This document shows positions 1 to 64,000 of a DNA stretch of 64,000 bases, in pieces (within the stretch, counting starts at the first letter, position 1; every line of letters begins with the position of its first letter). The translations under genes and the position numbers were made by a program. The notes under the pieces are model-generated. The model ran no database searches. It was not told the DNA's origin and saw nothing but the letters and a program-made list of their open reading frames with translations. The DNA comes from Gemmatimonas sp. (GTDB lineage Bacteria; Gemmatimonadota; Gemmatimonadetes; Gemmatimonadales; Gemmatimonadaceae): positions 186,001-250,000 of the forward strand of contig NZ_JAPZSK010000014.1 of NCBI RefSeq assembly GCF_027531815.1. Direction: 5' to 3'.

Positions 1-1328
1 GGCGGGTTGCTCCACGTGGGATACACGAACGCGTCGATCCGGAGCGAATCCATGAGCTGCGTCACGGCCACGCGCAGATCGGCCCGCACCCGCTCGCGGC
101 TCGCGCAGCCAGCGCTCGTCGCGGGGTCATCCGTACTTGCGGCCGCCTCGCGCAGCCGCAGTTCCACAGTGGGATGGAAGCGCCGGCTGCGCAGGATATC
201 CGCCAGCGTCTGCACCGGGGCATTCGGGGCCCGAGCCGCGAAGTAGCCCTCGAGATCGGCCTTGAAGCGATTGCATCCGCCCTGCTGGCGCCGCTGGATC
301 ATGTCGAGCGAGTCCACCCGCACCGAGTCAATTATGTCCGCACCGGCGCGGCGCAGATCGGCGAGCGCGCGTGCGAACACGGCGCGCACTTCGCCGTCGA
401 GCGTGGGGCGATCGTAGGCCTGCCGCAGCACCCCGATGCGCGCCCCCTTGAGCGCACCCCGCTTGAGCGCCTCGGCATAGCGCGCCGCCCGCCGCGCATC
501 GGCCGGGGCCGTGATGCTGTCGGCCGGGTCGCTGTGCGCGATCACGTCGAACACCGCCACGGCATCGGCCACGCTGCGCGCCATGGGCCCGGCGATGTCG
601 GCGGAGGCATTGAGGGGAATCACGCCGGCGCGCGAGGTGAGCCCCATGGTGCTGCGAATGCCCACCAGCGCCTGGTGCGCCGACGGCCCGCGTATGGAAT
701 TGCCGGTGTCGGTGCCGAGGCCGAGCGTGCCGAATCCGGCCGCGACGGCGGCTGCGGTGCCTCCGCTGGACCCCGCCGTGACGCGATCGAGCGCATACGG
801 ATTCTTCGTGTAGCCCGGCAGAATCGAACTCACGGTCTCGTAGGGCGTGAAGGCCCATTCGGCGAGATTGCTCTTCGCCAGCACGATCGCGCCCGCGGTC
901 TTCACCTGGCGCACCATGGTGGCGTCACGCAGTGGCTTCCACCCCTCGAGCGCGAGTGAGCCGCCGGTGGTCTGCAGTCCCGCCGTTTCGAAGTTGTCCT
1001 TTACGATGAGCGGGATGCAGTGGAGCGGCCCGACCGGCCCCTCGGCGGCGAATCGGCGATCAAGCGAATCGGCGATCGTCAGCGCATCAGGATTCTGCAG
1101 CACCAGACTGTTGACGGCGGGTCCGCGCTGGTCGAGCGCCTCGATGCGCGCGAGATAGCCTTCCACAAGGGCGCGGCACGTCAGCCGCCTGCCCTTGAAG
1201 GCGCCGTGAATGGTCGCGATCGACGCGGTATCCACGGGAAAGCGCCGCGACACCGGTTGCGCCGCCGCGGGTGGTGCCACCGCCGCCACAGCGGCAAGCA
1301 GCCCCCCGGTGAGCAGAAGTCTGGTCAT
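1..1328 (-). CDS. Exported amidase-signature hydrolase, cut by window edge
   Basis: Amidase signature (AS) family enzyme, which hydrolyses an amide to a carboxylate through a Ser-cisSer-Lys triad. The gene reads leftward and leaves the window, so only the first 442 codons are present. The ATG at 1328 is chosen because it opens a clean signal peptide (residues 1 to about 24, ending PAAAQ), so the enzyme is probably periplasmic. AS elements appear in order: Lys110 in PLIVKDNFE, the cis-Ser loop GSSGGT (residues 186-191) and the nucleophile Ser211 in GTDTGNSIRGP. The usual DTGGS is DTGNS here; the substitution does not touch the nucleophile. Spacing of the three residues is normal for the family. 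The substrate cannot be read from sequence. The gene diverges from the MATE gene, leaving about 300 bp of shared upstream DNA. Confidence 0.9.
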   Translation of the reverse strand, partial: MTRLLLTGGLLAAVAAVAPPAAAQPVSRRFPVDTASIATIHGAFKGRRLTCRALVEGYLARIEALDQRGPAVNSLVLQNPDALTIADSLDRRFAAEGPVGPLHCIPLIVKDNFETAGLQTTGGSLALEGWKPLRDATMVRQVKTAGAIVLAKSNLAEWAFTPYETVSSILPGYTKNPYALDRVTAGSSGGTAAAVAAGFGTLGLGTDTGNSIRGPSAHQALVGIRSTMGLTSRAGVIPLNASADIAGPMARSVADAVAVFDVIAHSDPADSITAPADARRAARYAEALKRGALKGARIGVLRQAYDRPTLDGEVRAVFARALADLRRAGADIIDSVRVDSLDMIQRRQQGGCNRFKADLEGYFAARAPNAPVQTLADILRSRRFHPTVELRLREAAASTDDPATSAGCASRERVRADLRVAVTQLMDSLRIDAFVYPTWSNP

Positions 1329-1364
1329 CCGCGAAGTATGCAGCCGAGTGCGCACTCCCCACTA

Positions 1365-1393
1365 TTGCGACAGGTGAACCGGCGCGGTACGAT
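1365..1393 (+). promoter_or_regulatory. Sigma70-like promoter for the MATE leader
   Basis: A -35 hexamer TTGCGA (1365-1370) and a -10 hexamer TACGAT (1388-1393), each matching the sigma70 consensus at four of six positions, are separated by exactly 17 bp. Transcription would begin near 1400 and give a leader of about 230 nt before the MATE start codon. Confidence 0.45.
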
Positions 1394-1399
1394 AGGTGT

Positions 1400-1630
1400 C
1401 ACGTTCTGTTTCGACCTTCCGGAATCCGCCGATGATTGTGCTCGCCATCTCTACCACCCCCAGCGACCGCATCTGCATGCGGCCGGTGACGGCCGACGTC
1501 GTCACGGTGGTATCGCATCGCGAAGCAGGGCCTCTCCGGTAGCCGCGGCACTTCGGTCGCGCCTCGGGTTCACACGCCCCTTCTGCTTCGCCTGGCAGAG
1601 GGGCGTTTCGTTTGTCCTCCGTGAGGATTC
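1400..1630 (+). promoter_or_regulatory. Structured 5' leader of the MATE gene (candidate attenuator/riboswitch)
   Basis: Unusually long, hairpin-rich leader. Visible helices are CCGCAT/ATGCGG (1467-1482, 6 bp, 4-nt loop), GTGACG/CGTCAC (1486-1505), a terminator-like hairpin (1574-1613), and a small hairpin 1616-1626 (CCTC/GAGG, loop CGT) that buries the Shine-Dalgarno GAGG of the MATE start. It also holds a 36-codon ORF (1432-1542, ATG to TAG). A terminator placed directly before the ribosome site is the usual expression platform of a transcriptional riboswitch or attenuator. I could not match it to the guanidine, yybP-ykoY or other leaders I know upstream of exporters. Confidence 0.4.
1574..1613 (+). 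terminator. Intrinsic terminator-like hairpin in the MATE leader
   Basis: ACGCCCC plus TCTGC (1574-1586, one bulged T) pairs with GCAGA plus GGGGCGT (1595-1606), leaving an 8-nt loop, and is followed by TTTCGTTT. No complete rightward gene precedes it, so it is better explained as a conditional terminator for the downstream exporter. Confidence 0.5.
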
Positions 1631-3121
1631 ATGCACCATCCGCCGCCACAGTCTTCAGACGGTTCAACACACGTGGTATCCGCCCACCCCGCACCGAGTA
1701 CGCCTGAGCGTACCGACACGGGCGAGCAGGCCGAGCGCACCAGTCTCTGGCGTGACATCCGCGACGCCGTGCGTGGTGCCGAACACGACTATACGCAGGG
1801 GGCCATTGGGCGAGCGATCTTTCTGCTGGCCGTCCCCATGGTGCTGGAAATGTCCATGGAGAGCGTCTTCGCGGTAGTCGACGCGTTCTTCGTGGGGCGG
1901 CTCGGGCCGGCCGCGGTGGCCACGATCGGCCTGACCGAGTCGCTCATGGTGGTCATCTACACGGTGGCCATGGGACTCAGCATCGGGGTCACCGCGACGG
2001 TGGCCCGGCGCATTGGCGAGAAGGACACCGACGGCGCCGCGCGCGCCGCGGTACAGGGATTGCTGCTCGGCCTGCTCCTCTCGGTGATCCTGGGAGTGGC
2101 CGGCGCGGTGTTTGCGCATGATCTGCTGGCGCTGATGGGCGCCGATGCCGAGGTCCTGCGCATGGGGACGGGCTTTACGCGGGTCTCGCTCGCCTGCAAC
2201 AGCGCGGTGTTCCTGCTGTTTCTCATCAACGCGGCGTTTCGTGGTGCCGGCGACGCGGCCGTGGCCATGCGCGTGCTCATGTTGGGCAACGCGATCAACA
2301 TCGTACTCGACCCGTTGCTCATCTTCGGGGTGGGACCGTTCCCGGCGTTGGGCATCGACGGTGCCGCCTGGGCTACCGTCATCGGCCGCACCGTCGGATT
2401 CCTCTGGGCGCTCTGGCACCTCAGCACCGGCGAAGGGAACCTGCATGTGCACCGTCGGCACGTGCGCGTGGAGCCCGGCACCATGCTGCACATTGCCACG
2501 CTCTCCGGGTGGGGGACAGTGCAGGTGGCACTCAGCTCCATGAGCTGGATCGCACTCGTGCGCATCACGTCGGGATTCGGTGCCACGGCGGTCGCCGGCT
2601 ACACCATTGCCATTCGCATCCTGCTCTTTGCCCTGATGCCAGCCTATGGGGTGGGCGCCGCCGCGGCGACGATGGTGGGTCAGGCGCTTGGCGCAGACAA
2701 TCCCGCACGCGCCGAACAGGCGGTGTGGGTGGCCGCACGCATCAACATGGTGGTGCTGGGACTCACCGGGGTGCTGTTCTGGTTCACCGCCCCCACTCTC
2801 GTGGGATGGTTCAGTGATGTCTCCGCCGTGCGTGACGTGGGGGTGACGGGGCTGCAGATCATGTCACTCGGCTTCCCGCTGTACGCCTTGGGGATGGTGC
2901 TCGAGCAGAGCTTCAACGGCGCGGGCGATACTCGCACACCCAGCTGGATGAACTTCGTGGTGTTCTGGGTGCTGCAGCTGCCGCTGGCCTGGTACATGTC
3001 GCAGCACACCGCACTCGCCTGGCGCGGCGTCTACATCGCGGTCGTGGGCGCGTATACGGCGCTGGCGGTGATCAGTGCGGTCTTTTTCCGACGAGGAGGG
3101 TGGAAAGCCAAGCAGGTGTAG
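1631..3121 (+). CDS. MATE family efflux transporter
   Basis: 496-residue inner-membrane antiporter of the MATE family, which exports cationic drugs or metabolites in exchange for Na+ or H+. After a hydrophilic N-terminus of about 57 residues, the first family block (LLAVPMVLEMSMES then VVDAFFVGRLG) is followed by two homologous bundles; the second half again has a QALGADNP loop and an FNGAGDTRTPS segment typical of MATE proteins. Length is slightly above the common 440-470 because of the N-terminal extension. The ATG at 1631 has GAGG five bases upstream inside a small hairpin. Expression is probably controlled through the structured leader. It appears monocistronic. Substrate unknown. Confidence 0.93.
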   Translation: MHHPPPQSSDGSTHVVSAHPAPSTPERTDTGEQAERTSLWRDIRDAVRGAEHDYTQGAIGRAIFLLAVPMVLEMSMESVFAVVDAFFVGRLGPAAVATIGLTESLMVVIYTVAMGLSIGVTATVARRIGEKDTDGAARAAVQGLLLGLLLSVILGVAGAVFAHDLLALMGADAEVLRMGTGFTRVSLACNSAVFLLFLINAAFRGAGDAAVAMRVLMLGNAINIVLDPLLIFGVGPFPALGIDGAAWATVIGRTVGFLWALWHLSTGEGNLHVHRRHVRVEPGTMLHIATLSGWGTVQVALSSMSWIALVRITSGFGATAVAGYTIAIRILLFALMPAYGVGAAAATMVGQALGADNPARAEQAVWVAARINMVVLGLTGVLFWFTAPTLVGWFSDVSAVRDVGVTGLQIMSLGFPLYALGMVLEQSFNGAGDTRTPSWMNFVVFWVLQLPLAWYMSQHTALAWRGVYIAVVGAYTALAVISAVFFRRGGWKAKQV

Positions 3122-3236
3122 GTGATGGGTCCGGGGAACCGCCTGCCGCATTCGCACGTTAGAGGTGGGTTTATCTCGTTCGGCGCACCGTCGCGTCCGA
3201 TGTGAGCGCCTTTCCTCTCCGCAATCCACGCCTCTC

Positions 3237-4685
3237 GTGTTCTTTTCTGCACTTCGTGCGCCCACCGGTGCGCCGCGCCGGTGGGTCGGCGCCGCCCTCG
3301 TGGGGCTGCCGCTGCTCGCCGCCCCGGTGGCGGCACAAGGCCCCCCGGTTGGCCGCCCCCCCGGCGCGCCCGGCGGTGGCCCGCCCGGTGGCATGCCACC
3401 GGGGGCCATGCGCCCCGATTCGGCCACGCTGCAGTCGCAGGCCATTCGTGTCTTTCTCGACTGCCAGGGACGCATTCGCGGATGTGACCGCGATTTCATC
3501 GTCACCGACGTGAACTTCGTGAACTGGATGCGCGACCGCTTCGATGCCGACGTGCAGATTCTGGTCTCGGGGCTCACCAACGGCGGCGGTGGCACGGAGA
3601 ACACCATCACCTTCATTGGCCGCCGCGCCTTCGAAGGCATGGCGGACACGCTGATCCTCAATACGCTGCCCAATGATCCCGACGATCGCATCCGTCGTGA
3701 ATTGGCGCGCGTCTTCAAGCTGGGACTCACGCGCTACGTAGCCAGATCGCCGATCGCGTCTCGCGTGCAGGTGGCGTACTTCGCGCCGTTCGGGCGCCCC
3801 GCGCAGCAGCAGGCGTCGGCGGCCGACCTCAAGGACAAGTGGAACCTCTGGACGTACACGACCAACATGAATGCGTTCGTGCGCGCCGAGGATCGGCAGC
3901 AGTCGGTGAACGCGTCGCTGTCGCTGTCGGCCAATCGGGCTACCGAGAAGTGGAAGATGAACTTCTCGCTCAGCGGCAACCTCAATGAGCAGCGCTTCGA
4001 GATTCCGCCGACCGCCACACGCCCGGCCTTCACGGTGACCAACGAGCAGCGTACGTACAATGCGACCTCGCTCATCGTACGGTCGCTCTCGTCGCACTGG
4101 TCGGCCGGGCTCAAGCTGGGCGCTGGCTTCTCCGACTTCCTCAACCAGGACCTGGCGCTGCGCGCCCAGCCGGCCATCGAGTACAATCTGTTCCCCTGGA
4201 CGGAGCAGACGCGGCGGCAGCTCACGTTCCTCTACAACGTGGGGCCCAACTACTACGACTATCAGCGCACCACGGTCTTCGATCGTGACAATGAAACCCG
4301 GTTCAGCCAGCAAGCCACCGCCTCGTATGTAGCCCGGCAATCCTGGGGCTCGAGCAACGTGTCACTCGACTGGTTGAACTACCTGCACGACTTCAATCGC
4401 CATGCCCTGACGCTCAGCGGCAACGTGGATCTGCGCCTCGGCCGCGGCTTCTCGCTCAACATCGGCGGCTCTGCCGCGCGCATCAACGACCAGATCTACC
4501 TCCCGCGCGCCGGCAACACTGAGGAGGAAATCCTGCTGCAGCGGCAGGCGCTGGAGACGGGCTTCCGCATCACCACGAACATCGGCATTCGCTACACCTT
4601 TGGCTCCATCTACAACACGATCGTGAACCAGCGCTTCAGCAGCCTTGGCTCCAGCGGCGGCCGGTTCTCCTTTTTCTTCTTCTGA
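3237..4685 (+). CDS. Predicted outer-membrane beta-barrel protein
   Basis: Secreted protein ending in the aromatic terminus FSFFFF, the type of C-terminal Phe signal read by the BAM complex. The GTG at 3237 is preferred because it gives a signal peptide of normal length (hydrophobic core VGAALVGLPLLAAPVAAQ); the frame is open back to 3165, so a longer form cannot be excluded. After a low-complexity Gly/Pro stretch there is a conserved-looking domain with two Cys (FLDCQGRIRGCDRDFI, then VNFVNWMRDRFDADVQILV) that resembles the N-terminus of a hypothetical protein family found in Bacteroidetes. The remainder alternates polar and aromatic residues as in beta-strands. No enzymatic motif is visible. 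It converges with the kinase gene. Confidence 0.75.
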   Translation: MFFSALRAPTGAPRRWVGAALVGLPLLAAPVAAQGPPVGRPPGAPGGGPPGGMPPGAMRPDSATLQSQAIRVFLDCQGRIRGCDRDFIVTDVNFVNWMRDRFDADVQILVSGLTNGGGGTENTITFIGRRAFEGMADTLILNTLPNDPDDRIRRELARVFKLGLTRYVARSPIASRVQVAYFAPFGRPAQQQASAADLKDKWNLWTYTTNMNAFVRAEDRQQSVNASLSLSANRATEKWKMNFSLSGNLNEQRFEIPPTATRPAFTVTNEQRTYNATSLIVRSLSSHWSAGLKLGAGFSDFLNQDLALRAQPAIEYNLFPWTEQTRRQLTFLYNVGPNYYDYQRTTVFDRDNETRFSQQATASYVARQSWGSSNVSLDWLNYLHDFNRHALTLSGNVDLRLGRGFSLNIGGSAARINDQIYLPRAGNTEEEILLQRQALETGFRITTNIGIRYTFGSIYNTIVNQRFSSLGSSGGRFSFFFF

Positions 4686-4743
4686 TTTCGCCGGCGAGGC
4701 TCACGTCGCTCATCGCCGCGGCGTCACTGGCGGACGCCGGAGT

Positions 4744-6924
4744 TCACCGCGCCAACGCGTCGCGCCAGGGGGCGAGTTCGTTGTACAGGCGCGTCGCCAG
4801 CGCGCCGGGGAGCGTGGTCTTCACCACGTTCCCGCGTTTCGTGTCACGCACTACGAGCTCGAAACGGGGCTGTGATCCGTCTTCTCGCGGCTGAAAGGCC
4901 GTGGGCGGCAACTGTGCCACGAAGGCGTTGAAGACCGGACGATTGCCCGAGGCTTGCACGTCGGGAATCGCCACCGCCGGCACGATCGAACCGCCATCGA
5001 GCGGGACCGCCTGCCCATCACGCAGCAGCTCCACCGACGCGACGTCGCCGCGCTTGAAGTCCACCAGCCGTTCGGGGTCGGTCTTGGGCCAGGGCGTGCG
5101 GTCCGACGACACTTCCATCACATACCCGGCGCGTCGACTGGCCGCAGCACGCGTCCAGCCACTCCACCGTTCGATCGGGTCGGCGATATCGTAACCGGAT
5201 CCATCGCTGCGCTTGTACGTGGACTTCCAGCTGTTCACCTGTTCGGCCCGCCAGACCACCAGCGGCGTGGGCATCACCACCACGCGCAGGTCGTCGAAGC
5301 GATGCTGATGCGCCCTGGTGTCGATACCACGCGCGATCATGGCGCGCAGCGGCGCATCGGGGTAGCGCGAGCGGGAGGCCGCGACGTCGGCGATGCTGTC
5401 CGCCATTGCCTTCGCGCGCTTGGCCGCGTCGGTGCGCGCGCTGTCGTTCCGTCCGCGTCTGGTGGAATCTCGCTTGCCCGCCGCGCCAGCGGCGCCCGGT
5501 TTGCCCGAGCGTCCGGCGGCGGTGCCGGGGAGTCCGGCCAACGACGCGGCACTCGGCGGGCGCATACTGTCCGACTTCGGCGCCGACATGGCGGCGACCG
5601 CCACGGTGGCGGCCGAATCCGTCATCACCGTGGCCGGCGCAGCGGGAGAATCGCTGGCGGGTACCGGCACCGGGACGTCACGATTGACCGCCCAGAGCGT
5701 CAACGCCACCGACACCGCAGCGACTCCGCCCGCCACGTATGGCCATCGGGCCTTGGGCGGTGTCGCGTCACCCACCGTCGCGGTCGCCCCGGTCGTGGAG
5801 GCCGTCGCCGGGGGCTCGCGCGACACGCTCGTGCGCTCCCCCGACGAGAGGCTCACGGCGGAACCGGGCGTGCGGGCCACGAGACTCGCCGTGCGCACGT
5901 CGAGCGCGCGCCGATACAGTTCCGCCGTCTGGCTGGGCGTCATCGTGCTGATCGCCATCATGAGCTCTTCCGCGAACGCGATGACCGTGTCGTAGCGGTC
6001 GGCGGGCTCCGGTGAGAGCGCCCGATTGAATACATCCTGCAGCGTTTCCGGCCACTCCACGTCTTCGCGCGCATCCCGCAACGCCTGCGGACGGCTGGTG
6101 AGTCGCTGAATGAGCGACTCTTTCGTGCTCTCGCCGGAGAATGCCGGTTTGCCCGTGAGAGCAAGGTACGCCACCAACGCCAGGGCGTACTGATCGCTGC
6201 GTGGGTCCAGGCCCTCGCCGGCCAGCTGCTCGGGCGACATGTACTGCGGGGTCCCCACGGCGAAGCCGGTGCGCGTGACCTTCTGGTCACTCACGCCGTA
6301 CGTGCGCGCAATGCCGAAGTCCACCAGCTTCACGAGATACGTGCCGTCGTGGCGACGCGCGAGCATGATGTTGTCAGGCTTGATGTCCCGATGCAGCATG
6401 TTCTTGTCGTGCGCGGCCTGCAGCCCGTCGGCGGCCTGACCGATGATGTCGGCGGCCACGTCCGGGTGCAACGCTTCGGCGTGCAGCAGATCGTCCAGCG
6501 AGCCGCCGTCGACATACTCCATGGCGAGGTACACCATGCCGTCGCCCGTGTCGCCGAAATCGAAGATGGCGGCGATGTTCGGATGCGACAGCTGACTCGC
6601 GTTCTCCGCTTCGCGGGTAAAGCGCTGCAGCGCTTCGGGTTCGTTCATCAAGGCCGAACGCATGATCTTGATGGCGCTCTTGCGCCGCATGCGAACATGC
6701 TCGCCGAGATACACCTGCCCCATACCGCCTTCACCCAGCCGCGACTCGATACGATAACGCTCGGCGATGACGGTTCCCACCAAGTCTGCACTCTGGCCTG
6801 AGCGGATCAGGCGGGTGCCATCCTTGGCGCAGAAATCCACGTTGTCGTCGTATGCATCACCGCAACGCGGGCAGATCTTGAACTGAGTCACGCGCGACTC
6901 GGGGTTGAGGACCACGGCATTCAT
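4744..6924 (-). CDS. Membrane-anchored Ser/Thr protein kinase (PknB type)
   Basis: 726-residue Hanks-type kinase. A partial zinc-ribbon (C18, C21, C32; the fourth ligand position reads Lys/Asp) precedes the catalytic domain (about 55-325): glycine loop GEGGMG (64-69), ATP-binding Lys86, HRDIKPDN (178-185, catalytic D180), DFG (202-204) and SPEQ in the activation segment. A Pro/Ala/Thr-rich linker leads to one membrane span (about 395-413) and an extracytoplasmic domain of about 310 residues with no recognisable fold, so it may sense something outside. The ATG at 6924 is chosen because the frame remains open upstream but encodes no kinase-like sequence there. All catalytic residues are present, so it should be active. 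No partner phosphatase lies in the window. Confidence 0.93.
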   Translation of the reverse strand: MNAVVLNPESRVTQFKICPRCGDAYDDNVDFCAKDGTRLIRSGQSADLVGTVIAERYRIESRLGEGGMGQVYLGEHVRMRRKSAIKIMRSALMNEPEALQRFTREAENASQLSHPNIAAIFDFGDTGDGMVYLAMEYVDGGSLDDLLHAEALHPDVAADIIGQAADGLQAAHDKNMLHRDIKPDNIMLARRHDGTYLVKLVDFGIARTYGVSDQKVTRTGFAVGTPQYMSPEQLAGEGLDPRSDQYALALVAYLALTGKPAFSGESTKESLIQRLTSRPQALRDAREDVEWPETLQDVFNRALSPEPADRYDTVIAFAEELMMAISTMTPSQTAELYRRALDVRTASLVARTPGSAVSLSSGERTSVSREPPATASTTGATATVGDATPPKARWPYVAGGVAAVSVALTLWAVNRDVPVPVPASDSPAAPATVMTDSAATVAVAAMSAPKSDSMRPPSAASLAGLPGTAAGRSGKPGAAGAAGKRDSTRRGRNDSARTDAAKRAKAMADSIADVAASRSRYPDAPLRAMIARGIDTRAHQHRFDDLRVVVMPTPLVVWRAEQVNSWKSTYKRSDGSGYDIADPIERWSGWTRAAASRRAGYVMEVSSDRTPWPKTDPERLVDFKRGDVASVELLRDGQAVPLDGGSIVPAVAIPDVQASGNRPVFNAFVAQLPPTAFQPREDGSQPRFELVVRDTKRGNVVKTTLPGALATRLYNELAPWRDALAR

Positions 6925-7063
6925 GCCAATGGGCAATGTAGCATTTGGCGCGCCCCGAGAGAGCAGACTCGGCCATAGTCGTGGCGAACCGGGCACTGTG
7001 CCTTTCTGTTGACCATCACGATGCTTCTCTCCCTGCATCAGGACACATAGGGTTCCCGCCGAC

Positions 7064-7410
7064 ACCCATGGCCTGTCCGCCCTCCACGAGGCGGTGCGCG
7101 CGCTTTGTGGCGCCAGGGACCGCATCGACGGGCATGCCGCTCCGGTGCTCGGTGTCAACCGTACCGCGGTGTACGCCATCAACCTCACGGAGCAGGGCCC
7201 GATCAGCCCTGGCCACGTGGGGCCGCAGCTGGGACTTTCCTGCGGTGCGGTGGACGACGGGCCGCGCGGCGAACCGTGACGCGGCAACCACGCCATCAAT
7301 GACCTGGTTCACCCACCGCTTCGAGGGGCGCCTTGCGCGCCGCGCGGCTGGCCCAGGTGGAGGCGGCGCTTCGGGGGACGGCGCCGTTGCCTTGGGCGCG
7401 CAAGCGATGA
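7064..7410 (+). pseudogene. Decayed MarR-family regulator fragment
   Basis: In one forward frame 7064-7279 encodes THGLSALHEAVRAL..., then NRTAVYAINLTEQGPISP and GHVGPQLGLSCGAV. This follows the MarR winged-helix pattern (LNRTDLRALDLL, EHGPLTPGELA, RLGLSPGAV) closely. The frame then stops at 7279, before the wing. A different frame carries a plausible C-terminal tail, RLAQVEAALRG, that ends at 7410, so at least one frameshift separates the parts. No convincing start codon or ribosome site precedes it. I interpret it as a dead regulator in the 579-bp gap between kinase and lipoprotein; the rest of that gap (6925-7063, 7411-7503) shows nothing else. Confidence 0.45.
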
Positions 7411-7503
7411 GCCGCGCCCATTGGAACGCCATGCTTCACCCGGTACGTTCGGCGGGAGCGGGCGTGTGGCCCAGCTGGACTTCACTTATCCGACGAGTGC
7501 TTC

Positions 7504-8313
7504 ATGCGTGGTCGCGTTGCGGGACAGCTGGTCGTGGTGGCGGGCATGTTGGGCGTGGCGGCCTGTGCCGACGGCGCCGGGGATTCGGCCGCCCAACCAC
7601 CCGCCACAGCTACCACGGCGCGGGTACGAGCGGCGGCGGTGGTGGCCGGTGGCACACTCTCCGGCACCGTACGCGAGCAGATGGCCGTGGGGCCGTACGT
7701 CTATCTGCGCCTCGAAACCGCGGCCGGCGACGAATGGGCGGCGGTGAACGAGGCACCGGTGCACACGGGAGACAGCGTCACGGTCTACAACGTGATGCTC
7801 ATGGAGCAGTTCGCCTCACCAACGCTCAAGCGCACCTTTGCGCGGATCTACTTCGGGTCGCTCGATCCGAACGCCGGTGCCGGGAGCTCGGGCGCGGACG
7901 CCACCGGTCCCAATGGCCTGTCGGGTGCGGCCGACCCGCTGGCGGGTTCGCCGGGGACGCCCGCGGCGGTGAACGCCAAGGTGGGCCCGGTGCCGCGTGC
8001 GACCGGTCCCAATGGCCGCACCATAGGGGAACTGTACGCGCGCGCATCCACCCTCGCCGGCACGACGGTCGCCGTGCGGGGCGTCGTGGTGAAGTACAAC
8101 GCCGGCGTCATGGGGAAGAACTGGATTCACCTGCAGGACGGCAGCGGCGATGCCGGGGTTGGCACGCATGATGTCACCGCCACGTCCCTCGAGACGGCCG
8201 CGGTAGGGGACACCGTCACCGTGACGGGCACCGTGCGCACCAACAAGGACTTCGGCGCCGGCTACGTGTATCCGTTGGTGCTGGAAGACGCGAAGGTCAC
8301 GCGCCGTCCCTGA
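7504..8313 (+). CDS. Two-domain lipoprotein (NrfJ-like plus OB-fold-like)
   Basis: 269 residues with a lipoprotein signal (VVVAGMLGVAAC, lipidated Cys21). The first domain (about 50-120; SGTVREQMAVGPYVYLRLE, WAAVNEAPVHTGDSVTV, LKRTFARIYFG) resembles the small NrfJ-type domain found near cytochrome systems. The second (about 170-268) looks like an OB-fold: VAVRGVVVKYNAGVMGKNWI, LQDGSG, then GDTVTVTGTV. The linker contains two copies of ATGPNG from an exact 16-bp DNA repeat (7903-7918 and 8002-8017, 99 bp apart and in frame). No catalytic residues are evident; a binding or stability role at the membrane is inference. It converges with the next gene across a hairpin. Confidence 0.75.
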   Translation: MRGRVAGQLVVVAGMLGVAACADGAGDSAAQPPATATTARVRAAAVVAGGTLSGTVREQMAVGPYVYLRLETAAGDEWAAVNEAPVHTGDSVTVYNVMLMEQFASPTLKRTFARIYFGSLDPNAGAGSSGADATGPNGLSGAADPLAGSPGTPAAVNAKVGPVPRATGPNGRTIGELYARASTLAGTTVAVRGVVVKYNAGVMGKNWIHLQDGSGDAGVGTHDVTATSLETAAVGDTVTVTGTVRTNKDFGAGYVYPLVLEDAKVTRRP

Positions 8314-8317
8314 CCGG

Positions 8318-8343
8318 CCCCCTTAGCGTGCCGCCGCTGGGGG
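8318..8343. terminator. Bidirectional hairpin between convergent genes
   Basis: CCCCC (8318-8322) plus AGCG (8325-8328) pairs with CGCT (8335-8338) plus GGGGG (8339-8343) around a 6-nt loop. It lies just after the lipoprotein stop and across the end of the convergent gene. No U-tract on either side. Confidence 0.45.
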
Positions 8344-8895
8344 AACCGACGGCGGCGGGCGGTGTCCCGGCGGCGGACCGCTGGGGTGCATGCGACAAGC
8401 GGGCGGCTGCTCAACCGAATACGTGAGATTGACAATGCGCCAGGTCACCCCCACCTGCACGAGGGTGAACTGGTCGATGCCACAGTGGGACCAGACGCCG
8501 TTCTGCCACAGGTCGTACGGCAACCACACCGAGGCCATGCTGCCGGCGACCCGCACCTCCGCATCGAACCCCCGTTCGATGATGGGCGCCCGCTGCCCCG
8601 ATGCCCGTTGCGAGGCGGCGGTGCGCATCGTGAAGCCCGGTGCGCCGTTGCGCTCGCGCGCCGCGTAGACCTGTCCGCTGTCGGTCATGAGATTGGACAG
8701 CCGCACCATGTCGCCGCGATTGATGGCGTCCATGGCGGAGTCCACGACGGCCATGACGGCGGCGCGCGTGGCACTGGTGCCGCCCGCCGGTGCGCCGCGC
8801 GGTGCCTGCGCCCCTGCGGTTGCGATCCAAGACGAAAGCAGGAGGAGCACGCCCATGAGTGGGCGAGCGCCGGCGGCGGAACGAAGTCGTGGCAT
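8323..8895 (-). CDS. Exported NTF2/SnoaL-like small protein
   Basis: 190 residues with a signal peptide (GVLLLLSSWIATAGAQ). The core follows the SnoaL/DUF4440 cone fold: AVMAVVDSAMDAINRGDMVRL at the N-terminal helix, then FDAEVRVAGSMASVWLPYDL and a strand pair near WRIVNLTYSVE. Such domains bind small molecules or act as simple isomerases, and function cannot be assigned from sequence. The C-terminus is Pro-rich (PPPGHRPPPSVPPAAAR) and probably unstructured. The ATG at 8895 begins directly before Arg-containing signal-peptide residues. It lies 23 bp after the SRPBCC gene on the same strand, so the two may be co-transcribed. Confidence 0.8.
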   Translation of the reverse strand: MPRLRSAAGARPLMGVLLLLSSWIATAGAQAPRGAPAGGTSATRAAVMAVVDSAMDAINRGDMVRLSNLMTDSGQVYAARERNGAPGFTMRTAASQRASGQRAPIIERGFDAEVRVAGSMASVWLPYDLWQNGVWSHCGIDQFTLVQVGVTWRIVNLTYSVEQPPACRMHPSGPPPGHRPPPSVPPAAAR

Positions 8896-8918
8896 GGAGG
8901 GCGGCGGCTGGACGTGGA

Positions 8919-9344
8919 TTATCGCGCGCGCGATTCGGCGTGCGCGCGATAGTTGTCGAGAATGGCTTGCCAGCCATCGCGCTGCATCTCGAGCGGATGC
9001 TCGTGTTCGGGCGTGAAGGTCTCCCGCACCTCAGTGCCACCGGCCAGCGGAATGAACTGCACCGTGACCACGCGCTCGGGGCCCAACGCGAAGCGCAGCA
9101 ATGCACCGGGCTGCACATCGAGGAAGGTGCCCTCGAAATCGAATCCCATCGAGCCGTCGCGCGCCTCCATGCGATAGGAGAAGGTACCCCCGATGCGCAC
9201 ATCGTTCGTGGCATGGGGGCAGTGCCAATCCGGCGACGCGAAGTTCCACGCCATCACCGACGCCGGCTCGGTGAAGGCCGCAAAGGCCGTTGCCGGGTCG
9301 CAGGACAGCTCGACAGATACCGTGATGGGCTCAAGGGTGCTCAT
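8919..9344 (-). CDS. SRPBCC/AHSA1-like ligand-binding protein
   Basis: 141 residues from the ATG at 9344 (an in-frame start 45 bp upstream adds a Cys-rich stretch not expected in the family). The AHSA1/SRPBCC hallmarks are present: initial strand ITVSVELSCDPATAFAAFTE, the P-A-S-V-M-AWNFASPDWHCP segment, GGTFSYRMEARDG, then FEGTFLDVQPGALLRFALG and the final helix MQRDGWQAILDNYRAHAE. These proteins bind hydrophobic ligands or act as co-chaperones; here the whole chain is a single domain without a DNA-binding part. No signal peptide, so cytosolic. Confidence 0.85.
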   Translation of the reverse strand: MSTLEPITVSVELSCDPATAFAAFTEPASVMAWNFASPDWHCPHATNDVRIGGTFSYRMEARDGSMGFDFEGTFLDVQPGALLRFALGPERVVTVQFIPLAGGTEVRETFTPEHEHPLEMQRDGWQAILDNYRAHAESRAR

Positions 9345-9412
9345 CCAACGCTCGCAGCAGGAGAAGTGGGTCGGCAATCCGATAGACAAGTTAGCCGCCG
9401 CACGGCATCCAG

Positions 9413-10837
9413 CTACCGCCGGAGCATCCCGGACTGGAGCACCCCGTCGAGTGCAGGAAACGGCACACCCAGCAGTGTGGCAATGAGCGGGGCCACATCG
9501 GTGAGGTCCATGATCGGGACGACCATGCCCTCGCGTACTCCCGCACCCCAGGCCACGAACCCCGTGAGAATCTCCGGCATGTCCGTGGGAAAGTGTCCGT
9601 GTGTGCCGCCGCTCGAGGCGCGCACCGCCGCACCCGTTCGCGCGCTGCCCATCCGCACGCCATTGCTCGCCGTGAGCGCGAACGGCACCCGAGGGTCGGC
9701 ACCGATCCGATCCAGTTCGGCCCGTTCGACCACGCGATAGAGGCGCCGCTCTGCCGCGGGCGCGGCCGCGAGGGCCCGACGCGCGGCGGTCACGGCCGCG
9801 GTGTCACGCGAGTCTCGCAGGTGCAGGAACGCTGCGCCGCCTTCCACGTGAAAGACGGTACGCCAGGTGGGACCGCGCGCACTGTCGAGCAGTCCGGCGC
9901 CGGCCAGACGCACGTTCGGGTTCACCTGCAACTGGGTATTCACGAAGCCGTGATCGCCGGTGATGATGAACGTGGTGCGATCGAGAATGCCCGCGCGCTC
10001 CGCGGCGTCCACCAGTTGCCCCACCGCGCGGTCGATCGCGGAGACGGCGCGTGCCACACGATCGCCTGAGCGCCCCGCTTCGTGCTGGAAGTGATCGGTG
10101 CCGATGAGATGCAGCGCGGTGAGCGCGGGACGACGGGTTTCGAGAATATGCGCCGCCATGGCCCCCAGTCGGTCATCACGCGTCAGCCAGTCGCCATGGA
10201 AATTGCGACGCACATCGAGGCGGCCAGTCGCCTCGCGCTCGAGCTCCTCCACCAATCCCGGCGTGGCGAGCTGACGCATCGGCAGGATCCGCTCGACCGT
10301 GCTGTCGAGTGACCAGACCTCAGGGACCAGAAAGTCCACCGGTGCGCCGACTGTTACCGGCCACATCACGGCGGCGGTCTTCTTGCCGACCTTTCGCAGG
10401 GCCGAGAACAGCGTCGGCACCTTGATGGAATCCGCCTCCCAATACCACCGACCCGTCGCTCCCTGCGGCTCGAACGGGCTGTTGTAGTAGATGCCGTGGC
10501 GCAGCGGCGTGGCACCGGTGAACAGCGTCGTGTGCGAGGGATAGGTGACCGACGGAAACACCCCCCGTACGCCAAGGGCGTGCGCGCCGTCGCGCGCCAT
10601 CTGTTGGATTGTGGGGGCGCCGAACGCCGCCGCATCGCGATAGAACTCGGGGCGGAGGCCATCGATGGAGATGAGCACCACGTGGTCGGATGGGGCCGAC
10701 TGCGCGCGGAGCGCTGTCGCCCCCGGCGTGACTGCCCCCACGAGGGCGCCCACCGCGGCCATATACCGAAGCGCGATGGACGCGACAGAGCGGAGGTTCT
10801 TCGTGCTGATCATGCGGGATTCCGGTGAACTGGGCAT
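9413..10837 (-). CDS. Exported nucleotide pyrophosphatase/phosphodiesterase family protein
   Basis: Alkaline-phosphatase-superfamily enzyme of the type I phosphodiesterase group, 474 residues with a signal peptide (cleavage near ALRAQ, residue 46). Metal and nucleophile residues are visible: Asp59 in LISIDGLRPEF, nucleophile Thr98 in FPSVTYPSHTTLFTG, GTDHFQHE in mid-protein and ITGDHGF. It hydrolyses phosphodiester or pyrophosphate bonds, probably in the periplasm. The ATG overlaps the stop of the upstream TonB receptor by one base (TGATG), implying translational coupling; an alternative ATG lies 24 bases downstream. The pairing suggests the receptor imports, or supplies, a phosphate ester that this enzyme cleaves. 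Confidence 0.9.
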   Translation of the reverse strand: MPSSPESRMISTKNLRSVASIALRYMAAVGALVGAVTPGATALRAQSAPSDHVVLISIDGLRPEFYRDAAAFGAPTIQQMARDGAHALGVRGVFPSVTYPSHTTLFTGATPLRHGIYYNSPFEPQGATGRWYWEADSIKVPTLFSALRKVGKKTAAVMWPVTVGAPVDFLVPEVWSLDSTVERILPMRQLATPGLVEELEREATGRLDVRRNFHGDWLTRDDRLGAMAAHILETRRPALTALHLIGTDHFQHEAGRSGDRVARAVSAIDRAVGQLVDAAERAGILDRTTFIITGDHGFVNTQLQVNPNVRLAGAGLLDSARGPTWRTVFHVEGGAAFLHLRDSRDTAAVTAARRALAAAPAAERRLYRVVERAELDRIGADPRVPFALTASNGVRMGSARTGAAVRASSGGTHGHFPTDMPEILTGFVAWGAGVREGMVVPIMDLTDVAPLIATLLGVPFPALDGVLQSGMLRR

Positions 10838-13800
10838 CAGAACTTGTAGGCCAGTCCGGCCTGGATCTGGTACGGATTGCCCGACTTGCGCAGCACACCA
10901 GCATTCTGGTTCACGGTGTAGCGATAGCGCCGCGTGGCCTGATCGAACCCGGTCACGTTGAGCAGGTTCTGTGCAGACCCCGCCGAATAGATGGCACCCC
11001 AGTCGCTGTTCAACAGGTTCGGCAGGTTGAACACGTCGATGGTGAGCTCGGCGGCCTGACCGCCGAAGGTGCGAATGGTCTTGGCGACTCGGAGATCGAG
11101 ACGATCCTGCCAGGGATTGTACAGGGCGTTGCGCTCGGCGAAGCGGCCGAGGTTCTCGCGTACGTAGTCGGCGACGATGCTGGCGCGGTTGTCCATGAGC
11201 TGCTGCATGCCCGTGGCGATGGCAGCGGGCGTACCGGGCGCCGCCGGATCGAAGAGGAAGGCCAGATCATTCGAATTCGGCGAGCCGTCGGCGTTGATGT
11301 CACGACTGGTCACCAGCGAGAACGGGGACCCGCTCGATCCCACGTAGCGGGCACTGATGCGGAAGCCATACACCGACGGCAGCGAGCCGAAGAGCACGAG
11401 CTTGTGCCGGAAGTCGCTGTCGGAGCGCCCCCACAGGCTGCCCAGGTTCCGAGGGTCACCGGCCGTGGCCGTGTTGAGCGCCGTGCCGGCCACGCAGCAG
11501 TTGTACGACGTATTGTCGCGCGTGCTGTTGAGCGTGTACGAGGCGTTCAGCGCGGCGTCGCGGTAGGGGCTGGCCCCCAGCTCCACCGTCCACGTCTTCT
11601 GCTCGAGCGAGCCCTCCGGCACCAGCTCCAGGACGCGGCCGATCGCCTGCGTCTGGAACGAGTTCGTGATGAACGTGTTGCCCGCCGCATCGATGCTGGA
11701 GGTCGGCACATAGATGGGACGATTCAGTTCGTTGTCGAGGGTGAAGAACGGCTGGGCGGCGCGATTGCGATCCACGTAGTGGTAATTGTCCCAGGTCCGC
11801 GCGTAGAACAGCGACGTGCCAGCAGTCAGCCAGCTGGCGATGCGACGTTGGTACGACAGGTTGGCCTTGGCCGTGCTGGGCACCTCGAAGTCCGGGCTGA
11901 TGAGATCCACGCGGGTGGCCGTCGGCACCCCCGGCAGCAAGCCGGGAATCGTGCTGCGATCACGCCGGAACGCCACGTAGTCGGGGGCGGGCACCTGCGC
12001 CCCACGCACGTCGATACCGGCCTGCTCCATCCCGCTGTTCAGGATGTGGTTCACGTGCGCGTAGTAGTGGGGCTGCGCCGTGAACACGCCGGCACCGGCG
12101 CGCAGCAGATTGCGGCCATCACCGGTGGCATCCCACACGAGTGACGCGCGGGGCTGGATGTTGTCCCAGTCGGTAGGCGTGCGATCCGTGCGCAGCCCCA
12201 GCGCCTGATCGAGTGTCGGGTTGTAGCGCGCAGCCGTGAGGAAACTCGTCACATCGTAGCGCACGCCCAGCGTCGTGGTCAGCCGCGGCGTAAGTTGCCA
12301 CTCCGTCTGGGCAAAGGCGGCAGCATCAAGCACCCATTGCCGCGCGGTCGGCTCCGGTTCGAGCAGTGGCACGTTGCGGCGATAGCGCGCGGCCCGGCCG
12401 GCCTCGAGATCGGCAAGAGAGTTGAAGTTGTACTGACCGCCCGTCTCAATGGACAGGTAGGTGTTGAGATAGGTCAGCGAGTTATCCACACCAAAGGAGA
12501 TGGTCTGCCGACCGCGCTGCATGAAGGTGGTGTTCACCAGCTGATACTGCGTTTCGCGATTGCGCTCGGGCGCGAACCGATGACCGCCAAACTGGACCGT
12601 GACCTGGCCGTTCGAGCCATCGGGAAGCCGGGAGTTGATGAGGACCTCACCACGCGGCAGCACGGCGTTGGGTTCCCAGGCGCGCTGCGCGTAGCTCACC
12701 GCCAGCTTCGCTTCGTTCTGGACGTTCGGGGACAGAGTGGAGCGAAGCGAGACGAGACCGCCGTTCTCGAGGGAGTTGAAGCTGTTGCGCGCCTCCGCCA
12801 GCAGGGGACGGCCCTGATCGTTGACCCCACTCTGCGGGTTGTTCCAATCGGAGAAGTTGTTGCGAATCGTGAGCAGATGCTTGTCGTTCAGGCGGTAGTC
12901 GAGGCGTGCAAAGAGCGTATTCGCCACCGGAGCGCGACTGTATGCGCCGAACGCCTGGGCCGGATCCATGCCGTAGCGCCGCTGGAGGACGTCCACGAGA
13001 CGGGTCAGCGAGTCGCGCGCAATGCGGGCCTGGATCTCCTCCTGCTGGTCACGCAGGTCCAGCACGAAGAACGGTTCCTGCTGATCCTGCCGATCGAAGG
13101 CCACGAAGTAGTGCAGCTTGTCCTTGATGATGGGCCCACCGACGGACCCACCCCACTGCGTGATGCGCTGCTGTCGCAACGCCCGACTGCGTCCGAGGAA
13201 GTCCTCCGTTGCCGACAAGCTTTCGTCGCGATGAAAGACGAAGGCGTTGGACTCCACCGTGTTCGTGCCGCTCTTGGTCACGGCACTGATGGCGCCGCCC
13301 CCCTGACGGCCTTGCGTGACGTCGTAGGAGTTGGTGACGATTTCGAATTCGCGGATGGCGGCCAGCGATAGCGTGAAGGGCCCGCGCCCCACCTGACCGC
13401 CACCCAGCTGGTTGCGCGCGGACACGCCGTCGATGCGCACATCGGTCGAGGTGGCTCGTGCACCACCAATGTTGAAGCCGCCGCCCGATGTGGTGGGCGC
13501 GAGCAGGGCAAGGTCGGTGAAGTTGCGATTCTGCACCGGCAGTTCCTCGATCTCCCGCGCTGAGACCTTGGTCGATGCGCCTAGCCGTTCACGACGCGCG
13601 CCAGTCCCGATTTCGTCGGTGACGCGCACGGGCTCGAGGTTGGCCGCCGACGGCACGAGACGGAACACGAGTTCCAGCCGATCACCCAGCGACAGCGTCA
13701 ATGAGTCGCGAAGCTGCGCCTGATAGCCGATGCGGCGCACAGTCACCGCGTAGTTCCGGCCGAGGGGCAACTGCGGGAACAGGAAGCGGCCATCCGCTCG

Positions 13801-13995
13801 TGTCTGTCCGCGACCGGTATACCCGGTGGAGGCGTTGCGCACGATGACCTCCACGCTGGGCAGCGGTGTCCCAGTGCTATCGACGACGCGGCCGCCGATG
13901 GCCGCGTCGGTACCCTGTGCCAACAGCGAGCGACTGCCCAGGGTATACGCGAGTACTGCACCGAGCGTCAGCACGAAACGCAAGCGACCAACCAT
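10837..13995 (-). CDS. Oar-like TonB-dependent outer-membrane receptor
   Basis: 1,052-residue receptor for active import across the outer membrane. The ATG at 13995 has GGAG seven bases upstream and gives a signal peptide ([20 protein letters not shown]). A carboxypeptidase-regulatory-like beta-sandwich follows ([40 protein letters not shown]), then a plug with [18 protein letters not shown] and [20 protein letters not shown], the latter characteristic of Oar-type receptors, then a long barrel ending LAYKF with a terminal Phe. It is the first gene of an operon with the phosphodiesterase and diverges from an exported hydrolase across phased GTCACG repeats. Substrate unknown; a phosphorylated compound is plausible from context. 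Confidence 0.92.
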
Positions 13996-14093
13996 GGTGT
14001 TGCTCCGAGAGCCAGGGAACGGGAACGTGGGATCGACCACGCCAAGCATTCCCTGCTCGTGTCACGGTGCTCCGCGCGCGTGCCGAAGAATCA

Positions 14094-14130
14094 GTCACGT
14101 CACCGTCACGCGTCGTCACGCGCCGTCACG
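14094..14130. promoter_or_regulatory. Helically phased GTCACG direct repeats (operator-like)
   Basis: GTCACG occurs at 14094, 14105, 14115 and 14125, so the copies are 11, 10 and 10 bp apart and face the same side of the helix. A further copy is at 14061. The array sits between the divergent TonB receptor/phosphodiesterase operon and the hydrolase gene. Direct repeats of this period are typical of OmpR/PhoB-type response regulators, whose PhoB half-site contains GTCA. The regulator assignment is inference. Confidence 0.45.
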
Positions 14131-14177
14131 GTGCCGTGTTGCGCAACGGGCACGCCGACCACGAGATTGCCGGTACC

Positions 14178-15377
14178 ATGATGAACCTTCGTTCTGTTCG
14201 CCGGCCGTGCGCCGTGGCGCTGCTCCTATCCATCACCGGGGCATCCACGGCGGTTGCACAGGGTGCAGCGGCGGCAACCGCCGCACCGGGTGCCGTCACG
14301 CGCGCCGATCTGGCTACGCGCTACCTGCTCATGGATGCCGCGTATGCGGCCGCCGACTCCAGCGCGCGCCTCACCGACAGCACGCGTGCGGCCCTCAACC
14401 GTATCTTCGATCGGTCCACCTTGAGCTTCTTCGGTGGACGTTTTGCCGTGACAGCGGCCATGATGGACACGGCCATCACCATGGCGGACCCGACCTACCG
14501 TTACGTGAGGCGCGAGCTGCCGCGTGATGTCGTGATCGACGGCCGCCCCGCCCGCGCCTTGCGCGATGCACTCGCCGCCCGGCTGATGCGCCTCGACAGT
14601 GCGGGGCCGCTCGCGCAGGCCATCGTCTCGGCGCGCGCCCGCACAGCGCTCCTGGTGGACACCGTGTCGGCTGAGCGAAGTGCCGAGTTTCTGGCGGAGC
14701 CGTCGACACTCGCCCGCGCCGTGGCCGCCGAGGTGAGCGCTCTCGAGAAGGGGCACAATCCCTATGCCCGACAGGTGGGCGACCTCTGGCGCAGCTATCG
14801 TGGTGCGAACGGTACCGCGGTGGCCATGCGCGTCATCGCGCCGCGCGCCGCCGCAACACGGGCGGTGGGCGTGCTGCTGGCGCTGCACGGCGCGGGGGGC
14901 GACGAGAACATGTTCGCCAACGGCTATGGCCAGGGCGTCGCTGCGCGTGTCGCGCGCGAGAACGACCTGCTCTTCGTATCGCTGGCGACCACGCCGTTCA
15001 TGACCAGTCCCGTGCAGTTCGATTCGCTCATGGCGGTGCTGGGGCGTGATTACCGTCTCGACGCCTCACGCGTGTACCTGCTCGGGCATTCCATGGGTGC
15101 CGGCGCCGCCGCACGGCTGGCGCAGGAGCGCCCGCGCGCGCTGACCGCCGTGGCCTGTCTCGCCGGCGGGGCGGGCGTTACGGCCGCCGGTGCTCCGCCC
15201 GTGCTCTTCCTCGGCGCCCAGCTGGACCCCATCATCCCCGCCGCACGCGTCAAGGCCGCAGCGGCAGCGACCCCCACTGGGGTCTACGAAGAGCGCGTCA
15301 ATGAAGGGCACACCCTCATGGTGCGCGGCGCCGTGCTGCGGGCCCTGCCGTGGATGCTCCAGCAGCCGCGCCGGTAA
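14178..15377 (+). CDS. Exported alpha/beta hydrolase
   Basis: 399 residues from the first of two adjacent ATGs (14178, 14181), which precede a signal peptide (AVALLLSITGASTAVAQ). An alanine-rich, probably helical N-terminal region of about 190 residues precedes an alpha/beta-hydrolase domain: oxyanion motif LLALHGAGGDENMF, nucleophile elbow GHSMGAG, acid in FLGAQLDPIIP and final His in NEGHTLM. This layout resembles the LpqC/polyhydroxybutyrate-depolymerase and feruloyl-esterase-like groups, so a secreted esterase is likely; the substrate is not visible. It diverges from the TonB receptor operon and probably shares its control region. Confidence 0.85.
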   Translation: MMNLRSVRRPCAVALLLSITGASTAVAQGAAAATAAPGAVTRADLATRYLLMDAAYAAADSSARLTDSTRAALNRIFDRSTLSFFGGRFAVTAAMMDTAITMADPTYRYVRRELPRDVVIDGRPARALRDALAARLMRLDSAGPLAQAIVSARARTALLVDTVSAERSAEFLAEPSTLARAVAAEVSALEKGHNPYARQVGDLWRSYRGANGTAVAMRVIAPRAAATRAVGVLLALHGAGGDENMFANGYGQGVAARVARENDLLFVSLATTPFMTSPVQFDSLMAVLGRDYRLDASRVYLLGHSMGAGAAARLAQERPRALTAVACLAGGAGVTAAGAPPVLFLGAQLDPIIPAARVKAAAAATPTGVYEERVNEGHTLMVRGAVLRALPWMLQQPRR

Positions 15378-15411
15378 CGCGCACCACCGGCCACCGCGCC
15401 AGATGTAATTG

Positions 15412-16668
15412 CTAGGGGCGGCTGAACACGGCGCCGTGCGGCGTGGCAGCCCCATGGCCACCGTGCGGCCACTGCACGCCTTCCAGACGGAAGCCCGGCT
15501 CGGTGCTGCCGGCCGCCCGAAAGCGCTGGTCAATCGAGAGACGTCCGGTACGTCCATCGAAGTCGGCGAGCAGCACGCGCGTCTTCATGGCCCGATAGCC
15601 GGTGATGACCACGCGACGCTCGTTGGGCTCGATGCCGATCCAGTGGGGCACATCGTCGGGACCAAGCGTCACGCGCGACACTTCCCGCGGGGCGCGCGGG
15701 TTCGACACATCGAGACTCACGACGGCGCTCCATGCCGGCACCGTAATGAGATAGTAGTTACCCGCCACGACCGGCACGGCGCACGACGTGCCCGGCTTCC
15801 GGGGAAAGGAGGCAACCAGCTCCGCACGTGGAGCCGCCCCGGCCGCCTCGTGCAGCAGGTACAGTCCGCAGTTGAAGGTGCTCACCAGCACGGAGCGACC
15901 ATCGCGCAGCACACGTGGTTCGGCGCTGCGGTAGCCTTCATCACCGCGTGCACCGCCCGGCAGGTCGATGGTATGCAGCAACTGCAGGTCGGAGAGGCGC
16001 CAGAGCTGCAGCGCGCGCGTCGTGTCGGCGTTGTCCATGTCCGAAGTGGTCACCACCACGCGGTCGATGTCCGGCAGGATGGCCGCCGAGTACGGGCGCA
16101 CGCGTCGGTCCACGCCGGGGGCAAGTGCCGAGGAGACCCGCACCACCCCACCGGCAGGGGTCATCTCCACCAGCCCACCGGCGGCCATGCCGGCACTGTC
16201 GTGCTGCATCTGAAAGGTGGCCAGCACGTTGTTGTTGGGGAGGCGCCAGAAGCTGTGGGGGTGCATGAGCGCGCCCACCTGCTCGAAATGCGTCACGAGC
16301 CGCGGGGCCGCAGGGCGCGTGAGATCGAAGACATACGACTCACCCGACCCGAAGTCGTTGGCGAACAGCTGGCGGTCAGCAGCAAGCGTGTGCTCCGTAT
16401 GGTGCGTGCGACGACCACGCCCGGGCACCGCCAGCGTGGTGACCAGACGGCCGTAGCGCGCCGTGGCTGACGCCGGACGGCGTACGTCGTACACCGCCAG
16501 GAAGTCGGGGCCGCTGCTGTCCACCGACGATGCCCACAGGTACAGAAAGTCGCTCGGTGACGACGACGGCGTTGGCGCGGATACCGCGACCGGTATGGGT
16601 GCGGAGGATGTCAGGGGCGCGACGACGAGCGCCATGGCTGCCAGCGCGGTTGCGAAACGCAGGAGCAT
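15412..16668 (-). CDS. Exported SBP56-like beta-propeller protein
   Basis: 418 residues from ATG 16668, with a signal peptide (LLRFATALAAMALVVAP). Successive blade-like segments are present, and several match selenium-binding-protein-56 patterns: DFLAVYDV, YGRLVTTLAVPG, the His cluster RTHHTEHTL, PHSFWRLPNNNVLATFQ and VVTTSDMDN. Intracellular SBP56 proteins include methanethiol oxidases; whether this exported, His-rich relative binds copper or has that activity is inference. Plain Ala, Ser and Thr residues lead into the propeller. It is 34 bp from, and convergent with, the alpha/beta hydrolase gene. Confidence 0.7.
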   Translation of the reverse strand: MLLRFATALAAMALVVAPLTSSAPIPVAVSAPTPSSSPSDFLYLWASSVDSSGPDFLAVYDVRRPASATARYGRLVTTLAVPGRGRRTHHTEHTLAADRQLFANDFGSGESYVFDLTRPAAPRLVTHFEQVGALMHPHSFWRLPNNNVLATFQMQHDSAGMAAGGLVEMTPAGGVVRVSSALAPGVDRRVRPYSAAILPDIDRVVVTTSDMDNADTTRALQLWRLSDLQLLHTIDLPGGARGDEGYRSAEPRVLRDGRSVLVSTFNCGLYLLHEAAGAAPRAELVASFPRKPGTSCAVPVVAGNYYLITVPAWSAVVSLDVSNPRAPREVSRVTLGPDDVPHWIGIEPNERRVVITGYRAMKTRVLLADFDGRTGRLSIDQRFRAAGSTEPGFRLEGVQWPHGGHGAATPHGAVFSRP

Positions 16669-16739
16669 GCGTGATTCCGGGGTGGGGTGCTGCGGACAAG
16701 AATACCACGGCGCGGGCGTTTGCGTCGTAGCTTCTGCGT

Positions 16740-18503
16740 ATGCCCGCCTTCTCCCGCTCCCGTAGCCATGCGGCGCGCGCCGCCGTGGCGCTCCTCGCGG
16801 CTCTCGCCGCCTGTTCGTCGTCCGCACGTGACGCGTCCGTCGCACCTGAGGCCGATCTGGTGCTGCTCAATGGCCGCGTGTACACGCTGACGTGGCCGGA
16901 GCCCGGCCGCGACGGACGTCCCAACGCCGCTGCGCCCTTCGACTCCGCCACGGGGTGGCGACACGACGCCACGGCGGTGGCCGTGCAGGAGGGACGCATC
17001 ATCTATGTCGGAAGCGACTCCGGCGCCCGCGCCATCGCAGCGGCGAGCGCGCAGGTCGTGGATCTGGGCGGCCAGACGCTGCTGCCGGGCCTCGTTGATG
17101 CGCACACGCACGTGGCCGAATTGGGACAGTCGCTGGACCGGGTGAACCTCACCGGCGTGGCGACGGAGGAGGAGGCGGTAGCACGCATTGCGTCGCGTGC
17201 TGCCGTCACCCCCAAGGGGGAGTGGATCCTGGGGTACGGGTGGGACGAAGGAGCATGGGCGAATCGCTATCCCGACAAGCGGTTGCTCTCCGCGCGGGTC
17301 CCCGATCACCCGGTCATCCTGCGCAGCCTGCACGGCTTTGCCTCGTGGGCCAACGAACGCGCGCTCACGCTCGCCGGCATCACGCGCGAAACGCCATCGC
17401 CCGCCGGCGGGGAGATTCGCCGTGACGGCCAAGGCAACCCCACGGGACTGGTGCTCAATCGCGCGGTGCCGTTGCTCGACGATGCGGTGCCGCTCCCAAC
17501 ACCGTCGCAGCGGGATGCGCAGCTCCTGCGTGCGCTGCGCGTGATGGCCGAAGCGGGCTACACCGGTGTGCACGAGGCCGGCGTGGCGCCCGACGTCATG
17601 GACAGCTTCGAACGCCTGGCGAGCCGCGACTCGCTACCGTTGCGTGTGTACGCCATGCTCAGTGCCCGCGATTCGGCGCTGATTCGCCGGTGGATTGCCC
17701 GCGGCCCCTTCAGCGCCCCCCATGGCATGCTGGTCGTGCGTGCGGTCAAGGCGTACTACGATGGCGCCCTTGGCTCCCGGGGTGCGCAGATGCTGGCCGA
17801 CTACGCGGATCGCCCGGGGCATCGGGGCGTGAGTGGGGGCGCCTACGGCTTCGATCAACGCCTCGTGGCCGATGCCATGACGGCCGGATTTCAGGTGGGC
17901 ATTCATGCCATCGGCGACGCGGGCAATCGCGCCACGCTCAACTTCATCGACTCCGTGCAGCGTGCGGCGCCCGCCGCGCGCAACCAGCGCCATCGCGTAG
18001 AGCATGCGCAGGTCATTGCCCCCGCCGACATCGCGCGCTTCGCGAGCATGGGCGTGGTGGCGTCGGTGCAGCCCCCGCATGCCGTGGAAGACAAGGGGTG
18101 GGCAGAGACGCGTGTCGGGGCCGAGCGTATGGCCGGCGCCTACGCATGGCGTACGCTGCGCGAAGCCGGGGCCCCACTCGTCTTCTCGTCGGACCTTCCC
18201 GGCTCAGACTGGAGCCCGTTCTACGGCCTGCATTCCGCCATGACCCGTGAGGATACCAGCGGCGCGCCGCCGGGCGGGTGGTACCCCGCGCAACGCATGA
18301 CCGCCGAAGAGGCCGTGCGCGGGTACACGGCGTGGGGGGCCTTTGCCGGATTCGACGAACGCGACGGCGGCACGATTGCCGTGGGCAAGCGGGCGGATTT
18401 CACGGTCATGACGGTCGATCCGTTTCGCGCCGCGCCGCGTGCGTTGCTGCGCGGGAACGTCGTGCTGACCGTGTCGCGAGGACGGGTGACGTACCGGCGG
18501 TGA
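16740..18503 (+). CDS. Amidohydrolase-3 (YtcJ-like) lipoprotein
   Basis: 587-residue metal-dependent amidohydrolase anchored as a lipoprotein (VALLAALAAC, Cys25). The N-terminal beta-sandwich piece (ADLVLLNGRVYTL, VVDLGGQTLLPGLVDAHTHV) supplies the HxH metal pair His122/His124; VRAVKAYYDGALGSRGA, the mid-protein His in FQVGIHAIGDAGNR, RVEHAQVI and FSSDLPGSDWSPF provide the later TIM-barrel motifs of the YtcJ/NfdA group. Such enzymes cleave N-formyl, imide or amide bonds. All metal-binding segments look intact. It diverges from the propeller gene with only about 70 bp between starts. Confidence 0.9.
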   Translation: MPAFSRSRSHAARAAVALLAALAACSSSARDASVAPEADLVLLNGRVYTLTWPEPGRDGRPNAAAPFDSATGWRHDATAVAVQEGRIIYVGSDSGARAIAAASAQVVDLGGQTLLPGLVDAHTHVAELGQSLDRVNLTGVATEEEAVARIASRAAVTPKGEWILGYGWDEGAWANRYPDKRLLSARVPDHPVILRSLHGFASWANERALTLAGITRETPSPAGGEIRRDGQGNPTGLVLNRAVPLLDDAVPLPTPSQRDAQLLRALRVMAEAGYTGVHEAGVAPDVMDSFERLASRDSLPLRVYAMLSARDSALIRRWIARGPFSAPHGMLVVRAVKAYYDGALGSRGAQMLADYADRPGHRGVSGGAYGFDQRLVADAMTAGFQVGIHAIGDAGNRATLNFIDSVQRAAPAARNQRHRVEHAQVIAPADIARFASMGVVASVQPPHAVEDKGWAETRVGAERMAGAYAWRTLREAGAPLVFSSDLPGSDWSPFYGLHSAMTREDTSGAPPGGWYPAQRMTAEEAVRGYTAWGAFAGFDERDGGTIAVGKRADFTVMTVDPFRAAPRALLRGNVVLTVSRGRVTYRR

Positions 18504-18616
18504 TTCCGGCGTCAATCCGCCGTCAATCCACCATCACACCACGAGGGGAGCTCACGAAACGTTCCAGAATCAGGCATGGCGGACCGCGGCCGGTAAACCG
18601 CAGTTTGGTGGGCGAG

Positions 18617-18627
18617 TTGTGACACAA
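18617..18627. promoter_or_regulatory. TTGTG-A-CACAA palindrome upstream of susC
   Basis: Perfect 11-bp inverted repeat ending 25 bp before the SusC start codon, within the likely promoter or leader. Two copies of CGTCAATCC lie about 100 bp further upstream. An operator role is inference. Confidence 0.3.
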
Positions 18628-18652
18628 TCCTTCCACCAACGAGGGGCGTGAG

Positions 18653-21600
18653 ATGCGCGGCAAGATTTCGGTGGCAGTTGTGGGACTCGTCCTCTTGCCC
18701 TCCATAGGATGGGCTCAAGGCACTGCCGTGGTGCGAGGACGTGTCACGGAGGCGGGGAGTGGCAATGTGATTGCCGCCGCCCAGGTCTCCGTGAGTACCA
18801 CCCGTCTCGGCGGGTTGACGGACAACGACGGACGGTACGTCATTCGGGGCGTTCCCAGTGGATCCGTCACCATTCGCGTCGTGCGTCTCGGCTATCAGCC
18901 CACGACGAAGACGGTCACGGTACCGGCGAACGGCGAGGTGGTGGCGGACTTCTCGCTCACCAACGCCGCCAAGACCCTCGACGCCGTGGTGACGACGGCA
19001 ACGGGTGAACAATCGCGCAAGTCGTACGGCAACGTGGTGGCGACGGTGCGCGCCGACTCCCTCGCCGAGAAGGCCGCGGCGACCAACGTGAACGAGCTGT
19101 TGCAGGGGCGGGTCGCCGGCGTGCAGATCGTGCAGGGCTCCGGGCAGACAGGCACGTCCTCCTCCATCCGCATCCGCGGCACCAGTTCGCTGTCGCTGTC
19201 AAACGAGCCCCTCATCGTCATCGACGGCGTGCGCATCGACAACTCGCCGGTTCCCGGCAACTACTCGACGCAGCGCATCAACAACTTCAGTGGTATCAAC
19301 CCGGAAGAGATCGAGTCAGTCGACATCCTCAAAGGTCCGTCGGCCTCCGCGCTGTACGGGACGGCAGCCGCCAATGGCGTGCTGGTCATCAAGACCAAGC
19401 GCGGTCGCACCGGCGCCACGCGCTGGGGTGTCGCCGCCGAGTACGGGCAGGTGCAGCAGCCCGCGCAGTTCTTCGACAATTACCGCGCCTGGGGCCGCAA
19501 TGTCGTGAACGGCAACCCCGGCACGGCCTCGGTCCTGTGCCGCATCAGCGACCAGTCCCTCGGGCGGTGCGTGCGTGACTCGCTCACCACGTTCAATCCG
19601 CTCATGAACCCCGAGACCACGCCGTTCGCCACGCAGCCCCGTCTGCAGCTCGGCGTGAATGCCTCGGGTGGCACCGAGAACCTGCGCTACTTCTTCAGCG
19701 TGGAGCGGCAGGAAGAAACCGGGCCATACCGCATGCCCGATGCCGAGATCACGCGCCTGACCACCGCGCGCGGCAAACGACCGACGGCCGAACAGATCGA
19801 GCCCAATCAACTCGATCAGACGTCCATTCGCGGCAACTTCACGTTTCCGCTTGGCAAGACCGCCGACCTCTCCGTGAATACCGGCTACATCGACCGCACG
19901 CTGCTCAGCCCGTTCGACGGCGGGTTCTTCGCGGGCCTGTCGTTCCAGTCGTACTTCGCTCCCGGCTTTCGCACGGCCTTCAACGGCAATTCGGCGCAGT
20001 TCACGGGCGACATCCTGTCGGTCAGCCAGTCGCGGCGCGATCAGCGACTGACCGGCTCGACGCAGCTCAACTGGAAGCCGTTCAGCTGGCTCGCCAACCG
20101 GGCGGTGGTGGGTCTCGATCAGGTGGGCGGGTACTCGTACCGCTTTGCGCGTGCCAACGAGGGAACGGTGACCGGCTGGGGTCCACCGGGACAGACGGGC
20201 GGCAAGGACGCCACGCGCAGCGCGTTCTCCCGCTACTCGGTCGATCTTGGCTCCACGGCGAGCTTCACGCTCACCCCCACCATCAGCACGAAGACGAGTG
20301 TGGGGGCGCAGTGGTTCAAGGACACGCAGTATGAAACGGTGGTTCAGGGCTATACGCTGCCACCCGGCGCCCAGACCCCCAACTCGGCGTCCATTCGCAC
20401 CAGCAGCGAGTTCACGTCGGAGAACGCCACCTACGGTGCCTACCTGCAGCAGGACTTTGCCTGGAATGATCGGCTGTTCCTCACCGGGAGCGTTCGTACT
20501 GACCAGAACAGCGCCTTCGGCCGCAATGCCGGCAACACGCTGTATCCGCGCGCCGCGGTCTCCTACGTCATGAGCGACGAGTCGTGGTTCCCGCAGTCCT
20601 CGCTGCTCAACAATCTGCGATTCCGCGCCGCCTGGGGTCAGGCGGGCGTGCAGCCCAGCACCATCGCGGCGCTGCAGTTCCTGAGTGCCAACACCGTGCC
20701 GCTGGGTGGCACGGAAGTCGGTGCGTTGCGTCTGGCCGCCATCGGCAACTTCGATCTTCGTCCGGAGGTTACAACCGAGACCGAAGCCGGCCTCGATGTG
20801 GCGCTGTTGAACGGGCGCGTCAACGTGGAAGCCACCTATTTCAAGAAGCTCTCCCGCGACGCGCTCTTCCAGAATCCGCTGCCGCCAAGCTTCGGCGCCG
20901 GGGCGAGCCAGTGGCAGAACATTGCCGCCGTCACCAATGCCGGCGCCGAGTTGGCGCTCGACATGCGCATTATTTCGCGCAGCTGGTTCGACTGGAGCAG
21001 TCGCCTGAACGGATCGATCATCCGCAACAAGCTCGTGGATGCGGGGCGCGCGCAGCTCGCCGTGACGCAGGGTGCGCGCAACGTGGTGGGCTATCCCACC
21101 TTTGCCCTGTGGGCGCGCCCCATCAAGAGCTTCGCCGACGCGAACAGCGACGGGATCCTCACGGAAAACGAAATCGTCGTGGGGGACACCGCCGAGTACA
21201 AGGGGCCCACGCTTCCGGTGCGCGAAGCCGGATGGTCCAACACGTTTGCATTCTTCAGGAACAGCCTGCAGATCAGCACACTGTTCGACTATCGCGGCGG
21301 CCACTACAACCAGTGGGGGTTCGAGAATCAGCGGTGCATCTCGGGCAACTGCCGCGCCGTGAACGACAAGTCGGCGCCGCTCGCCGATCAGGCCGCCGCC
21401 GTGGCCACCACGAGCGCGCGGTTGGGCAATACGGTGTGGGGGTACTTCACGCCCAATGACTTCATCCGCTTCCGCGAGCTGTCGGTCTCGTACACCCTGC
21501 CCTCGAACATGGGCTCGAAGCTGGGTGCCCGCAGTACCACGATCGCGCTCGTCGGCCGTAACCTGGGCCTGCTTTGGAACCGCTTCCCCGGCATCGATCC

Positions 21601-21703
21601 GGAAACCAATGGGGCAGCGAACAACGCGGGTGGGGGAAACAACGACTTCTTCTCGGCGCCGCTCCTCCGCTACTGGACGCTGCGCGTCAACCTGGGGTAC
21701 TGA
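18653..21703 (+). CDS. SusC/RagA-type TonB-linked outer-membrane protein
   Basis: 1,016-residue SusC-family transporter. The ATG at 18653 has GAGGGG nearby. Signal peptide (VVGLVLLPSIGWAQ), a carboxypeptidase-regulatory-like domain (VVRGRVTEAGSGNVIAAAQV, GGLTDNDGRYVIRGVPSG), then the SusC plug motifs LLQGRVAGVQIVQGSGQTG, SIRIRGTSSLS, PLIVIDGVRI and SVDILKGPSASALYGTAAAN, and a 22-strand-type barrel ending in LGY. SusC proteins pair with a SusD lipoprotein lid and import oligomers such as glycans or peptides in a TonB-dependent way. The partner gene follows after a single base. No glycosidase accompanies the pair, so a peptide-type ligand is as likely as a glycan. Confidence 0.95.
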   Translation: MRGKISVAVVGLVLLPSIGWAQGTAVVRGRVTEAGSGNVIAAAQVSVSTTRLGGLTDNDGRYVIRGVPSGSVTIRVVRLGYQPTTKTVTVPANGEVVADFSLTNAAKTLDAVVTTATGEQSRKSYGNVVATVRADSLAEKAAATNVNELLQGRVAGVQIVQGSGQTGTSSSIRIRGTSSLSLSNEPLIVIDGVRIDNSPVPGNYSTQRINNFSGINPEEIESVDILKGPSASALYGTAAANGVLVIKTKRGRTGATRWGVAAEYGQVQQPAQFFDNYRAWGRNVVNGNPGTASVLCRISDQSLGRCVRDSLTTFNPLMNPETTPFATQPRLQLGVNASGGTENLRYFFSVERQEETGPYRMPDAEITRLTTARGKRPTAEQIEPNQLDQTSIRGNFTFPLGKTADLSVNTGYIDRTLLSPFDGGFFAGLSFQSYFAPGFRTAFNGNSAQFTGDILSVSQSRRDQRLTGSTQLNWKPFSWLANRAVVGLDQVGGYSYRFARANEGTVTGWGPPGQTGGKDATRSAFSRYSVDLGSTASFTLTPTISTKTSVGAQWFKDTQYETVVQGYTLPPGAQTPNSASIRTSSEFTSENATYGAYLQQDFAWNDRLFLTGSVRTDQNSAFGRNAGNTLYPRAAVSYVMSDESWFPQSSLLNNLRFRAAWGQAGVQPSTIAALQFLSANTVPLGGTEVGALRLAAIGNFDLRPEVTTETEAGLDVALLNGRVNVEATYFKKLSRDALFQNPLPPSFGAGASQWQNIAAVTNAGAELALDMRIISRSWFDWSSRLNGSIIRNKLVDAGRAQLAVTQGARNVVGYPTFALWARPIKSFADANSDGILTENEIVVGDTAEYKGPTLPVREAGWSNTFAFFRNSLQISTLFDYRGGHYNQWGFENQRCISGNCRAVNDKSAPLADQAAAVATTSARLGNTVWGYFTPNDFIRFRELSVSYTLPSNMGSKLGARSTTIALVGRNLGLLWNRFPGIDPETNGAANNAGGGNNDFFSAPLLRYWTLRVNLGY

Positions 21704-21704
21704 C

Positions 21705-23117
21705 ATGACCACCCACATGACTGTTGCTCAGCGAGCCCTCGCGGCCGCATCGTCGCGCCGGCTCCGTCGCGCAGCTGCCCTCGTGTTGCTTGCCACGCTC
21801 GGCGGCTGTGAACGGGAACGCCTGCTGGGTGTGGAAACGCCCGATCAGATCCGCCCGGAGGACGCGGCGAGCCCGAACGGTGCCTTGGCCCTCCGGGCTG
21901 GCGCACTCCGCGACTTTGCCCAGTTCTTCGGTGGTACGACCAACGTGGGGGTGAACATCTACGTGGGTCTGCTGTCGGATGAACTGATCAATGCCCGTCC
22001 CGGGGCTGACCACATCGACCAGCGCGCGTTCAACGAGAATACGTTCCCCGCAGCCGCGTGGAACAAGTTCTCCGACAGCTACACGCAGGTGGTGCGCGCC
22101 ATTCGTGCGCTCAATCAGTTCGTGCCGGCCAGTGCCACGCGGAATCGCGATGTGGGGCAGCTCTACGCGCTGCAGGGCATCACGCTCAACATCGGCGGGG
22201 AGCTCTTCTGCAACGGCGTACCGCTCGCCAGCGTGAACGACGCTGCACCGGAGGCGGCCACCCTCGTCACCACGCAGCAGCTGTATCAGCGAGCCATTGC
22301 GCAGGCGGACAGCGCGCTGGCCGCGCTGGGCAACGCGGCCACCGACCAGAACCTGCGCTATCTGGCGCGTGTGGCGAAAGCACGGGCGCAGCTCAATCTC
22401 GGGCAGTTCGAGGCGGCGGCGGCCACCGTCAGTGCCGGTGGCGACGGCGCGGGGTCGATTGCCGTGCCCACCGGCTGGCAGTATGCGGTGGAGTTCTCGC
22501 AGACCACCCTGGTGAACAGCATCTTCGACTGGATGGTGAACACCGCCAACTTCGGGCCGTCGGATCGCGAAGGCGGCAATGGGCTCGACTACCGCTCAGC
22601 GCGCGACCCGCGTGTGCTCACCTCCACCACGTCGCGCCTGGGACAGGATGGCTCCACCCAGGTCTTCACGGTCCTCGGGTACCCGAATGGCTCGGCTCCC
22701 ACTCCGCTGGTGAGCGGGGTGACGGCTCGACTCATCGAGGCGGAAGCGGCGCTGCGCCGTGGGGATGCCATGACGTGGCTGGCGAAGCTCAACGAACCGC
22801 GTGCCGATGCCGCGGTGCGCACCCTGCGCAACATCGGTACGGCGGCCGACATCCTGCCGCCGCTGACCGATCCCGGCACCGCCGATGCGCGCGTTTCGCT
22901 CCTCTTCAGGGAGCGGGCGTTCTGGTTCTATCTCACCGCAACACGGGTGGGGGATCTGCGTCGCCTTCAGCGTCAGTATGCGCGACCGGCGACCGCCGTC
23001 TGGCCAACCGGCGCGTACTTCAAGGGCGGCACCTACGGAACAGATGTCACGCTCACACCGTCATTCGCCGAGCGGAACAACACGGCCTTCAGCGGCTGCA
23101 CCGACCGCAATCCGTAG
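21705..23117 (+). CDS. SusD/RagB-family surface lipoprotein
   Basis: 470 residues from ATG 21705, one base after the SusC stop, so the pair is co-translated. Lipoprotein signal (LVLLATLGGC). A TPR-like helical scaffold is suggested by ALYALQGITLNIGGELFCNG, QQLYQRAIAQADSALAALG and LARVAKARAQLNLGQFEAA; late in the chain ARLIEAEAALRRGD and LLFRERAFWFYLTATRVGDLRRL match the conserved SusD C-terminal helices. It acts as the substrate-capturing lid over its SusC barrel at the cell surface. A long hairpin follows the gene. Confidence 0.92.
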   Translation: MTTHMTVAQRALAAASSRRLRRAAALVLLATLGGCERERLLGVETPDQIRPEDAASPNGALALRAGALRDFAQFFGGTTNVGVNIYVGLLSDELINARPGADHIDQRAFNENTFPAAAWNKFSDSYTQVVRAIRALNQFVPASATRNRDVGQLYALQGITLNIGGELFCNGVPLASVNDAAPEAATLVTTQQLYQRAIAQADSALAALGNAATDQNLRYLARVAKARAQLNLGQFEAAAATVSAGGDGAGSIAVPTGWQYAVEFSQTTLVNSIFDWMVNTANFGPSDREGGNGLDYRSARDPRVLTSTTSRLGQDGSTQVFTVLGYPNGSAPTPLVSGVTARLIEAEAALRRGDAMTWLAKLNEPRADAAVRTLRNIGTAADILPPLTDPGTADARVSLLFRERAFWFYLTATRVGDLRRLQRQYARPATAVWPTGAYFKGGTYGTDVTLTPSFAERNNTAFSGCTDRNP

Positions 23118-23133
23118 CCCCTCCGGCACACCG

Positions 23134-23173
23134 AAGGACACAGCGCTCACCGCAAGGTGGGCGCTGTGTCCTT
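23134..23173. terminator. Long hairpin between convergent susD and phosphodiesterase genes
   Basis: A perfect 13-bp stem, AAGGACACAGCGC (23134-23146) with GCGCTGTGTCCTT (23161-23173), extends inward to a GCAA tetraloop. It lies between two convergent genes and has no U-tract, as do four other junction hairpins in the window. Confidence 0.65.
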
Positions 23174-23194
23174 CTGCCTGAACGGCACGCGTTG

Positions 23195-24187
23195 TCAGCG
23201 GCGACCTGCAGCCCCCACCAACGACACCCCCTCCATGGCTTTCGCCACGGCAACCGGCGGGGCAATGCGCAGGTGCTGCAGGATGGTCGGGGCGATGTCC
23301 ACGATGGCCGCCGCCCCACTGGTGAAGCGCGGGGTGAGCGGCCGCTGGTTGATGACCATCCAGGTGGTCCGCTCGCGCGCGGACTGCCCGCCGTGGCCCT
23401 TGCCTGTGCGGGCGTCGCGCCCGTGATCGGTGGTAACGACCACCATCCACTGCTCGCCAAGTCGCGCGCGACGCTGCGCCGCGGCCCAGATACGCCCCAC
23501 GCGTCGGTCGGCCTCCTGCACCGCGACGTGAAACGCCTCGCTGTCCCCATGCGCATGCCCGGCATCGTCGGTGTGCTGCAGGTACACCCACGACAGATCA
23601 GGCCCGCGCTCGGCGATGTACGCGGCGGCGCGCTCGGCAACATGCTCGTCGATGGCGCGGATGTACGCCGACGCGCGGTCGTGCGGAAAGGCCACCGTGT
23701 CGAGTTCGAAGCCGTCCGCCGCATGATCAAGGTGGAAGGCACCGGCATTGGGGCGCCCTTCACCCACCAGGACGGTGCGGTTGTCGAGCCACGTGGAGAA
23801 AATGGCCGTGACCAAGGTGGAGTCGGCCGCTTCGACAATGCGGAAGAGATTCCAGTAGTCGTAGTTGGGCGACTGGTTGCTGTTGCCGCGCACGTTGTGC
23901 TTGTTCGCCCAGGTACCAGTGAGCAGACTCATGTAGCCTGGCGCTGACACCGTGGGCGTCTCCGTGGGACCGCCCAGCTCGCCACCGACATGCGCGCGCG
24001 CATAACCGCCCTCCGCCGCGATCGCGTCCAGTGCGGGAGTGGGGACCTGCTCGATGACGTCGGCCGGTATACCGTCGAGCAGGATGAACACGGCCTTACG
24101 TACCGGAGCGGGCGTGCTCGCGGGAGAAGGCTGACACCCGAACAGCAGCGCGGACGCCAGAAGAGCGGAAACGACAGAACGGTTCAT
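23195..24187 (-). CDS. Phosphodiesterase/alkaline-phosphatase-superfamily lipoprotein
   Basis: 330 residues with a lipoprotein signal (LLASALLFGC, Cys18). Superfamily motifs: Asp38 in AVFILLDGIPADV, a nucleophile segment TPTVSAPGYMSLLTG in which Ser81 occupies the usual Thr position, WVYLQHTDDAGHAHG for metal ligands and VVTTDHGRDARTGKGHGG near the end. It is predicted to cleave phosphate mono- or diesters or related bonds outside the inner membrane. Ser instead of Thr is also found in phosphomonoesterase-like relatives, so specificity may differ from the enzyme at 9413-10837. It is 87 bp downstream of the GNAT gene on the same strand and could be a distal member of that operon. Confidence 0.88.
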   Translation of the reverse strand: MNRSVVSALLASALLFGCQPSPASTPAPVRKAVFILLDGIPADVIEQVPTPALDAIAAEGGYARAHVGGELGGPTETPTVSAPGYMSLLTGTWANKHNVRGNSNQSPNYDYWNLFRIVEAADSTLVTAIFSTWLDNRTVLVGEGRPNAGAFHLDHAADGFELDTVAFPHDRASAYIRAIDEHVAERAAAYIAERGPDLSWVYLQHTDDAGHAHGDSEAFHVAVQEADRRVGRIWAAAQRRARLGEQWMVVVTTDHGRDARTGKGHGGQSARERTTWMVINQRPLTPRFTSGAAAIVDIAPTILQHLRIAPPVAVAKAMEGVSLVGAAGRR

Positions 24188-24274
24188 GCTGTCAAGCTGG
24201 CGACAACGACGACGGCGAGATGACCCCTGTGTATCGGTTCGACCACGATGCGGTACAGGTCGGGAGCGGGCGGG

Positions 24275-24892
24275 TCATTCGGAAGGAAGGAGCGGCACCT
24301 GCGCCCCGGCAGTGCGCGGCAGATCACCGGTGAGCCGCGGATCCGAAGCCACTTCCACCGCACGGCGATGTGGGATGAAGCCGGCACGCTGGTAGAAGGC
24401 CACCGCCTGCGGATGATCGAGCGTGCAGGTGTGCACATGCAGGCGATGGATGGGACGGTGCCAGGCGCGTATGAGCGCCTCGCTCATGAGCCAGCGACCG
24501 ACTCCCTGCCCCACCCGATCGGCCACGAGGCCGAAGAATGCCAGTTCACATTCAGCCGGCGCTCGGAAATCCAGTTCAAGCAGGCCAATGTCCTGGGCCC
24601 CATCGCACACCGCGTACGCCTCCACGTCGGTATCGCCCAGCAGCGCCTCGAGTATCTCGCGCGGCATCCGCAGGCGTGAGAACCACAGCCACGGCGCCCC
24701 CACCGTGCGAAAAAGCTCGCGGTAACGGTCCACATCGGTGGCGCCCAGGCGCTCGAGACTGAACGCGACTGTCTCGCGACCCGTGTGTACGTTCGCGGGT
24801 GGCGACGTCATCTCGAGGAAGGTCACCACACTCGCGATGTGACCGGGCGGCACCAATGTGTATCCCAGGGGGAGTTCGGGGAAATTCGACAT
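24275..24892 (-). CDS. GNAT-family N-acetyltransferase
   Basis: 205 residues; acetyl-CoA-dependent transfer to an amine. The GNAT core lies in the C-terminal half: ECELAFFGLVADRVGQGVGRWLM is the acetyl-CoA loop (Q-x-x-G-x-G type), followed by HRLHVHTCTLDHPQAVAFYQRAGFIP, the conserved final strand and helix. The N-terminal 80 residues are not typical and may form an acceptor lid. It starts 9 bp after the D-aminoacylase-like gene and ends the TetR-headed cassette, so it may acetylate an amine released by, or protected from, the upstream hydrolases; that link is inference. Confidence 0.88.
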   Translation of the reverse strand: MSNFPELPLGYTLVPPGHIASVVTFLEMTSPPANVHTGRETVAFSLERLGATDVDRYRELFRTVGAPWLWFSRLRMPREILEALLGDTDVEAYAVCDGAQDIGLLELDFRAPAECELAFFGLVADRVGQGVGRWLMSEALIRAWHRPIHRLHVHTCTLDHPQAVAFYQRAGFIPHRRAVEVASDPRLTGDLPRTAGAQVPLLPSE

Positions 24893-24901
24893 CGGTGGAG
24901 A

Positions 24902-26572
24902 CTACCTCGTTGCAGCCGAACGTGGCGCCGCTGGGGGGCTGCCGACGCTCGCACGACCAGCAGGCTTTGCCGACGGCCGCATGCGCGGCAGAAACCGCCC
25001 CGGCAAGGCACCGGTCATGACGCCCGCGCGCAATACGAAGGTGCCGTTCACCAGTACGTGCACCACCCCGTCGGCGTAGTGATGCGGATCGGTATACTGG
25101 GCGCGATCTGCGATGGAATCCGGATGGAAGACCACCACATCGGCGGCCATCCCTGGCGCGAGCGTTCCGCGGTTGGCCTGCGCCAGCCACGCTGCCGGCA
25201 TCTGCGTCATGCGCCGTACCGCCTCCAGCAGCGTGAGCGTGCGTCGCTCGCGCACATAGCGCGACAGCACGCGCGGAAATGACCCATAGCTGCGCGGATG
25301 CGGGTACCCGATGCCGGGCGTCACCAGATCGCCGTCGGTTTCGAACATGGCGCGGGGATGCCGGATGAAACGCTCGATATCGCCCTCGTCCATCCCCGTG
25401 AACACGCCGATGAAGCCGCCCTTGAGCTGCAGGGCGATGAGCGCCTCCACGGCAGCCTCCACGGTGCGGGGCTGGCCGAGGGTATCGAGGTAGTCGGCCA
25501 AGGTGCGGCCGGCCAGCTCCGGATGCGCGGCGACCTCGCGGAAGCGAATCGTCTCCGGACCGGGCCCGGTCTGCCGCGGAAAGAGCGCGCGCATCTCGCG
25601 CACGAGCCGCGCCCGCGTGGGCCGGTCGGCCACGCGCTTCGCGAATGCCGGCGGGCCGTCGGCGAGCGCCCACGCCGGAAACATGAGATCGGAGTAGGTG
25701 CTGTACGCGTCGTAGGGGTACACATCGAACGCCACGGCGGTACCGGCGGCGGCAGCCGAGTCGAGCAGCGCGAGGATGCGCGCGCTCCACCCCCACTGGG
25801 CCGCACCCGTAACCTTGAGGTGATTGATCTGCACGGGAATACCGGCCGCGTTGCCCACGTCGAGCGTCTGCTGGACCGAGGTCAGCACACCCGCGCCTTC
25901 ATCGCGCATGTGCGTGACGTAGACACCGCCGTACGCAGCCGCCACGCGGGTCAGCGCCATGATCTCCGGCGGCTCGGCGTAGGTGGCCGGTGTGTACTCC
26001 AGCCCGGTGGCGAGGCCAAGCGCCCCCTGCTGCATGGACGAGTCCACGAGCGCCGTCATCCACGCGAGCTCTGCCGGGGTGGGGGCGCGATTGGCGAGCC
26101 CCATGACGCGCTTGCGGATCCAGGTATGGCCCGAGAACAGTCCCACGTTGGGGGCCATGCGTACACGCGCCATGTACTGATCGAGCGGAAACGGCTGGTC
26201 CTGACTGTGCTGCGGCGCCAGGATGGTGGTGATTCCCTGCCGAATGAAGTTCTCGGCCAGTGGATGCGAGTCCAGCGTCACCAGGTGTGCGTGATTGTCC
26301 CAGAACCCTGGCGCCACCACGTGCCCGTGCACGTCCACGATCGTCTTTGCACCACGCGCGTTGAGCGCCGGACCAATGGCCGCGATGGAATCGCCCACGA
26401 TGGCCACGTCGGCCACCACGGCCGCTGCTCCGGTGCCATCCACCACCGTGCCTCCCGTGAGCAGCACATCGTACACCGGTGGCGCCGTACAGGCGGCCAG
26501 CAGCGCCGCGCAGGATACCGCCACACGCCGCGCCCCCCGCACCGGCAGGCGTGAATCTCTCCCGTTCATCAT
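24902..26572 (-). CDS. D-aminoacylase-like amidohydrolase lipoprotein
   Basis: 556 residues, lipoprotein signal ending LAAC (Cys28). Fold and motifs follow the D-aminoacylase/N-acyl-D-amino-acid deacylase branch: YDVLLTGGTVVDGTG, VVAPGFWDNHAHLV (HxH: His94/His96), QGALGLATGLEYTP, YVTHMRDEGAGVL, VQINHLKVTG and a late NRGTLAPGMAADVVVF. These enzymes remove the acyl group from N-acyl-D-amino acids or related compounds. The usual IDTHxH reads WDNHAH, with both metal His kept. The start overlaps the end of the triple-fusion gene by four bases (ATGA), indicating coupled translation; a second ATG follows directly. Confidence 0.9.
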   Translation of the reverse strand: MMNGRDSRLPVRGARRVAVSCAALLAACTAPPVYDVLLTGGTVVDGTGAAAVVADVAIVGDSIAAIGPALNARGAKTIVDVHGHVVAPGFWDNHAHLVTLDSHPLAENFIRQGITTILAPQHSQDQPFPLDQYMARVRMAPNVGLFSGHTWIRKRVMGLANRAPTPAELAWMTALVDSSMQQGALGLATGLEYTPATYAEPPEIMALTRVAAAYGGVYVTHMRDEGAGVLTSVQQTLDVGNAAGIPVQINHLKVTGAAQWGWSARILALLDSAAAAGTAVAFDVYPYDAYSTYSDLMFPAWALADGPPAFAKRVADRPTRARLVREMRALFPRQTGPGPETIRFREVAAHPELAGRTLADYLDTLGQPRTVEAAVEALIALQLKGGFIGVFTGMDEGDIERFIRHPRAMFETDGDLVTPGIGYPHPRSYGSFPRVLSRYVRERRTLTLLEAVRRMTQMPAAWLAQANRGTLAPGMAADVVVFHPDSIADRAQYTDPHHYADGVVHVLVNGTFVLRAGVMTGALPGRFLPRMRPSAKPAGRASVGSPPAAPRSAATR

Positions 26573-29500
26573 GGCACGGGCTCCGGTTGCACCCGCAAGC
26601 CCGTGAGCCCGCCCTGCGGGCCACGCGAAACGATCACCCGATAGCGCTCACGGCCGAACCACGCGTAGTACTCGGTCTCCACGTCGTCGCCAAGCATCCG
26701 ATGCGTGAGATACTCCATGCGAGTGGGAGCACCCTTGCCGCTCAGCAGCGAGGTCACGGCCGCCTTGAGCCGAGGAAAGATCGTCTGTCGCACGAAGGCA
26801 AAGTCGGCGAGTTCGAGCTGGCCACTGGCGACCTTGCCAAGCATGCGCGCCACATACGCCGTGGCCGCCGTGTCTGGATCGGCGCGTGGCGTGGTCACCG
26901 GTGGCACCGGCGCCAGCGTCGTGTCGAAGAGCGCGGCCACCGCCGACGCGATCATCGCCGGCGCCATGGTGCGCCCGTTGGACAGCACCACGATGCTGAG
27001 ATCACTGCCGACGTAGTACGAATTCTGGGTCACGAACCCTTGCCACGTGCCGCCATGCTCGTACAGCGGCGCACCACCGGCCTCACCGATGAACCAGCCG
27101 AAGCCATAGGGATGCGTGCGACCGCTGTTGAGGGTCATGGGCGTGAAGATTCGCCGCCAGCTTTCGGGGCTGAGCAGGGCGCGGGCACGCACGGCCCGGT
27201 TCCAGGCCAGCATGTCGCGCAACGACAGCAACAGTGAACCATCGGCGGTGGTGTTGAGCTGCGGTGCCACCCAGGTCGCATGTTCCCATCCCCCCGGCAC
27301 GGGCACGTATCCGCGCGCCCGATGCGGGATGACCTGACTCTCGGTGATGACACGCACCGTGGGCATCCCCGCCGGCGTGAAGAGGCGCTGGCGCAGGTAC
27401 TCGTGGTACGGCATGCCGCTCACGCGAGTCATGATGATGCCGAGCACCACGTAGCCGGTGTTCGAGTAGTTCCAGCGCGTACCGGGCGTGAACTCCAGCG
27501 GGAGTGCCGCCGCCATGCGCAGCAGCTCCTCGTCGGTATAGTCGCGCCGATAGTCGAATCCGTCGCCGGTGTAGTCGGGCAATCCCGAGCTGTGGTCGAG
27601 CAGATGGCGCAGCCGAATGGGCTCCCACGCAGCCGGCGCATTGGGCAGATAGCGGCGCACCGAGGCCTCGAGATCCAGTTTGCCGTCTTCCACCAGCGCC
27701 ATGATGCCGGCACTCGTGAACTGCTTGCCCATGGACCCCGACTGGAAGATCGTTTCCTCGGTAACGGGCGTCTGATGTTCGAGCTCCGCGACGCCGTACC
27801 CCCGTGCCAGCAGCACGTCTCCGCGGCGCATGACGGCCAACGCCACTCCCGGCGCGCGCAGCCGCTCCATGGTGTGGCGCACCACGGAGTCCACGGCGGC
27901 CATGGTGGGGGTGCCGGTGCGGCGCAGGGCCCACGGCAGGGTGAGCGGCGCCGCCGTTGGCCAGACGCGATCGAGCGTACCGCCCCGGTACAGCGTTCCG
28001 CCCTTCATCACGTACGCCACCTCTCGCGTGTGGCGAATGTCGTGCAGCGGATTCCCGTCGAGCACCACCAGATCCGCCACCTTCCCCGCTTCGAGGCTGC
28101 CCAGCTCCTGCTCGAGCCCCAGCGCGTACGCCCCTTCCATGGTCGCCACGCGCAGCACCTCGTGCGGGTGCATGCCGCCACGCGCGAGCAGCGCCATCTC
28201 CCAGTGATTGGACAAGCCCTGGACTTCACCGTGGCCGCCCAGGCCGATGTGTCCGCCAGCGCGCAGCACGGCCGCGGCACCCGCGGCCACCTCACGATCC
28301 TGATAGTCCTCCGGGGGAAACCAGAGCAGCCGACTGGAGCTGCGCTGAAAGAGCTGCCCGTCGGGAAACCAGCGCTCCACCCGCGCATCCTCGTGCGGCC
28401 GCTCTTCGGCGAGGAGGCGATACACCGGCAATGCCGCGCCGAAGCTCACCACCACGGTGGGCGTATTCACGATGCCGGTGCGCGCGAACAGCTGGATGAG
28501 GTCATCGTGGAGCGGCGCTTCCGGCACCGCATGCTCGAGGCCGCTGAAGCCATCGATGGCGTGCGTGATGTCTTCCTTGCCGTCGGCCGCCCCCTCCGTG
28601 GTGGGCATCATGCCCAACTCACGCGCCGCCTCGATGAGCCATTGCCGCTGCTGACGATTGCCCACCTGATAGGCCTTGATGTAGGGCGTGCGATATACGT
28701 CGCGGTAGCGCGCCAGCGTGCGCCGCATGTCGTCGAGCGTTTGGGAGTCGATGCTGCCGAAGACACCCGGCCCCGTGGAGAAGACGCGCGGACTCGGTAC
28801 GCCATCGGCCTCCACCATGTCGGCGACCGCGAAGATGTCGGGTGACACCTGGGGGTCGCGCACGGTCGTGACACCCATGGCGAGATTGGCCAGTCCGTTG
28901 GTGGATTCGGGCTGCGGGAGGTCGGCTACCGTGAGTGTCCCCTGCCCCGACCCCCAATGCGCGTGGAGATCGATGTAGCCGGGCACGATGAACTTGCCGC
29001 GCACGTCGATCACGCGCGCCTCGGCAGGCAGGGGGCGCGCGTCACGCGCACCCACATGCACGATGCGACCGTTGGTCACCTGCACATCGGCGTTGGCCAT
29101 GACTTCCGTGCCGCGCATGGTGATGGCGGTCGCACCGCGCAGGACGACGGTGCCCACGGCCTTGGCTCGCGGCAGCGACACGGGAACGGGCACGGCAACG
29201 CTGGTGCCGGCAGGCGCGGCGTTTCGCGCGGCGGGACCCAGCAGCTGCACCGCGCCACCCTGGGCGGGAACGCGCACCTGTTGTGCATCGGCGGGCACAC
29301 CACCAGGGGGCGCCGAGAGTGTGGAGGCGAGCGGCGCCGTGGTGGCCGTGATGGTCGCCCCATCATCGCTCCAGCGCGGTGCGTGCCAGAACGCCGGCGT
29401 GGCACTGAGACGCACCGGCGCGCCGCGCCCGTCCGCGCGCGCCTTCCACAGGGCGCCTCCCTCTTCGCTCCACGTCACGTAGGCGATCCAGCGCGCATCG

Positions 29501-30750
29501 GGAGACCACGCGGGCATGAATTCGCGCGCCTGCGGGGTACGCGTGAGCCGCTGCGGGGCCCCACCGGTCGTGCTGGTCAGCCAGATGCGACCGAGTGCGG
29601 AGAAGGCTCGGCGACCGTCGCGGGCCGTGGCCACATGGTGCGCCATCCGCGCGGACACGGCCCCGGTATCGAGCCGCTGCGGCGCGCGCAGCGTGGGCGT
29701 TACCTCGAGGGACACGCTCGCGGTGAACGGAATGACGGTGTCGCTGCCGTCGCGCACGCCGAGTCGGTGAATGCGGCCGCCGAAGGCCGCGTACAGCCAG
29801 CGACCGTCGGGCGAGAAGGCCGCGTTCGGTAGCACATCGCGCGAGGCGCGCGACTCCAGCTGATGACGGTCTACGGGATACGCGAGCCACCGTTCGGCGC
29901 CGGTGGCGAGATCGCGCGCCTTGAGCCCCGTGCGCCCCTCACGCACGGTGCCGTAGACAAGCGTGCCGCCGTCGGGCGACAGCAACGGCTTCATGGCGGG
30001 CATGCCCTCCACCACGACCGGCGTGGGCGCCCCCCCAGCCACCGGCACGCGGAGAATGTTGCTGCTCGGGCCGTTGCGGCTGCCGTAGGGGCGCGGCGTA
30101 ACGGAGCTGAACCAGAGACTCTGGCCATCGGGACTCGGCAGGGGGCCGTACGGGCCGGGCGCCGGCGCCGAGACCAGCGGCTGCGCCGGGCCGTTGGTGT
30201 TCTCCAGCAGTCGGGTGCCCTCACCGGTGGCCACGTCGTAGCGCCAGAGCTCGGCCGCGCGGGTGGTGTAGGGCGTGGTCACCGTCACGACGATGGCGCG
30301 TCCATCGCGCGTCCACGCGGGCGACAACATGCCGGCGCGTGGCAGGCGGGTGAGCGGTCGCGCACCCGACCCATCGGCGTTGGCGATCCACACGTTGTCG
30401 GAGCCACTCTCGTCACTGATGTAGACCAGCTGTGCTCCCGTTGGCGAGTAGCGCGGCTGCGACTGGAACGCCCGCCCGGTCAGCAGCGGCTGGGCGCGAC
30501 CACCAGCAACCGGCAGCGTGTACAGCTCGCCCAGCAGTTCGACGACGAGGGTGCGCCCATCGGGACTGACGTCGAGCGATACCCACGTGCCTTCGGTGGT
30601 GGTGAAGGCGACCGTACGGAACGGCGCCGCGGCGGACGGTGTCGACGCCGGCAGCGCCTGCGCCGGCGGCGCCTGCGCGGACAGCACCGGCGCGGACAGC
30701 GCCGCGGATGACAGGAAGGTGGCAGCAAGCGCCGTGGGAAGATGTCGCAT
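26569..30750 (-). CDS. Exported TolB-propeller / amidohydrolase / serine beta-lactamase-fold fusion
   Basis: 1,393-residue exported protein made of three modules in one uninterrupted frame. Signal peptide 1 to about 25. A TolB/WD40-like propeller spans about 45-500 (repeats such as VSPDGRTLVVE, YSPTGAQLVYISDESG, FSPDGRWLYAAFGG, WSPDARWIAYVTW). An amidohydrolase module spans about 535-930 with GYIDLHAH (His596/His598), candidate carbamylated Lys692 in YIKAYQ and EAGKVADLVVLDGNP. A penicillin-binding-protein-like beta-lactamase module spans about 945-1285 with SxxK at Ser1006-Lys1009, YSN at 1095-1097 and an HGG triad at 1232-1234. Propeller-amidohydrolase proteins are known in soil bacteria; the added serine hydrolase makes this unusual. 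It lies 12 bp behind the TetR gene and overlaps the next gene. Confidence 0.88.
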   Translation of the reverse strand: MRHLPTALAATFLSSAALSAPVLSAQAPPAQALPASTPSAAAPFRTVAFTTTEGTWVSLDVSPDGRTLVVELLGELYTLPVAGGRAQPLLTGRAFQSQPRYSPTGAQLVYISDESGSDNVWIANADGSGARPLTRLPRAGMLSPAWTRDGRAIVVTVTTPYTTRAAELWRYDVATGEGTRLLENTNGPAQPLVSAPAPGPYGPLPSPDGQSLWFSSVTPRPYGSRNGPSSNILRVPVAGGAPTPVVVEGMPAMKPLLSPDGGTLVYGTVREGRTGLKARDLATGAERWLAYPVDRHQLESRASRDVLPNAAFSPDGRWLYAAFGGRIHRLGVRDGSDTVIPFTASVSLEVTPTLRAPQRLDTGAVSARMAHHVATARDGRRAFSALGRIWLTSTTGGAPQRLTRTPQAREFMPAWSPDARWIAYVTWSEEGGALWKARADGRGAPVRLSATPAFWHAPRWSDDGATITATTAPLASTLSAPPGGVPADAQQVRVPAQGGAVQLLGPAARNAAPAGTSVAVPVPVSLPRAKAVGTVVLRGATAITMRGTEVMANADVQVTNGRIVHVGARDARPLPAEARVIDVRGKFIVPGYIDLHAHWGSGQGTLTVADLPQPESTNGLANLAMGVTTVRDPQVSPDIFAVADMVEADGVPSPRVFSTGPGVFGSIDSQTLDDMRRTLARYRDVYRTPYIKAYQVGNRQQRQWLIEAARELGMMPTTEGAADGKEDITHAIDGFSGLEHAVPEAPLHDDLIQLFARTGIVNTPTVVVSFGAALPVYRLLAEERPHEDARVERWFPDGQLFQRSSSRLLWFPPEDYQDREVAAGAAAVLRAGGHIGLGGHGEVQGLSNHWEMALLARGGMHPHEVLRVATMEGAYALGLEQELGSLEAGKVADLVVLDGNPLHDIRHTREVAYVMKGGTLYRGGTLDRVWPTAAPLTLPWALRRTGTPTMAAVDSVVRHTMERLRAPGVALAVMRRGDVLLARGYGVAELEHQTPVTEETIFQSGSMGKQFTSAGIMALVEDGKLDLEASVRRYLPNAPAAWEPIRLRHLLDHSSGLPDYTGDGFDYRRDYTDEELLRMAAALPLEFTPGTRWNYSNTGYVVLGIIMTRVSGMPYHEYLRQRLFTPAGMPTVRVITESQVIPHRARGYVPVPGGWEHATWVAPQLNTTADGSLLLSLRDMLAWNRAVRARALLSPESWRRIFTPMTLNSGRTHPYGFGWFIGEAGGAPLYEHGGTWQGFVTQNSYYVGSDLSIVVLSNGRTMAPAMIASAVAALFDTTLAPVPPVTTPRADPDTAATAYVARMLGKVASGQLELADFAFVRQTIFPRLKAAVTSLLSGKGAPTRMEYLTHRMLGDDVETEYYAWFGRERYRVIVSRGPQGGLTGLRVQPEPVP

Positions 30751-30762
30751 GAATGACTCCGA

Positions 30763-31359
30763 TCAGCCGGTAACGAGACGACGTACCTGTTCGCGGGCGA
30801 AGGATTCCTGCCACTCGGCACTCGCCGTGGGTGACGTCATGACGACGTGAATGGCCAGCCCCTCTACGAACAGCGCGAGTGCCGTGCCAATGCGTGCCAC
30901 ATCGGCATCCCCGGGGATCTCGCCCGTCTCCCGAAGCGGAGCCACCGCCTCCCGATAGAGAGCGTACCAGCGGTTCATGCGTCGCTCCTGCCCGCGTCGC
31001 CGTGCTGGCGATCCGACGGCACTGCCGTAGAATGCCACCAGCAGGCGCCAGAGCTGCCGACGCTCGGCATCGAGGGGCAACACCGCCGCGACGACCGCAT
31101 GGACCCGCTCCATGCCGGGTGGCCCCACCGCCGCCGCGCTGGCACGCGCGAACGACCGATCGAAGGCGCGGTTCTTGGTGTGGCGGAGCAGCGCGTCCTT
31201 CGAGGGGAAGTAGTGGGTGAGCACGCCGGTCGTCACGCCGAGGGCCGCGGCAACACTACGCAGCGTCACCTGATCGAGACCGCGCGTCGCAATCAGCTGC
31301 GCCGCGGTGTCGGCGATGGCCTCACGCCGCGCCCGATGATCTCCGCGAGGGCGACTCAC
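30763..31359 (-). CDS. TetR/AcrR-family repressor heading the hydrolase cassette
   Basis: 198 residues from a GTG at 31359 (no in-frame ATG fits the domain). The N-terminal helix-turn-helix is clear: DTAAQLIATRGLDQVTLRSVAAALGV, then TTGVLTHYFPSKDALLRHT (residues 18-60). The C-terminal ligand domain (FVEGLAIHVVMTSPTASAEW) resembles the BetI/TetR_C_6 type. It is first in a same-strand run with the triple-fusion hydrolase, the D-aminoacylase-like lipoprotein and the GNAT gene. A 13-bp palindrome 48 bp upstream suits autorepression, so the whole cassette would be induced by a ligand of this protein. Confidence 0.92.
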   Translation of the reverse strand: MSRPRGDHRARREAIADTAAQLIATRGLDQVTLRSVAAALGVTTGVLTHYFPSKDALLRHTKNRAFDRSFARASAAAVGPPGMERVHAVVAAVLPLDAERRQLWRLLVAFYGSAVGSPARRRGQERRMNRWYALYREAVAPLRETGEIPGDADVARIGTALALFVEGLAIHVVMTSPTASAEWQESFAREQVRRLVTG

Positions 31360-31406
31360 CGGCGGGACGGTGGGAGAATGATGCGGGCGATGGTTCGCAT
31401 AACACC

Positions 31407-31419
31407 GGTTACGCTAACC
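31407..31419. promoter_or_regulatory. 13-bp palindrome GGTTA-CGC-TAACC, TetR operator candidate
   Basis: Perfect inverted repeat with a 3-bp centre, 48-60 bp upstream of the TetR start. Arm size and position are typical for TetR autoregulatory operators. Confidence 0.5.
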
Positions 31420-31483
31420 TGCCAGCGCACCGGTGTCCATGACGCGGCGGCGTCCGCGGCAGGGCGATGTGACGGCGACGGTG

Positions 31484-32866
31484 CTAGTACGCGTACCCGA
31501 AGATGATGTTCATCTCGTCGGTACTGAGCAGACCGAACCCCACCGGCCGATCGGTCGTGTTGTGGTAGGTGACCACGGAGACCAGCGCGTCCCCCGCCTC
31601 GAGCACGAGAGGCGTGGGAAAATTGAGGAACGCCGGGTGTTCCCAGTCGGTGTTCACGTACACGCTGCTCTCGGTGCCGTTGGTGCGCAGGACGCGAATC
31701 TCGAAGCGCTCGCCCAGCGCGTGCATGTGCGACGTGAGCCCCAGTACCGTCGTGCGTACCGGCGTACGAAACACCGTGCGGATGGTGGTGCGCTGCCGCG
31801 CCGGCAGGGTGAAGCTGGTGTTGGCCAGGTTGAGCGTGCGCGCCTCGATGCGCACGGCACTGCGATCCACCGTGTACAGGTTCGCCGCGGCCTGACCGGG
31901 GAACGGCGCCGGCGACTTGTTCACGTAATGCACGTTCAGGTCGATGGCTGCGTTGGGGGGCAGGCGCAGCGCCACCCCGGGCGGGAAGCGATAGTCGAAT
32001 TCCGGGGTCATGGCGCCAGCGAAGAACACATGGCAGGCCATGGGCAGCATGTTGACGGCAATCGGTACGCCCTCGGCGGTGCGCAGGTCGCGCACGACGT
32101 TGGCCGGTGGCCGCAGGTTGCACGGGAACGTGGTGCGCGACTCGTCGAAGGTATAGAGCAGCAGATGATGGCTGCCGGGGCGCATGCGTGATTCGATGCG
32201 CGTGACGTAGAGCGCTTCGCGATTGCCCAACGTGCGGTACAGGAACAGCTCCCGTTCGTTGCGTGGCGGCACCGGAAAGCTGTCCACGGTAAGCTGCAGC
32301 CCGGCGGCGCCCGCTGGTGGCGCCAAGGGGGTGAAACTGGCCACCTGCAGCCGGGCATCGCGCAGCACGGCGGTGTCCACCACGTGTCCCGAGCGAGGCG
32401 CCCCCGCTTCGATCCAGCGGCGCACGTACTCCAGCTGTCCCATGCTGAGCCCTTGCGTGGTACCCATAGGCATGAGGTTGCCGTAGTCGGCACTGTGGTG
32501 GCCGGGGATCCACGCGAGCTTGTGGTACAGCAGGGAGCTGTCGGCACGGAACGGCTTGATGCGCAGCAGGCCATCGGCGCGCGCCTTCGGATGGAGCGAC
32601 GGGGCGCTTACCATCTGCTGGTAGCTCGAATCCGCCGACAGCACCAGCCCCGACTGCCGCGCGTCGCTGCTGCCGCTGCGGTGGCACCCGGCACAGCTGG
32701 GCTCGACGATGGTGCGCTGGATGCGCGCAAAGGTCCCGTCGGCCAGCGGGGCGGCGGCGGCGCCACCGGTGTCTCCGCCGGAGCAGGCCGAGAGCAGGGC
32801 CAGCAAACAGGCGGCAACGGGGCGCCACCGGCGCGGGGGGCGGCGACCGCTGAGCGAGATGGGCAT
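31484..32866 (-). CDS. PHM-like copper monooxygenase-fold lipoprotein with c-type heme motif
   Basis: 460 residues with lipoprotein signal LALLSAC (Cys28). A heme-binding CAGCH (58-62) follows directly, then the double-domain fold of copper type II ascorbate-dependent monooxygenases: MRPGSHHLLLYTF, LPMACHVFFAG, IDLNVHYVN, TVLGLTSHMHALGERF and the C-terminal STDEMNIIFGYAY, whose Met is the expected copper ligand. Peptidylglycine monooxygenase and dopamine beta-hydroxylase use two coppers to hydroxylate C-H bonds. A fused c-type cytochrome could deliver electrons in place of ascorbate; that is inference. Probably faces the periplasm or cell surface. Monocistronic between TetR and DUF1269 genes. 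Confidence 0.85.
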   Translation of the reverse strand: MPISLSGRRPPRRWRPVAACLLALLSACSGGDTGGAAAAPLADGTFARIQRTIVEPSCAGCHRSGSSDARQSGLVLSADSSYQQMVSAPSLHPKARADGLLRIKPFRADSSLLYHKLAWIPGHHSADYGNLMPMGTTQGLSMGQLEYVRRWIEAGAPRSGHVVDTAVLRDARLQVASFTPLAPPAGAAGLQLTVDSFPVPPRNERELFLYRTLGNREALYVTRIESRMRPGSHHLLLYTFDESRTTFPCNLRPPANVVRDLRTAEGVPIAVNMLPMACHVFFAGAMTPEFDYRFPPGVALRLPPNAAIDLNVHYVNKSPAPFPGQAAANLYTVDRSAVRIEARTLNLANTSFTLPARQRTTIRTVFRTPVRTTVLGLTSHMHALGERFEIRVLRTNGTESSVYVNTDWEHPAFLNFPTPLVLEAGDALVSVVTYHNTTDRPVGFGLLSTDEMNIIFGYAY

Positions 32867-33014
32867 GGCTCCATGCTACCGGGTGTGGCGCGACTCGGCA
32901 ATTGAGCGGACCCGGGATGCTGCTCACCGTGGTGAGCGTCGGCCGAGCCGGACGCGCAGATCGCACCAACGCCCTCCTGCGGGGTACGCACCCCCACCTT
33001 CTTCCGGAGATGCC

Positions 33015-33488
33015 ATGTCCGACGCGAACGTCCGTCACATTCTGATTGCCAGCTTCAACACCCCCGGCGGCGCCGAGAGCGGCGTGGCGCTCCTCAAGTC
33101 CGCCTCGATCGGCCTCGGGAACGTGGCCGTGATCACCCGCCATGCCAGTGGCGAGGTGGAGTTCACCGAGTCCCAGGACTGGGGCGTGGGCAAGAGCGCG
33201 CTGGTGGGCGCGCTGGCCGGGCTCATCCTGCCCGGCGTCGGCACCATCACCCTGGCGGCGGGTGGAGCGCTGGCCGCCTACTTCCTCGACCTCGGCTTCC
33301 CCGACGCGCTGCTCACGCAGATGGGCGAGGGGCTCACCACCAACTCCTCCATGTTGGTCGCGTTGGTGGATGCGGTCAGCAAGACGCGCGCGGGCGAGGT
33401 GCTGGCGCAGGGCGGCGGCGTGGTCGTGGCGAGCACGGAAGAATCGGAACTCGCGCGGGCCATGGCATCCATGCAGCGTGCGCCCTAA
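33015..33488 (+). CDS. DUF1269 membrane-associated protein
   Basis: 157 residues from ATG 33015, with GGAG five bases upstream. The DUF1269 pattern is visible: an N-terminal segment HILIASFNTPGGAESGVALLK, VAVITRHASGEVEFTESQDWGVGKSALVGALAG, a glycine-rich hydrophobic hairpin LILPGVGTITLAAGGALAAYF and the terminal VLAQGGGVVVASTEESE. Family members are small, often stress-linked, and of unknown biochemical role. It diverges from the PHM-like gene and is followed by a strong hairpin. Confidence 0.85.
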   Translation: MSDANVRHILIASFNTPGGAESGVALLKSASIGLGNVAVITRHASGEVEFTESQDWGVGKSALVGALAGLILPGVGTITLAAGGALAAYFLDLGFPDALLTQMGEGLTTNSSMLVALVDAVSKTRAGEVLAQGGGVVVASTEESELARAMASMQRAP

Positions 33489-33512
33489 CGAACGGCCCCG
33501 GGTGCGTGTGAA

Positions 33513-33567
33513 ACCGCGCGCGCGTCCCACGATCGCCTGACCCCAGTTCACGTGGGAGCGCACGCGC
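33513..33567. terminator. Hairpin after the DUF1269 gene
   Basis: TCCCACG (33525-33531) pairs with CGTGGGA (33551-33557), with further GC-rich pairing outside. It ends the DUF1269 transcript and overlaps the 3' end of a possible convergent small gene. Confidence 0.4.
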
Positions 33568-33817
33568 AACGCCCCACGAGCGAGCCCGAGGAGAAGCGCC
33601 CTTGCGGAGGTTGATCTCGATCGTGCCTGAGCGGATCAATGCGGCACTGCACGGAAGGGGAACGGAACCCATCGCCCGTGATGAACGCCTCCACGATGCC
33701 ACCCAGGGTGGCGTACTTGTCAGCGACAGAGTCCCACTGCTCCACGTCGGCCACGTACCGCAGGCGCGTATACGGCCTGCCTCTCCCGATCTTGCGCCGG
33801 GGGTCCACGCCCCGCAT
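33548..33817 (-). CDS. Possible 89-residue hypothetical protein
   Basis: No family recognised. The frame from ATG 33817 is preceded by AGGAG nine bases upstream and its first 60 codons use GC-ending codons like its neighbours (RYVADVEQWDSVADKYATLG, then GIVEAFITGDGFRSP). The last 25 codons look less coding-like. It occupies the 394-bp gap between DUF1269 and the M48 gene, converging with the former. Could be real, or chance in GC-rich DNA. Confidence 0.35.
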   Translation of the reverse strand: MRGVDPRRKIGRGRPYTRLRYVADVEQWDSVADKYATLGGIVEAFITGDGFRSPSVQCRIDPLRHDRDQPPQGRFSSGSLVGRCACAPT

Positions 33818-33882
33818 GGCGAGGCTCTCCTGCCGCTGGCGACCCCCCGGAACCCCTGAGTTCGGCTGCCGATTCACTTACC

Positions 33883-34713
33883 ATGACCTTACTGTTTCGT
33901 GTCGCCGCGCCCCGCCCATCTGGGGTGCTCGGGTCGCTGGGGGCAGCTGCGCGGGCGGCCGCCTGCGCACTGCTCCTCGCCGGCTGCTCCATGGACGCCA
34001 CCGAGGAGCGGCAGCTGGGCGCCGAGGCCGCCGCTGAGATCGAGCGACGCGTTCAGGTCGTGCGTGATGCGGAGGGAGAACAGGCGCTCGCCACCATTGG
34101 CAACGCCCTCGTGGAGGCCGGTGGACCGGTGGCGTATCCCTACACGTTCCGCATCGTGCGCGACTCGTCGGTCAACGCGTTCGCCCTGCCGGGCGGCTTC
34201 GTGTACGTGCACACCGGGCTGCTGCGCAGCGCGCGCGATGTCGCGGAACTGGGTGGCGTGCTTGGCCACGAGGTGGCGCATGCCCGGCTGTCGCACGGGG
34301 CGCAGCAGGCGCGCAAGCAGCAGGGGCTCTCCGCCGCGGTCACCGTGGTGTGTCTCTTCACCGGGCTCTGCGACACGGGGCTGTCGCAGGTGGCCATCAA
34401 CCTGGGCGCAAACGCGCTCACCGCCAAGTTCAGTCGGACCGACGAACTGCAGGCCGATTCGGCCGGCATCGTGTACACCACACGCGCCGGTATCGACCCG
34501 CGCGGGATGGTGCGCTTCTTCGCGCGCCTGCGCGAGCAATCAGGCAACGTGCCGGCCTATCTCGAATGGGTCTCCACGCACCCCATGGAAGGCACCCGCA
34601 TCGAGAATGCCGAACGACTCATCGGCCCCGGCGTACCTCGTGGTGCTCCCAGTGAGCTTGAGGCCGCCTTTGCCGTGCTGCAGGCACGGTACGGCGTCCC
34701 GGTAACTCGATAG
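33883..34713 (+). CDS. M48-family metalloprotease lipoprotein
   Basis: 276-residue zinc endopeptidase with lipoprotein signal LLLAGC (Cys35). The zinc site HEVAH (129-133, catalytic Glu130) and the third ligand Glu188 in RTDELQADSAG define the M48/BepA-like group; LPGGFVYVHTGLLRSARDVAELGGVLGHE is the preceding conserved segment. The hydrophobic stretch VTVVCLFTGL (about 153-162) fits the family's buried helix. Homologues such as BepA and LoiP act in outer-membrane quality control. Periplasmic location is inferred. It stands alone between oppositely oriented genes. Confidence 0.92.
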   Translation: MTLLFRVAAPRPSGVLGSLGAAARAAACALLLAGCSMDATEERQLGAEAAAEIERRVQVVRDAEGEQALATIGNALVEAGGPVAYPYTFRIVRDSSVNAFALPGGFVYVHTGLLRSARDVAELGGVLGHEVAHARLSHGAQQARKQQGLSAAVTVVCLFTGLCDTGLSQVAINLGANALTAKFSRTDELQADSAGIVYTTRAGIDPRGMVRFFARLREQSGNVPAYLEWVSTHPMEGTRIENAERLIGPGVPRGAPSELEAAFAVLQARYGVPVTR

Positions 34714-34729
34714 CGCCGTTCCCCCGAAT

Positions 34730-35629
34730 CTACTCGGCGAGCACCTGCGCGAGCACGTCCATGAGTCGCCCCCGCAGCACGCGCGCTCGCGCACTCAACG
34801 CCCGCTGCCGCCGCTGGTACTCGTCGCGCCCCGCGGCGGTTTCAATGCGCACGGGTTCCACGCCGAACGCCTGCAGATCATACGGCCCCGCCTGCATATC
34901 GAGATCCCGCAGCGCCATGGCCAGCTCGAAACAGTCAGCGAGCAAGTCACTCCCGACCCAGGGCATGCACGTGTACGCCCAACGGTAGAGGTCCATGTTG
35001 GCGTGAATGCACCCGGGCTGCTCGGCCGCATACCGTGTCTCGTACGCCAGGGGAAGCCGGTTGAACGGCTTCGCTGCCGGCGCAAGAAAGCGGAACGCGT
35101 CGAAGTGACTGCACACCACCGGTCGGCTCTCCACGAAGGCGTCGATCTGCTGCTGCGGCAGCCGCAGCGACGCCACGCCGTCGTGCCGGATGTCGTGCCC
35201 GCCGTACACCATGGCCCACTCGTGCATGCCGTAGCAGCCAAAGTGCGCCGGCCGATCACGCGTGGCCCGCAACAGCGCCAGCACCTCGGCCATGGTCGCG
35301 CGCTTTCCGGCGGCCATGGTGGCCACATCACGACGCAGGATGCCATGGGCAGCGCCGTACACCGGCGCCGTGAACCGCTCACGTGCCTCTGTGCTCTCGG
35401 CAATGGCCTCGTGTGCGTTTGGGTGCCACGCCTCCAGCTTCCCCGCGGAGTAGCTGTAATACTGAAAGAGGAAGTCCTGCACGGGATGCGACGCCCCGCG
35501 CGCGCGTCGCGCCCGACGCGCCTGCGTGTACGGCTGGATCCGGGCACGATGCGCCGCCGCGCGCGCCTGCCAGTCGGCGGTCGACAAGACGACCGGTAAC
35601 GATGACGGGCTCGCGTGCAACTCGGGCAT
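34730..35629 (-). CDS. Conserved protein of the actinobacterial '3-methyladenine DNA glycosylase' annotation group
   Basis: 299-residue cytosolic protein. HPVQDFLFQYYSYSAGKLEAWHP matches a block I recall from actinobacterial proteins often labelled 3-methyladenine DNA glycosylase (HPVxDFLFxYYSxRPAxLxxWHPG). Other striking parts are HFGCYGMHEWAMVYGG and PGCIHANMDLYRWAYTCMPW, with many Cys, His and Trp residues that could form a binding site. I see no HhH-GPD or AAG glycosylase motif, so that label looks unsupported. Function is best called unknown. It shares its strand with the RluA gene, which lies 21 bp upstream, so the two are probably co-transcribed. Confidence 0.7.
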   Translation of the reverse strand: MPELHASPSSLPVVLSTADWQARAAAHRARIQPYTQARRARRARGASHPVQDFLFQYYSYSAGKLEAWHPNAHEAIAESTEARERFTAPVYGAAHGILRRDVATMAAGKRATMAEVLALLRATRDRPAHFGCYGMHEWAMVYGGHDIRHDGVASLRLPQQQIDAFVESRPVVCSHFDAFRFLAPAAKPFNRLPLAYETRYAAEQPGCIHANMDLYRWAYTCMPWVGSDLLADCFELAMALRDLDMQAGPYDLQAFGVEPVRIETAAGRDEYQRRQRALSARARVLRGRLMDVLAQVLAE

Positions 35630-35650
35630 CCCCCAAGCTATCGCGAGTCG

Positions 35651-37108
35651 TCAGAAGGGGGCAGGCGCCTGCACCTCCACCGGCCTGGCCGTCACGGGGT
35701 GCACGAAGGCGAGCCGTTCCGCATGCAAGAGCAACCGCTCGTCGTCGTCCGGCGGCGTGCGGCCATACAGCCGGTCCCCCACGATGGGCGCATTCAGCCC
35801 CGCCGGGTGCGCCGCGTGTACGCGCAGCTGGTGCGACCGCCCGGTGTGCGGCGTGAACCGCACGCGCGTACGCCCGCCGTGGCCTCCCGGGTCCCGCGCC
35901 AGCACCTGCCATTCCGTATGCGCTGGCTTGCCATGCACCGGATCGTGAATGTTGCGCGGCCGGTCGTCGATGTCGGGACGGAGCGCCAACATGATGTGTC
36001 CCCCATCGTTCGCCACCAGACCATCGAGCACCGCCACGTACTGCTTCTCGATCTCCCGCAACGCGAACAGCCGCTGCAGGGTCTTGGCCACCTCGAGCGA
36101 CTTCGCGACCAGGAGAAGCCCCGACGTGTCCATGTCCAGCCGATGCACGACCAGCGGGCCGGTGGCGTGGGGATATCGCTCGCGCAATCGCGACACCACG
36201 CAGTCCTGCAACGACGCGCTGCGCCCTGGCACCGTGAGCAGCCCGCTGGGCTTGTTCACCACCAGCAGCTGCTCGTCTTCGTACACGACGCGCGGCTCGG
36301 CCGGATCAATGGCGGCAGCCCCGAACAATGGCGGCGGATCGGCGGGGAGCCCGTCCAGCATGTGCGTGAGGATGGGCAGGCACTTGCCACGGCAGGCCGC
36401 GTAAAACACCCCTTCGCGCTTGTCCCCGGTGACCGACGGCGCGCCCCACCAGAACTCGGCCAACGCGACTGGCGTGAGCCCCAGGCGAAACGCCTGCGCC
36501 AGCAGTTTGGGGGCCGCGCAATCCCCGGCCCCCGCAGGGGGGGCCGCCGGCGCGAACAGTTCGCGCAGGGTACGCACCACGCCGCGCGCGTTGACGAAGC
36601 GGTAGCTCTCCTGAATCTGCGCGAGGAGGATACGGGAGCGAGCCGTACGCCGGGCATCGAGCGCCGCCACCGCCGCCGTGATGCGGGCGCGGCGAGCGGT
36701 ATCCCCGTCGGTCGGCGCCGTGGCCAGCAGCGCCGCGCGCTGGGCGGCAAAGTCGAGCATCTCCACTTCGCCGGGTCCCCACACGACATCGCGCTGTGCA
36801 CAATCGAAGGTGGGGGGCGCCCAGCCCGGCAGCTCCCACTGGCCCTGCAGCATGCCCGAGAAGGCACGCAGATAGCCGAGCGCGCCGTCGGGACTCGCGA
36901 CAATCAGCACGCCGAACATCTTGCCGTTCCCCGGCTCGTGCAGGCGCCATCCCTGCGCCTCCGGTGAGCCCAGGGTGTCCATGAGCGCCGCCGCCGCCCG
37001 GTGCGCCAGCGGGTGCACGGCCCGGCGATCGAACGGCGTGGGAAATCGCCGGGGACGTGCGGGGGGACTCGCCGCCAGCGCGATCGGGTGCGGAACGCCG
37101 ATCGTCAC
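35651..37108 (-). CDS. Long RluA-family pseudouridine synthase
   Basis: 485 residues from a GTG at 37108, the likely start because further upstream the frame enters the TonB receptor gene. The catalytic module (about 270-485) has VNKPSGLLTVPG, HRLDMDTSGLLLVAK with catalytic Asp325, EKQYVAVLDG and TPHTGRSHQLRVH. It isomerises uridine to pseudouridine in rRNA or tRNA. The N-terminal 250 residues (GKMFGVLIVASPDGALGYL, RAFSGMLQGQWELPGWAPP, a charged helical stretch, then FWWGAPSVTGDKREGVFYAA) match the long RluA subgroup known in gammaproteobacteria, not a chance fusion. The target base is not predictable. It follows the receptor gene by 41 bp. Confidence 0.9.
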   Translation of the reverse strand: MTIGVPHPIALAASPPARPRRFPTPFDRRAVHPLAHRAAAALMDTLGSPEAQGWRLHEPGNGKMFGVLIVASPDGALGYLRAFSGMLQGQWELPGWAPPTFDCAQRDVVWGPGEVEMLDFAAQRAALLATAPTDGDTARRARITAAVAALDARRTARSRILLAQIQESYRFVNARGVVRTLRELFAPAAPPAGAGDCAAPKLLAQAFRLGLTPVALAEFWWGAPSVTGDKREGVFYAACRGKCLPILTHMLDGLPADPPPLFGAAAIDPAEPRVVYEDEQLLVVNKPSGLLTVPGRSASLQDCVVSRLRERYPHATGPLVVHRLDMDTSGLLLVAKSLEVAKTLQRLFALREIEKQYVAVLDGLVANDGGHIMLALRPDIDDRPRNIHDPVHGKPAHTEWQVLARDPGGHGGRTRVRFTPHTGRSHQLRVHAAHPAGLNAPIVGDRLYGRTPPDDDERLLLHAERLAFVHPVTARPVEVQAPAPF

Positions 37109-37149
37109 CGGCGGCGGGACACGGTGCGGGACGCCGGCGGCATCAGCCC

Positions 37150-39513
37150 TCAGAACTTCCAGTTGATGCCAAGCACCGGGAAGAACGCGATCTGCTCGCG
37201 CCACTCCACGTCTCGCGTCTTGCTGTTCCACTGCTGCACCGAGCGGTTGTCACGATTGGTGATGTTCTGCAGGTCGATATAGGTCGAGAGCCACGATCCG
37301 CGCACGAGGAAGCGCCGGTCGATGCGGACATCCAGCCGGGCATAGGCCGGTGTCCGGTCGCTGTTGATCCGCTGCACATCATACACGAGCCGGTTCTGCG
37401 CCGCGGCGGCAACCGTGTTCAGCGGCGTGAGCGGGCGACCGCTGGAGTAGCTGCCACGGGTGGAGAACTCCCAGTTGGTCCCCCGCTTCACGCCGAAGAT
37501 CGCCGTGAAGAAGTTGGGCGCATCGTACCCGCCGGGGCGCCACTGGCCGTCACGGGCGCGATGCTCGACCCGGGAGCGAGTGTAGCTGATCTGGCCATAC
37601 GTGGCGCCGGTGAACTTCTGCTGCAGGAAGAGTTCGAGCCCGCGCGACCGGCCGGTGCCTTCGCTCGTCATGGGAAAGAGCAGGTCCGACACCCCGTTCT
37701 GGTCACCGGTGTTGGCCAGCGACAGCTGCGGGTAGGCGCGCGCCACCGGATAGTCGCGGTACTGGCGGTCGAAGGCCTCCACGCTGAGCAACAGATTCTC
37801 GCGCGGGGTCCAGCGAGCGCCCAGCACGCCGTGATCGGCCTGCATGGGGGAGAGTGAGGCGTTGGCCGGGATGTTCGCCGTAAAGACAATGGGTACCTGC
37901 TGGTGGTAGCGCCCCCACGTGCCGGACAGGCTCAGCTTGCCGGTCGGACGCCAGGTGACCGCCGCGCGAGGCGCGAGACGGGAGGCCTCCGACTGCCCGA
38001 AGCGGTCGCCGCGCACGCTCGCGGCAAGGTCGACGGCCCCGACCGTGCGCACGAGTTCGAGATACGCCCCCGCGATGTCCACATCGTCCGACCGATCCAC
38101 GGCCACCGTGTCGACGCGCGTGCGGGCGGCCGAGAAGGGGTTGTTCACGCCGAAGGGCGAGGCGACCGCGGAGTTGATGGTCAGGCGCCGGGCCGTGGCC
38201 CCCACGTTCACGTCGGCGAATCGGGGGAAGTTGAAGGTGGCGTCGTAGCGCAGAATGTACTCATTCTCGCGGGCATCGTTGGCCCACACGGGAGTGGCAC
38301 CGAACGCCTCTTCGCGCACGCGCACGTCATTGGCGCCGGTGCTGGCACTCGCGACGAGCGTGCCCACGCCACGGGCCCCCAGCAGGCGCTGCCACGAGAC
38401 GCCGCCGGTCCAGCGATCACCGCGAACACGAGTCGTGCCCGGCGGATCCGGATCCTCGGTGTCCGTTGCCGTGCTCGTGAAGTCGATACGATCGAAGCCG
38501 CCAATACCCACGAGCTTGACGACGTCGCGGGCCCCCGGACGCCACGCCACCTTCGCCTGGAAGTTGGTGGTGTAGGGCACCGCCGTGAGACCGATGAGCG
38601 GCGCGACGAGATCGAGATAGCTTTGCCGACCCGACAGTATGTAGGTCGCGCGGGAACCGAGGGGCCCCTCGGTCACGATGCCGGCCCCGGCGTTGCTCAT
38701 GTCGAACTCGGTGCGGCGGCCATCGCTGCTGCCCTCACGCAACGAGATGTCGAGCACGCTGGAGAGCCGATTGCCGAAGCGCGGGCCGAACGCGCCGGCG
38801 TAGAAGGCCACGTCGCGTACCAGTTCGTTGTTGATCATGCCGATGGGCCCGCCGGTGCTTCCCTGCCCCGCGAAATGGTTGATGTTCGGTACCTCGATAC
38901 CATCCACGAGGAACAGATTCTCCATGGGGCTGCCGCCGCGCGAGATGATGTCGTTGCGGGTATCGTTGCCGGTCAGGACGCCGGGGAGCGACTGCACCAG
39001 GCGGCTCACATCCCCAATGGCCCCGGGAGCGCGGCGGATCTCCTCGTAGCTCATGGTGATGCGCGAGGCGGGGGTGTTGCGCGGGGCCACGAACGACGCG
39101 TTCCCGGCCACGACGCGCGTGGCCGCGAGCGTGGCAGCCGACGATTCCAGCTGGACCTCCACCTGTGTCGGGCGCCCCGGGTTGACGAGCAGGTCGCTGA
39201 CCGTGGTGGGGCGATAACCGATGCGCAGGACCCGGATGGTCTGGGTGCCGACCGGCGCGCCGGCGATGGTGAACCGGCCCTCGCTGTCGGAGAGGGTCCC
39301 AATGGTGCTGCCTACCACCTGAAGTTGCGCCTCGGCAATGGGCTGTTGCGTGTCGCGGTCGAGCACGCGCCCCTGAATGGTGCCGGTGCGGGCGGGCTGA
39401 GCGGGCCCGGCCGTTGCGGGGCGTGCGCCCTGCGCATCAAGCCGTGGTGGAGTCGCCGCCACGAGCAGCGCGGCGGCAGCCGCCGCCAGATGCATGGTGC
39501 GCAAAGTGAACAT
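37150..39513 (-). CDS. TonB-dependent receptor with CarboxypepD_reg-like domain
   Basis: 787 residues from ATG 39513, with AGGAG five bases upstream. Signal peptide (HLAAAAAALLVAATPPRLDAQ); regulatory beta-sandwich (TIQGRVLDRDTQQPIAEAQ, GTLSDSEGRFTIAGAPVG); plug (ISRGGSPMENLFLVDGIEVP, FYAGAFGPRFGNRLSSVLD); barrel ending NWKF with terminal Phe. It should import an unknown ligand across the outer membrane. A TetR gene lies 65 bp upstream on the same strand and an inverted repeat between them matches a palindrome in the TetR promoter, so this receptor is probably repressed by its neighbour and induced by ligand. Lacks a SusD partner. Confidence 0.92.
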   Translation of the reverse strand: MFTLRTMHLAAAAAALLVAATPPRLDAQGARPATAGPAQPARTGTIQGRVLDRDTQQPIAEAQLQVVGSTIGTLSDSEGRFTIAGAPVGTQTIRVLRIGYRPTTVSDLLVNPGRPTQVEVQLESSAATLAATRVVAGNASFVAPRNTPASRITMSYEEIRRAPGAIGDVSRLVQSLPGVLTGNDTRNDIISRGGSPMENLFLVDGIEVPNINHFAGQGSTGGPIGMINNELVRDVAFYAGAFGPRFGNRLSSVLDISLREGSSDGRRTEFDMSNAGAGIVTEGPLGSRATYILSGRQSYLDLVAPLIGLTAVPYTTNFQAKVAWRPGARDVVKLVGIGGFDRIDFTSTATDTEDPDPPGTTRVRGDRWTGGVSWQRLLGARGVGTLVASASTGANDVRVREEAFGATPVWANDARENEYILRYDATFNFPRFADVNVGATARRLTINSAVASPFGVNNPFSAARTRVDTVAVDRSDDVDIAGAYLELVRTVGAVDLAASVRGDRFGQSEASRLAPRAAVTWRPTGKLSLSGTWGRYHQQVPIVFTANIPANASLSPMQADHGVLGARWTPRENLLLSVEAFDRQYRDYPVARAYPQLSLANTGDQNGVSDLLFPMTSEGTGRSRGLELFLQQKFTGATYGQISYTRSRVEHRARDGQWRPGGYDAPNFFTAIFGVKRGTNWEFSTRGSYSSGRPLTPLNTVAAAAQNRLVYDVQRINSDRTPAYARLDVRIDRRFLVRGSWLSTYIDLQNITNRDNRSVQQWNSKTRDVEWREQIAFFPVLGINWKF

Positions 39514-39545
39514 GAACACTCCTGTGTGAAGAGGTAGGAAAAAGA

Positions 39546-39559
39546 TTGGTGTTAACCAA
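39546..39559. promoter_or_regulatory. TTGGT-GTTA-ACCAA inverted repeat, operator candidate
   Basis: Lies 33-46 bp upstream of the receptor start, between receptor and TetR genes. Its core TGTTAAC is shared with the palindrome in the TetR promoter at 40262-40269. Confidence 0.5.
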
Positions 39560-39578
39560 AGCCGCAAAAAATTGCCGC

Positions 39579-40244
39579 TCAGGGGGTGGAGCGGAGCCCG
39601 CGCAGCAGGAGGTGGGCAATCCCCATCCCGATCTGCTGTGCCGCCCGCGTGTCGACGATCTGCGAACACGCAGACATCGAGGCCGTCCCGTGCAAGCCGA
39701 GCCAGAGCATCATGGCCACCTGAAGGGGCTGGTATGATCTCGCCTCGCCGGCCGCACACAAGGCCTCGCAGACCCGAATGAGCACGCCGAACGCCGGATC
39801 GTTATGGAGGTCTGCCGTTCCGTCAGGAAGAATGCCGATGTCCGGTCGGTCGACGAACATGACCCGGTACCGCGCCGGCTGCGCCAGCGCGAAGCGCAGG
39901 TAGGCGTCACCGAGGGCGAGGACGCGCTCGCCGGCGGCGGCCTCGGGACGATCCGCCTCATCGAGCGCGCGAGCGAATTGCAGAAACCACTTCTCCAGGA
40001 CCGCCGCGATCAGGGCCTCGCGATCGCGGAAGTGGCGGTAGATAGTGGTAGGCGTGTACTGCGTGGCCTCCGCCACTTCCCGCAAGGAAAAGGCCCCATA
40101 CCCCTTCTCGAGCAGCTGTTCCTCCGCGACCGCCAGCAGCAGATCCCGCAACCGCCCACGCTGCGCCTCACGCCTCTCCGCCGACCGGTGGCGGAGACGT
40201 TCAGCTCGCGAAAGCAGGCCGTCCTGCGGTTCCTTGGTAGCCAT
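39579..40244 (-). CDS. TetR/AcrR-family regulator next to a TonB receptor
   Basis: 221 residues from ATG 40244. After a basic N-terminus, the DNA-binding domain reads LLLAVAEEQLLEKGYGAFSL then REVAEATQYTPTTIYRHFRDREAL (about 35-78). The ligand domain (FALAQPARYRVMFVDRP then VAMMLWLGLHGTASMSACSQ) belongs to the TetR_C_13/WHG-like group. Its promoter has a perfect -35 (TTGACA) with a TGTTAACA palindrome in the spacer, a classic autorepression layout, and a related site precedes the receptor gene. The ligand may be the compound the receptor imports. Confidence 0.92.
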   Translation of the reverse strand: MATKEPQDGLLSRAERLRHRSAERREAQRGRLRDLLLAVAEEQLLEKGYGAFSLREVAEATQYTPTTIYRHFRDREALIAAVLEKWFLQFARALDEADRPEAAAGERVLALGDAYLRFALAQPARYRVMFVDRPDIGILPDGTADLHNDPAFGVLIRVCEALCAAGEARSYQPLQVAMMLWLGLHGTASMSACSQIVDTRAAQQIGMGIAHLLLRGLRSTP

Positions 40245-40252
40245 GGTCTTTT

Positions 40253-40280
40253 AGGTTACACTGTTAACATTGATTGTCAA
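40253..40280 (-). promoter_or_regulatory. TetR promoter with operator palindrome in the spacer
   Basis: Read leftward: TTGACA (-35, 40280-40275), 16-bp spacer containing the 8-bp palindrome TGTTAACA (40262-40269), then TAACCT (-10, 40258-40253). The start codon follows 8 bp later, so the leader is very short. Confidence 0.5.
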
Positions 40281-40344
40281 GCCCGGCGCCCGGACCACTC
40301 GACCGGCTCGGCCCCGATACCCTTCCCCACCCACCGGAGCACGC

Positions 40345-40458
40345 ATGTTCGTGTTTGGCCATGTCGCTGCAGGAGGCCCCGCCCTCTGGACACAACTCAC
40401 CACACGTGGCGTGCCTCCCGAAGCGCCGGTGCCGCTGCTGTCGGTACCCTCGGTCTGA
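40345..40458 (+). CDS. 37-residue ORF coupled to the Crp/Fnr gene
   Basis: ATG 40345 has an excellent Shine-Dalgarno (CGGAG, six bases upstream). The ORF encodes MFVFGHVAAGGPALW... and ends PLLSVPSV; its TGA overlaps the ATG of the Crp/Fnr gene by one base (TGATG). No family recognised and no clear membrane span. It may be a small protein or a translational-coupling leader that sets regulator output, since the regulator's own start lacks a good ribosome site. Confidence 0.45.
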   Translation: MFVFGHVAAGGPALWTQLTTRGVPPEAPVPLLSVPSV

Positions 40459-41063
40459 TGGCAGACACAGTCCGCGGGAGCGAAGGGGCCGAGGTCGTGC
40501 GGCGGGTGCTTTCGCGGCCCGCCCCCCTCACCGACACCGAATGGAGCGTGCTCCGGCCGCTCCTGCGACGCAAGGCGCTCCAGGCAAGGCAGCCGCTCCT
40601 GCGAGCCGGCGAGGTGTGCCGTGACCTGGCGTTCGTCGAGTGCGGATTGCTGCGGTACTTCCTGGTGGGCGACGGCAGGGAGTTCACCGGGAACTTCTTC
40701 TTCGAGGAGAGCGTCGCGGCCGATTACGGGAGCTTCGTGTCCCAAACCGCGGCCACACAGTGGGTGGATGCCGTTGAGGACTCGGTGGTCTGGCTCCTTG
40801 GCTACACGGAGCTGCAGCGCCTCTATGCCTCGTCGGCGGCGTGGGAGCGCCGAGGGCGCCTCATTGCCGAGGCCGTACTGGCGGCGGCCCAGCGGCGCAC
40901 GGCCGCGTTGGTGCTCCAGGATGCCGAGGCTCGCTACCGTGCGATGGTCACGGAGCGCCCGAAGATCCTCGAACGCGTCCCGAAACACATGATTGCCGCC
41001 TATCTCGGCATTACCCCCGAAGCGTTGAGTCGCTTACGCCGGAAACTCGCGCGCGGGACTTGA
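40458..41063 (+). CDS. Crp/Fnr-family transcription regulator
   Basis: 201 residues from ATG 40458. The N-terminal cyclic-nucleotide-binding-like barrel (LLRAGEVCRDLAFVECGLLR, FLVGDGREFTGNFFFEESV) lacks the canonical cAMP pocket. The C-terminal helix-turn-helix HMIAAYLGITPEALSRLRRK (177-196) is the form common in Bacteroidetes Crp-like proteins. Its recognition helix has Glu188-x-x-Ser191-Arg192, the same E-x-x-S-R that FNR uses to read TTGAT half-sites. Two Cys (54, 62) are too few for an FNR-type iron-sulfur cluster. An FNR-type box overlaps the stop codon, just before the next gene. Divergent from the TetR gene. Confidence 0.9.
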   Translation: MADTVRGSEGAEVVRRVLSRPAPLTDTEWSVLRPLLRRKALQARQPLLRAGEVCRDLAFVECGLLRYFLVGDGREFTGNFFFEESVAADYGSFVSQTAATQWVDAVEDSVVWLLGYTELQRLYASSAAWERRGRLIAEAVLAAAQRRTAALVLQDAEARYRAMVTERPKILERVPKHMIAAYLGITPEALSRLRRKLARGT

Positions 41064-41101
41064 CCTGGATCAAGGCGGCGTTCCGGCGCCTCTCCAATCA
41101 T
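41060..41101 (+). promoter_or_regulatory. FNR-type box with class II promoter spacing
   Basis: TTGAC-CTGG-ATCAA (41060-41073) matches the FNR/ANR box TTGAT-N4-ATCAA at nine of ten positions and overlaps the Crp/Fnr stop codon. If its centre is at -41.5, the -10 element should fall at 41096-41101, which reads AATCAT (four of six to consensus), with a start near 41108. It would activate the lipoprotein gene at 41163. Confidence 0.55.
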
Positions 41102-41162
41102 TCGTGCGTCTCTGGCGCCACCAGCGCCAACACCCATCCCGCTCCACCGCTGGAGAGTGCGA

Positions 41163-41792
41163 ATGCGTATCAGCCTGTGTCTGCTGGCAGCCGTGGCTTT
41201 GGTCGGCTCCGGATGCCGCCACGCGAGTCGGCCCCCCGCTACAGCGCCGGCCATTGGCAGCGCCCGTGCGTCCTCTGCGCAGGCCCGCGCCGAGACGCCG
41301 GAAAGCAGATTCGGTCTCGAAACCGATATCCTCTGGCCATTCTTTCCCGGGGCAACGCGGACGCACGTCACCGCCAAGCTGTGGCAGAAGGGGCAACTCC
41401 GTGGGGATGTCTACGCCGGGGTCAATGTGGACTTCCCGCAGGATCGTGAAACGGAAGGACGCTTTGCCGATTACAGCGTGGCCAGCGGCTACCGGCAGTA
41501 CGTCTGGCGCGGGCTTCATGCCGAGTTTTCGCAGACCACCGGACTGGGCGTGCTGCAGGACCACGTCACCACGGGCAAGACCTACAACAGCTTCGATTGG
41601 TTGATGTCGGGATATGTGGGCTACAAGTACCAGTTCCCGGGCAGGAAGCTGTACATCGTGCCCCAATTCGGTATTGCCCGGGTCGTCTACAAGTCGAATC
41701 CCTGGCCGATCTTCGAAGACAAGACGCTGACGAGACAGGTGGGGGAAACGCCCTTCCCACTTGGGGCCTTGCGATTGGGGTACAGCTTTTGA
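41163..41792 (+). CDS. Small beta-barrel-like lipoprotein
   Basis: 209 residues from ATG 41163 (GGAG seven bases upstream; a GTG six bases earlier is in frame). Lipoprotein signal LLAAVALVGSGC, then a disordered Ala/Ser/Pro region and a domain of alternating strands: LRGDVYAGVNVDFP, ASGYRQYVWRGLHAEFSQT, LMSGYVGYKYQFPG, KLYIVPQFGIARVVYK, ending LRLGYSF with terminal Phe. This resembles small outer-membrane barrels of 8-10 strands, though a lipid anchor plus barrel is unusual. No family name can be given. Predicted target of the FNR-type box upstream; the downstream membrane gene may share its transcript. Confidence 0.7.
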   Translation: MRISLCLLAAVALVGSGCRHASRPPATAPAIGSARASSAQARAETPESRFGLETDILWPFFPGATRTHVTAKLWQKGQLRGDVYAGVNVDFPQDRETEGRFADYSVASGYRQYVWRGLHAEFSQTTGLGVLQDHVTTGKTYNSFDWLMSGYVGYKYQFPGRKLYIVPQFGIARVVYKSNPWPIFEDKTLTRQVGETPFPLGALRLGYSF

Positions 41793-41878
41793 GTACCCGG
41801 AGCCACCGCCCCGAACAGCACGGCGCGGTGCCCGCGTCCGGACACCAAGCGGGCGGTTTCCTGCATGCCGCCGGCGAG

Positions 41879-42604
41879 ATGCCGCGACGCCGGTATCTGG
41901 CAGCCGGTCTGGTCCTGCTGGTGCAGGGGGTCTGCATCTTCGCGCCCATGGCCGTGCTTGGCGGCGCAATCCAGTGGCCGGAGAGCCTCGATTTTCCTCC
42001 GTCCCAGATGCTGCCGCTGCTGCGGGACCAGGTGAGTGCGGTACGCCTGGGATACGGCCTGTATCTCGGCTACTCCCTGCTCTTTCTGGCCACCGGCGTC
42101 GTGACCGTTCGGCTGGCGGCCCGTCCGGGCCCGCTCGGCTCGCTGGCGCTGGTGGCCATCGGGGCGGCCGTCGCGTCGTCGCTCGCGCGGGCGATTGGCA
42201 TTCTGCGGTGGCTCACGGGCAGTCTGGCGCTGGCTGACGCCTATGCTCATCCTGGCCTGTCGGCAGAGGCCCGCGCGGCAATCGAAACCACGCAGGCGGC
42301 CATTAACGCTTGGGGCGGAGCCATCGGGGAAGCGCTTGGCGTGGCGCTCTTTGCCGCCATCTGGGCCATCAGCGCCAGCCTGCTGATCCTGCGCGACCGG
42401 CAGTTGCCCCCTTGGGCTGGCGTGGCGGGGCTCCTGTCCGGCGGACTCGTGGCAATGCCCGGCCTCGAACTGCTGGGCATTGCGCCACCGGTCTCGATCG
42501 TGCTGTCCACCACCGGAGTTCAGCTCTGGTTCATGGCCCTGGGGCTCCTGTTCCTCAGGCGCGCCGCGCGCCGCCCTGCGGCGCACGTGAGGATTGTGCC
42601 TTAG
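41879..42604 (+). CDS. DUF4386-family integral membrane protein
   Basis: 241 residues from ATG 41879, with about six to seven hydrophobic segments (YLAAGLVLLVQGVCIFAPMA, LGYSLLFLATGVVTVRLAA, EALGVALFAAIWAISASLLI, LWFMALGLLFLRR among them). The pattern, including AINAWGGAIGEALGVALFAA, fits DUF4386, membrane proteins of unknown function. An alternative TTG start at 41789 would overlap the previous gene's stop by four bases, so the N-terminus is uncertain. A truncated second copy of its C-terminal half lies at 61617-61967. Probably in one transcript with the lipoprotein gene. Confidence 0.8.
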   Translation: MPRRRYLAAGLVLLVQGVCIFAPMAVLGGAIQWPESLDFPPSQMLPLLRDQVSAVRLGYGLYLGYSLLFLATGVVTVRLAARPGPLGSLALVAIGAAVASSLARAIGILRWLTGSLALADAYAHPGLSAEARAAIETTQAAINAWGGAIGEALGVALFAAIWAISASLLILRDRQLPPWAGVAGLLSGGLVAMPGLELLGIAPPVSIVLSTTGVQLWFMALGLLFLRRAARRPAAHVRIVP

Positions 42605-42632
42605 CTCCAAATGACAGGGTAATTGTTCACCA

Positions 42633-42655
42633 GGGGTCAGTGTCGCTGACGCCCC
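42633..42655. terminator. Bidirectional hairpin between DUF4386 and protease genes
   Basis: GGGGTCAG (42633-42640) pairs with CTGA plus CCCC (42646-42655, with a small bulge) around TGTCG. It separates two convergent genes. Confidence 0.5.
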
Positions 42656-42657
42656 GA

Positions 42658-44271
42658 CTACTTGACAGTAAGGACGCTCGAGGCCGTACCGAGCGTTGTG
42701 GAACCCAGACGCGCTGTCACGGTGACGGTGACGACGCCCGGGGAGCCAAACGTGAGCACCACGCGCCGCAGGTTCGTGCCAGACGTGGAACTGACCCCAC
42801 CGATGGTCCACGTGTACACGACCGTGTTGGCATTGGCGGTCGACGTGTTGGTGGGGATACTCGCGTCGATGGTGCATACCCGCGCCACACACGACGACGT
42901 CAGCGTGAAGCTCGCCGTGGTCGGGGTGGGTGTCGGCGTCGGCGTTGGTGTGGGCTTGGGCGTCGGCGTCGGCGCCGGCGTCGGGGCGCTCACCCCGGGC
43001 AGCCGCTGCACGGAGAGCAACCGGTTGGGCGTGTTGGGCAGCAGTCCCGTCAGGCGTCCCACAACACTTTCGCCTAGCAACCAGGCCGCCACAGCATCTG
43101 GCGTGGCGGTCCTGGCCACGCCCAGATACGTGGCGGCGGCACCGGACACCAGCGGCGATGACATCGACGTTCCAGATGCCGTGACCAGAGCGGCGTCGCT
43201 CGACATGCCCGCGCCGGGAATCGTCGTCCCCGGGGCGCTCAAGTCCACGCACGATCCCCCGTTCGAAAACGCGGCGCGGGTATCCGTGGTACCATTGGCC
43301 GACGCACCGACGGTCAGGGCGCCGGGTGCCCGCGCAGGCGAGACGGTGCACGCATCGGTACTGGAGTTCCCGGCCGCCACCACCACCACGATCCCCGCCG
43401 CACGCAGGCGGTCGACGAGTGCATCGATCACGGTGCTGCCACCGGCCACGCCGAGGCTCAGGTTGGCCACCATGGGGCCCGCAACTCGCCGCTTCTCGGC
43501 GATCACCCAGTCCGCCCCGCGCACCAGCTCCAGCGAGCTGCCGGATCCCGAGGCGTTCATCACACGAACGTCGAGTACCGTGGCACTGGGGGCGACGCCG
43601 TACGTACGTCCCGCCGCCAGCGACGCGACGAGCGTCCCGTGCCCATGGGCGTCACCGCTTTGCTTGGGCGCGTTGGCAAAGGCATCGAAGCCTCCCACGA
43701 CGCGTCCGGACAGCTCCGCGTGCGTCCATCGAATGCCGCTGTCGAAGATCGCAATGCGTACCCCCTGTCCGTCGCCGCCGAAGCGGGTCGTCCGGCCATC
43801 GAGCGGCAGCGATGCCTGGTTGAGGCGATCGAGAGCCCACGACGGGGTGGACTGCAACGTGGCGGCATACAGGGTGGTGGGGAGTACCGCCTCCACGGCC
43901 GCCACGTCGGGGTTGGCCCGCATGCGGGCGGCCTGGTCTTCCGTAACGGTCACGACGGCGGCGTGCAGTGACGGAAAGAGGTTCTCGTCGTCCAGTGCTG
44001 GCAAGGTGCGTGCCGCGGCCGAGCGGGAAGACCCGCTCGGGTCCGAGGCGATGGCCGCCGCAACGACCGCCGTGGTGGCGGTGGCGACGTCGGACGCGGT
44101 ATCACGCAGCACGACGATGTAGGGTGTTGGCGGAATGGTCGGAATCGACAATGCCGCTTGCGTGGGGCCTTCCGTGCATGCGGCAAGGAGCCCAACCCCC
44201 AGAATGGCCAATGGTACCTGCAGGTGCTTCACGACAACGCTCCGTTTGAGGGCGAATGTCGTCCGAGCCAT
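42658..44271 (-). CDS. Subtilisin-like (S8) serine protease lipoprotein
   Basis: 537 residues with lipoprotein signal (ILGVGLLAAC, Cys32). An I9-type propeptide (YIVVLRDTAS to ANPDVAAVEA, about 51-128) precedes the S8 domain: Asp177 in IAIFDSGIRWTH, His211 in GDAHGHGTLVAS, oxyanion Asn302 in VVAAGNSS and Ser369 in ASGTSMSSP. A Pro-Thr repeat linker (about 428-453, encoded by tandem GGTGTC-like DNA at 42918-42990) leads to a C-terminal PKD/Ig-like domain with a Cys pair (SSCVARVCTID). The layout is proteinase K-like with a surface tether. It should degrade proteins at the cell surface and feed the peptide-importing systems nearby. Confidence 0.93.
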   Translation of the reverse strand: MARTTFALKRSVVVKHLQVPLAILGVGLLAACTEGPTQAALSIPTIPPTPYIVVLRDTASDVATATTAVVAAAIASDPSGSSRSAAARTLPALDDENLFPSLHAAVVTVTEDQAARMRANPDVAAVEAVLPTTLYAATLQSTPSWALDRLNQASLPLDGRTTRFGGDGQGVRIAIFDSGIRWTHAELSGRVVGGFDAFANAPKQSGDAHGHGTLVASLAAGRTYGVAPSATVLDVRVMNASGSGSSLELVRGADWVIAEKRRVAGPMVANLSLGVAGGSTVIDALVDRLRAAGIVVVVAAGNSSTDACTVSPARAPGALTVGASANGTTDTRAAFSNGGSCVDLSAPGTTIPGAGMSSDAALVTASGTSMSSPLVSGAAATYLGVARTATPDAVAAWLLGESVVGRLTGLLPNTPNRLLSVQRLPGVSAPTPAPTPTPKPTPTPTPTPTPTTASFTLTSSCVARVCTIDASIPTNTSTANANTVVYTWTIGGVSSTSGTNLRRVVLTFGSPGVVTVTVTARLGSTTLGTASSVLTVK

Positions 44272-44710
44272 GCAACGAAATGCCGGGAACCAGAATGGCC
44301 CCGGGAGGGAACTTCGCGCTTCGGCGACCGCCCGGACTCACGACTCGGTGAGTTGGCTGGCTCTGCGGACCGCCGTCACCGGCGGGGTGCTCTTTTCGGA
44401 CAACGAAGGTGCCCTCGGAAGATCGGCAGCTCGTCGCCGAACTTGAGCGTCTTCGGGGAATCTTCACGAAGTCTCTGGCGCGTGAGCGCGCTGCCAGCTG
44501 TGGCTAGCCGCTGTGGCGGCCCTGGTCGTTCTCGTGGCGGGCGCAGGGGTATCCATACGACGGTCAACCGCGTGACGTGGGACAAGCGGATAGGGAGCCA
44601 CGGCCGCATTCACTCTCGCCGGGTCGGTGATTAGGCCGTATACTCGCCAAGATTTTTCCGAGCCGTTTCGGAAGGTCCCCGTCCCGTAATCCCGCTCCCG
44701 GAGGAATGTC
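44272..44710. other. 439-bp intergenic region before the second susC
   Basis: No convincing gene. It contains a TATACT -10-like hexamer at 44639-44644 without a good -35, and an inverted repeat TTCCGA/TCGGAA (44656-44673, 6-nt loop) that would form a hairpin in the SusC leader. Confidence 0.4.
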
Positions 44711-47700
44711 ATGCTCGCTCGTCGATGGTTGTGGTCAGTCGTGGCGGGGAGGGCGCCCGCACTGCCGCGGGTAGCCGCTCTCGTCGCGCTGGCCGGAGTC
44801 CTGCTGGCCACGTCGGCCGTCCACGCCCTGCAGGCACAGGGGGCCACCGGCACCGTACGCGGCACCGTCACCGACTCCTCCACCGGCCGCCCCGTGGCGG
44901 GGGTGCAGATGACCGTCGCCGGCGGTGCCGCGCGCGCGTCCACCGCGGAAAACGGCAGCTACCAGCTGACCGGCGTCCCCGCCGGTCGTGTGACCGTGCG
45001 TGCGCAGCGTCTGGGCTATGCCGCCTTCCAGCGCACCGTCGACCTGACGGCCGGCGGCACCGTGACGGTGGACATCCGCCTGCGCCCCGTGGCCGCCGTG
45101 CTCAGCACCATCGTGGCCACCGGCTACGGCAGCAGCCGCCGCGCCACCGTGAGCAACGCCATTGCCAGTGTGGACAGCAGCGCCTTCGACGCCATTCCCG
45201 TGGTGAGCGTGGACAACGCGCTGCAGGGGCGCGTCCCCGGCGTGCAGGTCATGCAGAACAGCGGTGAGCCTGGCGGCGGCGTGTCGGTGCGCATCCGCGG
45301 CCCGGCCTCGCTCAACGCCGGCAGCCAGCCGCTCTACGTGATCGACGGCGTCCCCATGCTGCAGGGCACGTTCGAGCAGATCACCGGCACCAGCGGCCAG
45401 CGCATGACCCCCATCTCGGGCATCAACCCCGACGACATCGCCTCCATTGACGTGCTCAAGGACGCCGCCGCCGCCGCCATTTACGGGTCGCGCGGCTCCA
45501 ACGGCGTCATCGTCATTACCACCAAGCGTGGCGCCGGCGGCAACCGCTTCCGCTTCAACATGAGCGCCTACACCGCCTCGCAGGAGGTGGAACGCACCGT
45601 CGACCTGCTCAATGCCACCGACTACGTGGCGGTGATGAATGAGGCGCGCACCAACCAGGGGCTCGCCCCGCGCTTCGCCCCGGGCACCGACAGCATCAAC
45701 ACCGACTGGCAGGCCGCTGTCTTCCGTCAGGCGCCCATGAGCGAAGTCAACATGAGCGTGAGCGGCGGCACCGACCGCCTCCGCATGTTCCTCAGCGGCA
45801 GCGACACGCGCCAGACGGGTATCGTCATCGGCTCCGACTACCAGCGGCAGGCGGTGCGCCTCAACACCGACGCGCAGGCCACCAGCAAGCTCACCATCAC
45901 CTCCAACATCGGCCTCACCCGCGAGTCCAACGATCGCGTGCCGGGCGACCAGAACATCGACGGCGTCGTCACCAACGCGCTGGCCATGCAGCCCTTCTCG
46001 CCGGTGCGCGGCAACTCCTTTGGCTTCGCCGGCATCGCCAATGGCCTCATCTACTCCAACCCGGTGGCCACCGCCACCTACAGCTCGCTCAACGTGAGCA
46101 CGCTGCGCGCGCTGGGGAACCTCGAGGCCCGCTACGCGCTCACCAACAAGATCAACATCTCCGCGCGCCTCGGCACCGACCTCTACGCGCTCGACGAGCT
46201 GCGCTGGCGCTCCCCCAAGGTGGATCGCGCCGTGAGCACCAGCGTGGGCGGTGAAGGCGCTGACGGCCGCACGCGAGCCTTCCGCCTGCTGGCCGAAACC
46301 TTCGGCAACTGGGACGTCATCGACTCCGACAACCAGACGCTGCGCGTGACGGCCGGCGCCAGCCAGGAGCGCAACAACACGAACTTCAACTACGTGGCCG
46401 GCACGGGCTTCCCCACCGGCTTCGAGCGCTACGTGCGTAACGCCGCGCAGGTGTCGGTGTTCGACGGCGGCGAGACCGAGAACACGCTGGTGTCGTACTT
46501 CACCCGCGCCAACTGGACGTGGCGTGAGCGCTACGTGGTGACCGCCAGCTTGCGGCGCGACGGTTCGTCACGCTTCGGCGACAACAGCCGCTACGGCAAC
46601 TTCGCGGCGCTCTCCGGCGCGTGGACCGTGAGCGACGAAAGCTGGGCCAGCGCGCTCTCCCGTCTCATGACGCTCAAGCTGCGCGCCAGCCGCGGCGCCA
46701 CCGGCAACCAGCAGATTGCCGACTTCGGCAGCCGCACCCTCGCCGCCGCCAACCCGTACGCCGGCATTGCGGGGCTCGCGCCTTCGCAGCTGGGCAACCC
46801 CAACCTGCGCTGGGAGCGCACCACCGAAACCGACATCGGCGCCGACCTGGGCTTCTTCAACGGACGCGTCAACCTGGTGGTGGACTGGTACAACCGCGCC
46901 ACTGCCGACCTGCTGGTGAACCGCCCAGTGGCCGCCACCAGCGGCTACAGCACTGTGGCCGACAACGTGGGATCGCTGCGCAACCGCGGTGTGGACATGC
47001 AGCTGCAGACGATCAACATCCGCCGGCCCGGCACCGGGGGCTTCGAGTGGACCAGTGACCTCAACATCACCTGGAACCGCAATCTCATCACCGCGCTCTC
47101 CGACGGACAGCCGGTGAACTCCACCACCTCGGGACGCCTCACAAGCGTGGCCATGGTGGGCAAGCCCATCGGCACGTTCTTCATCTACGACTTCCTGCGC
47201 GTGGATCCGGCCACCGGCAACGCCATCTATCGCCGCGGCGACGGTGGGGAAACGCTGACGCCGGTCACCGCCGACCTCTCCACCAATCTGGGCAGCGCGC
47301 AGCCCGACTACTTCGGCGGTCTCACCAACTCGGTGCGCTGGAAGGGACTCGACTTCCGCGCCTTCCTGCAGTTCACGCAGGGGAATGAGATCCTCAACAT
47401 GAACCGGCTCTTCGCCGATGACGGCGGCAACTCGTCGGACAACAAGTTCGCCAACGTGCGCAACCGCTGGCAGAAGCCGGGTGACATCACCAACCAGCCA
47501 CGCATGGGCAGCACCGGCGGCGCCCGCTTCATGTCCGACCGCTTCATCGAGGACGGCTCCTTCGTGCGCCTGCAGGAAGTCACCCTCGGGTGGCGTCTCC
47601 CGGCGTCGATCGCCAAGCAGGTGCGCGCCGACAACGCCCGTCTCTACGTGAGCGGTCGCAACCTCGTCACGTGGACCAACTACACGGGCTACAACCCCGA

Positions 47701-47803
47701 CGTCAACTCGGCCGGCACCAACGCGAATCTCTCGCTCGGCGTCGACTTCTACGCGTACCCCCTGGCCCGCACCTGGACCGTGGGCATCAACGCCGGATGG
47801 TGA
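44711..47803 (+). CDS. SusC/RagA-type TonB-linked outer-membrane protein
   Basis: 1,030 residues from ATG 44711, with GGAGG seven bases upstream. Signal peptide (VALVALAGVLLATSAVHALQA), regulatory beta-sandwich (GTVRGTVTDSSTGRPVAGVQ, GSYQLTGVPAGRVTVRA), plug motifs ALQGRVPGVQVMQNSGEPGG, SVRIRGPASLNAGSQPLYVI, ASIDVLKDAAAAAIYGSRGS and NGVIVITTKRG, and a barrel ending GINAGW. It is the transport half of the second SusCD pair. Low identity to the first SusC outside the shared motifs suggests a different ligand. Codon usage here is extremely GC-rich and uniform, unlike the more mixed first copy. Confidence 0.95.
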   Translation: MLARRWLWSVVAGRAPALPRVAALVALAGVLLATSAVHALQAQGATGTVRGTVTDSSTGRPVAGVQMTVAGGAARASTAENGSYQLTGVPAGRVTVRAQRLGYAAFQRTVDLTAGGTVTVDIRLRPVAAVLSTIVATGYGSSRRATVSNAIASVDSSAFDAIPVVSVDNALQGRVPGVQVMQNSGEPGGGVSVRIRGPASLNAGSQPLYVIDGVPMLQGTFEQITGTSGQRMTPISGINPDDIASIDVLKDAAAAAIYGSRGSNGVIVITTKRGAGGNRFRFNMSAYTASQEVERTVDLLNATDYVAVMNEARTNQGLAPRFAPGTDSINTDWQAAVFRQAPMSEVNMSVSGGTDRLRMFLSGSDTRQTGIVIGSDYQRQAVRLNTDAQATSKLTITSNIGLTRESNDRVPGDQNIDGVVTNALAMQPFSPVRGNSFGFAGIANGLIYSNPVATATYSSLNVSTLRALGNLEARYALTNKINISARLGTDLYALDELRWRSPKVDRAVSTSVGGEGADGRTRAFRLLAETFGNWDVIDSDNQTLRVTAGASQERNNTNFNYVAGTGFPTGFERYVRNAAQVSVFDGGETENTLVSYFTRANWTWRERYVVTASLRRDGSSRFGDNSRYGNFAALSGAWTVSDESWASALSRLMTLKLRASRGATGNQQIADFGSRTLAAANPYAGIAGLAPSQLGNPNLRWERTTETDIGADLGFFNGRVNLVVDWYNRATADLLVNRPVAATSGYSTVADNVGSLRNRGVDMQLQTINIRRPGTGGFEWTSDLNITWNRNLITALSDGQPVNSTTSGRLTSVAMVGKPIGTFFIYDFLRVDPATGNAIYRRGDGGETLTPVTADLSTNLGSAQPDYFGGLTNSVRWKGLDFRAFLQFTQGNEILNMNRLFADDGGNSSDNKFANVRNRWQKPGDITNQPRMGSTGGARFMSDRFIEDGSFVRLQEVTLGWRLPASIAKQVRADNARLYVSGRNLVTWTNYTGYNPDVNSAGTNANLSLGVDFYAYPLARTWTVGINAGW

Positions 47804-47805
47804 TC

Positions 47806-49191
47806 ATGACTTCCCTCAAGACTCGCACCCGATCGCTCGCGCGCCTGGCCGCACTGGCCGCCGTGGTCGCCACCACTGCCTGCGACGGCATTCTGCAGAC
47901 GGAGCCGGTCACCTCGCTCCCGCAGGACCTCATGATTCAGGACGCCGCCACGGCCACCGCGTCCCTCAACGGCGTCTACGACGCCCTGCAGAGCGGCAGC
48001 TACTACGGACTCACGGCGAAGCTCGTGGGCGATCTCGCCGCCGACAACACCGTCTGGTCGGGCACCTTCCAGTTCCTCGGGGAGATGCAGACCAACCGCA
48101 TGCAGGCCGACAACCAGGAAGTCACCGCCTTCTGGACGGCGATCTACTCCAGCGTGAATCGCGCCAACCTGATCATCGACAAGGTGCCCACGGTGAGCGC
48201 CATCCCGGAGCCCACCCGCTCCGATGTCATGGGACAGGCGTACTTCATTCGCGCCCTCGGCTTCCACAACCTGGTCAAGTACTGGGGCCCCGTGCCCATC
48301 CCCACCAAGGTCACCACCGGGCCCGACGAGTCCAAGAGCTATGTGCGCACGCCGGTCAACGACGTGTACACGCAGGTGCTCAAAGATCTCGACAGCGCCC
48401 AGACGCTCACGCGCAACACCACCAACACGCGCTTCGCCACCCCCACGGCGGCGCGGGCACTGCGGGCCCGCGTGCTCTTCTACCGCGCGGGGCTCCCGGG
48501 GAACGCCAACAGCCAGGCCGACTATCAGGCGGCGCTGGATGTGGCCAACCAGGTGCTGGCGGGGCGTGACACGCTGGTGGTGCCCTACGCCGACCTCTTC
48601 TCGGCGCTGGGCAGCAACACCACCGAGGACATCTTCCGCGTGGCCTTCAACGCCACCGAAAGCAATGGCCTCAGCAACTACTACCTCTCGGTGGGGCGCG
48701 CCGAAGTGGCGCCCAGCGCCGGACTCGACGCGGCGTACCCCGCCGGCGACATCCGCCGCACCGTGACCGTGCGCCCCAGCGGCGTGGCGGCACGTCCGCT
48801 CAACGGCACCAAGTGGTCGGCGCGTCCGGGCACGGAGCACGTGCACGTGATTCGTCTGGCCGAGGTGGTGCTCATCAAGGCCGAAGCACTGGCGCGGCTC
48901 AATCGCTTGCCCGAGGCGGTGGCGCAGTACAACAAGGTGCGCGTGCGCGCGGGGCTGGCGCCGCACACCTTCGGCACTCAGGTCACCACGCAGGCGGAGG
49001 TCATCAGCCAGATCGAACTCGAGCGTCGTCTCGAGCTCGCGCTCGAAGGCGATCGCTGGCCCGATCTCGTCCGGCTGGGGCGCGTGATTCAGGTGAAGGG
49101 GATTCAGGACCGTGCGGGTCAGGCGCTCTTCCCCCTGCCCATTCGCGACCTGCGCGTCTCCCCGCTGCTGACGCAGAACCCGGGGTACTGA
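47806..49191 (+). CDS. SusD/RagB-family surface lipoprotein
   Basis: 461 residues from ATG 47806, two bases after the SusC stop; an ATG nine bases earlier would overlap it. Lipoprotein signal (LAALAAVVATTAC). SusD helices are clear: TASLNGVYDALQSGSYYGLT, VTAFWTAIYSSVNRANLIID, GQAYFIRALGFHNLVKYWGP with the classic VPIPTKVTT loop, PTAARALRARVLFYRAG, HVIRLAEVVLIKAEALARLN and LERRLELALEGDRWPDLVRL. It captures ligand for the preceding SusC. A strong terminator hairpin and a transposase remnant follow. Confidence 0.95.
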   Translation: MTSLKTRTRSLARLAALAAVVATTACDGILQTEPVTSLPQDLMIQDAATATASLNGVYDALQSGSYYGLTAKLVGDLAADNTVWSGTFQFLGEMQTNRMQADNQEVTAFWTAIYSSVNRANLIIDKVPTVSAIPEPTRSDVMGQAYFIRALGFHNLVKYWGPVPIPTKVTTGPDESKSYVRTPVNDVYTQVLKDLDSAQTLTRNTTNTRFATPTAARALRARVLFYRAGLPGNANSQADYQAALDVANQVLAGRDTLVVPYADLFSALGSNTTEDIFRVAFNATESNGLSNYYLSVGRAEVAPSAGLDAAYPAGDIRRTVTVRPSGVAARPLNGTKWSARPGTEHVHVIRLAEVVLIKAEALARLNRLPEAVAQYNKVRVRAGLAPHTFGTQVTTQAEVISQIELERRLELALEGDRWPDLVRLGRVIQVKGIQDRAGQALFPLPIRDLRVSPLLTQNPGY

Positions 49192-49221
49192 CCGGCGCGG
49201 CGCGTCGTCTCGCAACACTTG

Positions 49222-49261
49222 CAGGGGGTGGGAATCGGCCGGTGCCGGTTCCCGCCCCCTG
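49222..49261 (+). terminator. Terminator hairpin after the second susCD pair
   Basis: CAGGGGGTGGGAA (49222-49234) pairs with TTCCCGCCCCCTG (49249-49261), 13 bp with one G-U pair, and the loop folds again as CGGC/GCCG. Confidence 0.6.
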
Positions 49262-49310
49262 TGTGCATGCGCCCCCCGGGGCTGCGGTGACAGCCGCGCC
49301 AGCACCCGCG

Positions 49311-49772
49311 AAAAGGTGCACGCGCGTTACGGGCATGGGCTGGGAGTACACGCACGTGGCCATCGACGATCACTCGCGGTTGGCCGATGACGAAGTCCTC
49401 GCCGATGAAACGGCGGAGACCACGGCCGGCGTTCTGCGGTGCGCGGTGGCGTGGTACGCCGCGCAGGGCATCGCGGTGGAACCCCTGCCGACGGATGACG
49501 GCAGTGCCGATCGCTCGCACCACTTTGCCCACGTGGCCCTCGAGCTCGGGATCAGCCACCGCTTTACCCAAGCCTATCGGCCGCAGACCAACGGCAAGGC
49601 GGAGCGCTTCATTCGCACGCTGCTCACCGAATGCGCCTACGCCACCGCCTACGGTCGCGCGGCCAGACGCACGGCCGCCTTACCGACCGACCTGACCTGC
49701 TACGACTTTTACCGACGGCATAGCGCCCGCAACGACGCCCTACCGGCCTCACGCCTGCCCATCGCTGTGTGA
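49311..49772 (+). pseudogene. IS481-like transposase remnant (integrase core only)
   Basis: C-terminal part of an IS481-family DDE transposase: GMGWEYTHVAIDDHSRLA contains the first catalytic Asp, LPTDDGSADRSHHF the second (usually LTDNGS), and FTQAYRPQTNGKAERFIRTL the Glu, followed by the terminal YNxxRxHxA-like segment, degraded to YDFYRRHSARN. The N-terminal helix-turn-helix half is absent and no upstream start or inverted repeat is visible, so it cannot transpose. It shows that an insertion sequence once landed directly behind the susCD operon. Confidence 0.8.
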
Positions 49773-49788
49773 ACAACGTCTTTGCCAT

Positions 49789-51090
49789 TTACAACGAGCG
49801 CGGCGCCACGCGCAGCAGCTGGGCATAGTACGTCTTCACCGTGTCGATGTGCCGGGCATGGAACGCACGATAGAGCACGACGTCCCTGAGCGCATCGCCA
49901 CGGTGTTTCAGCACCAGCCGATGCTCGTCGTAGTCCGGTCCATCGGAGCTCCTGTGGGGCTGCAGCTGCTGCTCGATCCGGGTGTAGTCGCCTGGCGCCG
50001 CCCGCCAGTGGCTTGAGCGGAACGTCGCCGCCAGCCGTCCTCGCCACGACCTGTCGTCTGCCATCACCCAGCCTCGCTCACTGACCGCCACCCCCTCGGC
50101 GGTGACGGTCACCCGCTTGACCGAAGCGGCCAGGGTGAAGGACACCAGCGCCAGGAACACGAACACGCCACAGACGGGCAGGCTCATGAGCACGAGGATC
50201 GCCGGTTGGAGGGCCACCCCGTGCGTGCCGAACTGACGCAGGCCAAAGTTGAGCAGGCCCAACCCGCAGGCGCCGAACATCAGCGCAAGCACGAGGGTAA
50301 TGGCCACCACCGCGGGGCCAGCACGCTCCGTGAACATGAGCGGCAGCCGCCGTCCCGCATAGAGCGCCGGCCGTCCTTCGGCGCGTTGGTCCTGAATGGT
50401 ATCCCTGGCGACGATGCGCCACGGGAAAATGAACCAGATCAGCAAGAACACGCCGAGCCCGATTTCCGCCATCCGCGTGGAGAAGAGCCGGGCCAGCGCG
50501 ATGCCGACGAGACCACCGACGACCAGAGCGCCAATCATCTTGACCACATGGTCGCCCAGGTACGATGCGGGGGATACCCGCGCCTGTCTGCTCATCCGCA
50601 CCGCGAACACGAGGTCGACCACGGCCAGCAAGAGGATGGGGGCATAGCGGACCGTCGTGTGCCGGAGCACCTCCAGCGTGTCCGCATTGATGAAGCCGTT
50701 GGGGCCAAGCAATCGTGCCGGGTCGTGCGCCGCAAACACGCTGAGCAGCAACCCCAGAATGCTGCTGCCGATCACGACACCCACCGTGCCCATCACCAGC
50801 TGGAGCCAGGAGCCGATCCGGTGACCGGAACGATCGATGCCTGCGAACTGCATGACGATACTCGCGGCCAGGATGGCGCCGCTGGTCCAGACGAGGTTGG
50901 TCCAGAGGGCCCACGCCAGATCCCGGTAGCCCCAGCGCTGTAGCAGCACCAGGAGCAGGAGGATCGCGCCATTAAGCCAATTGCGCACCGCGATCAACGC
51001 GTCGACGCGTTGCCAGCTCCTTTCCAGTTCTTCCAGCGAAACGACGGCATTCATGTCGTGGGGGGCGTCGTGTGTTGCATCGTGCGACAC
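49789..51090 (-). CDS. Polytopic membrane protein of unknown function
   Basis: 433 residues with about nine to ten hydrophobic stretches, for example LNGAILLLLVLLQRWGYRDLA, LVMGTVGVVIGSSILGLLLSV, VVAITLVLALMFGACGLGLL and VLMSLPVCGVFVFLALVSF. The N-terminus is soluble and His/Asp-rich (MSHDATHDAPHD, then an acidic helix). Between spans lies a cytosolic-looking loop (DTIQDQRAEGRPALYAGRRL), and the C-terminal 110 residues form a soluble domain resembling a PH-like strand set (VKRVTVTAEGVAVSERGWVM). I recognise no family. It diverges from the CBS-domain gene. Confidence 0.7.
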   Translation of the reverse strand: MSHDATHDAPHDMNAVVSLEELERSWQRVDALIAVRNWLNGAILLLLVLLQRWGYRDLAWALWTNLVWTSGAILAASIVMQFAGIDRSGHRIGSWLQLVMGTVGVVIGSSILGLLLSVFAAHDPARLLGPNGFINADTLEVLRHTTVRYAPILLLAVVDLVFAVRMSRQARVSPASYLGDHVVKMIGALVVGGLVGIALARLFSTRMAEIGLGVFLLIWFIFPWRIVARDTIQDQRAEGRPALYAGRRLPLMFTERAGPAVVAITLVLALMFGACGLGLLNFGLRQFGTHGVALQPAILVLMSLPVCGVFVFLALVSFTLAASVKRVTVTAEGVAVSERGWVMADDRSWRGRLAATFRSSHWRAAPGDYTRIEQQLQPHRSSDGPDYDEHRLVLKHRGDALRDVVLYRAFHARHIDTVKTYYAQLLRVAPRSL

Positions 51091-51344
51091 GTGCGGCGCG
51101 CCGTCCGCGTGAGCGGGACGCCCCGGCCATCGAGGCGTTTCCGGCGCTTCTGGTTCACACCCGACGCGTGTGCGCCGCTACCCGTAACCGGGCGGCAGGG
51201 CGGGCTGAACGCGTCGTGCGGTCCGTCCATGCCCCAGGCTGCCGCCGACCATGCCGGCGCCGCCTGTGAGGACCACGGGCCTCGTGACAGGGTGGGGCGG
51301 TTGGCCACCGGTTCGACCGATTCCCGCCAGGCAGGGAGCTCTCC

Positions 51345-51788
51345 GTGCGCGTCAGAGACATCATGACCACCAAGGTGTTCACCATCCAAGCGGGCAAGCA
51401 CCTGCGCGCTGTCGAAGCGATCATGAAGTGGGCACATGGGCGGCATGTCCCGGTGGTGGATGACCATGGGCGGCTGGTCGGCGTTGTCAGCCATCGGGAT
51501 CTCATGCGCGCCGCCGTTTCAACCCTGCAGGTCCGGATCAGCGAGGTCGAGCGCATGCAGCACAACGCCACCATCGAAGTGCGCCAGATCATGCAGGCGC
51601 CCACGGCCACGATCAGGCCGGACGAACGGGTGCAGCGCGCGGCTCACCTCATGCGGTCCCTGAGAATCGGGTGCCTCCCGGTGCGCGAGGACCAGCACCG
51701 CGTGGGCATCGTGACGGAGGCGGACCTGCTGCATATCGTCGCGGAGTTGCCGGACGCCGCGCTGGCCCCACGGCCCGCGCTCGGGTAG
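51345..51788 (+). CDS. Tandem CBS-domain protein
   Basis: 147 residues from a GTG at 51345, chosen because GGGAG lies six bases upstream and the Bateman module then begins correctly (VRDIMTTKVFTIQAGKHLRA). Two CBS domains: first about 1-60 with VVDDHGRLVGVVSHRDLMR, second about 75-138 with IMQAPTATIRPDERVQRAAH and LPVREDQHRVGIVTEADLL. Such stand-alone pairs bind adenine nucleotides and regulate partner enzymes or channels. The divergent membrane protein is a possible partner, by position only. The 254-bp gap upstream shows no other feature. Confidence 0.9.
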   Translation: MRVRDIMTTKVFTIQAGKHLRAVEAIMKWAHGRHVPVVDDHGRLVGVVSHRDLMRAAVSTLQVRISEVERMQHNATIEVRQIMQAPTATIRPDERVQRAAHLMRSLRIGCLPVREDQHRVGIVTEADLLHIVAELPDAALAPRPALG

Positions 51789-51829
51789 GCGGTCGGCGTG
51801 CGCTCCGGTGGGCCGGCCAGTGCCCCGCC

Positions 51830-52257
51830 CTATCGCACCATCCGCAGCACGTTGGTGCGCAACGCCGCCGGGGCCGTGGTAACGGGATCGTTCAGGTAGA
51901 ACTCGTATGCCGGGCCCACCGGCTGCCGGCTCTGGGCCACCAGCCACTGCTGCAAGGCGTCGTGCGCGGCCCCGATGTGGTCGTAGGGCCCCGTGTCGGC
52001 GCACACCGCGGCCGGACCGGCCGGCAGCGTCGTGGCCTGCACGTCGCCGGCGCCGCGCAGCGCCGTGGCGAAGGGCATGCCGATCTCCAGGTCCAGATCC
52101 TGCCAGTCCATGTTGTGGTACGCCACAAACGGCGGCCCGGCCGGGCTGCCGCCGCCTGGGCCATGATCGCCCCCCACGCCGGCCCCAGCACCGCTGAGAG
52201 CTGCGCCAGCCGCGCCCTCGCACTTGCGAATCTCGTGCGCCGCGAAGGCGCAACCAT
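51830..52257 (-). pseudogene. Frameshifted GyrI-like effector-binding protein
   Basis: Two adjacent reading frames together spell a GyrI/AraC-effector-binding domain. The first (ATG 52257) gives FASARARLAQLSAVLGPAWG then AIMAQAAA; the second gives PAGPPFVAYHNMDWQDLDLE, IGMPFATALRGAGDVQAT, LPAGPAAVCADTGPYDHIG and ends VLRMVR. The join is within a GGC repeat near 52150, where restoring one base would rejoin the frames. This is either a recent inactivation or a sequencing error. GyrI-like domains bind drugs or other ligands. The DNA-binding part found in some relatives is absent. Confidence 0.65.
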
Positions 52258-52327
52258 CAGGGTTTCCCCGGACCGCGCCGGGGTTACGTCGGTGACGCGC
52301 TGGAAAGACCCGACTCCGCCGCCGCGG

Positions 52328-53185
52328 TCAATCCACCGGCAGGTGCTTCTCGTACCCCAGCACCGTCTCTGCCCGCTTCGAGCGCAAGAGTGGATAGAAC
52401 AGCTGGTGGTACCACCGCTCCTGCCCGTGCCGCCGGTCGTCCTTGAGGCCGTACGCCGGCGGATACTGCCGGGTGATGCGGGACGTACCGAGCAGGATGT
52501 CCCAGAGGAAGAGCAGGTTGCCGTAGTTCCCCTGGTACAGGCCTATGCCGTCGTCCTGCGTGAGGGCATGGTGCGCGTAATGCGTGGCTGGCGTGGAGAT
52601 GGTGCGCTCCAGCACCCACGCGAGCGGGTGCAGCACACGGTACCGGTACAGCCACTGATCCCAGCGCACCGCCGAGTGGGCGCCGATGATGACGCAGAGT
52701 TTGACCACGCTGTACCACACGAACGTCCAGCCGAAGCCCAGGTAGAGCAGCGCCCCACCCAGCCAGAGCCCGGGCATCATGGCGTAGTAGAACAGGTTGT
52801 TCCGGTACACCACGCGCACGCTCATGTACGACGCACTGTGGTGCGCGCGGTGCAGTGGCCACAGCACGCTGGTGTGCGACAGCCGGTGCCACCAGTACTG
52901 GGTGAAGTCGTCGGCCACGAGCAGCGTGAGGATCATGGCCCAGAGTGGCCAGTCCGCCCACGCATCGCGCAGGTCGGGGAACAGCCACGCGCACAGCGCG
53001 CGACCGGCCGCGAAGACGCTCCCGGACACGATCGGGAACATGATGCCCACGGCCACGTCGAGGCGATTGTCCTCTCGCCCGGCCTCCGGGGCGAAGAACT
53101 TCCCGATGAGCACCTCGCCGATGCCGAAGGTCAGGAAGATCGCCACGACGGCGAGGAGCTGAACGAGCTGTTGGTCGGGGTGCAT
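52328..53185 (-). CDS. Sterol desaturase/fatty-acid hydroxylase superfamily membrane protein
   Basis: 285-residue di-iron membrane enzyme. The histidine boxes are complete: HRLSH (100-104), HRAHH (112-116) and HYAHH (202-206), with an extra His170 in VIIGAHSAV. Four or more hydrophobic segments flank them. Members hydroxylate or desaturate lipids, sterols, carotenoids or alkylglycerols. TQYWWHRLSHTSVLWPLHRAHHS is close to the bacterial alkylglycerol-monooxygenase-like type, but the substrate is unknown. It stands alone between the GyrI-like gene and the paa operon. Confidence 0.9.
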   Translation of the reverse strand: MHPDQQLVQLLAVVAIFLTFGIGEVLIGKFFAPEAGREDNRLDVAVGIMFPIVSGSVFAAGRALCAWLFPDLRDAWADWPLWAMILTLLVADDFTQYWWHRLSHTSVLWPLHRAHHSASYMSVRVVYRNNLFYYAMMPGLWLGGALLYLGFGWTFVWYSVVKLCVIIGAHSAVRWDQWLYRYRVLHPLAWVLERTISTPATHYAHHALTQDDGIGLYQGNYGNLLFLWDILLGTSRITRQYPPAYGLKDDRRHGQERWYHQLFYPLLRSKRAETVLGYEKHLPVD

Positions 53186-53602
53186 GCCGAATGGTGGGCC
53201 CCAAGATCGCCAGGTGGCAAGCGCGGCGGCCGGGGATCAATGGGACTGCAACCGCCGCCTGCTGGCCAGATGGAGCCGTGCGCTCCCCCGGGGGGGCCGC
53301 GTCCGGCCGTATGATATCATTGGAGGTCGCCGGGATGGCGGATGCGCCGAGGCGCGGCGGCCGGCCTCGAATCACCCATATATTCCACCGCGTCCCCGTG
53401 CGCCGCCGTGCCCCGCCATCTCCCAGCCAGCTCCAAGCCAGCTCCCAGCCACCTTACCGCCATCTCCCCTCATGCCCCTCGCGGACATCCTTCGACGCCC
53501 AGCACGCCCACCGCGTCCTTCTCCCGTGCGACCGGCACTGCCGTGCGGTGCACCGCAAGGCGGTGCGACGCAAGCTGGTGATGCCGCCGCCCGGGGCCCG
53601 CG
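53186..53602. other. 417-bp intergenic region with low-complexity and palindromic DNA
   Basis: No gene is supported, although the DNA is open in some frames. It contains a perfect palindrome ATGATATCAT (53311-53320), degenerate tandem CCAGCTCC/CCATCTCC units (about 53407-53470) and, nearer paaI, overlapping inverted repeats described separately. Confidence 0.4.
53545..53566. promoter_or_regulatory. Three alternating GCGGTGC/GCACCGC half-sites upstream of paaI
   Basis: GCGGTGCACCGC (53545-53556, perfect palindrome) is followed by AAG and another GCGGTGC (53560-53566), so the half-site can pair two ways. It may be an operator for the paa operon or a leader hairpin. Starts 58 bp before paaI. 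Confidence 0.3.
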
Positions 53603-54061
53603 ATGACGCCGCAGGAGGTGGCCGAGGCGTGCCGTGACGCCATGTGGCAGGGGGACCACGCCTCGCAGTGGCTGGGGATGGCGGTGGTAGCGGTGGGACC
53701 CGGCACCGCCACCGTGACCATGACCGTGCGCGCGGAGATGGTGAACGGGCACGGGGTGGCGCATGGCGGGCTGGTGGCGACGCTGGCGGACAGCGCCTTC
53801 GCCTTTGCCTGCAACGCCTACAACGAGGTGACCGTCGCGGCGGGCTTCGACGTCAACCTGCTGGCGGCGGCGCGGCTGGGCGATGTGCTCACCGCCCTGG
53901 CGGTGGAGGTGCACAAGGGAGGACGCAGTGGTGTGTACGACGTGGCCGTGTCCAACCAGCGCGGGGAGCGGGTGGCAGCGTTTCGCGGGCGCTCGCGCAC
54001 CATGAAGGGGACACCGCTGGTACCAGGCGTGCCCATGGGGCCGCCGCCGGGGGCGGCGTAA
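53603..54061 (+). CDS. paaI: PaaI-type hotdog thioesterase
   Basis: 152-residue hotdog-fold acyl-CoA thioesterase. Family markers: LGMAVVAVGPGTATVTMTVR, VNGHGVAHGGLVATLADSAF with the catalytic Asp region (GHxxHGGxxxxLAD), and GFDVNLLAAARLGDVLTA. PaaI hydrolyses dead-end phenylacetyl-CoA intermediates to recover CoA during phenylacetate breakdown. Its stop overlaps the paaK start by one base (TAATG), supporting the assignment. The remaining ring-oxidation genes (paaABCDE, paaG, paaZ) are not in this window. Confidence 0.9.
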   Translation: MTPQEVAEACRDAMWQGDHASQWLGMAVVAVGPGTATVTMTVRAEMVNGHGVAHGGLVATLADSAFAFACNAYNEVTVAAGFDVNLLAAARLGDVLTALAVEVHKGGRSGVYDVAVSNQRGERVAAFRGRSRTMKGTPLVPGVPMGPPPGAA

Positions 54062-55368
54062 TGGCGGGGGCGGACCCCTCGGCGCTGGAGCCGATCGAGC
54101 GGGCCAGCCGCGACGAGCTGGCGGCGCTGCAGCTGGCGCGGCTGCGCGCAACGCTGCAGCACGCCTACGACCGCGTGCCGCACTACCGGCGCGCCTTCGA
54201 CGCGGCCGGAGTGCATCCGTCGGAGTGCCGCACGCTGGCCGACCTGTCGCGGTTCCCCTTCACCACCAAGGCCGACCTGCGCGAGGAGTACCCGTTCGGC
54301 TTCCTGGCGGTGCCGCGCGCACAGCTGGCGCGGGTGCACGCGTCGTCGGGGACCACGGGGCGCCCCACGGTGGTGGGGTACACCGCAGGGGACATCGACC
54401 GGTGGGCCGACCTGATGGCGCGCAGCCTGCACGCGGCGGGCGCGCGCGCGGGGGATCTGGTACACGTGGCGTACGGCTACGGGCTGTTCACCGGCGGGCT
54501 GGGGGCCCACTACGGCGCCGAGCGGCTCGGGTGCACGGTGGTGCCCATGGGCGGCGGGCAGACGGAGAAGCAGGTGCAGCTCATCGAGGATTTCCGTCCC
54601 GACCTCATCATGGTGACGCCCAGCTACATGCAGGTGCTCATCGAGGAGGTGCGGCGTCAGGGGAAGGACCCGGCAGCCCTGTCGCTGCGCACGGGGGTGT
54701 TTGGCGCCGAGCCGTGGACCGAGGCGATGCGGCGCGACCTCGAGCAGGCCGCAGGGATCGATGCGGTGGACATCTACGGGCTGTCGGAGGTCATGGGCCC
54801 CGGCGTGGCGTGCGAGTGCGTGGAAACCAAGGACGGTCCCGTGGTGTGGGAGGACCACTTCTACCCGGAGATCATCGATCCCGACTCCGGGGCGGTGCTT
54901 CCCGACGGGAGTGACGGGGAGCTGGTATTCACCACGCTCACGCGCGAGGCGATGCCGCTGGTGCGCTACCGCACGCGCGACCTTACGCGCCTGCTGCCAC
55001 CCACGGCGCGCAGCATGCGGCGGCTGGGGCGCATTGGCGGACGCAGCGACGACATGCTCATCATCCGCGGCGTGAACCTGTTCCCGTCGCAGGTGGAGGA
55101 GCTGGTGCTGCAGCAGGGGGCGCTGTCGGGACACTACCAGCTGGAGGTATCGCGCGAGGGGCTGCTGGACCAGCTGCTGGTGCGGTGCGAACTGCGGCCG
55201 GAGGCGGGCGGGGCCGATCGCGACACGGTGGGGGCCGTACTGCAGGGGCGGATCAAGACGCTGTGCGGCGTGACCGCGCAGGTGGTGGTGCTGGACCCCG
55301 GGGCACTGGAGCGCTCGGCGGGGAAGGCGCGGCGCGTGGTGGACCGGCGGCCGGGGAGCCGGTCATGA
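54061..55368 (+). CDS. paaK: Phenylacetate-CoA ligase
   Basis: 435-residue adenylate-forming ligase that makes phenylacetyl-CoA from phenylacetate, ATP and CoA. PaaK signatures are present: [40 protein letters not shown], the P-loop [52 protein letters not shown] and the C-terminal [20 protein letters not shown]. The start overlaps paaI and the stop overlaps ftsH (ATGA), so three genes are translated in sequence. A role in phenylacetate catabolism, or merely activation, cannot be settled without the other paa genes. Confidence 0.93.
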
Positions 55369-57311
55369 CCGCCCCCACCAAACCCGCGTCACCTCCATCG
55401 GGCAGCCCACCCCCCGGCACCCCCAAGATGCCGCGCCGCGCCTGGCTGCTCTTTCTGGGTGTCGTGGTCGCGAACATCCTGCTCGTGCAGTACTGCGCCC
55501 CGAAGGACGAAGCCCCCACGCTGCCCTGGTCGCGCTTCCGTCAGGAGGTCGCCAACGGCAACGTGGCGTCGATCGACGCCCGCGGTGACGTCATCACGGG
55601 GCGCTTCCAGCGCCCGGTGTCGTGGAAGGACCCGCGCGATACCACCGCCGCCGCACCGCGCAGCGTCACCACCTTCACCACCACCGTCCCCGCCTTCGCC
55701 GACCCCGGTCTGGAAGCGCTGCTCGCCGCCAAGGGGGTGGAGATCCGTGCCGTCTCCACGCAGGAGAAGACGTCCTTCCTCGGCATGCTGTTCAGCCTCG
55801 TGCCGACGCTGCTTTTCATCGGCATCTATGTCTGGTTCTTCCGCCGCCTCGCGCGACAGCCGGACATGGGTGCCGGTCTCCAGGGATTCGGCCGCAGCAC
55901 GGCGCGCCGCTTTGACACCACCATGGACACCAGAGTCACCTTCGACGACGTCGCCGGCATCGACGAAGCGGAGAACGAGCTCAAGGAGATCGTCGACTTC
56001 CTGCGCGACCCCGGGAAGTACACGCGACTTGGTGGTACGGCGCCCAAGGGTGTCCTGCTCGTCGGCGCGCCGGGCACCGGCAAGACGTTGCTGGCGAAGG
56101 CGGTCGCCGGCGAGGCGGGTGTGCCGTTCTTTTCCATGAGCGCCGCCGAGTTCGTGGAGATGATCGTGGGCGTGGGCGCAGCGCGGGTGCGTGACCTCTT
56201 CAAGCAGGCGCGCGAGAACGCCCCCGCCATCATCTTCATCGACGAACTGGACACCGTGGGCCGCGCGCGTGGGCAGTTCTCCCTCGGTGGCACGAGCGAG
56301 CAGGAACAGACCCTCAACCAGATCCTCACGGAGCTGGACGGCTTCTCCAGCCGCCAGGGCATCATCGTGTTGGCCGCCACCAACCAGCCCGACCTGCTCG
56401 ACAAGGCGCTGCTGCGTCCCGGGCGCTTCGACCGACGCGTGGTGGTGAACCTCCCCGACAAGACCGGGCGTGAAGCCATTCTTGCGGTGCACACGCGCGG
56501 CGTACCGCTGGCACCCGAGGTGAGTCTCGCCGATCTCGCCGCCAATACCCCGGGCCTGTCCGGTGCCGACATCCGCAACCTGGTCAACGAAGCTGCACTC
56601 CTCGCCGCGCGGCGCGAACAGGATCATGTCACGCCGAAGGACTTCCTCGACGCGCTCGAGAAGATCATCCTTGGCCCTGAACGGCCATTGCTGCTGAGCC
56701 CCGACGACCGCGAGCGCATCGCCTATCATGAGGGCGGCCACGCCATCCTCGGCCTCGTCGTGCCCGGTGCCGATCCCGTGCAGCGCGTGTCCATCGTTCC
56801 ACGTGGCCAGGCGCTCGGTGTCACCTATCAGCGCCCCGACCGCGATCGCTACAACTATCCCGAGGGCTACCTGCGCGCCCGCATCATCGGGGCGTTGGGG
56901 GGCCGGGCCGCCGAAGAGCTGGTGTACGGCACGACGACCACCGGGGCCGAGAACGACATCGAACAGGTCACGCAGCTCGCGCGCAACATGGTCACGCGCT
57001 GGGGCATGAGCACCGTGGTCGGCATGGTGCAGCTCGCGCCGCGCGAGAATCCCTATCTGGGCACGGTGGCGGGCGGGCCGGGGGCACACCCGTACAGCGA
57101 ACGGACCGCGCAGGCCATAGACGCCGAGGTGCAGCGCATCATCGCCGAATGCCACGCCGAAGCCACTCGCCAACTCACGGTGCATCGCGCGGCACTCGAC
57201 ACGCTCGCGGCCGCGCTACTCACGCGCGAGACACTCGATGTCCACGACATCCTCGAGGTGACCGGCCTGCCGCCCGCCCCGGCCTTGCGCAGCGTCAAGC
57301 GACCTGGCTGA
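55365..57311 (+). CDS. ftsH: FtsH-family ATP-dependent membrane metalloprotease
   Basis: 648 residues from ATG 55365, overlapping the paaK stop by four bases. Layout: Pro-rich cytosolic N-terminus, membrane span about 26-43, periplasmic domain, second span about 138-158, AAA+ module with Walker A GAPGTGKT (234-241), Walker B IIFIDELD (289-296) and SRH RPGRFDR (351-357), then the zinc site HEGGH (455-459; canonical FtsH has HEAGH, with His and Glu intact). FtsH unfolds and degrades membrane and short-lived cytosolic proteins. Pore loop FVEM is present. Translation coupled to paaK is unusual for a housekeeping copy, so this may be a second, specialised FtsH. Confidence 0.93.
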
Positions 57312-57439
57312 CGCGCAGCGCAGCGTCGGGGGGCGCTCGTCAGACCGCGCGTGCGGAAACCGGGCGTCCCGACGGTTGCCACCGCCTCGGCGTCCGCGGC
57401 CGGCATTTTCGCGGGGGCGAGTCGGCGTGCCGTGCGCGC

Positions 57440-57856
57440 TTATCGCGCCGTCGCCTCGTGGGCCCCGATCGCCGCCGCCCGCGGCAGATCGACATCCGGC
57501 ACGTTGTACTGCAGCCGGAGGATCGTGAAGCGCCCGTAGCGCCACACCGGCTTGTCGGCGTAGTGCCAGATGGCGTCGCCCTCGCGCGGCAGGCGGAGGC
57601 CGTCCACGTCGCGGTGCCCGCGCAGCGGCGGCGTCCACCTTTCGCCGTCGTCGGGGAGCGCGTGCCGGTCGTCGCTGGCGAAGTCCACGAGGTCATCGTT
57701 GGCCTCGGTGACGACCGTTGGCGGTGTGTCGGGCTGACTCGCCGCCGCGGTCGCCACCGCCTCGTCGAAGCGGTCGATGAGCGGCGTACAGCCGATGGTG
57801 AGCGCGAGCATGGCGGCAGCGGCGAAGCGGGGACGGAGGCGGAGCAATGAGGACAC
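57440..57856 (-). CDS. Hypothetical lipoprotein
   Basis: About 138 residues if begun at the GTG at 57856, which gives a lipoprotein signal (FAAAAMLALTIGC); the frame is open further upstream without signal-like sequence, so the start is uncertain. The mature part is acidic, then ends WHYADKPVWRYGRFTILRLQ and YNVPDVDLPRAAAIG. No family recognised. It converges with ftsH; the 128-bp gap shows nothing distinct. The 255 bp upstream, before the serpin gene, hold no other feature. Confidence 0.6.
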   Translation of the reverse strand: MSSLLRLRPRFAAAAMLALTIGCTPLIDRFDEAVATAAASQPDTPPTVVTEANDDLVDFASDDRHALPDDGERWTPPLRGHRDVDGLRLPREGDAIWHYADKPVWRYGRFTILRLQYNVPDVDLPRAAAIGAHEATAR

Positions 57857-58111
57857 CCCGTGAAGATGCCGGAACTCCGGCGCCCGCCCAGCGGGGTTCA
57901 CCTGATCGCTGTGTAGGGCAGGGCCGGTCCGGCCCGACGGGACGTTCGGTTCGTGACCGGTGGATGACACGGCTCGCTGGCGCGTTCACGTCCCGGTGCG
58001 GGCGCCATCGGGATCTTTCGGTGACGCCAGCGATGGAGACCGGGTAGAGCAGCAAGGAAACGCGGCGCGCCGGTTGGTCGCCTGCAGGGTCACGCCTCAC
58101 CCGCTTTCATC

Positions 58112-59425
58112 ATGACGATATCCCGGACAATCCATGCGGCCGTCGGTCGGCCCCCCCATTGGCGGTATCTGGCCGCCGTGACGTTGCTGAGCGCCGCGGC
58201 AGCGTGCGGCGACGGGTCGGCGGCCGGTCCGGAACCGGCCGGCAAGGCCGACTCGCTGACGGCCCTCCCGCGCACGCTCACCGCCACGGAGCAGCAGGGC
58301 GTGGCCGGCGTCAACGCGTTTGCCTACACGCTGCTCAAGCAGGCCGCGTCCCCCAGCACGGCCTCCGGCCAGGCACGCAACCTCCTGCTCTCGCCGCTGA
58401 GTGTGCAGGTGGCCCTCGGCATGACCATGAACGGCGCGACCGGGACCACGTTCACCCAGATGCAGCAGGTCCTCGGGTGGGGCGGGCGTTCGCGTGCGGA
58501 AATCAATGCCGCCTACAAGAGTCTGCTCGCGCTGCTGCCCACGCTCGACTCCACCGTCACGGTGTCGATCGGCAACGGCATCTGGACACGAACGAGCGCG
58601 GTGCCCGACACCGGCTTCGTGCGCGAGGCGCGGGAGTTCTTCTCGGCCCCGGTGCAGTCGGTGGCCACGGCGTCGGTCATGCGCGACTCGGTCAACACGT
58701 GGGTCCAGCGCAGCACCCGTGGCCTGATCCCGACGCTGCTGGAGCAGGCGCCGCCCGAGGATCTGCAGATGATGCTGGTCAATGCGGTCTATTTCGACGG
58801 CGCCTGGCGCGATCGCTTCGACGTGAGCAACACGCGCCTCGATGGGACGTTCACCCTGGCGTCCGGCGCGCCGGTCACCACGCCGATGATGCGGCGCACG
58901 GGCGGATTCCGCGTCACGTCGATCGACCTCGGAGCCGGCCGCACCGGTGTGGCCGCCGAGCTGCCGTTCGGGAACAGCGCCTACAGCATGCTGCTGCTGA
59001 TGCCGACGACCGGGGGGGTCGATGCCGTGATTCAGCGTCTGGATACGGCGTTCGTGGGGAGTGTCGTGCGTTCGCTGGAGCCGCAAACGCTGGCGTTCCT
59101 GGGCCTCCCACGCTTCACGCTGCGGGCGTCGCGCCAACTGAACGGGGATCTGATGGCGCTCGGCATGTCGCAGGCCTTCAGCGATGCGGCGGAGTTCCCG
59201 CGGCTCGTGACGAACGTCCGGACGAAGATCGGCTTCGTGCAGCACGGGGTATCGATCGCGGTGACCGAGCGTGGCGCGCGGGCCGGTGCCGCGACGGCCG
59301 TCGGCATCATGCCGGTGAGCCTGCCCCCGATCTACGAGTTCGACCGTCCGTTCGTGTTCATGATCCGTGAGCGCTTCACGGGCACGGTGCTCTTCATCGG
59401 CGTCGTCCACGACCCGCGCAGCTGA
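58112..59425 (+). CDS. Serpin-family protease inhibitor, probable lipoprotein
   Basis: 437 residues; N-terminal signal with possible lipobox (VTLLSAAAAC, Cys32). The serpin fold is recognisable throughout: NAFAYTLLKQ, NLLLSPLSVQVALGMTMNGA (shutter region), MMLVNAVYFDGAWRDRFD, FLGLPRFTLRASRQLNGDLM, LGMSQAFSDAAEFPRL and the final FDRPFVFMIRERFTGTVLFI. The hinge TERGARAGAATAVG has small residues at most P15-P9 positions but Arg at P13, followed by IMPVS; counting from the hinge puts P1-P1' at Val-Ser, suggesting an elastase- or subtilisin-like target. It likely guards the cell surface against proteases, possibly including the cell's own S8 enzyme. Confidence 0.93.
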   Translation: MTISRTIHAAVGRPPHWRYLAAVTLLSAAAACGDGSAAGPEPAGKADSLTALPRTLTATEQQGVAGVNAFAYTLLKQAASPSTASGQARNLLLSPLSVQVALGMTMNGATGTTFTQMQQVLGWGGRSRAEINAAYKSLLALLPTLDSTVTVSIGNGIWTRTSAVPDTGFVREAREFFSAPVQSVATASVMRDSVNTWVQRSTRGLIPTLLEQAPPEDLQMMLVNAVYFDGAWRDRFDVSNTRLDGTFTLASGAPVTTPMMRRTGGFRVTSIDLGAGRTGVAAELPFGNSAYSMLLLMPTTGGVDAVIQRLDTAFVGSVVRSLEPQTLAFLGLPRFTLRASRQLNGDLMALGMSQAFSDAAEFPRLVTNVRTKIGFVQHGVSIAVTERGARAGAATAVGIMPVSLPPIYEFDRPFVFMIRERFTGTVLFIGVVHDPRS

Positions 59426-59434
59426 CGCAGCACC

Positions 59435-59454
59435 CGGCATGGCCCCCCGTGCCG
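59435..59454. terminator. Bidirectional hairpin between serpin and aminoacylase genes
   Basis: CGGCATGG (59435-59442) pairs with CCGTGCCG (59447-59454; one G-U) around CCCC, in the 32-bp gap between convergent stops. Confidence 0.5.
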
Positions 59455-59457
59455 CGG

Positions 59458-61008
59458 TTACGGCCGCGCCAGCACCCGCCCCGGTCGTGCCTCGGTAACC
59501 GCCGTGCCTGTCCACACGAGCGCGCCGTTCACCCACACGCGCTGCATGCCGGTGGACAGCGCGCGCGGCTGCTCGAAGGTGGCGCGATCGATCACGGTGG
59601 CGGGATCGAAGAGCACCAGATCGGCCTTCATGCCTGCCTTGATCGTGCCGCGATCGCGCAGCCCCAAGCGCGCCGCTGGCATGCCCGACATCTTGTGAAT
59701 CGCCTCGGCCAGCGTCATCCACTGCTGCTCGCGCACGAGCCGCCCCAGTACCCGCGGAAAGGTGCCCGCGCCGCGCGGATGGTTGTTGGCAATGCCACCG
59801 TCACTCGCCACCATGACCCACGGCTGCCGGTAGAACGCGCGCAGGTCCTCCTCGGTCATGGCGTGGCCAATCATCCCCGATTCCTCATCCCCCTGAAAGC
59901 GGATGTACGCCTCGATGTCGCTCACCCCCAGTCGACGCGCTGCCTCGTCGAGCCGCTTCCCCACGAACTCGGGGTGCGCCCCCCAGCGGGTGATCTGCAC
60001 GTTCTTCGCGCCGCCAATGTCATCGAGCCCGCGGCGCACGCTGGCCGAGTCGGTGTAGCGCTTGTTGGGAATGAGCACGCGCGGCGTGGACTGCCAGGCG
60101 AGATAGGGATACGCGTCGGCAGTGACATCGACCCCGCGCTGGCGCGCCGCTTCCACCATGGCCACCGCCTGGTTGGCCTGCCCCCACACGCCCACGGTAC
60201 CCAGCTTGATGTGCGTGATCTGCACCGGTACCTGACCCTGCTCGCCAATGGCAATGGCCTCGCGCATGGCGTCCATGGCCAGATCGGCTTCGTCGCGAAT
60301 GTGCGAGATGTAGATGCCCCCCTTGGCCCCGGCGGCGCGCGCCATGGTGACCACCTCGTCGGTGGCCGAGTAGCTCCCCACTTCGTACTCGAGCCCCGAG
60401 CTCAGCCCAAAGGCGCCCTCGTTCATCGCCTGCGTGACCAACGCCGCCATGCGCGCCACTTCGGCGGGCGTGGCCTTGCGCTTGTAGTCGTAGCCAATGA
60501 CCTCGCGGCGAATGGTGGCGTGTCCCGCGAAGGTCACCACGTTCACGGTGGGCGGCCTGGTGCGCAGCCGCTGCAGATACTCGCCTACCGGCCACGGCGA
60601 GCTGCCATCGGGGCCCACGGCCACGGTGGTGATGCCTTGCGAGACCTGCGACACCGCCGCGGGCTCCACCTCAAGCCCCGACGACGAATGGTTGTGCGTG
60701 TCGATGAAGCCGGGGGCCAGCACCATGCCGGTGCCGTTTATGATCGGCTCACCCGGGCGCGGCGTGACGTTGCCCACGGCGGCAATGGTGTCGCCCTGCA
60801 CGCGCACGCTGGCGGCACGCAGCGGAGCGCCGGTGCCGTCGGCGATCTGCGCGCCGGTAATGACGAAGGAGGCGGGTTGTGCTGGCGGCTGGCGCGGGGG
60901 CTGAGGCGTGGCCGGTCCGGCCATGCCGGTGAGCAGCAGCGACAGCAGGGCGGTGGCACCGAGCGACGCCGGGCGCGAGGCCAGCAGGGGACGCGAGAGC
61001 GAAGTCAT
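59458..61008 (-). CDS. Exported D-aminoacylase-like amidohydrolase
   Basis: 516 residues; signal peptide (LGATALLSLLLTGMAGPATP). Motifs of the N-acyl-D-amino-acid deacylase branch: FVITGAQIADGTG, LAPGFIDTHNHSS (His105/His107), GAFGLSSGLEYEVGSYS, GIYISHIRDEADLAMDAMREAI, VQITHIKLGTVGVWGQ, VASDGGIANNHPRGAGTFPR and GTIKAGMKADLVLFDPATV. It should release free D-amino acids from N-acyl or dipeptide-like substrates in the periplasm. It parallels the enzyme at 24902-26572 but keeps the standard IDTHxH. No partner gene is adjacent; it converges with the serpin. Confidence 0.9.
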   Translation of the reverse strand: MTSLSRPLLASRPASLGATALLSLLLTGMAGPATPQPPRQPPAQPASFVITGAQIADGTGAPLRAASVRVQGDTIAAVGNVTPRPGEPIINGTGMVLAPGFIDTHNHSSSGLEVEPAAVSQVSQGITTVAVGPDGSSPWPVGEYLQRLRTRPPTVNVVTFAGHATIRREVIGYDYKRKATPAEVARMAALVTQAMNEGAFGLSSGLEYEVGSYSATDEVVTMARAAGAKGGIYISHIRDEADLAMDAMREAIAIGEQGQVPVQITHIKLGTVGVWGQANQAVAMVEAARQRGVDVTADAYPYLAWQSTPRVLIPNKRYTDSASVRRGLDDIGGAKNVQITRWGAHPEFVGKRLDEAARRLGVSDIEAYIRFQGDEESGMIGHAMTEEDLRAFYRQPWVMVASDGGIANNHPRGAGTFPRVLGRLVREQQWMTLAEAIHKMSGMPAARLGLRDRGTIKAGMKADLVLFDPATVIDRATFEQPRALSTGMQRVWVNGALVWTGTAVTEARPGRVLARP

Positions 61009-61616
61009 GACCGTAGGGGAGAGCGTGTGCCCTAGGGTACGGCGCCGGTGGCCGAAGCACTACCCCTGTACGGATTCCCGCCGTTCGCGTCCGGCGGACG
61101 TCCGGTCACCAGAGAGCGGAGCGGCGAGGGGCGCCACGACCATGCGTACTGCGCCGCAGGGCGCCGGCCGATCCGGCCGGAGCCGTCAACTCGCGCACGA
61201 GGACGTCCCCGTGATCATGGCGATATCGGCGGCAAGCTTCTGTTGCGCTGCCCGCAGGCGTTCGCGCGCCGGGGTCACGCCATCGAGAATGGCGCGGATC
61301 TGCGACTCGACAGCGCTGCTGGCGGTGCTGCTCGCGCGCAGGGCGAGGATCTTGTCGAGCGCATCGGAGATGGCTCTCAGGTCGGCAACGCGGGGCGCTC
61401 ATGTCCACGGATGTCGGTGCGAGCGGTGCCTGGCGGCATGAGGCGCGGCCCCACCAGACGCAGCGATTGGCGCCTGGCGGCACCGATTCCACTGTGGTGC
61501 GGTACTCGCTTGGCGCCACGGGGTTTGCGCTGCGCACCGGAGTGCCGGTGGGTGAAACGCCAACGACCGTCGCCGGTGGGTCGTGGTCGGCGGTGGTCGC
61601 GGCGACCCGGTGGCGT
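61009..61616. other. 608-bp region of decayed or non-coding DNA
   Basis: Between the aminoacylase start and the truncated DUF4386 copy. Apart from the leftward 70-codon fragment listed separately (61186-61398), I see no supported gene. Several frames are open by base composition only. Confidence 0.4.
61186..61398 (-). pseudogene. Orphan C-terminal coiled-coil fragment
   Basis: A leftward frame of 70 codons without a start reads VADLRAISDALDKILALRAS, VESQIRAILDGVTPARERLR and AAQQKLAADIAMI before a stop at 61186. It is bounded upstream by a stop at 61399-61401. The heptad-like helix and codon usage look like the tail of a real protein whose front has been lost. Parent family not recognised. 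Confidence 0.35.
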
Positions 61617-61967
61617 ATGGATCTCCACGCTGCCCCGGGGCTGTCGGCGGAAGGTCGCGGCGCCATCGAAGCCACGCAGGCCGCCATCAATGCCTGGGGC
61701 GGCGCCATCGGCGAAGCGCTGGGCGTGGCGACCTTTGCCGCGATCTGGGCCATTGCGACCAGCCTGCTGATCCTGCGCGATCGGCGGTTACCGGCCTGGG
61801 CGGGGGTGGCGGGGCTCGCGGCCGGCGCGCTCGTCGCCTTGCCCGGCCTCGAACTGTTCGGCATGACGCCTCCGGTGTCCATCGTGCTGTCCACCACCGG
61901 GATTCAGCTCTGGTTCATGGCGCTGGGGGGGCTGTTCGTGTGGCGCGCCTGGCCCCGCCCCACATAA
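61617..61967 (+). pseudogene. Truncated DUF4386 copy
   Basis: 116 codons from ATG 61617 (MDLHAAPGLSAEGRGAIEAT...) align without gaps to the C-terminal half of the DUF4386 protein at 41879-42604 (for example AINAWGGAIGEALGVATFAA, LPGLELFGMTPPVSIVLSTT and GIQLWFMALGGLFVWR). Nucleotide identity is also high. The first half, with the initial membrane spans, is missing; the frame continues upstream but encodes unrelated sequence. Probably a duplicate that lost its front. Confidence 0.7.
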
Positions 61968-62303
61968 GGGCGAGGAGCGTGCCGGTGGGACACCGGGGAT
62001 CGCCCGGGGCCGAAGTTGGGCGCGCATCGATTCCGGCCCGGGTCTTCGCGCACATCGCACCCCAGGGGCACGTCCTGAGGCGGGGCCATGGCTGGTGTAC
62101 CAATCACCAGGGGGCGTGCGCGAGACGGCAGGCACCCCGCCGCCCCATCGCGCGGCGCTGGCAAAGTCGGCGGTCGTGCCGTACACTCGACGAGCAGTCG
62201 ACCGCCCCTGTTTGGAATCCCTCTCCCGTCGCCGCCGTCGGCGCTCTGGAACCCTGCCACGCCCCAAGGCGCCGCCCGTGCGCGAAACCAGGAGACGATC
62301 CGC
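61968..62303. other. 336-bp intergenic region before the diguanylate cyclase
   Basis: Contains hairpins CCGGTG/CACCGG (61982-61996) and CTGGTG/CACCAG (about 62092-62110), and a possible promoter for the cyclase: CTGGCA (62158-62163), 18-bp spacer, TACACT (62182-62187). No gene seen. Confidence 0.4.
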
Positions 62304-63404
62304 GTGAATGCCCAGCGCGAGCGCTACGCGCGTGAGGGCATCAGCGAGACCATTCCCGTGAAGTCCACGACTCGCATCAGACGTTGGTTCCGGCTGGACT
62401 CCGAATCGCTTACGCCGTATCGGACGCGCATCGTGGCTGCCCTCAGCCTGCCTGCGGCGTTGCTGTTGCTGCCCTTCACGATGACCCACCTGCTGCATGG
62501 GCGATGGGGGCTCGCGGTGGTCATCGCCATTGCTCAGGTGGTGCTCTTTATCGACGGCCGGGCTGCCAGCCGCAACCTGCCGCCGCCTGTTCCGCATCTC
62601 GCCTTGGCGATGATTCTGATGGTCGTGGTCTTTGCGTCGCTCGCCTTCCAAGGCATCAACGGCGCTTTGTGGGCCTATCCCACCCTGTTCATCTGCTACT
62701 TCATCCTGCCGCGAGGCCGGGCCTTGGGCGTGAGCAGCGTGATCGTGGTCGCTGTTTCCCTGATGGCGTACGACAGCCTGGGAGGGGCACTCGCGGCCCG
62801 GCTGGCCGCCACGCTCGCGCTCACGCTGGGGATGATCAACGTGGTGCTCAACGTCATCGATGACCTGCAGCAGGCCCTCCAGGATCAGGCCGTCACCGAT
62901 GCCCTGACGGGCGCATACAACCGCCGGCGCTTCGATGAGGAACTGGCCCGCATCGAACTGACCGCCGCCCAGGGACAGACCTGCACGCTGCTGACGCTCG
63001 ATGTCGATCACTTCAAGCGCGTGAATGACACCTACGGCCACGCCGTCGGCGATGAGGTCCTGCGTCGCGTGGCCGCGCTCATCAAGGCGCGCAAGCGTCG
63101 CGACGACATGCTGTTTCGAATCGGGGGGGAGGAGTTCGCGCTGCTGCTGCCGGGGTGCGGGGCGACCGAGGCTGCTGCACTGGCGGAGGTCCTGCGAACG
63201 CGCATCGAGCAGGCCGAAATGCCGACAGGCCAGTGCATCACGGTGAGCGTCGGCGTGGCCAACCATATCGTAGGCGATACCCAGGAAGCCTGGGCGAGGC
63301 GGGTCGACGCCGCGCTCTACCTGGCCAAACGCCAAGGACGCAACCGGGTCATCGTTTCCGGTTTGACAGCGCCCGCAGAGCAGATCCAGCCTGTGAGCGT
63401 CTGA
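62304..63404 (+). CDS. Membrane-bound diguanylate cyclase (GGEEF)
   Basis: 366 residues from a GTG at 62304 with AGGAG nine bases upstream. About five to six membrane segments (45-180) form an unclassified sensor region, then a short linker helix (VIDDLQQALQDQAVTDALTG) leads into the GGDEF domain (about 195-355): DALTGAYNRRRF, LDVDHFKRVNDTYGHAVGDE and the active site GGEEF (274-278), a catalytically competent variant. The inhibitory RxxD site is present (Arg265-Asp268). It should make cyclic di-GMP with product inhibition. No EAL or PilZ partner is in the window. Confidence 0.93.
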   Translation: MNAQRERYAREGISETIPVKSTTRIRRWFRLDSESLTPYRTRIVAALSLPAALLLLPFTMTHLLHGRWGLAVVIAIAQVVLFIDGRAASRNLPPPVPHLALAMILMVVVFASLAFQGINGALWAYPTLFICYFILPRGRALGVSSVIVVAVSLMAYDSLGGALAARLAATLALTLGMINVVLNVIDDLQQALQDQAVTDALTGAYNRRRFDEELARIELTAAQGQTCTLLTLDVDHFKRVNDTYGHAVGDEVLRRVAALIKARKRRDDMLFRIGGEEFALLLPGCGATEAAALAEVLRTRIEQAEMPTGQCITVSVGVANHIVGDTQEAWARRVDAALYLAKRQGRNRVIVSGLTAPAEQIQPVSV

Positions 63405-63488
63405 CGGGCCGTTGGGGACCGCCGACCAGTCCGGTCCGGCGGGGAACCCGGCTCCTCCGGCAGATCCGCGAGGTCGATCCGCTCGCGC

Positions 63489-63507
63489 GTCCGGCATGTG
63501 GCCGGAC
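63489..63507. terminator. Hairpin after the diguanylate cyclase gene
   Basis: Perfect 7-bp stem GTCCGGC/GCCGGAC with loop ATGTG, in the gap between cyclase and transporter genes. No U-tract. Confidence 0.35.
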
Positions 63508-63550
63508 CGTGCGTACCGCCAAATCGCGAGGCGGTCGCTATGCTTTGCAG

Positions 63551-64000
63551 GTGACGTCATTCCATCGTCGCGCGGCCCGTGGCGCGCGTACCCGCCGCGA
63601 GCGCTCAGGCGCCCCCCCACACGCCGTCGCGCACCACCATCGCGGCACGGCGTTCCGGTTTGCCGATGCGCAGCGATCCGGCAGGTCCGCACTGGTGGCG
63701 TTCTTCGCCGTGCTCGGGCCCGGTCTTCTGGCCGGCCTCTCCGACGATGATCCGGCCGGGATCACGACCTACTCGATGCTTGGGGCCGACTTCGGCTACC
63801 GGCTCCTGTGGATCATTCCGGCCTCCACCATTCTGTTGATTCAGTTTCACCTGATGGCGGTGCGGATCGGGGCGGCCACCGGACAAGGGTTCGTCGGCAT
63901 CATTCGTCAGCGATGGGGACACGGCGCGGGATACGCCGCCGTAACCGGCCTGCTGGCCGCCAACTTCGGTACGATCTGCGCGGAATACGCGGGCATCTCG
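63551..64000 (+). CDS. NRAMP-family divalent metal transporter, N-terminal part
   Basis: The first 150 codons of a gene cut by the right edge. After an Arg/His-rich N-terminus, LVAFFAVLGPGLLAGLSDDD, PAGITTYSMLGADFGYRLLW and IIPASTILLIQFHLMAVRIG match the first spans of NRAMP-like transporters. The TM1 metal motif, DPGN in classical Mn2+/Fe2+ carriers, is DPAG here, as in related soil-bacterial proteins whose ions differ. The GTG at 63551 is the best start I can see; a TATGCT at 63539-63544 would put transcription almost on it, implying a leaderless mRNA. The TM6 motif lies beyond the window. Confidence 0.8.
   Translation, partial: MTSFHRRAARGARTRRERSGAPPHAVAHHHRGTAFRFADAQRSGRSALVAFFAVLGPGLLAGLSDDDPAGITTYSMLGADFGYRLLWIIPASTILLIQFHLMAVRIGAATGQGFVGIIRQRWGHGAGYAAVTGLLAANFGTICAEYAGIS

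Follow-up and report, generated by a model that had tools for sequence, protein, structure and literature searches.

The transcription factor FNR of Escherichia coli makes its contacts through E209, S212 and R213, and its FF site is TTGATCTAGATCAA (PMC4505428). Within the CRP/FNR family, Arg at CRP position 180 correlates with G and Glu 181 with A, and one member, HcpR2, often regulates just the neighbouring hcp gene (PMC1274295). The closest solved structure for the regulator described here is PDB 3DN7 (E 7e-61, full-length profile match), a cyclic nucleotide binding regulatory protein of 194 aa whose record holds a structure and a generic name, with no function, operator or target. In the literature that we searched, which leaves most subscription journals outside, neither a target, an operator nor the stop-codon layout of this 3DN7-like family is described.

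We followed up a first-pass annotation of a 64,000-nucleotide stretch of Gemmatimonas sp. DNA (hereafter, the window), which had proposed that an FNR-type box overlaps the stop codon of a Crp/Fnr gene and that this regulator may directly activate the small lipoprotein gene next to it. The comparisons reported below largely support this model and suggest that the design is family-wide. By profile, the window regulator falls in an uncharacterised Crp/Fnr family with abundant members in Bacteroidota and few in Gemmatimonadota; a profile built from 21 relatives (the A3 profile) found matches in 154 of 198 sampled Bacteroidota genomes, with at least 16 and up to about 20 in one genome, and strong members (>200 bits) at no more than six places among the 395 Gemmatimonadota genomes. 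For counts across the family, members were grouped at <60% identity into 84 independent lineages, with one representative each.

The regulator and its gene

The regulator (Table 1) scored 237 bits with the A3 profile and, with its box at -1, belongs to the 3DN7-like regulators with a 3' operator, defined as those with a profile score >100 bits and a dyad no more than 120 bp from their own stop codon. The Crp/Fnr N-terminal cNMP-binding-like beta-roll is present (PF00027, 29.5 bits with a cut-off of 27.5, E 7e-7), and PF00027 was matched by all 21 A3 members. The C-terminal helix-turn-helix carries an E-x-x-S-R helix (T-P-E-A-L-S-R) within a full-length match to Crp/Fnr structures; HTH_Crp_2 reached E 0.013 for the window protein, which is below cut-off, and was found at E<=0.01 in 8 of the 21 relatives. 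As the protein ends 14 residues past the recognition-helix Glu (median among relatives, 13.5), it lacks the beta-wing of CRP and FNR.

The first-pass annotation had described a regulator with E-x-x-S-R recognition residues and without an iron-sulfur cluster set, and both features were confirmed. The only cysteines are Cys54 and Cys62, so that the four-Cys 4Fe-4S set of the FNR oxygen sensor is absent, and the regulator scored 16 bits with the NCBIfam Fnr model (cut-off 228) and 13.1 bits with the NCBIfam CRP model (cut-off 266). Cys54 (codon about 40617-40619) lies in the motif G-x-V-C, and a Cys in this motif occurs in 54 of the 84 lineages.

A 37-aa ORF at 40345-40458 overlaps the regulator start as TGATG and has equal length in G009, the genome that carries the regulator orthologue. 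This ORF was considered as a leader peptide and rejected, since its differences from G009 (8/5/3 by codon position) fall mostly at first and second codon positions and the sequence thus does not appear to be protein-constrained.

Table 1. Coordinates of the features of the regulator locus in the window
Feature	Position	Strand	Basis
Crp/Fnr-type regulator gene, 201 aa	40458..41063 (stop included)	+	ATG 40458; Pfam, A3 profile and PDB 3dn7 matches
Recognition helix T-P-E-A-L-S-R-L-R-R, codons (approximate)	41015..41044	+	sequence, family alignment
Operator TTGACCTGGATCAA (TTGAC-CTGG-ATCAA)	41060..41073	+	sequence; TGA stop codon within first half-site
-10-like AATCAT (putative promoter element)	41096..41101	+	class II distance (columns 36-41, counted from the start of the box)
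Predicted transcription start	41108	+	geometry, box centre at -41.5
Target gene, putative lipoprotein (LVGSGC)	41157..41792	+	sequence, comparison with G005, G009 and G013

The box at the regulator stop codon

The box agrees with TTGATN4ATCAA at nine of ten defined positions, and the regulator's TGA stop codon (41061-41063) forms part of its first half-site, such that the box starts at -1; the earlier report of a nine-of-ten FNR/ANR box overlapping this stop is thus correct. The recognition-helix codons finish some 15 bases 5' of the operator. The relaxed pattern TTGAYN4RTCAA has six exact sites in the genome, compared with five for a reversed control, and the five sites other than the window box, as read by eye, lie within coding ORFs, except for one that covers a start codon. 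Because this motif is not enriched genome-wide, the bare pattern is weak evidence and the placement needed testing. The genome-wide scan also gave no excess of FNR boxes that would indicate a regulon.

With regard to placement, the chance expectation of the box beside this stop codon is 2e-4 for that stretch (68% GC). A weight matrix that was built without the window box scored it at 20.0 bits, and the runner-up site in the 64 kb at 10.7 bits; in the 4.3-Mb genome, no other site matches the family consensus TTGANCTRGNTCAA perfectly, as the window box does. Given its position at the stop of this kind of gene, the box is, by these measures, real rather than a product of chance.

Recurrence of the operator across the family

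An initial scan of all tetramer dyads and spacings, covering 250 bp after and 300 bp before the regulator gene at 39 loci, ranked TTGA-N6-TCAA top among the dyads 3' of the regulator (21 of 39 loci, 0.3 expected); the same dyad was found in none of the 39 loci in the 300 bp upstream. Among the 84 representatives, 23 have the exact dyad within -20 to +120 of the stop codon, with a mean of 0.58 and a maximum of 3 in 300 shuffles and 0-3 in other regions. With extended operator types (TTAA-N6-TTAA, TTAA-N6-TCAA, GTGA-N6-TCAC and others), the patterns of which were derived from the same data, an operator was found 3' of the gene in 41 of 84 lineages, compared with 4, 4, 1, 1 and 0 in equal control regions; operators of the searched types were absent in half of the 84 lineages. 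Of 30 new lineages held out from pattern building, 6 had a site downstream and none had one in any of four control regions, which confirms the direction, at a frequency below that of the pattern-building set. Autoregulatory boxes upstream of the regulator were considered and rejected (0 of 39 loci and 2 of 84 lineages). Finally, for more distantly related Crp/Fnr types, 26 genes were scanned and the dyad was found neither downstream (0) nor upstream (0).

The operator lies at exactly -1 in 12 lineages, where T-TGA, T-TAA or G-TGA of the half-site provides the stop codon; after -1, the commonest offset is +7, seen in 5 lineages. Mapped onto a tree of 61 regulators, the offset -1 label shows 12 changes, suggesting that the stop overlap arose repeatedly, or is easily gained and lost. 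One Gemmatimonadota locus (L036, in genome G112) has no N6 dyad; TTGAC is located at its stop codon, and GATCAA follows 3' of it, with a wider gap between the two.

Pairing of recognition helix and operator

The family consensus operator is TTGATCTAGATCAA, and departures from it follow the recognition helix of the adjacent regulator. The residue after the conserved Glu covaries with half-site base 5, with T alongside Thr, A alongside Phe and C alongside Ser (0 of 5000 permutations); an Arg that precedes the Glu goes with G at base 1 (0 of 5000), and loss of the Arg/Lys after the Ser goes with TTAA operators (9 of 5000), in permutation tests that ignore relatedness and for which close-relative pairs correct in part. 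In 27 disjoint close-relative pairs with different residues after the Glu, 21 sites agreed better with their own regulator and 2 with the other, and 4 tied. Family members with RETLSR have CRP-like GTGA-N6-TCAC operators. The Arg/G and Glu/A rules, like the kind of site, were already known; the correlations of residue 182 with base 5 and of residue 185 with base 3 that were found here by sequence comparison appear to be new.

This covariation makes the adjacent regulator the likely user of the box, rather than another Crp/Fnr protein, and shows cognate pairing between helix and box; together with recurrence of the box across two phyla, it lends weight to the initial proposal that the neighbouring regulator acts there. 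In the window, Ala follows the Glu, a residue that occurs with TTGAC/TTGAT. The other PEALSR lineages have a degenerate box at most, such that the code is thin at this point and the exact half-site preference of the window protein is uncertain.

Promoter geometry and the target gene

Of the 40 Bacteroidota lineages with a site, 19 have a -7 element TTTG that begins at column 40-41, counted from the start of the box (mean per column, 0.71), an offset that centres the box near -41.5. Another TTTG group peaks at columns 62-64; as read from the sequences, these loci have a weaker second box about 23 bp downstream, which likewise stands at class II distance from the core promoter. Tandem operators about 23 bp apart, the second being the weaker, were observed 3' of the regulator at L167, L175, L075, L154, L160 and other loci, and at many such loci the core promoter is displaced by an equal distance. 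The six Gemmatimonadota loci with a box have a -10 A-N3-T pair, at columns 37/41 in four of them and at 38/42 in two, an assignment made partly by eye.

For the window, the box centre at 41066.5 plus 41.5 predicts a start near 41108, which puts the -10-like hexamer AATCAT at -12 to -7. The class II distance originally noted for this hexamer thus holds, and the geometry fits an operator at -41.5 of a class II promoter, with the family core element at the matching distance. The hexamer is weak and is altered in G009, where its counterpart is CATCCT; the A at position 2 and the T at position 6 are kept in G009, and the four remaining Gemmatimonadota loci that have a box share this pair, either in register or shifted downstream by one base. 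A hairpin (TGGCGC-CACCA-GCGCCA, 41113-41129) lies directly 3' of the predicted start, and its GGCGC/GCGCC stem is kept in G009; it may act as a hairpin in the leader, or else as a weak terminator for transcription of the regulator.

Translation of the target probably starts at ATG 41163, behind GGAG, and the predicted transcript would have a leader of about 55 nt with this GGAG before the ATG. The mature part of the target protein is strongly conserved in G005, G009 and G013 and had no match in Pfam, NCBIfam or PDB; from its pattern, our guess is an outer-membrane beta-barrel. Genes 3' of the regulator are co-directional in nearly all loci checked, and family target products, assigned by eye, include short-chain dehydrogenases, NAD-binding proteins, one FMN reductase-like protein and one DJ-1-like protein. 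The co-directional gene and the fixed distance between box and promoter support, by comparison, the class II layout toward the next gene that had been put forward for this locus. Taken across loci, such comparison shows where the operator lies, that it matches the helix, that the target is co-directional and that the core promoter stands at a fixed distance from it.

Orthologous loci and history of the locus

A search of 395 genomes of the phylum and 179 of the family identified a regulator orthologue in G009 only (94% identity). Loss of the box from orthologous loci had been named at the outset as an observation that would count against the model; in G009 the box is identical (14/14), while the next 83 intergenic bases differ by about 22% (a count from the alignment) and third codon positions of the regulator by 11%. 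Because there is one orthologous locus, with flanks about 22% diverged, the 14/14 conservation is modest evidence alone, and footprinting by orthologues is too thin for proof. G005 and G013 encode a target homologue (61-64% identical) and have no regulator, and no box precedes the target homologue in either genome.

At these two loci (L013 and L014), the target homologue lies beside a divergent TetR-like gene, as judged by eye, and the Crp/Fnr gene is absent. The window has a TetR gene (39579-40244, plus the 40230-40300 region) divergent from the regulator that is missing at this place in G009; similarity between the window and G009 starts abruptly near the TetR start codon (TGGTAGCCATGGTC), a pattern that would fit removal or replacement of the TetR gene. 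The pairing of TetR and target genes without a Crp/Fnr gene in G005 and G013 suggests that the regulator may have been inserted between them in the window lineage.

Proposed mechanism and alternative explanations

We consider it quite probable that the locus is a cassette of regulator, operator and a single target, in which the regulator at -41.5 activates the 3' lipoprotein gene. A dimer of the regulator, with a Crp/Fnr fold and without an iron-sulfur cluster, would bind the operator at the end of its own gene, would touch RNA polymerase from -41.5 as a class II activator and, once bound, would switch on the co-directional gene at 41157. As T-TGA of the operator half-site is also the regulator stop codon, no extra DNA is used between gene and operator. 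We infer physical binding, activation rather than repression, and a signal; the latter may be a redox or electrophile cue, as many family targets are redox-enzyme-like and one Cys is common, and the common G-x-V-C Cys together with such targets suggests that it is thiol-based.

Activation by the regulator has to be weighed against repression, in which the regulator would bind the same box and either cover the promoter or block read-through RNA polymerase (a roadblock) until a signal releases the target. Some repressors use operators near -41.5, the box lies between both genes, where any bound protein could halt read-through, and a roadblock requires the placement 3' of the regulator's own gene that is seen here. 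We nonetheless regard repression as unlikely, as box and core promoter are separated by a nearly constant distance, which tracks the nearer box when there are two; a roadblock does not need such a spacing, which is the classical one of class II activators.

The identity of the binding protein and the reality of the box raise two further alternatives. The box is a good FNR site and the genome encodes a second Crp-like protein (C6:425096), such that another cellular Crp/Fnr protein, e.g., a global FNR-like regulator, might bind in place of the adjacent regulator. We judge this very improbable, because only three cNMP-binding-domain proteins were found in the genome (this regulator, the Crp-like C6 protein, neither with an Fe-S set, and a 743-aa ORF), because the C6 protein has S-R-E-T-V-S-R, which would specify GTGA under the code, and lacks Fe-S cysteines, and because such boxes form no genome-wide regulon and the box covaries with the adjacent regulator. 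A separate Fe-S FNR, which the first-pass annotation had raised as the possible true user, was rejected, as the search of the genome turned up no FNR with a cysteine cluster. That the box is a chance palindrome is hardly conceivable; while the relaxed pattern is no commoner genome-wide than its reversed control, the position-specific expectation of 2e-4, recurrence at the same place across the family and retention in G009 all speak against chance, which the family statistics already contradict.

Comparison with known systems

Beyond this locus, we lean towards the view that a large, unstudied Crp/Fnr family is organised as portable cassettes. In each, a stretch of about 100 bp would hold the recognition helix, the operator and the target promoter, and the operator can at the same time serve as the regulator's stop codon; this linkage would allow specificity and operator to change jointly and to travel jointly, also into Gemmatimonadota. 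If so, each locus would display both the protein side and the DNA side of the recognition code, and the family, with many regulator-operator pairs side by side, would be a natural data set for that code; the rules linking residue 182 to base 5 and loss of Arg 185 to TTAA are directly testable. If the layout holds, operator and target would be predictable from sequence alone for a large share of the family. The family-wide placement of an operator at the 3' end of the gene for its own regulator, with a shared stop codon, is not described in the literature searched, which omits most subscription journals.

Compared with CRP (the catabolite gene activator protein), the family has the same fold by profile and RETLSR members with CRP-like operators, whereas the phosphate-binding R-S/T-A signature was not seen, by eye, in the family alignment and the beta-wing is missing. 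HcpR, HcpR2, DNR and NnrR have the Arg 180-G and Glu 181-A correlation in common with the 3DN7-like family; the family was not placed in the HcpR branch here, and its operator, by contrast, abuts the regulator stop codon. The likeness to E. coli FNR extends to its best site (FF), which equals the family consensus, to the Glu/Ser/Arg recognition residues and to class II spacing. Unlike FNR, the family regulator has no four-Cys Fe-S set, it apparently serves one local target rather than a regulon, and its operator closes the gene of the regulator itself, for which it supplies the stop codon.
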